Source of the DNA: an uncultured Armatimonadota bacterium
GTDB lineage: Bacteria > Armatimonadota > Fimbriimonadia > Fimbriimonadales > Fimbriimonadaceae
Direction: 5' to 3'
NCBI GenBank assembly: GCA_937862825.1
Contig: CALMEF010000277.1
Span: forward strand, 1-34,027
Length of the DNA stretch: 34,027 nucleotides
Both the position numbers and the translations under genes were made by a program. Below are positions 1 through 34,027 of the stretch, in pieces (position 1 is the stretch's first letter; the number at the start of each line of letters is the position of its first letter). The notes under the pieces are model-generated. The model made no database searches. It was given only the letters and a program-made list of their open reading frames with translations, and was not told the DNA's origin.

Positions 1-156
1 TAGCGTCGGTTCACTATCGAAGTTGGATCGTCGCACGCGGGTTCCGAGAACATCGCTGACGTGCCGTTCCAATCCGGCGAACTCCTTTGGAGCCGACAGA
101 ACAAATCCACTTCTCGCATCAAAAGCCCCCTTCAGCACTTGCATGGAGTTGGGCAT
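1..156 (-). CDS. Partial hypothetical protein, N-terminal 52 residues
   Basis: An open frame runs on the minus strand from an ATG at 156 to base 1 with no stop, giving 52 residues starting MPNSMQVLKGAF; the rest lies outside the window. The composition looks like a normal soluble protein, but I recognise no family. A second in-frame ATG lies four codons in. No convincing Shine-Dalgarno precedes either one. The gene would be divergent from deoB, leaving about 90 bp between the starts for promoters. The frame is short enough to be open by chance, so confidence is modest. Confidence 0.4.
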   Translation of the reverse strand, partial: MPNSMQVLKGAFDARSGFVLSAPKEFAGLERHVSDVLGTRVRRSNFDSEPTL

Positions 157-248
157 GGGGATGACTGATGGAGCAGATCCTTGAAACGCGACGAGCAACA
201 GTGCCGACAGCATGGATGCATTTTGGCACCGACCGTCATACTCTTGGC

Positions 249-1349
249 GTGAAGCGGGCAATCGTGATCGTGTTGGATGGGGTCGGAGCGGGCTATGCAC
301 CGGAGGTGGAGGAGGTTGGCGACCTTGATCAGCCGTCCACGTTGAAGCATGTTTGGGACGCTACCGGCGGGTTCAATGCGCCGCACCTGGCCCGGATCGG
401 TTACCTCGCGGCAGGAGGAATTCTTGAGGGCGTTGGGAGCGACGCCGTGTATGCGCGTTTGAAGCCGCTATCCAAGGGCGGAAAGGATTCGGTGACCGGG
501 CATTGGGAAATGATGGGCATTGTGATGGACCGCCGTTTCCCCACCTATCCTGATGGCTTTCCGATTTCGTTGATCAAGGCTTTCGAGCGGGAAATCGGAA
601 CTCAGACCATTGGGAATCGTGCGGCCAGCGGCACCAAGATCATTGAAGACCTTGGAGCCTTGCACGTTGATACGGGCTTCCCCATCGTCTACACGAGCGC
701 CGATTCGGTCTTCCAGATCGCCTGCCACGAGAGCGTCGTGCCGATTGAGACGCTTTACGAATGGTGCCGGATCGCGCGTCGGCTGTGCGTGGTGCCCGAT
801 GACGTGCAGCGCGTGATCGCTCGGCCGTTTGAGGGTGATCCGGGCGCCTTTCGTCGAACCGAGCGACGGAAGGACTTTCCGCTGGAGGCTCCGCTGAATC
901 TGTGTGATGAGATCGGGGATGTGCTCGGCGTCGGGGTTGTGCCCGAGTTGTTTGGCGGTCGAGGATTTCGGCCTGGGATCCGGACGCAGCAAAATGAGGA
1001 ACACTTCACGGCGCTTCTCAAGGCCTTGGATTCGGATGCGCGGTTCATTTTCGCGAACTTTGAGGACTTTGACATGCTGTTTGGGCACCGCAATGACACG
1101 CCCGGCTTTGCCAAGTGCGTGGAACGATTTGACGAGATGCTTTCTGTTCTTATGTCAAAGTTAGGGGCCGAAGACATGCTCATTTTGACGGCCGATCATG
1201 GAAATGATCCGACCACGCCCTCGACGGACCACACACGGGAGTTTGTGCCCATGGCAGTGGTTGGAGGTCCCGTAGCCGACTTCGCTTCAGGCTCCGACCT
1301 TGAGGGCTTTGCACACGTCGGTCGACTGGTAAAGCAATGGCTTGACTAA
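249..1349 (+). CDS. deoB: Phosphopentomutase
   Basis: DeoB interconverts (deoxy)ribose 1-phosphate and 5-phosphate in cytoplasmic nucleoside salvage. It is a metal-dependent member of the alkaline phosphatase superfamily. Visible family motifs are the N-terminal metal site VLDGVGAG (Asp10), the loop KDSVTGHWEMMG with the Ser/Thr that carries phosphate, SGTKIIEDLG followed by IVYTSADSVFQIA, and the C-terminal metal-binding ADHGNDPTTPSTDHTREF. I chose the GTG at 249 because it yields VKRAIVIVLD, matching the usual MKRA start. The frame stays open upstream, with ATGs at 168 and 216, but that extension has no family resemblance. From 249 the protein has 366 residues, slightly shorter than typical DeoB. 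No Shine-Dalgarno is seen; a CATACT box at 237-242 would give a leaderless transcript. Confidence 0.93.
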   Translation: MKRAIVIVLDGVGAGYAPEVEEVGDLDQPSTLKHVWDATGGFNAPHLARIGYLAAGGILEGVGSDAVYARLKPLSKGGKDSVTGHWEMMGIVMDRRFPTYPDGFPISLIKAFEREIGTQTIGNRAASGTKIIEDLGALHVDTGFPIVYTSADSVFQIACHESVVPIETLYEWCRIARRLCVVPDDVQRVIARPFEGDPGAFRRTERRKDFPLEAPLNLCDEIGDVLGVGVVPELFGGRGFRPGIRTQQNEEHFTALLKALDSDARFIFANFEDFDMLFGHRNDTPGFAKCVERFDEMLSVLMSKLGAEDMLILTADHGNDPTTPSTDHTREFVPMAVVGGPVADFASGSDLEGFAHVGRLVKQWLD

Positions 1350-1385
1350 TGCCGGAAGGGGGTGGGGAAGTCTGACCTGCTAACC

Positions 1386-2357
1386 TCACCTAAACTCAAC
1401 AAGGCTAACCGCACCTTTCGAGTCGCGAAGGAGCCACCTCTTCTCCGAAGCCGATGCACCGACCAGTGCATATGGCCCGAGCGGCTTCCAAGCCTTTGCG
1501 GCTCGGTCGAACTCAAACATCGAAGCGTCGTTGCCAGAGTAGGAAGCGTTCCAATCCAGGATTCGGCCACGCAATCCAGCGAAGACAGATACTTGGCCAG
1601 AGCCTGGAAGGACGGGAAGTTCTTCCCGCTTGGTCTTCGTAACGAGGGTTGCCTTGGAGCCTTGCCCAAAGATAACCGCGCCGTTTTTCCAATCCACTGC
1701 TTGCGGATAGACTCCAGGAAACTTCATCTTGGCGGGAACGCGCGGGTTCTTGGAGGGAACGACTTTCTCAAGGCGAAACTTGCCCTTGCCAAGCGGTGCC
1801 TCGAACCTCCGAAACTCCCAGATTCCTGAAAGATGTTTTGTTTCAGCAATACCAAGGTGCAAGGTGTTGCCCTCCAGTTTGCTGAAGAACTTCATGACGT
1901 ACTTACCCGTCTTTTGAACTTTGATGAGTCGGTTACTGTTCTCGCCGCGCTCCTTAGGATGCATTTCGGCAAAGGCGGTCATCCCATTCCACCCCTTGTA
2001 GGGTCCGAAACCGATGATGTGGGTTGCCGAGTCGAACGAGGCGAGGACCGCGAGATTGTTGGTTGCACCTCGGTAGAGGTGTTTGTCCTTGTAGTGAAAC
2101 GTTTGGCTCTCGGTCAACACCTTCATTTGATTGGAATCTGAACCAGAAAGGTACACCTGTTCAGAATTCAGTACTTTGTTTGCGTTAAGGTCTAGGATCG
2201 TAAACGGCTTCCCTTCAAGAAAACCTGCAAAGCAAGCACCAGCCTCGCTTACTTTACCTGTCACCGCATGTAACCCGCGACTGTAGCGGGGAGTTGTAGG
2301 AAGTTGGCTGATCGCTCCACCAAAGCCTGCTTGCGAGAGAACCAAGGCCGCAAGCAT
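1386..2357 (-). CDS. Secreted protein of unknown function
   Basis: A 323-residue protein starting at ATG 2357 with a hydrophobic N-terminus (MLAALVLSQAGFGGAISQ) that looks like a short signal peptide. The rest is beta-rich, with alternating Gly, Trp and aromatic residues, possibly a propeller or sandwich. I recognise no family and see no catalytic motif. The ATG overlaps the stop of the small ORF upstream (TAATG), and a GGAGG lies 10 bases before it, so translation is probably coupled. A GTG at 2411 in the same frame would add a charged stretch including RTGGRR, which would make a more orthodox signal peptide; I rank it second. It is convergent with deoB, 36 bp away. Confidence 0.7.
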   Translation of the reverse strand: MLAALVLSQAGFGGAISQLPTTPRYSRGLHAVTGKVSEAGACFAGFLEGKPFTILDLNANKVLNSEQVYLSGSDSNQMKVLTESQTFHYKDKHLYRGATNNLAVLASFDSATHIIGFGPYKGWNGMTAFAEMHPKERGENSNRLIKVQKTGKYVMKFFSKLEGNTLHLGIAETKHLSGIWEFRRFEAPLGKGKFRLEKVVPSKNPRVPAKMKFPGVYPQAVDWKNGAVIFGQGSKATLVTKTKREELPVLPGSGQVSVFAGLRGRILDWNASYSGNDASMFEFDRAAKAWKPLGPYALVGASASEKRWLLRDSKGAVSLVEFR

Positions 2358-2545
2358 TAATCTTCGTCCTCCAGTTCGTGTGTGCTTAAGACAATGTTCG
2401 GAATTTCGCACTTGTAAAGGTTGAACGGCTGAGTCACATAGTCGAGCGCTTCCGGCGCATTACTGACCACTAACGCGGGTGATGTCTCGTCCGGATCCTG
2501 TCCCGATGCCAGCGGAATCTCTGAAGGCTCGAGTGAGTTGGTCAA
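2357..2545 (-). CDS. Small acidic protein, coupled to downstream gene
   Basis: A 62-residue ORF with a TTG start at 2545. Its stop overlaps the ATG of the next gene (TAATG), and its last codons contain the GGAGG that probably serves that gene. The product is acidic and soluble, ends HELEDED, and has one Cys and no membrane segment. A stop lies just upstream in frame and there is no internal Met, so TTG is the only usual start; its Shine-Dalgarno is poor. I know no homologue. The start-stop overlap is the main reason to believe it. It could instead be a leader that only gates translation of the secreted protein. Confidence 0.4.
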   Translation of the reverse strand: MTNSLEPSEIPLASGQDPDETSPALVVSNAPEALDYVTQPFNLYKCEIPNIVLSTHELEDED

Positions 2546-2628
2546 CCTAGATTTCCATAGTCACCGCGCATGTCATGTTTTTTAGCATACGCTCGAATAT
2601 GGGGCCTCGTGACGCAGTTGTTTAGTAG

Positions 2629-2648
2629 AATAGGTCTTTAGGCCTATT
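2629..2648 (-). terminator. Possible weak terminator hairpin
   Basis: An inverted repeat AATAGGYC-TTTA-GGCCTATT (8-bp stem with one G-T wobble, 4-base loop) sits 5 bases after the nucleotidyltransferase stop. On the minus strand it is not followed by a U-run, so if it acts at all it is a weak or factor-dependent terminator or a 3'-end stabiliser. Confidence 0.35.
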
Positions 2649-2653
2649 GGAGC

Positions 2654-3568
2654 CTAGTCCCAGAGGATCTGGCCGATGCAATCGCCCTCAACCTTAACGT
2701 TGCCGCCCAAAATCGAGTGCTCGATCCGTCCATTCACCTCAACATTAGAGCCGAGCAGAATGACCGAATCGGTGATCGAATGACAAGCCACTAAAGCCTT
2801 CGAGCCAACGACTACTCCGTCACCCACATCGCCTGCAACCGACCCGTCCACCAATGCCTTTCCATCGGTCAGGAAGCGGCTGGTCTCTAAGAAACTGTCG
2901 AGCGTGCCGGTATCGAACCAGGTGCCCTCGTAGACTCCCGCCAAAACCGTTTCGCCTTGGTCAATCATCATCTGAATCGCGTCGGTTATCTCATACTCCC
3001 CTCGACCGCTTGGTTGAAGGTCGGGCAAGACCTCCCAAATCTGAGGGCCAAAGAAGTACATCCCGGCCATCGCCAGGTTGGACTCCGGCTCCTTTGGCTT
3101 TTCCACCAACTTCACGATGCGTTCGCCGTCGGTGTTTGCCACCCCAAATCGCGATGGATCGTCAACGGGCTTCACGATGTTCAGATTCGCGCACCCAGAT
3201 TCTTTGAACCGCGCGGCAAACTTCTCAAAGCCGTCGCTGTAGATTGCATCGCCGAGGTACAGCACGAAGTCATCGCCACCAACAAACTCCTCGGCGAAGC
3301 CCACCGCGTGGGCAAGTCCTTTCGGCTCGGTTTGGCGAACGTAGGACAACTGGACCCCGAACGCTGAGCCATCGCCAAGGGCATCACGCATGGCCTGCTC
3401 CATTTCGCCGACCACGATACAAATCTCCGTCACCCCCATCTCGCGCAAACGATCAAACGCGTACTCAATGGTCATGCGGTTGGCAAGCGGCAACAGCGGC
3501 TTCGCAATGTGGTGGGTGACGGGATACAAACGGCTTCCCTTGCCGGCGGCTAAAATGACTCCCTTCAA
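2654..3568 (-). CDS. Glucose-1-phosphate thymidylyltransferase-like nucleotidyltransferase
   Basis: Transfers a nucleoside monophosphate from NTP to a sugar 1-phosphate to make NDP-sugars for envelope polysaccharide. The N-terminal Rossmann-like domain has LAAGKGSRLYPVT (residues 6-18), KPLLPLANR, the metal-binding Asp107 in YLGDAIY, EKPKEP (156-161) and WFDTGT (217-222). Residues about 240-304 form a short left-handed beta-helix (GSNVEVNGRIEHSILGGN). That layout resembles the long RmlA-like class, usually about 350 residues, so this 304-residue form has a trimmed C-terminus. The exact sugar and nucleotide cannot be read from sequence. TTG at 3568 must be the start: it gives the expected MKGVILAAGKG, and an in-frame TAA lies five codons upstream. 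It is divergent from the lipoprotein gene, 43 bp away. Confidence 0.85.
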   Translation of the reverse strand: MKGVILAAGKGSRLYPVTHHIAKPLLPLANRMTIEYAFDRLREMGVTEICIVVGEMEQAMRDALGDGSAFGVQLSYVRQTEPKGLAHAVGFAEEFVGGDDFVLYLGDAIYSDGFEKFAARFKESGCANLNIVKPVDDPSRFGVANTDGERIVKLVEKPKEPESNLAMAGMYFFGPQIWEVLPDLQPSGRGEYEITDAIQMMIDQGETVLAGVYEGTWFDTGTLDSFLETSRFLTDGKALVDGSVAGDVGDGVVVGSKALVACHSITDSVILLGSNVEVNGRIEHSILGGNVKVEGDCIGQILWD

Positions 3569-3611
3569 GACTCGATAAGGTTACCTTGGGTACGCTGAGA
3601 CCACCGACGCC

Positions 3612-4823
3612 ATGGAAGGTCGTCACACTCTCGTTTTTGTTGCATTGTTGGCCCTTGCTGGCTGTCGGCAAGAGGCTGTCGCCCCCTATCCTTCGTGGGC
3701 GCCTCGGACACCCGCTTACGTGCCGCAACGCGGCACTCAGAACGCTTTTGATGCTTACGCCTTGGCAGCAATGGAGGCTGAGCGAGATGCTCCAACGCAC
3801 GTTCGCCGAGTGGTCTTCGACATCAAACTCCGAAGGGAGGCAATGGAGCAGGCCTCACGGGCGACCCAAATTGCACTTAATGGGACGCGGCTACCCTGCG
3901 ATTTTGAGTTCCAGGCACTCCCTCCATTTGAGCCCATGCCGCACCGCGATGGCTGGAGGCTGATCAGCCGGGTCATGGTGTGGAACATCGAGCGCGCATT
4001 GGCTGAGAACCGCGACCAAGAGGCCATCAACTGGTTTGTAGGCGCGACAAAGTTTGGATGGGACTTGACTGGCGGATGCGCCCTTGATGCCTCGCTGGGC
4101 TTGACCACCGTTGATGAAGCCCGCAAGGCACTTTTGCCCGCGCTGGAGCGACTGCAGTCAACCGCGCTTTCAGCACTTTCGTCGCGGTTGAACACGCTGC
4201 TCGATCGACGCCCGCCCCTGGGCAAACTCCTAGAGAACGAGCGTATGATCATGCTGAACGCAGTTGACTTCGTGCAACAAGCCTATCGCTCCAAGGACCT
4301 TGACGAACTTGCCGACAAACTCGGCCCATCGGCACGCCCTGCAGTGGACTATCTGCATGGCCTGAAGGAGGGTGCCGACCGCCAGAAGTACTTCGAAGGC
4401 TTCGCCGAAGAGTCAGGCAAGGAAATTGCCTGGGTTCAGAAGCTGTTGGAAACCCCGGTGTCAGCAAGGAAGGACTTGGAGAAGATGGGCTTCGCGGAAG
4501 AACGGCCCTGGCGGAGGTTATCAAGGCACTTCTTCCAAGCCGCGCAGAACCTGGTACCCCATATTGATCGGACGCTGACGCGAACCCGCCTTCTGGCTTT
4601 GGAGTGCCACATTCTCGCCGTGACCAAGAAGACGGGAAATGCCCCAAAGTCGTTGGGAGATGGCAGCCTGAACGACGACCCATTTACTGGCAAACCGATG
4701 CACTACCGCGCAGAAGGCCGCGACTATCGCGTTTATAGTGCGGGGGTCAACGGACAGGACGACGGTGGGCAGACCAACGGACTGTCTGAGGAACCAGACT
4801 TGACCCTTGAGGGTCGGGGCTAA
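3612..4823 (+). CDS. Lipoprotein of unknown function
   Basis: A 403-residue protein with a clear lipoprotein signal, LLALAGC, and Cys18 as the lipidation site, so it is expected to be membrane-anchored outside the cytoplasm. The middle is mostly helical with no motif I know. The C-terminus (DDPFTGKPMHYR...YRVYSAGVNGQDDGG) matches a tail I recall from exported Armatimonadota and Planctomycetes proteins, of the form DPFTGKPLxY...YSVGPNGxDDGG. I know no function for it. ATG 3612 is chosen because the signal peptide begins there. It shares a very short (43 bp) divergent region with the nucleotidyltransferase gene. Confidence 0.8.
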   Translation: MEGRHTLVFVALLALAGCRQEAVAPYPSWAPRTPAYVPQRGTQNAFDAYALAAMEAERDAPTHVRRVVFDIKLRREAMEQASRATQIALNGTRLPCDFEFQALPPFEPMPHRDGWRLISRVMVWNIERALAENRDQEAINWFVGATKFGWDLTGGCALDASLGLTTVDEARKALLPALERLQSTALSALSSRLNTLLDRRPPLGKLLENERMIMLNAVDFVQQAYRSKDLDELADKLGPSARPAVDYLHGLKEGADRQKYFEGFAEESGKEIAWVQKLLETPVSARKDLEKMGFAEERPWRRLSRHFFQAAQNLVPHIDRTLTRTRLLALECHILAVTKKTGNAPKSLGDGSLNDDPFTGKPMHYRAEGRDYRVYSAGVNGQDDGGQTNGLSEEPDLTLEGRG

Positions 4824-4849
4824 GGACTGACGCTTTTTCCACCCCCGGG

Positions 4850-4934
4850 CCCCTCCCCATCGGGGCTGGGAAGCGAGTCTGGACGAACCTAAATACTCTC
4901 TCCCCCATCCCCGATGGGGAGGGCTGGGGAGGGG
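4850..4934. repeat. Palindromic GC-rich repeat between convergent genes
   Basis: Two arms, 4851-4870 (CCCTCCCCATCGGGGCTGGG) and 4904-4923, are reverse complements at 19 of 20 positions and are separated by about 33 bases. Each arm also contains its own small palindrome (CCCCATCGGGG). They fill the 114-bp gap between two convergent genes. This has the look of a REP-type interspersed element or a bidirectional transcription barrier. There is no U-run. Whether it recurs elsewhere in the genome cannot be seen here. Confidence 0.6.
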
Positions 4935-4937
4935 CAA

Positions 4938-6053
4938 TCACTTCGACGTGAGTGTCTTTAAGGCCTTTGCAGGGATTAGGTAGGTCTTGCCGTTGAGGCT
5001 GACAAATCCCTTCTTATCAACTCTTCCTACTACCGCAGTTTTCCCACTCCAGAAAACGGCATCAAAGTCACGTTTAATCGTCACCTTGCCCTTGTGTTCT
5101 TTCAGGGGTTCGGCGAGGGTGATGGACTTCTTCTTCGTGGCGATCTTTGTGAATACGGTTGCGGGAGCGACAGGTTCAGGTTTGGTATCGTCAACTTTCG
5201 CGCCTGAACGGCCCTGAGGGTTGCGGAGGTCCGTAATGAGCATGGCTCGGCCATCGCGAGCGTCTACACTGACGAGGAACTCTACGAACTCTGAGCCTGG
5301 CCTGGCGAACGCCGTCTTGTAAACCAAGAACCCTTGACCGCTGTGGGCGCTCTCAAGTTCTGTCGGGGTTGCCTCCGAGCGAAAGGCTTCAATGGACGGA
5401 GCCATGCCTTTGAGTTCCGATATAAACAGTTCAGGTGTAGATCGCGGTTCTAGTTCATGGACATTGTGGTGCGAAAAGACTGCCAGGACAGCGGCAGAAG
5501 ACGCGTTGGCAACCTCAAGGGTAGGTCGTAGGGAGGGCGGCGATAAGGGCAAAGGTGTTCGGTACGAAGTAATTGATCGAATGAAGCCGGTTCCTTCCAT
5601 GATGTTGACCTCAACAATGGGTTCAAACCGAACGCCCCGATCAGTAACGTAAAAGAAACACCTGCTCTCCGTGGTGCCTCGGCGAATACTCCGAAACACA
5701 ACTGGCTTGCCTGTCAAGAGTTCGGCACCACCTTTTGCCCTCGCTACTAATGCCTCTTCACTGCCCGACTCAATGAACTGAAACTCGTAACTGTTGCTGA
5801 AACCACGAACCCTCCCGTCAACTACATTAGCACTCAATCGAATATTTGGAGACTCAACGCGGTAGAGGGACGGGACCACCTGATCCCGCAGGACGACAAC
5901 TGTTTTCGGCTGAAATGCTAAGTCGTACCTTGAACCCTGAATGCTCGTGGCAGAGTAGGCAACTAGTCGTTCAAACAACTCTTTGTTCGCTTCTACCCTA
6001 GGTAGTTCTCCTACTCCCATAAAGGCCGTCATTACGACAAAATTATGTACCAT
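4938..6053 (-). CDS. Hypothetical protein downstream of CHAT-like gene
   Basis: A 371-residue protein whose start (ATG 6053) overlaps the end of the upstream gene by 22 bases, so the two are probably co-translated. The N-terminus (MVHNFVVMTAFMGVGELP) is weakly hydrophobic and could be a poor signal peptide. The body is beta-rich. The last 60 residues hold a short repeat-like pair, around KTAVVGRVDKKGFVSLNGKTY, reminiscent of the SH3-like or copper-amine-oxidase-N-type stalk repeats of surface proteins; that is a loose impression. KPEPVAPAT inside it is not a PEP-CTERM signal, since no membrane helix or basic tail follows. Function unknown. Confidence 0.65.
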   Translation of the reverse strand: MVHNFVVMTAFMGVGELPRVEANKELFERLVAYSATSIQGSRYDLAFQPKTVVVLRDQVVPSLYRVESPNIRLSANVVDGRVRGFSNSYEFQFIESGSEEALVARAKGGAELLTGKPVVFRSIRRGTTESRCFFYVTDRGVRFEPIVEVNIMEGTGFIRSITSYRTPLPLSPPSLRPTLEVANASSAAVLAVFSHHNVHELEPRSTPELFISELKGMAPSIEAFRSEATPTELESAHSGQGFLVYKTAFARPGSEFVEFLVSVDARDGRAMLITDLRNPQGRSGAKVDDTKPEPVAPATVFTKIATKKKSITLAEPLKEHKGKVTIKRDFDAVFWSGKTAVVGRVDKKGFVSLNGKTYLIPAKALKTLTSK

Positions 6054-7285
6054 CTATTGTTACCTCCAAAAGACTGCTCTTCATTTGCTGTTCGATAGAC
6101 TGACTTAACGCGACTTCGTGCATCCCCCCGTATCTTCAAGGCAACGGGATCAATGTCATTTCCGTTCGTAAAGTCCACATTATACACAGGGAAACTCTGG
6201 TTCGCGGTTTGTACAGCATCCCCCAGCATATAGCCATTCCCTAACTCACCATAAAACGCCGCTATCGTATCGGAAATACGCGCAATTGGAACGAGTGGAA
6301 CGGTCAGGAACTCTGCAGTCACCGCATAAACGTCGTCTTCGAAGCCGACATAGCCCTTGCTTAGAATAGTTGCCCCGGTACTCGGATTAACGACCTTGAA
6401 GGCCTTCGCCGCCTCGGTATCAGTCTCTGAACCTAACGTCTTGCAGGCGAACATGCACGCGAGGTTTGGACCAGGTACTGTTCGCCCTTGGTCAACATAC
6501 GAATAAATCGTATTCCAGTCTGAGATCGTCGCTGTATAGGAGTGGGCAACCCCAGATGGCGACCCATGCGTTGAAGCATGGATGAACGTACCTATGACTA
6601 AGCGAGCATCCAATCCTGAGGCATCGGCCCAGTACTTCGGACTCTCGTCAATCTGCTTGTGTTTGGAATCAGGAAGCAATCCATCAAAAAAGTCTAAACC
6701 TCTCTTGGATTCGTGAGGTAAGGAATAGGTTGGTGGCGTGTCGCCTAGGTCGGTCCCGTTTGCGAGCACTCTGGTCGCCCAGGCCTTGCCAACGTTGTAC
6801 GCTTTGGGGCGGATATATGCGTTGAGTGTCTTCCACTCCCCCTCGTAGATGTGGATTCCTAAAACCTTAATGACTCCCCGTACCTGAGTAGACACTTGAA
6901 TCTGTATCTGGGAGTCGTGATCAAAGTGGGTTGAAGCATAACGCACCACGGGCGCGTAGCCATCGTCGTACTCGGGCACCGCAGGCAAACCGCTGATCGC
7001 GTTTCCGCCTATGGTGATCGTGGGAATCTCTTTGATCTGCCAGTTTGTGTACGTGTAGGCGGGTGGTGAACCCCCGCCCGGTGCAGCAGTCGCACTAATG
7101 GAGAAACTGTTCTCAACCTTTGTGCCAGACACCTTCTGATCAAGAGATGTCGAGCCGTCACCAGTAATCTGCAATCGGAACAGATAGTTCTCGTGGACGA
7201 GTTCATGCACCTGAAAGTTGGTGATGTCGCCAAGGGCAATCGAAGTGAACCCTAATACTGTCAGGAGCACCAAGAGGTACTTCAT
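6032..7285 (-). CDS. Secreted protein with caspase/CHAT-like (clan CD) signature
   Basis: A 417-residue protein with a good signal peptide (MKYLLVLLTVLGFTSIALGD). The N-terminal half is beta-rich. From about residue 225 it has the hallmarks of a clan CD cysteine peptidase fold: a hydrophobic strand ending in His240-Gly241 (FIHASTHG), then 40 residues later a second strand ending in Ala280-Cys281 (LACMFACKTLG). A third strand with GYVG follows (about 305-315). The spacing and His-Gly/Ala-Cys dyad match the CHAT and gingipain/caspase pattern (AxHG...LSACETG). Peptidase activity is an inference; the substrate is unknown. The ribosome-binding region contains a 12-G tract (see separate entry). The next gene overlaps its 3' end. 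Confidence 0.7.
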   Translation of the reverse strand: MKYLLVLLTVLGFTSIALGDITNFQVHELVHENYLFRLQITGDGSTSLDQKVSGTKVENSFSISATAAPGGGSPPAYTYTNWQIKEIPTITIGGNAISGLPAVPEYDDGYAPVVRYASTHFDHDSQIQIQVSTQVRGVIKVLGIHIYEGEWKTLNAYIRPKAYNVGKAWATRVLANGTDLGDTPPTYSLPHESKRGLDFFDGLLPDSKHKQIDESPKYWADASGLDARLVIGTFIHASTHGSPSGVAHSYTATISDWNTIYSYVDQGRTVPGPNLACMFACKTLGSETDTEAAKAFKVVNPSTGATILSKGYVGFEDDVYAVTAEFLTVPLVPIARISDTIAAFYGELGNGYMLGDAVQTANQSFPVYNVDFTNGNDIDPVALKIRGDARSRVKSVYRTANEEQSFGGNNRWYIILS

Positions 7286-7299
7286 AACGGCATCCTACT

Positions 7300-7311
7300 C
7301 CCCCCCCCCCC
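7300..7311 (-). repeat. Poly-G tract (12 G) in the ribosome-binding region
   Basis: Twelve consecutive C on the plus strand (G on the coding strand) end 14 bases before the ATG at 7285. The tract runs directly into GAGTAGGATG, so it abuts or overlaps the Shine-Dalgarno region. Homopolymers this long mutate readily by slipped-strand mispairing. A length change here would shift spacing between promoter and ribosome-binding site without touching the coding frame. Confidence 0.85.
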
Positions 7312-7398
7312 TGGAATGTCAAGCCTCGCACGAAAAAAGTCCCACAAATTGTTTGGGCTCCGATCCGCGGTGATGATCAGCCGAGCAAGTGGTGACCT

Positions 7399-8175
7399 TC
7401 AGCGTCCGCTCGGGCGCTTGCGGTAAAGAAGGAAAGAAAAGCACACAACGATACCGACAAATGCCGAAGGTTCAGGCACAGGTAACGCCATCGCCGTAAC
7501 GTCCCGGTGCGGTCCAGCAGAGACGAACGAAGTGTTCGCGTTCACAGTCGAGACCGAATAGAACCAACGGTGATACCAACTCATCGCATATAAGGTTCCA
7601 CTCGCATCAAACTCGATATCCGAGAAGTAACTGACTCCGTCTCCGTTGTTCATCGCGCCAACCGCCGTTGCGTTGGTGGACGAGTTCATCACATGGAACA
7701 AGGTGTCCGTGTTGAGACCGATGTTTCCGCTCAAATAAACGTCGCCTGTTGACCCCTGGTACGCCACTCCTGTAATCGTAAATCCGCCCACTCCGTTGAT
7801 GGATTGGGCATAGGTCACGCTGGAGGTTCCAAAGTCGAAGAAGAACAATTCCTGGTTGAAGTTGCTGAATCCCCAAAGCCCATTGTTGCCAGCAACAAGG
7901 TCGCCGATCTGGGTCTTTCCAGTTGGTCCGACCGGAATTGGCGCGCCGCTAACATCCCAGATGACTCCGAGAGAATCGGCAGAATACAAGGTCCCCGTGG
8001 CACCCATTGCCAGACTGTCCGACATGAAAGGGTTGGTGCCCAGGGGTACCTCGGCGTTGTTGGCCACATTAACTCGATATCGAGTCATATTTGTGTTGAG
8101 CGTTGCCGCAAATGGGGATGCCAATGCGCTGGTCGCTCCAACCGCAACGAGAAGCAAGGCGGACAGTCGTTTCAT
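7399..8175 (-). CDS. PEP-CTERM sorting-domain protein
   Basis: A 258-residue exported protein. ATG 8175 gives a standard signal peptide (MKRLSALLLVAVGATSALAS), with GGGG 2-5 bases upstream; the frame is open further upstream but that part is not signal-like. The body is a beta-propeller-like repeat protein (GTLYSADSLG..., SGTLYAMSWYHR...). The C-terminus carries the PEP-CTERM signal: VPEPSAF (the VPEP motif), a hydrophobic helix, then the basic tail YRKRPSGR. In known systems an exosortase processes such tails and the protein goes to the exterior or into biofilm matrix. No exosortase gene is in this window. It lies 52 bp downstream of the next secreted-protein gene. Confidence 0.85.
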   Translation of the reverse strand: MKRLSALLLVAVGATSALASPFAATLNTNMTRYRVNVANNAEVPLGTNPFMSDSLAMGATGTLYSADSLGVIWDVSGAPIPVGPTGKTQIGDLVAGNNGLWGFSNFNQELFFFDFGTSSVTYAQSINGVGGFTITGVAYQGSTGDVYLSGNIGLNTDTLFHVMNSSTNATAVGAMNNGDGVSYFSDIEFDASGTLYAMSWYHRWFYSVSTVNANTSFVSAGPHRDVTAMALPVPEPSAFVGIVVCFSFLLYRKRPSGR

Positions 8176-8227
8176 AGCCCCATTGTGCGCCAACTTTCGC
8201 TGAAACGCAAACTGAAAGAATTGCCTG

Positions 8228-10081
8228 CTATCGGGCCATGAACCTGACCTGATCCAGCTCGTGTAGCCATCCATCCTGGGCAGGATCCTCATCATTGATC
8301 GGCGTCCATTCGATTTCGAGATCAAACTGGCCGTCCATGATCACATAGTCAGCAAAACTCGTGAGCACGACGCGGCGCACGTCTTCATCAATCGGCGCGG
8401 TTGATCCAAAGATCACCTGATATTGCCCGTTGGAGACCCGCTTCAGTTTCGCATTTCTCGCGAGTCCCGGACGAGAGACCATGCCCTCCAACTCAAGCAA
8501 GACAATGACGCTGGGCACGCTTCCGAGGCCCTGACTCATTCGAAGACGGCAAGCAAGCGTGACTTCATCGTTGAAAAACGAAGCCCGGACGTTATCCGAC
8601 AACACCAACTCGCCAAGGCCACCCAAGAACTCACTGCCTTGGACAACTTCGAGCGTGGACGGATAAGCCTCTAGGTAGTTGCCCAAGTAGCCTTCTTCGT
8701 TCAGCCGATTCGCGTGGATATCGGCAGTGGAGAAATCACCATCCTGCCAGGCGAGAATGTGATGACGATCTTTGCTCGTCGCCATCGTCAGACGTCCCTT
8801 TCCTGTTGCGTCTAGGCTGGAGACATAGAAGGGGGTCCCCACCCCCCATCTGGGAGCACCGTTCAGGGTCAAGCCTGCGGCATAGACGATTCCGGTCGTG
8901 GAGGATCGTAGTTCCTGGCTCGCGACGACGATGCCGTTCACTCCGACGCCGATGTTGGCGAAGGACGGTTGATTGGCTGACGGTCCCATGACGGTGACTC
9001 CCAACTCGCCCCACTGTCGCGGCGTCTCCCCGCTCATGCGCTGAGCGATTACGGAATAGGTTGACTGAGTTGAGGCGTTGGTCTGGACGACGACCGCATA
9101 CACTGATTCGTCCCTAGGGTCATAGGCAACCGAACAACCCACGCGAATCTGGGTGGCATCGGTGACGACGACCGGCGCCCCGTGAAGTGGGAAACGTAGC
9201 GTCCCGTCGGGGTTGATGTGCTGCACGAGCGCGTTACGCGGGCCACCGATCTCATACCAGCCGCACACTACGCCACCATTTCCGTCGGAGAGAAGGGGTG
9301 GTGGCACAACCTGGATTGACCCACCTTGGGACGGATAAGGCGTACCCGTGGGAGCGTAGATCGCCACCGGCTGTGCCCACACGGGCGATCCGGCCAATGT
9401 GTAGCGCTGTGCCCAGAGGGCACGCGCCGAGTTGCCGGTCGTGTTAAACCTCCTCTGGTAGGAAATGATCACAGAGCCGCCCAATCCTGGAGCAAGGTCG
9501 CATAGGGCATACGGCTTGCCAGTCTCGCTTGCCGCCCACGTTCCCACAACCCCGCCAGCAGGATCAAGCCGAGTCCATTGATAACTGCTATCAACAGAGT
9601 ATCCGACCGCTATCGAGCCGTTGGTTAACTCGGAGACTTTGGGAAAGCCGAGAAAGCCTGCAGACGGGATTTGAGTTCCATTGGTGCCCCACGGGAGTCC
9701 TGCCGCCGCATTCACTTTGTTGACACAGATGGCATTCCCCAAGCGGTCGTCATTGAAGGTCACGAGTGCGTTGCCAAACTGATCAACATCCACATCCAAG
9801 TCTTGGGTTGACGAAACTGAACGGTCAGCGATGAGAATGCCGTTGTGTGGCCACAACTCGTTCCCCATTCGGTCAAAGCGTTGCAGGTAGACGTCATAGC
9901 CGCCAGTTGAGTTATCAAACCAGCCCATGTAGCAACCGCCGTCGGGAGTTGGGGCGATTTTGGGCTGAACTTGGGGGCCGCTACGGCTCGCGGCAACAAA
10001 GGGCGATGCCGAGGTCTCAGTCCATTGGGCTAGCGCTGACAGCGGGATCAGTGCAAGGGCTGAAGCAAGCAAGCGTCTCAT
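8228..10081 (-). CDS. Secreted propeller-like protein with PINDEDP C-terminal module
   Basis: A 617-residue protein with a signal peptide (MRRLLASALALIPLSALAQ). Residues about 25-480 contain blade-like repeats of the form YDVYLQRFDRMGNELW and ALVQHINPDGTLRF, typical of secreted beta-propellers with no known enzyme activity. Residues 495-617 are the C-terminal module shared with the genes at 11211 and 26622. It opens SDNVRASFFNDEV, has LEGMVSRPGLARN in the middle and closes EWTPINDEDPAQDGWLHELD (about 8252-8308). The module has no transmembrane helix and no basic tail, so it is not PEP-CTERM. It lies in a minus-strand cluster of four exported proteins; the gap to the upstream gene is 53 bp. 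Confidence 0.8.
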   Translation of the reverse strand: MRRLLASALALIPLSALAQWTETSASPFVAASRSGPQVQPKIAPTPDGGCYMGWFDNSTGGYDVYLQRFDRMGNELWPHNGILIADRSVSSTQDLDVDVDQFGNALVTFNDDRLGNAICVNKVNAAAGLPWGTNGTQIPSAGFLGFPKVSELTNGSIAVGYSVDSSYQWTRLDPAGGVVGTWAASETGKPYALCDLAPGLGGSVIISYQRRFNTTGNSARALWAQRYTLAGSPVWAQPVAIYAPTGTPYPSQGGSIQVVPPPLLSDGNGGVVCGWYEIGGPRNALVQHINPDGTLRFPLHGAPVVVTDATQIRVGCSVAYDPRDESVYAVVVQTNASTQSTYSVIAQRMSGETPRQWGELGVTVMGPSANQPSFANIGVGVNGIVVASQELRSSTTGIVYAAGLTLNGAPRWGVGTPFYVSSLDATGKGRLTMATSKDRHHILAWQDGDFSTADIHANRLNEEGYLGNYLEAYPSTLEVVQGSEFLGGLGELVLSDNVRASFFNDEVTLACRLRMSQGLGSVPSVIVLLELEGMVSRPGLARNAKLKRVSNGQYQVIFGSTAPIDEDVRRVVLTSFADYVIMDGQFDLEIEWTPINDEDPAQDGWLHELDQVRFMAR

Positions 10082-10134
10082 GTGTACGTTCTACTTCATT
10101 TGGTGAATCGAAACAAGGTCGCAGAATTGCTGGG

Positions 10135-11214
10135 TCAACCCTTCCGGTGGCGCAATAGGGGCACGAGACCGAGTCCAACGAGGAGTAACCCTGCGGGTTC
10201 AGGAACGGTGTTCACCGCTATCCAAGGTCGATATTGCCTGTTACGGATACCCCAGCCCACGATGGTCCTCCCATCGTCCGAAATCCCTCGAGCACTGTTG
10301 AGATACATCCCATCAAGAACCGCACCTCCTTCGGCTAGCATGTCCATGACGTCGAGGAAGCCCGATTCTTCCGACCAAATGAACGATCTGGAACCACTGC
10401 TGGTCCGGTAACTGCCAGCAGCGAACCTGCCGTCGGTCGATATTGAAGACAGTTGGGTGTTTGAACTACCGGACGGTGAGCCTATGAACTGCATGTTGCC
10501 AAGTTCGTCCCAAGCGACCAAGTGTGTGTCGTATTGCCCTGGACCGCCAATTCCGATCATCCTCGTGCCGTCGGAGGTCATGCGAACTGAGCCGCCCATA
10601 AAGCCACTGAGCCGCCGGTACCCTTGACCCGCCGCCCATAGACATGCGAATCCGTCGAATGCCTGAATCACAGCCTTCGTACCATCAGCGTTGATTCCCG
10701 AGACTTGAGCACCACCAAACTCGCCTTCCGGCAAGGGCAACTGAAGGAGTGCTCCGTTTTCGTTCCAGATCGCGGGACGGGTCGTAAAGTCCACACCTTC
10801 TATGCCAACATAGCCTCCCACGTGCTTGCCATTAGGTGAGACCGTCATGGCGTAGCCACTTGGAGCCACACTGGTGGTCTCCAGCAACTCAATCTGCTGC
10901 CCCTTCCATCGTGCGGGCCTGGGCATTAAGCCGTCTGAGGCATACCCAATTGCAAATCCCCCGTTTGCTGACATTGCTGATACGCCGATTGATAAGTTAA
11001 GTCCATGGCGATCTAAGAACGTATAGCCAACACTCCTTTCGTACCAATAGCCTTGGCCATCCCCAGAGCCCACGACCCTAGACCCTGCCGATCCAACACC
11101 ATCAAACTCATGAATGTCATAAGGTGTCGGTGGTTCTGGCGAGTATAGGTTCCACTGGGCGAACGAGTGTCTAGCAACTACCAAGGACATCAACGCGCAT
11201 AGCTGCCGTCTCAA
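10135..11214 (-). CDS. HAF-repeat protein with PEP-CTERM tail
   Basis: An exported protein of about 359 residues built of HAF-type extracellular repeats (GISDDGRTIVGWG, AMTVSPNGKHVGGYVG, SGINADGTKAVIQAF, SSISTDGRFAAGSYR). It ends in a PEP-CTERM signal: VPEPAGLL, hydrophobic helix, RHRKG. I place the start at the TTG 11214: it overlaps the upstream stop (TTGA), has GGAG about 9 bases before it, and gives an RR-containing signal peptide (LRRQLCALMSLVVARHSFAQ). Alternatives are TTG 11229 and ATG 11190. Translation is probably coupled to the upstream gene, which also carries a HAF repeat. No function beyond a surface or matrix protein can be inferred. Confidence 0.8.
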   Translation of the reverse strand: MRRQLCALMSLVVARHSFAQWNLYSPEPPTPYDIHEFDGVGSAGSRVVGSGDGQGYWYERSVGYTFLDRHGLNLSIGVSAMSANGGFAIGYASDGLMPRPARWKGQQIELLETTSVAPSGYAMTVSPNGKHVGGYVGIEGVDFTTRPAIWNENGALLQLPLPEGEFGGAQVSGINADGTKAVIQAFDGFACLWAAGQGYRRLSGFMGGSVRMTSDGTRMIGIGGPGQYDTHLVAWDELGNMQFIGSPSGSSNTQLSSISTDGRFAAGSYRTSSGSRSFIWSEESGFLDVMDMLAEGGAVLDGMYLNSARGISDDGRTIVGWGIRNRQYRPWIAVNTVPEPAGLLLVGLGLVPLLRHRKG

Positions 11215-11771
11215 CCCAGTTTTCTCCAATAGAAGTGGTCAATGTTGTGCAACCATCCGTCGCTGGATGGGTCTTCGTCGTTGATTGGCTGCCAACTAAC
11301 CCTTGCTTTTACTTGATGGCTACCATTGAAGAACTCGGTTGCGTCCGACAGCTTTACAAAGCGGTCAGCTTGATCAACGAGCGTCGCACTTCCACCGTCA
11401 CCGAAGACCCACGATGAAGAACTATAGTTGTAGAGGTCAATCTCGTAGGAAAGGCCCGCTCGAGCAACCGACAACTCAAAGCCGATTCGAAGCTGCTCGG
11501 CCGTGCTCGCCGTGAACTGACCCAAAAGTTCAATCTGACAGGCCAGGGAAGTTGCGTCGTTAAACGCCGAAAAGCGGTCATTATCGGACTGAGCGACTGA
11601 CTCTTCGTTACCCTCAAAGGCCTCCCAAGGACAGATGCTTGTCAAGTTTGAAATTCCACCAAACCGCGTCCCGTCGGGACTGACAGCATAAGCGAACGAG
11701 AGGTTCTGGCCACTCAGCGGCGGCAGTTCCATAAATGTCTGTCCAGTCGAGAAGGCGTAGACCATGAGCAA
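11211..11771 (-). CDS. Short HAF-repeat protein with PINDEDP module, signal peptide likely frameshifted
   Basis: As an intact frame this is 186 residues from TTG 11771. It begins inside a hydrophobic stretch (MLMVYAFSTGQTF), has one HAF-like repeat (AYAVSPDGTRFGGIS) and then the C-terminal module (residues 62-186), opening SDNDRFSAFNDATSLAC and closing VSWQPINDEDPSSDGWLHNID. It lacks the positively charged n-region that an exported protein needs. An ATG at 11794 after a GTAT context reads MRRVLLL in another frame. Removing two bases (11772-11773) or adding one would join that to LLMVYAFSTGQ and make a complete signal peptide. Either the gene carries a frameshift or the sequence has an error here. 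Confidence 0.65.
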   Translation of the reverse strand: MLMVYAFSTGQTFMELPPLSGQNLSFAYAVSPDGTRFGGISNLTSICPWEAFEGNEESVAQSDNDRFSAFNDATSLACQIELLGQFTASTAEQLRIGFELSVARAGLSYEIDLYNYSSSSWVFGDGGSATLVDQADRFVKLSDATEFFNGSHQVKARVSWQPINDEDPSSDGWLHNIDHFYWRKLG

Positions 11772-11872
11772 TGCAATAGAAGTACTCTCCTCATACTTTG
11801 TAGGACGGTGAATGTGCGAGGTACGTTCTCTTCCTTCAGTTCTTTAAAACATACTGGGCACTAACTGTCCGG

Positions 11873-12373
11873 CTAGCGGACTCTAGGGGCAACCCCATAG
11901 ACCACGGCATAGATCATCAGCAGCACGACGATGAATCCAAAGCAAATCGCCATGAACTCAAAAGCCCGATTCTCCTTGGTTTCCTTTAGCGACGCCTTGC
12001 CCTTTATTTCGTGGTCGCGTTTGACATGATCAAGCAACGTTGAGAACGTCCGTCGTCGACTTGGAATGTGGGCAGTGGAAATGGGACTTGTAGTGTGTCC
12101 CGGACGCTCCACCCGAAACAGAGGTTCTTCGGCTTCGCGAATGCGCATGGCAATGCGGGATTCCAAATCATCCTCTCGAATTTGGTCGAGTATCTCCCAA
12201 ACCCGAGTTCGGCTCGCACCAGTGGCTTCGCAAACCGCGTCCACCGTCGCGTGGTGGTCGCGCACCTCAGATTCACGATCTTCAAATTCCAAGCGCACCA
12301 AGAGTTCGTGAAGCTCTGCTTCACTAAGATCTTCTGACCTGGGGGATTCATCGTGCCCAAACTCGAAGCGCAT
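11873..12373 (-). CDS. HTH-like protein with C-terminal membrane anchor
   Basis: A 166-residue protein from ATG 12373 (MRFEFGHDESPRSED). Residues about 15-75 are acidic and helical; TVDAVCEATGASRTRVWEIL has the spacing of a helix-turn-helix. A basic, disordered-looking linker (IPSRRRTF...) follows, and then a single hydrophobic segment near the C-terminus (MAICFGFIVVLLMIYAVVYG) with the short tail APRVR. This suggests a tail-anchored protein with a cytoplasmic N-terminal domain. I recognise no named family, and DNA binding is not established. The frame is open for 72 codons upstream, but that part is low-complexity and overlaps the divergent gene, so I exclude it. Confidence 0.6.
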   Translation of the reverse strand: MRFEFGHDESPRSEDLSEAELHELLVRLEFEDRESEVRDHHATVDAVCEATGASRTRVWEILDQIREDDLESRIAMRIREAEEPLFRVERPGHTTSPISTAHIPSRRRTFSTLLDHVKRDHEIKGKASLKETKENRAFEFMAICFGFIVVLLMIYAVVYGVAPRVR

Positions 12374-12430
12374 TGGCTTCTGCGAAGTATATCGGCTGAA
12401 CAGTCTTTGATCCGTACGACACCAACGATC

Positions 12431-13141
12431 ATGATCTTCGTTTGGCAGCCCCCTGACCCAACCCAGGTCTTTCGCGACTTTGGGTACCCAAGCCCTGCAC
12501 CAGTCCTGGTCCGGCGGACCGAATCGGGAGGGGCGGAGTATCGGTCGGGGCCAGTCAGTATCACGATCGATAAGGCTGGCATTCCCCACGTGCTCAAGAT
12601 TCCGAAAGTCAGGTTCGAACGATCTCGGGCAACTGCAACCATAAAGCGGATAAAGGTGCTGCTGGACAAGTATCCGATAGCCTTACCAACCGGACGATGG
12701 GTCACGGAGCGATCTCTCGCGGCACATCCCTACGGTGCTGCTCTATCTTCCATGCGTTACTTCTATGTGCCCACATTACACGGGATTCCGTTCTTGCGGC
12801 GCTCGGAGATGACCGTCCAGTTCTCATCAGACTCGAAGCGGGTCTTGGAGTGGTACATCTATCGCGGCCCCAAGCCTTCCGCACGGCTTCCTAAGAGCTA
12901 TCTCACCGCGACGGAAGTCGTTCAACGAGTGCGGAGGTTAGCGAACAAAGCCATTGAACCTCGCAAGTCAATAACGTCTTTCATTATTGGCCAACCGGAA
13001 CTCGGCTGGTGGGGAACGCCAACGAGGCTCGCTTACCAAGTTGGCGTGACGTTCGTGGTGCACCATCCCGGCGGACGCCGAGGATCTGGATCAGCCTGGC
13101 TGATCGATGCGGTGACCGGACAACCGATCTCTACTCGCTGA
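12431..13141 (+). CDS. Hypothetical protein with PepSY-like C-terminus
   Basis: About 236 residues if it starts at ATG 12431 (MIFVWQPPDPTQVF); an ATG at 12353 in the same frame would overlap the divergent gene. No signal peptide is obvious. The region LTATEVVQRVRRLANKAI followed by RLAYQVGVTF...AWLIDAVTGQPIS has the shape of a PepSY/FTP propeptide-like unit, a helix and then strands ending in a D-x-x-T-G turn. This is a tentative structural reading, with no function implied. Its last 11 bases overlap the 3' end of the sigma factor gene on the other strand. Confidence 0.55.
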   Translation: MIFVWQPPDPTQVFRDFGYPSPAPVLVRRTESGGAEYRSGPVSITIDKAGIPHVLKIPKVRFERSRATATIKRIKVLLDKYPIALPTGRWVTERSLAAHPYGAALSSMRYFYVPTLHGIPFLRRSEMTVQFSSDSKRVLEWYIYRGPKPSARLPKSYLTATEVVQRVRRLANKAIEPRKSITSFIIGQPELGWWGTPTRLAYQVGVTFVVHHPGGRRGSGSAWLIDAVTGQPISTR

Positions 13142-13997
13142 GCATTTCGCGCAAGCGACGTCGTGATGCCAGAACTCGCAGTTTCTTGATCGCTTGAACT
13201 TCGATTTGTCTCACGCGCTCTCGCGAGAGTTTCATCTCCTTGGCAATCTCATCCTGCAGGACCAACTCGGTCTCACGATCATCGTTCCCGTCGAGCCGGA
13301 ACCGCATGCGCATGACGCGTTGCTCGCGTTCATTGAGTTCTTCAAGGATAAATCGAAGTTCTTGAATCACCTCGTCGCTCAAGACCCGTGTTTCTGCGCT
13401 CTCTCCAGTGTCCTTGAGGAGCCCACCAAGGGTTACGCCCGTGTTTTCACCGACGGACATGTCGAGGCTGAGCAGTTCTTGTGAAGTGTGAATCAGGGTG
13501 AGCAGTTTCTTGAGGCTGATTCCGAGCGATGCGGCCAGTTGCTCTGGGCTTGGGTCGGTGCCGAGTTCGGAAAGCAGGCGGAGGCGTTCGCGCTCGATGC
13601 GGCGAAGAGATTGGGAAACGTGGGCGGGAAGTCGGATGGCCTTGGATTTGTTGTCGATTGCTCGACCGATTGCTTGACGAATCCAGTGGGTTGCGTAAGT
13701 AGAGAATCTAAACCCTTTGCTGGGATCGAAGCGCTCGGCGGCTTGCATAAGCCCGATGGCGCCTTCTTGAATGAGGTCTTCGAGGGGAACCGCTCGACTG
13801 CGATAACTCTTGGCGATGTTGATCACCAATCGCATGTTGCATTCGATCAGGCGTTGTTTGGCCCGAACATCACCAAGGGCAATCATGCGGGTGAGTTCGC
13901 TTTCCTCATCCGCCGATAGGAGTGGCGCTTTTGTCAGCTTTCCAAGATAACTTGGAATGCCCTCTTCTTCAATAACCGTCTGGACGCTTCTTGCCAT
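13131..13997 (-). CDS. RNA polymerase sigma-70 family factor (group 2, RpoD-like)
   Basis: A 288-residue sigma factor that directs RNA polymerase to promoters. Region 1.2 is IPSYLGKLTKAPLLSADEE...; regions 2.1-2.4 run through NIAKSYRSRAVPLEDLIQEG to FRFSTYATHWIRQAIGRAI; region 3 has RLPAHVSQSLRRIERER; region 4 ends with LSRERVRQIEVQAIKKLR. Region 1.1 and the long non-conserved insert of primary sigma factors are absent, and the size fits an alternative group 2 factor rather than the housekeeping one. ATG 13997 has GGAG six bases upstream. A probable promoter and 5' hairpin lie at 14019-14072. The 3' end overlaps the convergent gene by 11 bp. Confidence 0.92.
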   Translation of the reverse strand: MARSVQTVIEEEGIPSYLGKLTKAPLLSADEESELTRMIALGDVRAKQRLIECNMRLVINIAKSYRSRAVPLEDLIQEGAIGLMQAAERFDPSKGFRFSTYATHWIRQAIGRAIDNKSKAIRLPAHVSQSLRRIERERLRLLSELGTDPSPEQLAASLGISLKKLLTLIHTSQELLSLDMSVGENTGVTLGGLLKDTGESAETRVLSDEVIQELRFILEELNEREQRVMRMRFRLDGNDDRETELVLQDEIAKEMKLSRERVRQIEVQAIKKLRVLASRRRLREMLSE

Positions 13998-14018
13998 CGC
14001 TCTCCGAAAACATGGAGT

Positions 14019-14072
14019 GCCAAACCGAAGTTTGACAACCTACCCATAACCCGAACGCAAACCATGTGCCAA
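14019..14072 (-). promoter_or_regulatory. Probable sigma-gene promoter and 5'-terminal UUCG hairpin
   Basis: On the minus strand a TTGGCA (14067-14072) and a TATGGG (14043-14048) are separated by 18 bases, an acceptable -35 and a weak -10. Transcription would start near 14036, exactly where a 7-bp stem (one G-U pair) closed by C(UUCG)G begins (14019-14036). The mRNA would then open with a very stable hairpin 22 bases upstream of the start codon. Further upstream, 14100-14106 and 14125-14131 form an AACATCC/GGATGTT stem that could end transcripts from the preceding gene. Confidence 0.45.
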
Positions 14073-14161
14073 TTCGGGTCCAAATCCGAAAAGGCTATAA
14101 ACATCCTGACGACAAAACCTTCACGGATGTTCGCAAACCCGGTAGCGCCTACATGAAAGAA

Positions 14162-15004
14162 CTATGAAGATGAGAGTTCGACGCGGCTTGCGACAAGACG
14201 ACCAGCCTTGTCCCGCTTGTAGGTGATACGGGCTTGTTGTCCCGAAGCGATCTCGCTGGCACGAGAGGTCTTGGCATCCAGTGTGAATACAGTTGAGGTG
14301 GTGTAGGTGATATGAAGTTTGCGCCCGTCTTGATCCACGTCGAACATGCGAATCTCCGGCGTATGGCTCACAACTTCGGCTTGAATCGTTCCGGTTGCGT
14401 CCAAGGGTTTCAATTTTGCCTTTTGTGGCCCGTCCGCTTTGGTTGTCTTGGAAGTGGCCTTGGGTTCGGGTGGAGCCACATCACTAATCGAAACCGCCCA
14501 AATGTCGAGGGTGGGCAGGGTACGGCCCTTGACATAGACTACAGATCCTGGTGTCAAGTCGCTCAGGGCCGCTGATTTACCTTTCAGGCTTACCTCCGAC
14601 TTCTCGGTCGCTCGGTAGGCAAATGACGTCCCGTCACCGAACTTGACCGTGACGAACTTGGGATCGACCTTCTCGATTGTCCCCTTGAGCGCCTTCTTGC
14701 GTATGTCTTCGAGCCATTTCCACGAAGATTCGCAGGCGATCTCTTTCAACTCCGGAGGATCCTCTTTCGTGTTGATCCGCACCATCACGTTCTCGCCCGC
14801 CGTGTAGGCGTCGCGCTTTCCGGTTGATCGGCCCTTCCAGTAGCGGGTTTTAGGGTTGGGGTCTACAGCAAGAGGCTCAGTTCCGACTTGGAGAATCATT
14901 CCGGAGTCGGTTATGCGGACAACCTTGGCTGCGGTCACCAGGCTTTGAGCGCTTGAAAACGCCGCAAACAAGAACAACACAAGTGCGGAATACAGGAATT
15001 TCAC
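14162..15004 (-). CDS. Secreted protein with repeated small beta-barrel (DUF5666-like) domains
   Basis: A 280-residue exported protein. The GTG at 15004 is well supported: GAGGAG lies about nine bases upstream and it begins a signal peptide (VKFLYSALVLFLFAAFSSAQ). Three similar units of about 70 residues follow, each with the pattern 'x-V-x-x-I/V-x-x-G-x-x-x-V...SGQ/PGSxVxV' (AAKVVRITDSGMILQV, LKGTIEKVDPKFVTVKF, ATGTIQAEVVSHTPEIRMF). This resembles OB/SH3-like DUF5666 domains, for which I know no function. A Pro/Lys-rich linker sits before the last unit. Its start is divergent from the SpoIIM-family gene, 33 bp from that gene's probable ATG. Confidence 0.7.
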   Translation of the reverse strand: MKFLYSALVLFLFAAFSSAQSLVTAAKVVRITDSGMILQVGTEPLAVDPNPKTRYWKGRSTGKRDAYTAGENVMVRINTKEDPPELKEIACESSWKWLEDIRKKALKGTIEKVDPKFVTVKFGDGTSFAYRATEKSEVSLKGKSAALSDLTPGSVVYVKGRTLPTLDIWAVSISDVAPPEPKATSKTTKADGPQKAKLKPLDATGTIQAEVVSHTPEIRMFDVDQDGRKLHITYTTSTVFTLDAKTSRASEIASGQQARITYKRDKAGRLVASRVELSSS

Positions 15005-15025
15005 GGGGATTCTCCTCTCGAATAC

Positions 15026-15031
15026 GATAAT
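15026..15031 (+). promoter_or_regulatory. Possible -10 box giving a leaderless SpoIIM-family transcript
   Basis: GATAAT lies six bases before the ATG at 15038, so transcription from it would start at or next to the start codon. No clear -35 and no Shine-Dalgarno are present. The same AT-rich stretch lies behind the divergent GTG at 15004. Confidence 0.35.
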
Positions 15032-15119
15032 ATCACGATGGCTCAAGAATGAGGAAACTTTTGTTCGCAAAAGAGAATCGGACTGGAAACGCCTGTCCTA
15101 TCTTTGTGATCGGGCTGAT

Positions 15120-16049
15120 GTGTCACCGGCCAACTTGACGCCGCCCGAGTTGCGCGAGTTTGTTCAACTCTACCGAAAGGTTTCCGCCGACCTCAGCCTG
15201 GTGCGTACAAAGAGTAGCAACATCGGGTTGATCACTTTTCTCAATGACCTGTGCGGCAGGGCCTACAGCCTCTTCTATCGTCCGCCGAGAGGTTCCGTGG
15301 TCACGGCGCTTCGTAACGGGATTCGAACGGCTGCCCAAACGGCTCGAAAGCAGAAGTGGGCCCTCTTCATCAGCGCGTTTGTGTTTCTGGGTTCTGCGGT
15401 CTTCGCGTCGCTGCTTATGTCGGTGCGACCTGAAACGACCCGTGTATTGGTTCCCGCTGAGATGCGACCGCTCTTCGATAGTTGGAAGGAAGGAAAGCAC
15501 GAGGAACGAGATGGCGGCGAATCAACCCTGGCAAGCGCCTTCTATGCGTCAAACAACCCTCGCGTGGCGATCATGACGGGAGCGGTGGCCGCAGGAACCT
15601 TTGGGGTGTTAACAACGAGCATCCTGTATCAAAACGGCATCATTTTGGGTGCGCTCGGTAAGGAAATGAACGACGTGGGGAAACTCGGTTTCCTGCTTGC
15701 CTCAGTGCTCCCCCACGGGGTCACCGAACTCTCTGGAATCATTTTCGCTGGCGGCTCGGGCTACGTTATGGCGTGGGCGCTCATCAATCCTGGACGACGA
15801 AAGCGGAGCGAGGCGTTGCTTGCCGCAGGCAAGGACGCGCTCACCCTGTTGCTCATTGCCGTCACGATGATGTTTATGGCTGCGCCCATTGAGGGCTACT
15901 TCAGTTTCAATCCCGGCGTTCCCACCTTTGCGAAAGTGGGCTTTGCGGTAGCGACTGCAATCGCCTGGGCACTTTTCTGGATCGGCTTCGCCAAAGACAG
16001 GGAACCAACATTGGAACACCAAAACAGCGAAAGTCGCCATACAATGTAA
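15120..16049 (+). CDS. SpoIIM/DUF95-family membrane protein
   Basis: An integral membrane protein of the stage II sporulation M family, which in non-sporulating bacteria usually sits beside RDD or MoxR-type genes and has no settled role. The opening LTPPELREFVQLYRKVSADL...FLNDLCGRAYSLFYR matches the conserved cytoplasmic N-terminal helix. Four or five hydrophobic segments follow (about residues 81-103, 150-175, 188-222, 240-260, 275-292), with the family signature LPHGVTELSGIIFAGGSGY. The intact frame has only GTG 15120 as a usual start. However, coding similarity continues upstream in the same frame to 15051 (TFVRKRESDWKRLSYL), which is the expected family N-terminus. It would connect to ATG 15038 after a one-base shift at 15050. 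Confidence 0.82.
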   Translation: MSPANLTPPELREFVQLYRKVSADLSLVRTKSSNIGLITFLNDLCGRAYSLFYRPPRGSVVTALRNGIRTAAQTARKQKWALFISAFVFLGSAVFASLLMSVRPETTRVLVPAEMRPLFDSWKEGKHEERDGGESTLASAFYASNNPRVAIMTGAVAAGTFGVLTTSILYQNGIILGALGKEMNDVGKLGFLLASVLPHGVTELSGIIFAGGSGYVMAWALINPGRRKRSEALLAAGKDALTLLLIAVTMMFMAAPIEGYFSFNPGVPTFAKVGFAVATAIAWALFWIGFAKDREPTLEHQNSESRHTM

Positions 16050-16083
16050 GAGGGGTGGCTCCTCGGTGGGTGCCGTCAAGTCA

Positions 16084-18207
16084 ATGAACTGGAAATCATT
16101 TGTTTCGATCACTACGCTCGGCTTTGTCGCATTGAGTGTTGCTCAATCCAAGGCTCCGAAGATCAACGTGATCCCACACGTTAAGTCGGGTTACAAGGGC
16201 GGTATCGTGCCCGGCCAAATCAAGGTTAAGTTTCGACAGTCCCTGGCAGAGGCTCTCGAACGAGAGCCGCTTCGTCAAGTGGTCTTCGGCGCGGGAGTCA
16301 TGGACGGGGCACGATTCCAAAGTCGAATCGGAAACTCAGGTTGGACCCTATGGACGCTCCCTGAGACCGTTGATACAGCACAAATGGCCGAAGAACTGCG
16401 TCAGGACCCGCAAGTCGTTTTTGCCGAGCCCGTCTTCAGAATTTTCCCGTTAATCGTTACACCAAATGACCCCGACTGGCTCTTTGAAGAGACTACTGAA
16501 GAGCTGAGCCTTGTTCTCGGTGAGGGCGACCCGGTCCCCTTCCGACGGCTTTGGAACATTACTGATATTGAAGCAGAGGGAGGTTGGACAACTTGGCCTA
16601 ACCACTGGTTCACGAGTTCAAACAAACCCCAAAGTTCCCCAACTATAGCCGTGATCGACACAGGTTGCGACATGAACCACCCAGACTTCAGAAATTCCGG
16701 GGGTTCAAGTACGCACTTCGCGAATGGTGGGCAACTTGACCACACCAACTCTTTACAGTTCTTTCTCGGCGAACCCCTGGTTGGCGGCACGCCCGAAGAC
16801 AGCCATGGTCACGGCACCCACGTCGCTGGTCTCGCCCTGGCGTCAGGTAACAATGGCGGACACGCTGGCATGGGAATGATCGGTACCGGCTACAACTGCA
16901 AAGGCATGGTTTTGCGCGTTTTCGATACGCAAGGTAATGGTTCTGACGCAGATGCCGCGGCTGCCATCTACTATGCGGTTGATCATGGCGCTGACATCCT
17001 GAACCTATCCATTGGCACCGAGGATTACTCCCAACAGTTCCAAGATGCGGTGACCTACGCTTTTGAGAAGGGCTTGACCGTCGTCGCCGCCGGAAACGAA
17101 GATGGAAACGGTGGTGGAGATCTCGGACCGATTTACCCCGCTGCATGCAGCGCAGCGATGGGAGTTGCCGCTAACGGACCCTATTGGCAGCCAGCCATCG
17201 CAACCTATGGCGGCACTGGTTATTACTTGGACATCGCCGCTCCCGGAGGCGACCTGTACTTCGACGGCAACCAATATTCAATTCAGTTCGTGTGGTCAAC
17301 CGCGATGCGAACCGCAGGCACGCTTTTTGACTACAGCATGGCGGGGATCCTGTTTCCGCCTTATTTCACTGACTATGCCTATCTTGCAGGAACTTCGATG
17401 GCGACACCACAGGTTTCCGGGGCTGCTGGCTTATACATGGGCAAGAACAATCTTAGGGCCGGCAAATACAACAACTGGCGCGTGGTTCGAGCGCTTCAAA
17501 AGAGCGCCTACGGCAACGCCCCCTATGGTGGATGGAACTACCAGCAGGGCTACGGCTCGCTCGATATGCAGCAGTTGATGATTGATGGAAATCCGCGCAA
17601 TGCGGTGGTCGGTTCGATTGAAGGCATTGTCTACAACAACACGACACCTTGGGCACTTGTTCAGGTGCGAGCCAAGCGTGGCTCCACGACCTACACCACG
17701 ACGACCAAGGTCAACGGAACTTACAAGTTCGATGGGTTGCCAGCAGGCCAGTATGAAGTTCGCATCCCAGCGGCTGGCGTCGGACTCCCGCAAACCTATC
17801 GCAATGTCATGGTTCAGTTGGGCTGTGACACACCAAATACCAACCTGCACGCATGGGGTACGGCAAACTGGGACGAGAATCCGCCCGTCATTGACACACT
17901 CAACATCACTTCGGTCCGTCCCCTTACGGTGAAGGGAACCCAATGGGGCTACGATCCTGAAACGGGAGTAGATCGCATCACCATGCGAATAGGCACCACT
18001 CCAGGAGGCAACCAGGTGATGCCGGACACGGAGGTTTTGGTGGGAGGAGTTCTCAACAACCCCGATTTGGGTGCATTCGAGTTCAACAACTTATCGAAAC
18101 TGCGCTTTGGCAAGTACTACCTGACGGCAACTTACCGAAATGGTGCCCAATTGACTTCTATGCGCTCCACTTCATTCTTCGTGGGCAGCGGCGGCGGGCC
18201 TCGCTAA
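16084..18207 (+). CDS. Subtilisin-like S8 serine protease, secreted
   Basis: A 707-residue exported protease counted from ATG 16084, whose signal peptide is MNWKSFVSITTLGFVALSVAQ; GTG 16066 is an alternative start six codons up. Residues about 40-125 look like an inhibitor I9-type propeptide (GQIKVKF...FAEPVFRIF). The S8 catalytic domain has Asp192 (VIDTGCDMNHPDF), His243 (HGHGTHVAGLA), the oxyanion Asn338 (VVAAGNEDG) and Ser438 (AGTSMATPQVSGAA), so it should be active. Residues about 515-590 form a carboxypeptidase-regulatory-like beta-sandwich (GSIEGIVYNN...GTYKFDGLPAGQYEVRI). A further beta domain ends the protein. Its stop overlaps that of the convergent rhodanese gene. Confidence 0.93.
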   Translation: MNWKSFVSITTLGFVALSVAQSKAPKINVIPHVKSGYKGGIVPGQIKVKFRQSLAEALEREPLRQVVFGAGVMDGARFQSRIGNSGWTLWTLPETVDTAQMAEELRQDPQVVFAEPVFRIFPLIVTPNDPDWLFEETTEELSLVLGEGDPVPFRRLWNITDIEAEGGWTTWPNHWFTSSNKPQSSPTIAVIDTGCDMNHPDFRNSGGSSTHFANGGQLDHTNSLQFFLGEPLVGGTPEDSHGHGTHVAGLALASGNNGGHAGMGMIGTGYNCKGMVLRVFDTQGNGSDADAAAAIYYAVDHGADILNLSIGTEDYSQQFQDAVTYAFEKGLTVVAAGNEDGNGGGDLGPIYPAACSAAMGVAANGPYWQPAIATYGGTGYYLDIAAPGGDLYFDGNQYSIQFVWSTAMRTAGTLFDYSMAGILFPPYFTDYAYLAGTSMATPQVSGAAGLYMGKNNLRAGKYNNWRVVRALQKSAYGNAPYGGWNYQQGYGSLDMQQLMIDGNPRNAVVGSIEGIVYNNTTPWALVQVRAKRGSTTYTTTTKVNGTYKFDGLPAGQYEVRIPAAGVGLPQTYRNVMVQLGCDTPNTNLHAWGTANWDENPPVIDTLNITSVRPLTVKGTQWGYDPETGVDRITMRIGTTPGGNQVMPDTEVLVGGVLNNPDLGAFEFNNLSKLRFGKYYLTATYRNGAQLTSMRSTSFFVGSGGGPR

Positions 18208-18527
18208 TACTTGGTAACGGTGGGGTCGACAGTGTCGGCCCAGCCGTTCATGCCTCCGACCAAGTTTCGAACCCTGCTAAAGCCATGCTTTAGGAGGAAG
18301 TGCGTCGCGGACCCGCTCCTGGCTCCTGATCGACAGATCACTACGATGTTGGCCTCTGGGTTCAGCTCGGTGTACCGACGCTCTAGTTGGCCGAGGGGAA
18401 TGTGATGGTCGATGTCCAAGGAACTGATCGCAAGTTCATGGGCTTCTCTAACATCCAGCAAGGTTGGTTTGTTCTCGCCTTGTAACTCCTGATAGAGTTC
18501 GGGAGCTGAAATCACGCTCATTGGCAT
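18204..18527 (-). CDS. Rhodanese-like sulfurtransferase domain protein
   Basis: A single-domain rhodanese of 107 residues from ATG 18527 (MPMSVISAPELYQELQ); ATG 18521 is two codons later. It has LLDVREAHE, the active-site loop CRSGARSG with Cys65, and the closing NLVGGMNGWADTV, all standard for small cytoplasmic sulfur carriers that transfer sulfane sulfur to cyanide or protein acceptors. The frame is open upstream for 49 codons, but that part is unlike rhodaneses. The last four bases overlap the end of the protease gene, and the start is divergent from the LptD-like gene, 76 bp away. Confidence 0.85.
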   Translation of the reverse strand: MPMSVISAPELYQELQGENKPTLLDVREAHELAISSLDIDHHIPLGQLERRYTELNPEANIVVICRSGARSGSATHFLLKHGFSRVRNLVGGMNGWADTVDPTVTKY

Positions 18528-18584
18528 GATGGTACCGTCAGAACCTGGGTGAACCTCTCGCCCGACCCCACCCGTCAAGTATCC

Positions 18585-18590
18585 TATAAC
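18585..18590 (+). promoter_or_regulatory. Possible -10 box for the LptD-like operon
   Basis: TATAAC lies 13 bases before ATG 18604. Transcription would start about six bases before the start codon, leaving no room for a Shine-Dalgarno, and none is seen. No good -35 is apparent at the expected distance. Confidence 0.4.
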
Positions 18591-18603
18591 GCGGTCGTCC
18601 AGA

Positions 18604-20595
18604 ATGCGCGCCCTTGTCTCCCTTCTTGTGTTTGTTATTGCGATCGGCTCTTCGTTGGCCCAGTTCGCGGACATTCGGCTTCAGGCTCAACCATCGGCAA
18701 CAGTTGCTGATGGCAAGAGCACGGTCGCGATTAGCGCAACCCTTCGAGATCGAGACGGCAATCTGCTTCCTGACGGCACCCAAGTGGTGTTTACCACGAC
18801 CAAGGGCGCCATTGACCAACCCATCGTCAAGACCTACAATGGCACGGCCCGAGTAACGCTACGTGCTGGTGGCGTCCCGGGAATGGCGACGATCACGGCA
18901 ACGGCGATTACCTACAACGCGACTGCAAGCCTTGAGTTTGAGTTTGTTGCGGACCGCTCGATGCTCTCAAGCGCGAAGGAATACATCGAACTGTATGCGG
19001 AAGACCGCAACCTGGTTTATAGCCTAGATGCGAAAGTCTTGGAGGGCAGCAGCCCCAACGGTAATGTGTTTCTTCGCTACAAGGAGATTGAGATTCGCGC
19101 CCAAGACTTACAAGTCTATGTCCCCCTGCATGAAGTTCGGGCGCGAAAAGCGACCCTCCGCATGGGGAAGGTAGAGCGAACTTATGACCAACTGTTCCTC
19201 AAACTGAATACGAGGCGCGGTTTTGGAACCACCTCGTTCTCCGCAACCGATTACAACATCAAAGCGGGTGCAACGTGGTTTAGTTTTGAGAAGGCAGGGG
19301 ATCGCCAACGGTTTGGCGTTGTTGCAGTTTCAACAGATAAGGATGAGCCGGTTTACGGTGCCGTTGAGCCGCGCTTCTTCGAGTTCGAGGAGATCGCAGA
19401 CAGTTCTTCGATCATCGCCGCCAAAAAAGTGGTCGCGTATCCCCGAAAGGAAGTTCAGTTCCAGCGTGCCGAAGTCTTCGTCGGGGGCGCGCGGATCATG
19501 AAACTGCCGCTTTTTCAGGTCAACCTTTATGGGCCGACTCCTGTTTTGACGGACCAGATTCTAACCATGCGCGACAACCAGATAGCGCTGAACTACCCCT
19601 ACTATCTGACTCTTAAACCTGGCGAAACAAGTCTGTTGCGGTTCCGTGCCGGTGACCGGTACGGTCGTGGCTCGGGGGGTACGCGAGGAACCTCGCTAGA
19701 CTATGAGTTGGCCTGGAACAAGGGCGATGACTGGGACGGGTTCTTTACGTTCACCGGAATAGGGCGCAAAGACTGGGGGCTAGGTGTCAGACAATATTGG
19801 CGAATAGACGAACGCACGGACGCCAACATCTCGGTAGAGTCGCCCTCGCACAGCAGCCTGTTCGGCAACCTCTCCGTTGGACGTCGGTTCGACGGGTTCA
19901 ACTTGAGTTTTGCTGGAAACTCAAATCGCTCCCTTCGCGGGTCGTCATACTCGTCGTCACAGTATTCCGTCGTAGCCGAAAAGGACCCACTCAAGTTCGG
20001 CCCGCTGCCCATGCGACTCTTCTTTGGACTAACGGCTCAACACACGACCAACCGACAGTTTGATCAGGCAGCCAGCCAGAGTGCCTATGGATTGCGGGCA
20101 CGCCTCCAATCCGACAGCATCAACATCACTCCCAATACAACGTTCAATGCTGAGCTCTCTTCCAGTAAGTTGTCCGGTCACAACGTCAGTGCTGGGATGG
20201 CGTGGAACGGCTCAGCCTTGGTCAGCACGAGACTATCCAAGGAAATCTCGCTGTTCACAGGTTACACGTACGCGGATGATGGGTATTCATCCAGCGTTCT
20301 TGGACGGCATCGAATCAACGTTCAGATTCCCATTTACACTCGGCGCGGTTCGCTCGATTTGTTTATGGATAAGAGCCTAGATATTGATCGATTGAGTTAC
20401 CGTGCCGACGCTCGTATCAATCTGATCCGCAACCTCCGTTTCGGATACTCCTATACCTACGAGCGATTCCTCGGACAAGGGTTTACTGATTACTACATGT
20501 TCCTCGGCTATACCATCGGATTCCGCGAGTTTGGAATCACGTGGTCAAACCGTACGAGAAGGATAGGATTTGAGATTCTCGGCGTCGGTTATTAG
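18604..20595 (+). CDS. Outer-membrane protein: Ig-like domain fused to LptD-like region and barrel
   Basis: A 663-residue exported protein (signal MRALVSLLVFVIAIGSSLAQ). Residues about 24-116 are a bacterial Ig-like (Big_1/invasin-type) domain: SATVADGKSTVAISATLRDR, DGTQVVFTTTKGAI and VTLRAGG...ATITATA. Residues about 130-320 look like an OstA/LptD-type beta-jellyroll (VFLRYKEIEIRAQDLQVYV...VRARKATLRMG; RAEVFVGGARIMKLPLFQVN). The remainder is alternating beta strands typical of an outer-membrane barrel, ending FEILGVGY with the C-terminal aromatic expected by the BAM machinery. LptD inserts lipopolysaccharide into the outer leaflet; whether this protein does so is unknown. It heads a plus-strand run through polA, and the next gene starts inside its 3' end. 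Confidence 0.72.
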   Translation: MRALVSLLVFVIAIGSSLAQFADIRLQAQPSATVADGKSTVAISATLRDRDGNLLPDGTQVVFTTTKGAIDQPIVKTYNGTARVTLRAGGVPGMATITATAITYNATASLEFEFVADRSMLSSAKEYIELYAEDRNLVYSLDAKVLEGSSPNGNVFLRYKEIEIRAQDLQVYVPLHEVRARKATLRMGKVERTYDQLFLKLNTRRGFGTTSFSATDYNIKAGATWFSFEKAGDRQRFGVVAVSTDKDEPVYGAVEPRFFEFEEIADSSSIIAAKKVVAYPRKEVQFQRAEVFVGGARIMKLPLFQVNLYGPTPVLTDQILTMRDNQIALNYPYYLTLKPGETSLLRFRAGDRYGRGSGGTRGTSLDYELAWNKGDDWDGFFTFTGIGRKDWGLGVRQYWRIDERTDANISVESPSHSSLFGNLSVGRRFDGFNLSFAGNSNRSLRGSSYSSSQYSVVAEKDPLKFGPLPMRLFFGLTAQHTTNRQFDQAASQSAYGLRARLQSDSINITPNTTFNAELSSSKLSGHNVSAGMAWNGSALVSTRLSKEISLFTGYTYADDGYSSSVLGRHRINVQIPIYTRRGSLDLFMDKSLDIDRLSYRADARINLIRNLRFGYSYTYERFLGQGFTDYYMFLGYTIGFREFGITWSNRTRRIGFEILGVGY

Positions 20596-22333
20596 CCTCT
20601 TACTTGCAAGCCTCACCGTTGCCGCCCCGTTCGGCAGGTTTGGCTACAGCGCGTCTCCTCTGGTTCCGGGATTTGAGATTGATCGCGGCGGCTTTAGGGC
20701 AAAGGCCGCCGGCGCACCTGCATTTCGATTTGACCAACCGTCCACCTACTGGAAGCCCGTAGCAACCACGGACATAAGTCAGTCCGCGGCCCTCTCGGGA
20801 TTCGTTCGAACCCCCACGAAGTTTCGGCAGGACTTGACGGCTCCCGGATTTCAACTGCACTTTGCCAACGGATTTCGCTTTCGATTGTCGACCAAAGAGG
20901 CTCCCTACCTCACGTGGCACGAAGCAAGTGTCGGTCCCGGAGTGCCCACTCCCAGCGTGCGATGGGTCGGAGTCTCGTTCAAGGATCATGTCCCGCCCCT
21001 CGTAATCGGCTTCATGGACGGGGCGTCGACCGTGACCGTTAAGGGTCGCGCAGGAGATTGGACCGTTGAGAGCCCAGCCAAGGGGTGGGTTCGCATCGCC
21101 CTACCTTACGGCACGATGGGGGTTTCTACGGAGTCCGCTTCCAAACTGGGGGCTCTGAGCAACATGCTAAAAAGGCATGACCTGCTGTGGTTCGGCCCAA
21201 GTCCGCAATTGACGTCAACGGATATCGTTAGCGATGAATCGTCCCTGACCGTGACATGGAAGTTCTCGGCTCCAAACGTTGTGGTCCCACCTCCAGTGGT
21301 CTTGGCACCTCTGGCGGGCTATCGCGTGGCTCCAAAATCTCCTGTTGTTAGGCTCGATGGCTACACCGAGGAGGGTCCGTTGGCCATATGTTCGTCGCCA
21401 GAGTTAACCGTGCGATTTCCGATCAGGAACATCGGGACTGGACGCGTTTTGGCTACTGGCGACCCGAAGGACGAGTCTCTCGTTTCAGTCGACTCGTTTG
21501 ACCCGCGAAGTGTCGCTGAACTCGCGTTACACAACCTCATGGGTCGGCGAGATCGCCTTGTCCGATCAACGGTTGATGAGGCCGCTACCGCATTTCTTGG
21601 TGAGGTCCCGACAGAGCCCGAGCCAAACACGATGCAACGGTTTCCGTTCCGGGCCGATGGGGCGGGCCTTGACCTTGCCGCGGCCCATGCATTGCTTCTT
21701 CAATCGAAGGTCGCCGCAGAAAATTCTGAGCCGCAAGAGAACTCGCTACTCACTTCCGTGCTGTGGCGACGAGACTGGCTGAGTTGGTCGTTCACCAGAA
21801 TGGACCGCACGACGGCACGCCGAGCCGCGGCGATCGCCTCCATGGCGTGCTTGATCAGTGATCAAACCTCGTTGGATGCCGCGCTCTTTGAGGCTGGTCT
21901 TGCAGGGGAACGAGGACTTGGCATTTTTCTTCGTCGGAAGGGAAGGATCCAGGCCGAACCGAAACTCAACGAGCCATTTGCCAACTTACGCAAATCCGCG
22001 TTTTTCACTGCGAGCGGTCAGTGGATTCCAAGCCTGCCCTACGGTGCCATCCGAGTCTTTGGGGATCGGTCATTTCGGGTCTCTGGAAGAACCCCAACCT
22101 TCCGACTCGCGTGGACCACATCCGCACAAGAGAATTTCAGTTTCGTTCTGACTGGTCCTGTGCTTGACGTGCTACCTGAAACGAACGTGGCCTCCGTTCG
22201 ACTCACCAAATTCGGCGCAGTTACGATTGTGGATTGTCAGTGTAAGGCCCTTGGTGAGGCTGCGGTGAGTCTTGAACTTCCCGAAGGGATCACCTTGCCT
22301 TCAATGCCAGAATGGCCGAAAGTTGATCTCTAA
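20570..22333 (+). CDS. Secreted protein of unknown function
   Basis: A 587-residue protein with a TTG start at 20570, backed by AGGAT upstream and an immediate signal peptide (LRFSASVISLLLASLTVAAP). It overlaps the LptD-like gene by 26 bases, and its stop overlaps the tatD start (TAATG), so all three are likely co-translated. The first half is beta-rich with many Gly and aromatic residues. Around residues 310-460 it becomes helical (DLAAAHALLLQSK, TTARRAAAIASMACLIS), which might be an alpha/alpha-toroid-like region; then it returns to beta. I recognise no family or active site. By position it may work with the LptD-like barrel at the envelope. Confidence 0.7.
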   Translation: MRFSASVISLLLASLTVAAPFGRFGYSASPLVPGFEIDRGGFRAKAAGAPAFRFDQPSTYWKPVATTDISQSAALSGFVRTPTKFRQDLTAPGFQLHFANGFRFRLSTKEAPYLTWHEASVGPGVPTPSVRWVGVSFKDHVPPLVIGFMDGASTVTVKGRAGDWTVESPAKGWVRIALPYGTMGVSTESASKLGALSNMLKRHDLLWFGPSPQLTSTDIVSDESSLTVTWKFSAPNVVVPPPVVLAPLAGYRVAPKSPVVRLDGYTEEGPLAICSSPELTVRFPIRNIGTGRVLATGDPKDESLVSVDSFDPRSVAELALHNLMGRRDRLVRSTVDEAATAFLGEVPTEPEPNTMQRFPFRADGAGLDLAAAHALLLQSKVAAENSEPQENSLLTSVLWRRDWLSWSFTRMDRTTARRAAAIASMACLISDQTSLDAALFEAGLAGERGLGIFLRRKGRIQAEPKLNEPFANLRKSAFFTASGQWIPSLPYGAIRVFGDRSFRVSGRTPTFRLAWTTSAQENFSFVLTGPVLDVLPETNVASVRLTKFGAVTIVDCQCKALGEAAVSLELPEGITLPSMPEWPKVDL

Positions 22334-23097
22334 TGCTCATCGATACGCACTGTCACCTCAATCTGGAAGACGCCTTTCCAAATCCCGGTGAGACGATCCG
22401 TGAAGCGGTAGAGGCTGGTGTGTCCAACATGATCGTCGTCGGCATTGACGAAGCATCCTCACGCCGGGCGGTCAGGTTGGCTGACGACCACAAGGAGGTC
22501 TATGCGGTTGTCGGGCATCACCCCAACTCTGCAGCGACCTTTTCCACAAATGACCTGGTGTGGATTGAGAATCTCCTCGCCCATCCAAAGACAGTTGCGC
22601 TTGGTGAGATTGGCCTCGATTTCCATTGGGACTATGCGACTCCGGAGCAGCAGCAATTCTCTTTGAATGCTCAACTTGACCTCGCTGTTCACCTTGGAAT
22701 GCCCGTTGTGTTTCACTGTCGCAAGGCCTACCGCGAACTGCTTCAGGTCCTTGAGACACGCTCGCCACATCCGTACCTCTTTCACTGCTTCTCGGGCTCA
22801 GATACCGAGGCTCAGCGAGTCGTTGAGTTGGGCGGCCTTCTTGGCGTCGATGGTCCAATAACCTACAAGAAGTCCACGCTACCCTCTCTTTTCGCCTCTT
22901 TACCAGCAGACCGGATCGTTGTAGAAACGGATGCCCCGTACATGCCTCCTGAGCCATTTCGAGGCAGACCGAATCATCCCAAACATGTGGTGTTGGTCAA
23001 TCGGGCATTAGCCTTGGCCCTGGGTGTTACTGAAGAAGAATCGGCCGAAACAACGACTGCCAATGCCGAGGGATTCTTTCGCACGATTAGAGGCTAA
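22333..23097 (+). CDS. tatD: TatD-family metal-dependent deoxyribonuclease
   Basis: A cytoplasmic TIM-barrel metallohydrolase of the TatD family, with 3'-5' DNase activity linked to DNA repair and degradation. Its 254 residues are the usual size. Metal and catalytic motifs are in order: DTHCHL (His6, His8), GHHPN (61-65), GEIGLDF (Glu92), FHCR (His128), FHCFSG (His151) and ETDAPY (Asp200). ATG 22333 shares a base with the previous stop. rnhB begins 10 bases after its stop. Clustering with rnhB, yraN and polA fits a nucleic-acid maintenance operon. Confidence 0.93.
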
Positions 23098-23107
23098 ACT
23101 CTTTGAC

Positions 23108-23710
23108 ATGCCACGGACGAGGCTAAAGCGGTACCCAGGCTACGCCGGCGTTGACGAGGCAGGTCGTGGACCGCTTGCTGGTCCGGTCTATGCTGCCGCT
23201 GTCATCTTGCCGGAGCGCTTTAACCTGCCAGGTTTGAATGACTCAAAGCAACTCACGGCCAATGAACGAAATGACCTGGCCGAGTCCATCAAGCAGCAAT
23301 CGTGCTGGTCTATCGCATTTGCCACGGTTGAAGAGATTGACCGGATCAATATCCTTTGGGCAACCATGCTTGCCATGCGGCGTGCAATTGATGGCTTGAC
23401 CCAGTCCCCAAACGGAATTCTAATTGACGGCAATCGAATCCCCGAAGGATTTACCGCCGAAGCCGTGGTGAAGGGAGATGCAAAAGTCGCCTGCATCGCC
23501 GCCGCTTCCATTCTGGCCAAGACCGAGAGAGATCGTGTGATGGTTGAACTGGCCGATCAGTTTCCCCAGTACGGCTTTGATCGCCACTTTGGATACTCGA
23601 CCCCAGAACACTTCCGAGCGCTGGAAGAGCATGGCCCGTGCGCGATCCATCGCCGATCATTTGCGCCTTGTCGGCCACAGGAGCAACTTTGTCTAACCTT
23701 CGACGCCTAG
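23108..23710 (+). CDS. rnhB: Ribonuclease HII
   Basis: RNase HII nicks DNA at RNA-DNA hybrids and single ribonucleotides, preparing them for removal. From ATG 23108 it has 200 residues, with the active-site block [14 protein letters not shown] (Asp16, Glu17), LNDSKQL, and [20 protein letters not shown] (third acidic residue). The C-terminus has the family pattern [18 protein letters not shown]...HRRSF. The frame is open upstream into tatD, but that part is not family-like. The yraN start lies within its last 22 bases. PolA downstream could fill gaps made when RNase HII acts. Confidence 0.94.
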
Positions 23711-24027
23711 GTGCGGAGGCCGAGGACCGTGCCGCCGACTACCTTCTGGGCCTGGGCTACACCCTCGTAACAAGACGGTTCACGGTCCGAGAAGGAGAAC
23801 TTGATCTCGTCGCCATGGACGGTGAGACCTTGGTTTTCGTCGAAGTGAAGCACCGTCGTGGCAAGGCTCACCCTGAGGAGGCGATGAACCCGTTGAAGGC
23901 GGGGCGGTTGCTTGCGGCCGCCGAGAGATACCTTGAGAAATCGGGGTTATCTGACCGACCATTCCGTTTCGACCTCATCGCAATTGAGAACGAACAATTG
24001 CGTCACCATGTTGACGTTTCGCGGTAA
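23689..24027 (+). CDS. yraN: YraN/UPF0102-family nuclease-fold protein
   Basis: A 112-residue protein of the UPF0102 family with a restriction-endonuclease-like fold: [20 protein letters not shown] carries the E...D...E-x-K active-site pattern. Its biochemical role is unsettled. I take the TTG at 23689 as the start because AGGAG lies five bases before it and it gives the family N-terminus [21 protein letters not shown] at 23638 is open but only adds residues shadowing rnhB. The gene overlaps rnhB by 22 bp. In many bacteria yraN sits next to rnhB, which supports both calls. Confidence 0.88.
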
Positions 24028-24037
24028 CGTGATACCT

Positions 24038-26629
24038 GTGAGTTCCAAGCGCTTGGTCGTGATTGACGGATATAGCCTGCTCTATCGGGCGTTCTTTGCG
24101 ACACGGTTCTTGAGCACGTCTGATGGCCGGCCCACCAACGCACTCTACAGTTTCACCAACATGTTGTTCTACCTCCTGGAGAACATCAAGCCAGACGCGA
24201 TCGCGGTCGCATTCGATGCACCGGGCAAGACCTTTCGACATAGCGAATATGCTGAATACAAGGGCACAAGACGTGAAACGCCAGAGGAACTGAAGTCGCA
24301 GTTTCCTATCGCTCGTGACCTCATGGCTGCGCTGGGCGTTCCCACTCTCGAACTGACCGGCTACGAGGCCGACGACATTGTTGGAACGATTAGTCGTCTC
24401 GGAGAAGAAAACGGCTACGAAACCACCATCGTGACCGGAGACTTGGACGCTCTGCAACTGGTTGATGACTTTGTATCGGTTCTCACTCCCAAAGTGGGCG
24501 TTACAGAAACGTCGACCTACACACCTTCGAAGGTCCTCGAACGCTATGGGTTCGGGCCCGATCTGATCCCAGACTACAAGTCGATCGTCGGTGACACAAG
24601 CGACAACATCCCCGGCGTTCCAGGCATCGGGGAGAAAGGTGCAACCACGATCATCCAACAGTTTGGCTCGATCGAAAACATGCTGGAACACTTCTCGGAA
24701 CTCGATCCAAAGTTCCAAAAGAAAATTGACCCAGTAAGAGACCAAATGGTTAAGTCGAAATGGCTCGCAACGATTGTCCGAGACGTGCCATTAACCTATG
24801 ATTTTAAGCCGTTCCAACTTGATGAGAACCAACTGTCCGCGGCGAAAGCCATGTTGGAGTCGCTTGAGTTCAAATCTCATGTTCGGCGCGCAGATGGCAT
24901 TCTCGGACCCTATCTGGCTGGTGGCCAACGTCCAGCAGTGGAAGTCAAGGTGGAGAGTCTGAGCGTCGACTTGGTCGAAGTCAAATCACTTGATGCCTTG
25001 AAGAAACATGTTGGTAACGGGCCGTTCGCTGCTTACTTTACGACCGAAACCGGGCAAATCGATATGTTTGACGAGTCGGTTCAAACCGGGTTTGTCGCCC
25101 GAGGAACCGATGTGGCCCGCGCACCAGCCGACCTTGCAAAGGCCCTGATTCGCGAACGGCTCAGCCACGCAATTCTCCATGATGCCAAGCCGATTCTGCG
25201 AGGCCTGGGCAATCCTAAGGGATTGAAGACGGACACGAGTTTGGCCGCCTTCGTTCTACAATCTGGACGCTCAAACTATTTGCTTCGCGATCTCATCCAT
25301 GGTTACCTTGACCTGACTCCGGCATCCCACGGGGACCTTGCCGCGGGACTGTTCCTCCTCGAACCCGAGTTACGGACAAAGATTGACAAAGAGGGTCAAA
25401 CGTCGGTTCTTGACCGCATCGAAATGCCCCTGGAGCCAGTCTTGGGCGAACTAGAAGACAACGGCATTCAACTCGAACCTGGTGTGTTGAACGAGTTCTC
25501 GAAGATGCTACAAACGAGAATCGAGGAGACGGCTCGGACGGTTTTCGACCTGGCAGGCCACGAGTTCAACATCGGGTCACCAAAGCAACTCGGCGAAGTG
25601 CTCTTTGAGGAGATGATGCTCCCCGGTCCCAAGAAGACCAAGACCGGCTACGCTACGGGTGCCGAGGTCCTTCAGTTCCTTGCTCCTGCTCACCAAATCT
25701 GCGCCGAAGTCTTGAACTGGCGCGAACTCACCAAACTTAAATCAACATACGCGGATTCTCTTCCCAAGTTGGTCAGAGACGATGGGCGAATCCACACCAC
25801 CTACAATCAAACTGGAGCGGCTACCGGACGGATTTCGTCGAACGATCCCAACCTGCAGAACATCCCCATTCGGACGGAACTTGGTCGGGAGATTCGCCGA
25901 GCGTTTGTCGCTGAACCCGGCAGAAAACTCCTTTCTCTCGACTACTCACAGATTGAGTTACGGGTTCTCGCGCATATGTGCGAAGACGACGCCTTGGTGC
26001 GCGCCTTCACGACCGGCGAAGATGTGCACACAGTCACAGCATCGCTGATGTATCAGGTGGAGCCAAGTCAGGTCACTCGGGAGCAACGCAACTACTCCAA
26101 ACTCCTCAATTACGCCGTGCTTTACGGGGTTACCGACTACGGCCTTGCCAATCAACTTGGAGGCAACTTCTCGGTTGGTGAAGCAAAGGCTCTCATTGCC
26201 GAATACAACACTCGTTTCCCCAAAGTGAAAGGATTCACGGATTCAATCATCGCCGAGGCCCGCTCAAAAGGCTTCACATTGACCCTTTCTGGTCGCAGGA
26301 GATACTTCCCAGATATTCACGCCGCCAATCGCAACGAGCGAATGTATGCCGAGCGACAGGCGATGAACGCACCCTTGCAAGGCACTGCGGCCGACATGAT
26401 GAAATTGGCCATGATCAAGGTTGATGCTGCGCTCGAGGGCAAGAACACCAAGATGCTGCTTACCGTTCATGATGAACTTGTTTTCGAACTTGACCCTGAT
26501 GAAAACGACCTCGTGGAAACGTTGCGGAAGGAAATGGAAAATGCCCTTCCACTCAACGTTCCCGTCGAGGTCGATGCGAAGATTGGCGACAACTGGTTAG
26601 AGATGTCGCCAATCAAGCGGCCTAGTTAA
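24038..26629 (+). CDS. polA: DNA polymerase I
   Basis: PolA removes RNA primers and fills repair gaps. From GTG 24038 it has 863 residues; ATG 24008 is a possible earlier start overlapping yraN. The 5'-3' exonuclease domain has VIDGYSLLYRAFF, YKGTR, GYEADDIVGT and GDTSDNIPGVPGIG. The 3'-5' proofreading domain is degenerate: the FDTET motif reads FTTET (Thr335 for the metal-binding Asp), and later exonuclease motifs are not recognisable. The polymerase domain is intact: Asp635 in LDYSQIELR, motif B RNYSKLLNYAVLYG, and HDE (811-813) in motif C. The residue equivalent to Taq Phe667 is Tyr692. Its 3' end overlaps the convergent lipoprotein gene by 8 bp. Confidence 0.96.
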   Translation: MSSKRLVVIDGYSLLYRAFFATRFLSTSDGRPTNALYSFTNMLFYLLENIKPDAIAVAFDAPGKTFRHSEYAEYKGTRRETPEELKSQFPIARDLMAALGVPTLELTGYEADDIVGTISRLGEENGYETTIVTGDLDALQLVDDFVSVLTPKVGVTETSTYTPSKVLERYGFGPDLIPDYKSIVGDTSDNIPGVPGIGEKGATTIIQQFGSIENMLEHFSELDPKFQKKIDPVRDQMVKSKWLATIVRDVPLTYDFKPFQLDENQLSAAKAMLESLEFKSHVRRADGILGPYLAGGQRPAVEVKVESLSVDLVEVKSLDALKKHVGNGPFAAYFTTETGQIDMFDESVQTGFVARGTDVARAPADLAKALIRERLSHAILHDAKPILRGLGNPKGLKTDTSLAAFVLQSGRSNYLLRDLIHGYLDLTPASHGDLAAGLFLLEPELRTKIDKEGQTSVLDRIEMPLEPVLGELEDNGIQLEPGVLNEFSKMLQTRIEETARTVFDLAGHEFNIGSPKQLGEVLFEEMMLPGPKKTKTGYATGAEVLQFLAPAHQICAEVLNWRELTKLKSTYADSLPKLVRDDGRIHTTYNQTGAATGRISSNDPNLQNIPIRTELGREIRRAFVAEPGRKLLSLDYSQIELRVLAHMCEDDALVRAFTTGEDVHTVTASLMYQVEPSQVTREQRNYSKLLNYAVLYGVTDYGLANQLGGNFSVGEAKALIAEYNTRFPKVKGFTDSIIAEARSKGFTLTLSGRRRYFPDIHAANRNERMYAERQAMNAPLQGTAADMMKLAMIKVDAALEGKNTKMLLTVHDELVFELDPDENDLVETLRKEMENALPLNVPVEVDAKIGDNWLEMSPIKRPS

Positions 26630-28670
26630 CCGTCCACTCAGCAAAGTCGGCGTTGTGAAGCCAACCATCCTGAGCGGGGTCTTCGTCGTTGATCGGGTTC
26701 CAAGTAATGCGAACGCGCATATCGCGGTCATCGCTCACAAACCGACCTGGGTTCGAGGTCACGTTTGCACTGACGGTCGAGTCCAACGTCGTCGCCACTT
26801 GGCCCTGAACCACAACGTACAGACCGTTATCATAGTTCAGCATCGAAATGACCTGCGCCAAACCCGGTCGAGCGACGCTACCTTCGAAGGTGAACAAGAT
26901 TGCCGTGGGTGCCATGTTCGTTGTGAAACTCTCAATACCAACGGCTGCTCCCAGATTGTCGGGATCGTTGAAGACGCTCCAGTAGACATCGTCGGACTCA
27001 TCACAACTCTCCTGAGTTCCGGAGAACGTTTCGCCAGAATCTGTGGAGATTTTGTTGGCTTTGCCCTCCTTCTTGAAGCACTCAATCACGAAGTAGTCAA
27101 TCGTTCGACCATCGAACCAGCCGCCACCTGTCATTTCGCGAGTCGTGCCGTTCACCTTTACACGGGTGATCCGACAGTCATCGGGATTGTTGCGCTGGGC
27201 GCCATCGTCCGCGATATCGACGTCATAACTTCCGTCTTCCTGCTTGCCGATGCCGACAATCGCGGCTGCGTGTCCGGGAATGCGCACTTCAACGTCGCAT
27301 CCGTCCTTGACAGCCTCCATGACATCGTCAAGACTCCTGGTGGTCTTGGTTTGGATTGGCCAGCCATTGGCTTTGGCATGATCGTCCTTTTTCTTCCACC
27401 ACGCTGCGGGATCATCCCTGCCACCTGGGCAGCCGTTGGGACCCCAACCGGTGATTCCCTTGAGAGCCCCTATGCCAATGTCAGCGTCGGGAATGTCCCA
27501 GCCATTCTTTTCCTTCAGGAACTTGAGGCTGTTCGATAGTGCCGTTGGGGCGCACTCGTTGGTTCCACACGGCTGGTTCGGGAATCCTGTATGCCCAGCC
27601 GATTGAACGATAAAGAAGTCCTTGATCGTTGTGTGAGGAAACGGAACTGGTCCGATTGTCTCACCGATGAAACCTGAATACACCTGCAGCCACTTGTCTG
27701 CCGCAATGTACGTGTTCGTCAAGTCCGGCATCGTCTCGATCCTTGTTGGTGTGACCGAGTAGCCAAATGGACCGGGTCGTACTGGACCCGTCCTTGAGGT
27801 CGGGAATGGGAAGTGGAACACCAACGTGTGAAGGCGTCCGACTCCCTCGTAAGAGAAGAGCGGCAGGTTGCGAACCGGCCAGGTTCCCTCTGAGGCAAAG
27901 TTGAAATACTGAACATCTGGCGTTCCCAGATATTGAACTTCTACCACGCCCCATTCTGTATTCAGGAACTCATTTCCATCACCGTTAAAAAGGGTTTGGA
28001 AGACGCTGAGTGGGCTGACCGCCTGGTTCGTCACGTACATGTGATCGTAGTAGGCTTGTGAACCAGCGTTTGCGGAATACAAGTCGACGGCGCCCAAGTT
28101 CAAAATGGCCAATGTATCGCCGACGGTTCGCCACGGACCATCAAACAGGAGTTTCTTGTTGTAATACACCTGCTGGCGATCATTTGCCAGGTCAATGACC
28201 ACGTCAATGGGAACCCAGCAGTTCTCAATCAACGGGAGTTCACCGCCAATCGCATTAACACCATCTCGGAACCTTACAAAGTTGTTTGCCGCATCGCATT
28301 CCAGTTGGAGACTCCAACTCTTGGGACCCGATGGACTGTCCGAGTATCGGTTCATTAAGATGAAATAGGTGTCTCCGACCGATGAAGACGGAACAAACTG
28401 TTTCGTGTGGAAACGCCAAGTTCCGTTCACAATGCCCTGAAACTCGTGAACCAGGTCAGCCGAGCCGGTGATGTTCACAGAGTTGGGCGCAGAAACAGAC
28501 TGAGCATTCGACGTTGAGGCCGTGAACGCTGGACTGTTCTCCCAACCCTTCCACCCCTGGATACCGTGCAGACTCTGCCCAGTTGGGTAGTTGTCGAAGT
28601 TATCGTGTACCGGGCCACATCCCACAATGGCCAGTAAAAGCAAGACGCATAGCGAGGAAAATCTCCTCAT
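26622..28670 (-). CDS. Lipoprotein with C39-like peptidase domain and PINDEDP module
   Basis: A 682-residue lipoprotein from ATG 28670, which has GGGAGG six bases upstream. The signal ends LLAIVGC with Cys18 as the lipid site. Residues about 24-215 look like a concanavalin-type lectin sandwich (FDNYPTGQSL...WRFHTKQFVP...YYDHMYVTN). Residues about 355-530 resemble a C39/papain-like peptidase: Gln366 then Cys373 (GTNECAPTALSNSLKFL), His467 (PGHAAAIVGIG) and an Asp near 486-488 (DVDIADDG). Residues 559-682 are the shared module, opening SDDVYWSVFNDPDN and closing TWNPINDEDPAQDGWLHNAD. It could cut or bind surface glycoproteins; that is inference. It lies 63 bp downstream of recX. Confidence 0.78.
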   Translation of the reverse strand: MRRFSSLCVLLLLAIVGCGPVHDNFDNYPTGQSLHGIQGWKGWENSPAFTASTSNAQSVSAPNSVNITGSADLVHEFQGIVNGTWRFHTKQFVPSSSVGDTYFILMNRYSDSPSGPKSWSLQLECDAANNFVRFRDGVNAIGGELPLIENCWVPIDVVIDLANDRQQVYYNKKLLFDGPWRTVGDTLAILNLGAVDLYSANAGSQAYYDHMYVTNQAVSPLSVFQTLFNGDGNEFLNTEWGVVEVQYLGTPDVQYFNFASEGTWPVRNLPLFSYEGVGRLHTLVFHFPFPTSRTGPVRPGPFGYSVTPTRIETMPDLTNTYIAADKWLQVYSGFIGETIGPVPFPHTTIKDFFIVQSAGHTGFPNQPCGTNECAPTALSNSLKFLKEKNGWDIPDADIGIGALKGITGWGPNGCPGGRDDPAAWWKKKDDHAKANGWPIQTKTTRSLDDVMEAVKDGCDVEVRIPGHAAAIVGIGKQEDGSYDVDIADDGAQRNNPDDCRITRVKVNGTTREMTGGGWFDGRTIDYFVIECFKKEGKANKISTDSGETFSGTQESCDESDDVYWSVFNDPDNLGAAVGIESFTTNMAPTAILFTFEGSVARPGLAQVISMLNYDNGLYVVVQGQVATTLDSTVSANVTSNPGRFVSDDRDMRVRITWNPINDEDPAQDGWLHNADFAEWTVN

Positions 28671-28733
28671 TTGATACCTCCCGGTGCACTTTGAAGCACC
28701 TGTATCGAAACAATACACCCGTTGTCGCAAAAG

Positions 28734-29108
28734 TTAGAGAGAATTTTCGAGAATTTTCTCAATTGTCACTTCGCTGAATCCGCGCCCAGCCAAGAACCTC
28801 GCAGATTTCCCCGGATTCAGGCTCAGCACTTCTTGAGCGATATCAAGTTCGTTGAACTGGGCGATTGCTCTTTGAGCCAACTCAGGATCAATGCCCCTCG
28901 CAGACATTGTCGCTTCAAGCCATACGATGCCCTTGGCACCGCGACCAACGTTCTTCTCCACGATATGGTGCGCAAGCCGTTCGTCGTTAACGAACCCACG
29001 ATGAACCAGGTGGTCAACACCCCCTCCCGCCTGCAACCCTTTGGCTACAAGGATCCTCTCGACCTCATGGGCCGAAAGGTCCTTCTTCGCAAGTGAGGCC
29101 AAAGCCAC
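28734..29108 (-). CDS. recX: RecX-family regulatory protein
   Basis: RecX binds RecA filaments and limits their activity. This 124-residue protein follows recA by 24 bp and has the family pattern: LAKKDLSAHEVERILVAKG, GFVNDERLAHHIVEKN, GAKGIVWLEATMSARGID and a third three-helix unit ending FLAGRGFSEVTIEKIL. GTG 29108 is taken as the start; the frame is open a few codons further to the recA stop, including a CTG, so the true start could be slightly upstream. It is shorter than most RecX proteins. Two tandem 10-bp copies of GAGAATTTTC (plus strand) lie in the last codons (28739-28758). Confidence 0.85.
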   Translation of the reverse strand: MALASLAKKDLSAHEVERILVAKGLQAGGGVDHLVHRGFVNDERLAHHIVEKNVGRGAKGIVWLEATMSARGIDPELAQRAIAQFNELDIAQEVLSLNPGKSARFLAGRGFSEVTIEKILENSL

Positions 29109-29132
29109 CTGAAGCGCCGTTGGGTCCAGTCT

Positions 29133-30191
29133 TTACTCCTCGTCGTCAGCGGCTGCCACGGACACGGCTGCTGCCGCTGGTGCAGGAGCACGGCTCGCCT
29201 TCAGCGCTGCTCGCACTTTCTCGTCAATCTCTTGGAAGATCGCAGGGTTTTCCTCAAGGTAGTTTCGTGCGTTATCTCTACCCTGACCCAATCGGATGTC
29301 GCCATAGTTGAAGTAAGTGCCAGCCTTTGTCACCAGGTTTTGCATCACGGCTATGTCCAGCAGGTCGCCTGATCGACTGATACCCTTGCCGAAGATCATA
29401 TCGAACTCAACGTTTTTGAACGGTGGTGCAACCTTGTTCTTCACGATCTTGACCTTCGTTCGGGATCCCGTTTGTTCGGTGCCTACCTTGATCGCGTCAC
29501 CACGCCGAACTTCAAGTCTTACGGATGCCCAAAACTTCAGAGCCCGCCCGCCCGGCGTCGTTTCCGGATTGCCATACATAACGCCGATCTTTTCGCGCAG
29601 TTGGTTGATGAAAATCGCGACCGTGTTGGACTTGTTGATACTTCCGCCCAACTTACGCAGGGCTTGCGACATCATTCGCGCCTGTACACCAACAAATGCA
29701 TCACCCATCTCGCCTTCAATCTCTGCCTTTGGAGTTAGGGCAGCAACGGAGTCAAGAACAACGATATCAACGGCTCCGGAACTGATGATCGCGTCCATGA
29801 TCTCAAGCGCTTCCTCGCCTGTGGTTGGCTGGGAGATGTAGAGTTTGTCCACATCCACTCCCAGCGTCCGGGCATATTCCACGTCGAGCGCGTGCTCAGC
29901 ATCAACGTAAAGGGCGAGCCCCCCTCGTTTCTGCGCCTCGGCAACGGCGTGGAGAGCAATCGTCGTCTTACCGCTCGATTCTGTGCCGTAAATCTCAACA
30001 ATTCGACCGCGAGGTAACCCGCCAATGCCCAGTGCGATGTCCAAACTCAGCGAGCCAGTGGGGATGGATTCAATCTGCATCTTCTCGGAATCCCCGAGTC
30101 GCATGATTGAACCTTTGCCAAACGCCTTTTCAATTTGGCCAAGCGCTGATTCCAGTGCGCGTTCCTTCTCGTTCATCTCTCGAATTGCCAT
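29133..30191 (-). CDS. recA: Recombinase A
   Basis: RecA is the strand-exchange and SOS coprotease filament protein. Its 352 residues are the usual size. Visible motifs are [10 protein letters not shown], the Walker A box GTESSGKT (69-76), [29 protein letters not shown] (Walker B region), loop regions and [20 protein letters not shown]. The C-terminus is Ala- and acid-rich ([10 protein letters not shown]), as in many RecA proteins. ATG 30191 has AGGAG five to ten bases upstream. I found no clear LexA/SOS box in the 69 bp upstream, so SOS control, if any, uses an operator I cannot recognise. Confidence 0.97.
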
Positions 30192-30260
30192 CTCCTAATC
30201 AGACTATCATAAGCAGCATGATTTGTAAGCCAGCAATTCTACTAGATAGACAAAAATATA

Positions 30261-30899
30261 CTAACCCATGGTGGACATCGCACCAACAGCCATCGCGATC
30301 ATGACCCCATAACAGCCGCAGCAGAGGATCGCAAAGCCCAGGGCCCACCAGCCCCAGATCGTTTGGCACTTGCGACAGTCTTCGTATGATGCGAAGCGCC
30401 CGCTTTCCCAGGCCCATTGGTAGCCGTTGATACCAATCCAAATCATCATCCCCAAGTTAATCAGCCAAGAAATGCCACCCAGTACTGACACTCCTGCTTG
30501 CATCGGATTCGAGCCACCAACTCTGGTTGCGGCGTCAATGCCACCCAGGATCAGACCGACCAACAACACCACCAACGTGATCGGCTTCTTGTGGTTCAAT
30601 CCCCAAATCCACGTCCAGAAAAACGCTCCCCAGTTGAACTTCGGAAAAGCGCTGGGATCAAACGCCATGCCTCGACCCGCGCCCGCACCTTGGTAAACGG
30701 TGCCGCCATAGGGTGAGTTCATCTGCGGCGGCTGGCCAAACATGAGGCCCGGCACGCTACTTGCGACCATTCGACCACCGTTTTCGCCCTCAAGCATCAT
30801 ATCCGCAGTGAGGCGTCCATCCGCAATCCACTGGTTCAGAGTCGGAATATCGGCAGGACCATACCGCTGCCCGTCGCTGGCAATAACGAAATAACGCAT
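30261..30899 (-). CDS. GYF_2-domain membrane protein
   Basis: A 212-residue protein. Residues 1-50 match a bacterial GYF_2 domain (MRYFVIASDGQRYGPADIPTL...QWIADGRLTAD), thought to bind proline-rich peptides. A Gly/Pro/Tyr linker follows, then FNWGAFFWTWIWGLNHKK and about three hydrophobic segments (about residues 105-123, 138-158, 188-208) around YEDCRKCQTIWGWWALG. The WxAFFW...W...Y motif resembles DUF2628-type small membrane proteins. Function unknown. It reads in the same direction as recA, 69 bp downstream, so it may share a transcript with it. Its start faces the operator-like array before menG. Confidence 0.75.
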   Translation of the reverse strand: MRYFVIASDGQRYGPADIPTLNQWIADGRLTADMMLEGENGGRMVASSVPGLMFGQPPQMNSPYGGTVYQGAGAGRGMAFDPSAFPKFNWGAFFWTWIWGLNHKKPITLVVLLVGLILGGIDAATRVGGSNPMQAGVSVLGGISWLINLGMMIWIGINGYQWAWESGRFASYEDCRKCQTIWGWWALGFAILCCGCYGVMIAMAVGAMSTMG

Positions 30900-30927
30900 T
30901 TCCTTACCAATGGAGACGTAACCCAGT

Positions 30928-30973
30928 GAACTTTGGCTTCAAATCAAGAACTTTCACAAAGTTCTGAAAGTTC
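30928..30973. promoter_or_regulatory. Four half-site operator-like array between divergent genes
   Basis: Two copies of GAACTTT (30928-30934, 30948-30954) are followed by two copies of the reverse complement AAAGTTC (30958-30964, 30967-30973). The inner pair forms a perfect 19-bp palindrome, AGAACTTT-CAC-AAAGTTCT (30947-30965). The array ends 15 bases before a TATAAT at 30988, where it would cover the -35 region of the menG promoter, and it also faces the GYF gene. It looks like a multi-site repressor or activator operator. The regulator is unknown. Confidence 0.5.
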
Positions 30974-30987
30974 GCCGATTTCAGCGG

Positions 30988-30993
30988 TATAAT
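30988..30993 (+). promoter_or_regulatory. -10 box of the menG promoter
   Basis: A perfect TATAAT lies 12 bases upstream of ATG 31006. The start site would be about base 31000, giving a leader of only about six bases. No good TTGACA is present at the usual distance; the half-site array occupies that place, which suggests an activator-dependent or repressible promoter. Confidence 0.55.
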
Positions 30994-31005
30994 GCGAGAA
31001 GCAAC

Positions 31006-31722
31006 ATGGAGCAGACCGTTCAGCCTTGGAACAAGGAAGGTCAGGAGAAGCGGCAAGCCGTGCAATCCATGTTTGCCCAGATCGCTGGCAAGTACGACAG
31101 GCTCAATGCCGTGATGAGCCTCTCACTTCACCACAAATGGCGCCAACGTGCGGTTGAACTCCTACAACTCCAACCCGGCCAAAAGGCTCTAGATGTCTGT
31201 TGCGGCACTGGCGACTTCCTCCCCCCTTTGAACGACAAGGTGGGACCCAGTGGCCTCGTCACTGGCATCGACTTTTGTCTTCCAATGCTCAGCCAAGCGA
31301 AGGACAAGTTCGGCACCCGACGACTGAGCCTTGGCGATGCCTGCGCCCTCCCCGTCCAAAGCGAAAAGTTTGACGCTGTAACCGCGGGCTGGGGGATCAG
31401 GAACGTGCCCGATATTGACACGGCCCACCGAGAAATCTTTCGCGTGCTAAACCACGGCGGGAGGTTCGCCAGCATTGACATGTCCAAACCGAGGAACCCG
31501 ATCCTGCGAGTCGTCTCCAACTTTGTAACTCGCAGGCTGTTGCCCCTATTGGGGTCGGTGTTCGGGCAAAAGTCAGCCTACACCTATCTTCCCGAGAGCA
31601 CTCAGAAGTTCAAGTCGAGACTCGAGTTGGTGGATTCCATGGAGCGCGCTGGATTTGTTGACGTCAAATATCACGACCTCTTCTTCGGTCAAATCTGCAT
31701 CCATTTTGGAAGGAAGCCATGA
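31006..31722 (+). CDS. Demethylmenaquinone (UbiE/MenG-type) methyltransferase
   Basis: A cytoplasmic SAM-dependent methyltransferase that performs the C-methylation of demethylmenaquinone (or the equivalent ubiquinone step). Its 238 residues are normal. It has the N-terminal family block FAQIAGKYDRLNAVMSLSLH, the SAM-binding LDVCCGTGD (62-70), VTGIDFCLPML, the diagnostic WGIRNVPDIDTAHREIFRVL, and a C-terminal AYTYLPES. Menaquinone is the likelier substrate given its overlap (ATGA) with a long-chain polyprenyl diphosphate synthase that would make the quinone side chain. Confidence 0.93.
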   Translation: MEQTVQPWNKEGQEKRQAVQSMFAQIAGKYDRLNAVMSLSLHHKWRQRAVELLQLQPGQKALDVCCGTGDFLPPLNDKVGPSGLVTGIDFCLPMLSQAKDKFGTRRLSLGDACALPVQSEKFDAVTAGWGIRNVPDIDTAHREIFRVLNHGGRFASIDMSKPRNPILRVVSNFVTRRLLPLLGSVFGQKSAYTYLPESTQKFKSRLELVDSMERAGFVDVKYHDLFFGQICIHFGRKP

Positions 31723-32717
31723 TCGCTCCTTCCTTTCTGTCGGGCGAGGCTGGTGACGCTGCCAAAGCAATTGCCGCGGCGATTGAAGGCGTCGAGTCGG
31801 AACTGCAGCGCGTCCTGCGAAGCCAGGTCAGGTTGGTCGAGCAGGTCAGCCTTCACACGTTAAATGCTGGTGGCAAGCGACTACGTCCCGCCTTGGTCAC
31901 GCTTTGTGCTGCCGCAACAGGGTTGCCGTTCGACCAAGGCCGCGCCCGCAAACTTGGCGCGTGCATGGAATTGATCCACATGGCGACCCTCATTCACGAC
32001 GACGTGATTGACAATGCGCCGACTCGTCGCGGAGTCGCCACTGCCAGTGCGGTCTTCGGAAACACGCCAGCCATTCTTAGCGGCGACGTCCTTCTGGCTA
32101 AGGCCATGGCGATCCTTGCTGACGACGGCGACCTCGAAATCATCCGACAGGTGTCTGGTGTAGTTGTGGAACTCGCAGAAGGCGAGGTCCGGGAACTCGA
32201 AGTCCGTGGTGATTTTGAACTCAGTGAGGCCGACCATCGCGAGATTCTTCGGATGAAGACGGCCACGTTTATCCAGTGCTGCTGCGAACTCGGCGCGAGA
32301 ATCGCGGCTGCCCCGGAGAACGTCCGCGAGGCTCTCGGCGGATTTGGTCACGAAATTGGGATGGCGTTCCAGCTGGCCGACGACCTTCTCGACTACCGAG
32401 GCGGCAAAGAGACAGGCAAACAGCGCGCTGGCGACTTCACCGAGGGTTGCGCCACGCTTCCGCTCATCTTGCTTCGAGATCATCTAACCGAGTCTGAATT
32501 GTCGTTTGTCGCCACCAAGTTTGGGGAACATTCAACCGACGAAGAACTGGACCTGATCTGTGCTTGGATGGAGGAGCGAGGCGCATTTGCAAGTGCTCAA
32601 GCATCAGCCGAGCACCATATTGACGGCGCGCTGGCACGACTAGACGATCTTCCTGCGTCAAGCCACGTAACCCTGCTTCGTGAAGTCGCAGGGTTTGTTG
32701 TGAAACGCAAGTCGTAA
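31719..32717 (+). CDS. Long-chain polyprenyl diphosphate synthase
   Basis: A trans-prenyltransferase that condenses isopentenyl diphosphate onto an allylic primer, here most likely to make the menaquinone side chain. Its 332 residues contain GGKRLRPALV (51-60), the first aspartate-rich motif DDVID (94-98) in MATLIHDDVIDNAPTRRG, and the second, DDLLD (221-225). The residue five before the first motif is Ala89, and small residues there go with long products. Its ATG overlaps the methyltransferase stop by four bases, so the pair is an operon. It is convergent with gap, 8 bases away. Confidence 0.93.
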   Translation: MIAPSFLSGEAGDAAKAIAAAIEGVESELQRVLRSQVRLVEQVSLHTLNAGGKRLRPALVTLCAAATGLPFDQGRARKLGACMELIHMATLIHDDVIDNAPTRRGVATASAVFGNTPAILSGDVLLAKAMAILADDGDLEIIRQVSGVVVELAEGEVRELEVRGDFELSEADHREILRMKTATFIQCCCELGARIAAAPENVREALGGFGHEIGMAFQLADDLLDYRGGKETGKQRAGDFTEGCATLPLILLRDHLTESELSFVATKFGEHSTDEELDLICAWMEERGAFASAQASAEHHIDGALARLDDLPASSHVTLLREVAGFVVKRKS

Positions 32718-32737
32718 GGCTCTCGTTAGAGGCCCTT
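32716..32737. terminator. Possible bidirectional hairpin at convergent gene ends
   Basis: AAGG-CTCT-CGTT-AGAG-GC-CCTT forms an 8-bp stem with a 2-base bulge, spanning the stop codons of the prenyl synthase and gap genes. No U-run follows on either strand, so this is a weak call. Confidence 0.3.
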
Positions 32738-33736
32738 CTTGACCATGAAGTCGCAGAGGTCAGCGATACGGCATGAATAGCCCCACTCGTTGTCGTACCA
32801 AGCGACAACCTTCACGAAGTTGCCCATCCCAACGGTGTCAACCGCGCTGAAGATGGACGAATACTCGTTGCCGATCAAGTCGCTCGACACCAACTCCTCG
32901 TCGGAGTAGAGCAGGATTCCTTTCATTGGGCCGTCTGCATACTCTTTCATCGCCGCATTGATCTCTTCAACCGAGGCGTCACGGTTCAAAATGGCAGTGA
33001 AATCTACGACTGACACCGTTCGAGTCGGCACTCGAAACGCCATTCCGGTGAACTTGCCCTTGAGTTCAGGAATCACCAAGCCGACCGCCTTGGCAGCACC
33101 TGTACTGCTCGGCACGATGTTCTCCGCTGCCGCACGTGCATCCCGAACATCGGGCTTCGCAGTATCCACCGTGCTTTGCGAGTTCGTGTAAGCGTGAACC
33201 GTCGTTAAAAGTCCACGGTCAATGCCAAACCTCTCGTGCAGAACCTTGGCTACTGGAGCCAAGCCATTCGTGGTACACGACGCATTGCTGACGACGTGGT
33301 GGTTTGCCGGGTCATACATTTCGTTGTTGACTCCAAGCACGATCGTAACGTCCTCATTCTTGGCCGGTGCTGAGATGATGACCTTCTTGACGCCTCGCTC
33401 CAGGTGGCCCTTGGCAAGGTTCGCGTCCGTAAATCGTCCCGTAGACTCGATGACGATCTCGCATCCGAGGCTGTCCCAGGGAATCTTGTTCGGCTCCTTT
33501 TCAGCGAACACTTGAAGTTTGTCGCCATTGACGGTAATGGAGTTTGCATCATGCTCAACAGTGCCCTTGAACGGACCGTAGGTCGTATCGTATTTGAAGA
33601 GGTGAGCGTTCGTTCGCGTGTCGGTCAGATCGTTGATCGCGACGACATCAAACTCCCCGGGAAAGCGGTCGATCAACGTTCGAAGGGAGAGTCGTCCAAT
33701 ACGGCCAAATCCATTAATGCCGATGCGCGTTGCCAT
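32726..33736 (-). CDS. gap: Glyceraldehyde-3-phosphate dehydrogenase, type I
   Basis: The glycolytic, NAD-dependent GAPDH. From ATG 33736 it has 336 residues, the family norm; the frame is open ten codons more, but MATRIGINGFGRIGR is the standard N-terminus. The dinucleotide fold has GINGFGRIGR (6-15) and Asp36 in AINDLTD, which favours NAD over NADP. The active site is Cys154 in SNASCTTN with His181 in TVHAYTN. The C-terminal end (WYDNEWGYSCRI) is conserved. The gene stands alone, convergent with the prenyl synthase and divergent from the tricorn-like gene. Confidence 0.96.
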   Translation of the reverse strand: MATRIGINGFGRIGRLSLRTLIDRFPGEFDVVAINDLTDTRTNAHLFKYDTTYGPFKGTVEHDANSITVNGDKLQVFAEKEPNKIPWDSLGCEIVIESTGRFTDANLAKGHLERGVKKVIISAPAKNEDVTIVLGVNNEMYDPANHHVVSNASCTTNGLAPVAKVLHERFGIDRGLLTTVHAYTNSQSTVDTAKPDVRDARAAAENIVPSSTGAAKAVGLVIPELKGKFTGMAFRVPTRTVSVVDFTAILNRDASVEEINAAMKEYADGPMKGILLYSDEELVSSDLIGNEYSSIFSAVDTVGMGNFVKVVAWYDNEWGYSCRIADLCDFMVKKGL

Positions 33737-33798
33737 AACCAAGAGTTTACCGGTGCGCGGGTGCAACCGAATATGCCTTCGCCGGGTAAGTTACTGGC

Positions 33799-34008
33799 AT
33801 GCTCCTCCATGCAATAGCACTTGCATTGACTGGCCAAGATGTTCAGGAGATGCGCCTCATGCGCTATCCCGACGTTCATGGTCAGCAAGTTGTATTTACC
33901 TACGCCAGTGATCTATGGATTGCGGACACGAACGGCGGTTTTGCCCGGGGGCCTAAGTCCCTTTCCGTCATCGAACTGTGGAGGAAGCTTTCCGCTGGTG
34001 TGCAATAG
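33799..34008 (+). CDS. N-terminal fragment of a tricorn-protease-like protein, frame breaks
   Basis: ATG 33799 opens with a short hydrophobic signal-like stretch (MLLHAIALALTGQ), then MRLMRYPDVHGQQVVFTYAS and DLWIADTNGGFAR. This is the typical first propeller blade of tricorn-type (S41) or TolB-like proteins, where LLRYPDIHGD...DLW...GGxARRLTSHPG is usual. After GGFAR the sequence reads GPKSLSVIELWRKLSAGVQ and stops at 34008, where homologues continue RLTSHPGxExxxKFSPDGxxIAF for about a thousand residues. Partial register is kept (ExxxKLS), suggesting small indels. It is either a decayed gene or sequence error near the end of the assembled segment. The rest lies outside the window. Confidence 0.55.
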   Translation: MLLHAIALALTGQDVQEMRLMRYPDVHGQQVVFTYASDLWIADTNGGFARGPKSLSVIELWRKLSAGVQ

Positions 34009-34027
34009 AGCCCCATCCATCGGTTTG

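Follow-up and report, generated by a model that had tools for sequence, protein, structure and literature searches.

The PEP-CTERM domain was recognised as a C-terminal sorting domain by its position, its cargo and its number (PMC1569441), and the T9SS-CTDs were recognised by similar marks, that is, a strict C-terminal position, diversity of the cargo and copy number (PMC10202324). The domain analysed here, the PINDEDP-type tail, shows the same features: it is found at the extreme C-terminus, once per protein, on signal-peptide cargo with diverse N-terminal parts and in many copies per genome. Since defining features of the two known classes were tested and are lacking, the tail belongs to neither of them; the best reading by analogy is that it would work like both.

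Like the PEP-CTERM/exosortase system (EpsH; PMC1569441), the tail occurs many times per genome at the extreme C-terminus of very diverse signal-peptide proteins, and PEP-CTERM itself is present in the genome of the window, where it is exchanged with the PINDEDP-type tail between neighbouring paralogs. However, PEP-CTERM comprises about 24 amino acids with the PEP residues, a membrane helix and basic residues, whereas the PINDEDP-type tail is a folded domain of 150 amino acids without any of these. It ends in a strand followed by three to five residues, with no helix or basic end in sequence or model, which rules out a PEP-CTERM or LPXTG type, as the earlier note had already stated. The PEP-CTERM profiles TIGR02595/PF07589 match other proteins and none of the tails.

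Like the T9SS-CTDs (PF18962/TIGR04183 and PF13585/TIGR04131; PMC10202324), the tail is a predicted beta-sandwich fold located at the very C-terminus, occurs on dozens of diverse cargo proteins and has conserved motifs close to the end. It differs in being longer, in its predicted CBM-like jelly roll, in occurring in Armatimonadota and not in Bacteroidota, and in the lack of a sequence match and of SprA. Neither TIGR04183/PF18962 nor TIGR04131/PF13585 matched the window proteins or 22 members of the wider family, and the translocon Sov/SprA stayed below the cut-off in all 14 genomes tested, including that of the window, with the SprA profile finding only short stretches (profile positions ~592-689) far under the cut-off. 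Identity with the T9SS-CTDs is thus ruled out.

The tails of the window and its genome

The window is the whole stretch of DNA that was analysed (34,027 nucleotides), and comes from an uncultured bacterium of the Fimbriimonadaceae (Armatimonadota). All three open reading frames that carry the tail are real (Table 1). Their tails are homologous, with pairwise blastp E values of 4e-19, 8e-20 and 1e-25 and identities of 32-35%, and the three-way alignment of the C-termini covers about 124 amino acids with 30 invariant columns. E values in this range, together with 63 matches in the genome, rule out a chance similarity. The motifs SD(N/D)xxxSxFND, E-x-x-V-x-R-x-G-L and W-x-PINDEDPxxDGWLHxxD are present in all three, and the end of the domain is followed by three or four residues and the stop codon. 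The shared C-terminal module proposed in the earlier note is therefore borne out, but its limits had to be revised: a conserved GEEFxGDLxSLxxSDD, some 25 residues upstream of the limit first given, marks the start of the unit. The DNA coordinates given for the tail of the C39-like protein hold, whereas the residue numbers of this protein vary with the start codon chosen.

Table 1. Positions of the tails, their loops and adjoining features in the window
Feature	Position	Strand	Basis
C-terminal jelly-roll tail (~145 aa, predicted fold) of the propeller-like exported protein (8228-10081)	8228..8665	-	blastp, alignment, AF2 model
PINDEDPAQDGWLH loop, copy 1 (propeller-like protein)	8261..8302	-	codon comparison, motif pattern
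N-terminal part of the propeller-like protein, signal peptide MRRLLASALALIPLSALAQ, without Pfam match	8666..10081	-	
C-terminal tail of the short HAF-repeat protein (11211-11771)	11211..11630	-	alignment
PINDEDPSSDGWLH loop, copy 2 (short HAF-repeat protein)	11247..11288	-	codon comparison, motif pattern
C-terminal tail of the C39-like lipoprotein (26622-28730)	~26622..27038	-	blastp, alignment
PINDEDPAQDGWLH loop, copy 3 (C39-like lipoprotein)	26655..26696	-	codon comparison, motif pattern
N-terminal part of the C39-like lipoprotein, lipobox MRRFSSLCVLLLLAIVGC	27039..28730	-	
HAF-repeat protein with PEP-CTERM tail, directly downstream of the PINDEDP-tailed HAF gene	10135..11229	-	profile match
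PEP-CTERM-type protein (VPEPSAFVGIVV...RKR) adjoining the propeller gene	7399..8325	-	profile match

Two details of the window are noted in addition. The short HAF gene seems decayed: the region upstream of it (11772-11850) holds a signal-peptide start in another frame, with MRRVLLL... off-frame relative to ...LLMVYAFSTGQTFMELPPLSG, so that a frameshift seems to have disrupted the signal peptide; the gene also lacks most of the N-terminal region that its 528-amino-acid paralog has. The lipoprotein gene overlaps tail-to-tail by eight bases (26622-26629) with the DNA polymerase I gene (23912-26629, plus strand).

One copy used as query gave the 63 matches in the window's own assembly of 3.40 Mb, and a profile of 60 copies found 63 strong and about 11 weaker tails there. 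The first 66 tails collected all lie 2-20 residues from the stop codon, most of them 3-5. A degenerate DNA pattern for INDEDP matched the genome 51 times, each time within a tail, while the reversed control pattern gave no match. Among 294 loci from this genome and its relatives, the latter represented by their better-scoring hits, the domain is the last one in all 217 different stop-ended carrier proteins; the profile match ends within 10 residues of the protein end in 198 of these and within 45 in all, and none contains a second copy. The six-frame searches were blind to position and would show internal copies, but there were none among the hits examined. The predictions that the tails would be confined to extreme C-termini and would be numerous (63 here, 19-49 in relatives) were thus correct.

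The same applies to the expectation of signal peptides and of unrelated N-terminal parts. By a simple rule, 52 of the 56 carriers whose 5' end is complete have a signal peptide; the same rule gave 7 positives among 39 internal stretches used as control. The four exceptions include the HAF gene of the window with its start in the other frame, and the others look shortened or start far downstream. The cargo is very mixed, comprising laminin-G-like, bacterial Ig and cadherin domains, VPS10 and SBBP propellers, RHS repeats, subtilase, P-domain, beta-helix, TIG and others, and each domain type is present in only one or two carriers. Matches to catalytic families are few among the carriers; where a carrier matches any family at all, it is mostly a propeller or a repeat protein. 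The assignment of one carrier family (L068/L054) to the VPS10 propellers was rejected, since Pfam gave no match in L054; the VPS10 proteins are L038 and its paralog L045.

Predicted fold, conserved loop and relatives

The domain is about 150 amino acids long, and an AlphaFold2 model built from 73 aligned sequences (pLDDT 92.5, pTM 0.88) predicts a jelly roll like that of carbohydrate-binding modules. Foldseek comparison of the AF2 models with the PDB returned jelly-roll sandwiches including CBM4, CBM16, CBM28, CBM29, CBM32 and CBM61, and furthermore MAM domains and one phage baseplate domain, mostly with TM scores of 0.4-0.7 and about 10% identity. Model and matches support the jelly-roll-like fold suggested before. 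The likeness to the CBM4/16/61-type jelly rolls is one of predicted fold; the TM scores lie at about 0.45-0.6, the identity is only about 10%, and the tail has no internal or repeated copies.

The PINDEDP form has no sequence-family match in Pfam, NCBIfam or PDB. A profile search of 291 genomes of the phylum found the domain in 73, mostly in the same family and one sister family. The relatives have a wider form with the same fold and order of motifs, in which the loop reads GPVxxxxWxARxD instead of PINDEDPxQDGWLHxxD; with the wider model, four relatives have 19-49 copies each, and three named MAGs, among them that of a Planctomycetaceae bacterium, have 24-35. Searches of GTDB contigs, viral contigs, phages and plasmids gave no PINDEDP form, and spread of the tail by phages or plasmids was therefore rejected. 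As against the earlier view of a tail common in Armatimonadota, the PINDEDP form does not extend across the phylum: the genome of the window is the only one in which it was found, and this one genome represents its clade.

In 5 of 22 members the wider form matches PF14741 (GH114_assoc) weakly (best E 2.4e-5). At the curated cut-off PF14741 has no match to the PINDEDP form in the window genome but finds one place each in eight other genomes of the phylum, and these loci likewise end in the domain. As judged from the profile matches, the wider form is a distant relative of PF14741, although Pfam describes the latter as an N-terminal domain associated with GH114.

The PINDEDPxQDGWLHxxD loop joins the last two strands of the predicted jelly roll. 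The model has its lowest confidence here (block mean pLDDT ~70), but no other part of the domain is as conserved across the family, with a mean majority frequency of 0.81 in the loop versus 0.42; the loop residues N, E, D, G and W do not vary among 60 copies. The near-invariant DP of the EDP triplet suggested Asp-Pro self-cleavage, but four copies have EEP and three have EDA. These exchanges of D for E and of P for A favour an acidic binding site and oppose cleavage, which was rejected as a general mechanism.

Paralogs of the window genome share 78% identity in the loop and 28% in the core. This contrast is weaker in the relative G293 (55 versus 31%) and absent in six other genomes, so that a private loop in every genome was rejected as a general rule. 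In the Planctomycetaceae genome, nearly twenty tails (L176, L180, L184, L188, L192 and L204-L216) have a loop of their own, SLPFWVFSTQNLYLPYR, at the place of PINDEDP. The copies there are alike throughout (62% in the loop, 61% in the core), and with a core as similar as the loop, recent expansion explains the shared loop. Other tail types are present in this genome as well, and one Fimbriimonadales genome has GPVLxFPW at the place of the loop.

The three window genes encode the signature with different synonymous codons, as had been noted, and in a set of 49 copies each motif position shows a good mixture of synonymous codons, close to the carriers' own usage. This points to selection on the protein, and not to recent copying, as the cause of the conserved residues. 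A tree built without the loop still places the tails of the window genome in one clade (30 sampled copies, 100/99) with long branches. From these sequence data the tails appear to have expanded long ago within this lineage, with one loop staying fixed throughout.

Exchange with PEP-CTERM and the search for a partner

Besides the PINDEDP-type tails, the window genome contains about 77 PEP-CTERM proteins (78 places), and its exosortase is located on contig C42. Two large classes of C-terminal tail thus stand side by side in one genome of 3.4 Mb. Several neighbouring paralogs carry different tails on N-terminal parts that are 75% (contig C287), 69% (C190), 53% (C43) and 45% (C203) identical; the alignments extend to one common junction, after which PEP-CTERM follows in one protein and the PINDEDP-type tail in its sister. 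The window itself contains an example in its two adjacent HAF genes. Between genomes, homologs of the carrier L068 end in this domain where the genome is rich in tails, and in other sequences elsewhere. Such an exchange would be expected of interchangeable sorting or attachment tails; by itself it is silent on the destination of the proteins.

Nine of the L068 homologs (L270, L272, L274, L275, L277, L278, L281, L285 and L292) lack the domain and end in repeats of the type DVNGDGxVDxxDLxxVLxxFG, which resemble EF-hands or dockerins. The name dockerin was given by eye only and was not retained, with no Pfam dockerin match in the two checked.

Co-occurrence with one specific secretion or maturation gene, which the earlier note had anticipated, was not found among the candidates SprA, exosortase, GspD and the neighbouring genes. 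The window genome encodes both exosortase and the type II secretin GspD, but both also occur in genomes with few or no tails; exosortase is present in two genomes (G100 and G087) in which the profile found no tail. No informative neighbour gene recurs next to the carriers; only generic families such as ABC-transporter ATPases do, and a partner among the neighbours was rejected for this reason. In two genomes of 1.5 Mb from the same family (G132 and G133), neither tail nor exosortase was found; these are reduced genomes that may have lost surface sorting.

Possible roles of the tail

In its position, its cargo, its number and its exchange with PEP-CTERM the tail bears the kind of marks by which sorting domains are known, which makes sorting or surface retention the most likely role. 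We give a probability of somewhat more than one half (about 0.55) to the reading that the tail serves as a C-terminal domain for sorting or surface retention, acts via its jelly roll and, in this lineage, makes its contact through the PINDEDP loop. The carriers would be exported by Sec via their signal peptide and fold in the periplasm, and the C-terminal CBM-like jelly roll would then route them to the cell surface, hold them there, or both. A single shared partner, most likely either a surface glycan specific to the species or a receptor in the outer membrane, would probably be contacted through the acidic loop PINDEDPxQDGWLHxxD, perhaps with the help of a metal, and this route would run parallel to the PEP-CTERM/exosortase route and could replace it. 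The earlier note's proposal of a surface-sorting or matrix-binding module is supported for the most part, but the surface location, the matrix binding, the common partner, the loop as contact site and the metal binding are all inferred by us from these data. Several points stand against the sorting or retention role: no partner gene was found, the fold alone fits a substrate-binding CBM equally well, and the strong contrast between loop and core is confined to the window genome, the only one that represents the PINDEDP clade.

A tentative and rather doubtful extension is a new outer-membrane sorting system of the Armatimonadota with relatives in Planctomycetota, in which the tail would be read by a lineage-specific receptor or glycan and the loop would be a key that is re-set in each lineage and common to the paralogs of a genome.

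In the T9SS, type A CTDs are cut off by PorU. A secretion signal proper, with an unknown outer-membrane translocon that reads the folded tail, exports the cargo and may cut the tail off, seems unlikely for the PINDEDP-type tail, though it deserves serious consideration. It would agree with the C-terminal position, cargo diversity and copy number known from the T9SS-CTDs (PMC10202324), with the absence of tandem and internal copies, unlike in ordinary CBMs, and with the lineage-specific conservation of the loop, which suggests co-evolution with a receptor; but SprA was below cut-off in every genome tested, T9SS-CTD models are not among the matches, and neither an informative recurrent neighbour nor a conserved cleavage site was seen. 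We consider it still less probable that the tail is an ordinary CBM with no part in sorting, which captures nutrients by binding polysaccharide of the environment or the matrix. The top Foldseek matches (CBM4, 16, 28, 29, 32 and 61) and the distant likeness to the glycoside-hydrolase-associated PF14741 are what one would expect of such a module, whereas the scarcity of catalytic families among carriers that are mostly propellers and repeat proteins, the invariant C-terminal position with one copy each, the alternation with PEP-CTERM in sister genes and a motif loop private to one lineage are not.

Jelly-roll CBMs often hold structural calcium, and the acidic loop NDEDPxxD-G with its D/E exchange could be an internal metal site of a structural cap, one that serves to stabilise or close exported proteins and has no shared partner. 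Such a cap is very improbable, since it leaves unexplained both the exchange with PEP-CTERM at a common junction and why the relatives keep the fold without the motif. That the tails are products of recent duplication or gene conversion, similar without any functional message, has next to no probability left: they do form one clade even without the loop, but the core identity of only 28%, the long branches and the mixed synonymous codons in the motif refute a recent event. The old lineage-specific expansion described above is compatible with a sorting or retention role.

To our knowledge, the surface delivery and retention of exported proteins in Armatimonadota and many Planctomycetota is largely undescribed, and the tail is probably an undescribed way to deliver proteins to the cell surface or to hold them there. 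It marks dozens of proteins per genome, alternates with PEP-CTERM in sister genes and, in its PINDEDP form, is missing from Pfam and NCBIfam; its recognition would allow a considerable share of the proteins exported by these bacteria to be annotated and would offer a starting point for tracing the partner. Neighbouring pairs whose tails are swapped lend themselves directly to a test, as they offer the same cargo with two tails. A further carrier (L056, 4602-6488, plus strand) has a tail that ends in INDEDPSRGRPSLLDS and has lost its last strand, apparently by a frameshift, and is perhaps a natural knock-out of the tail.
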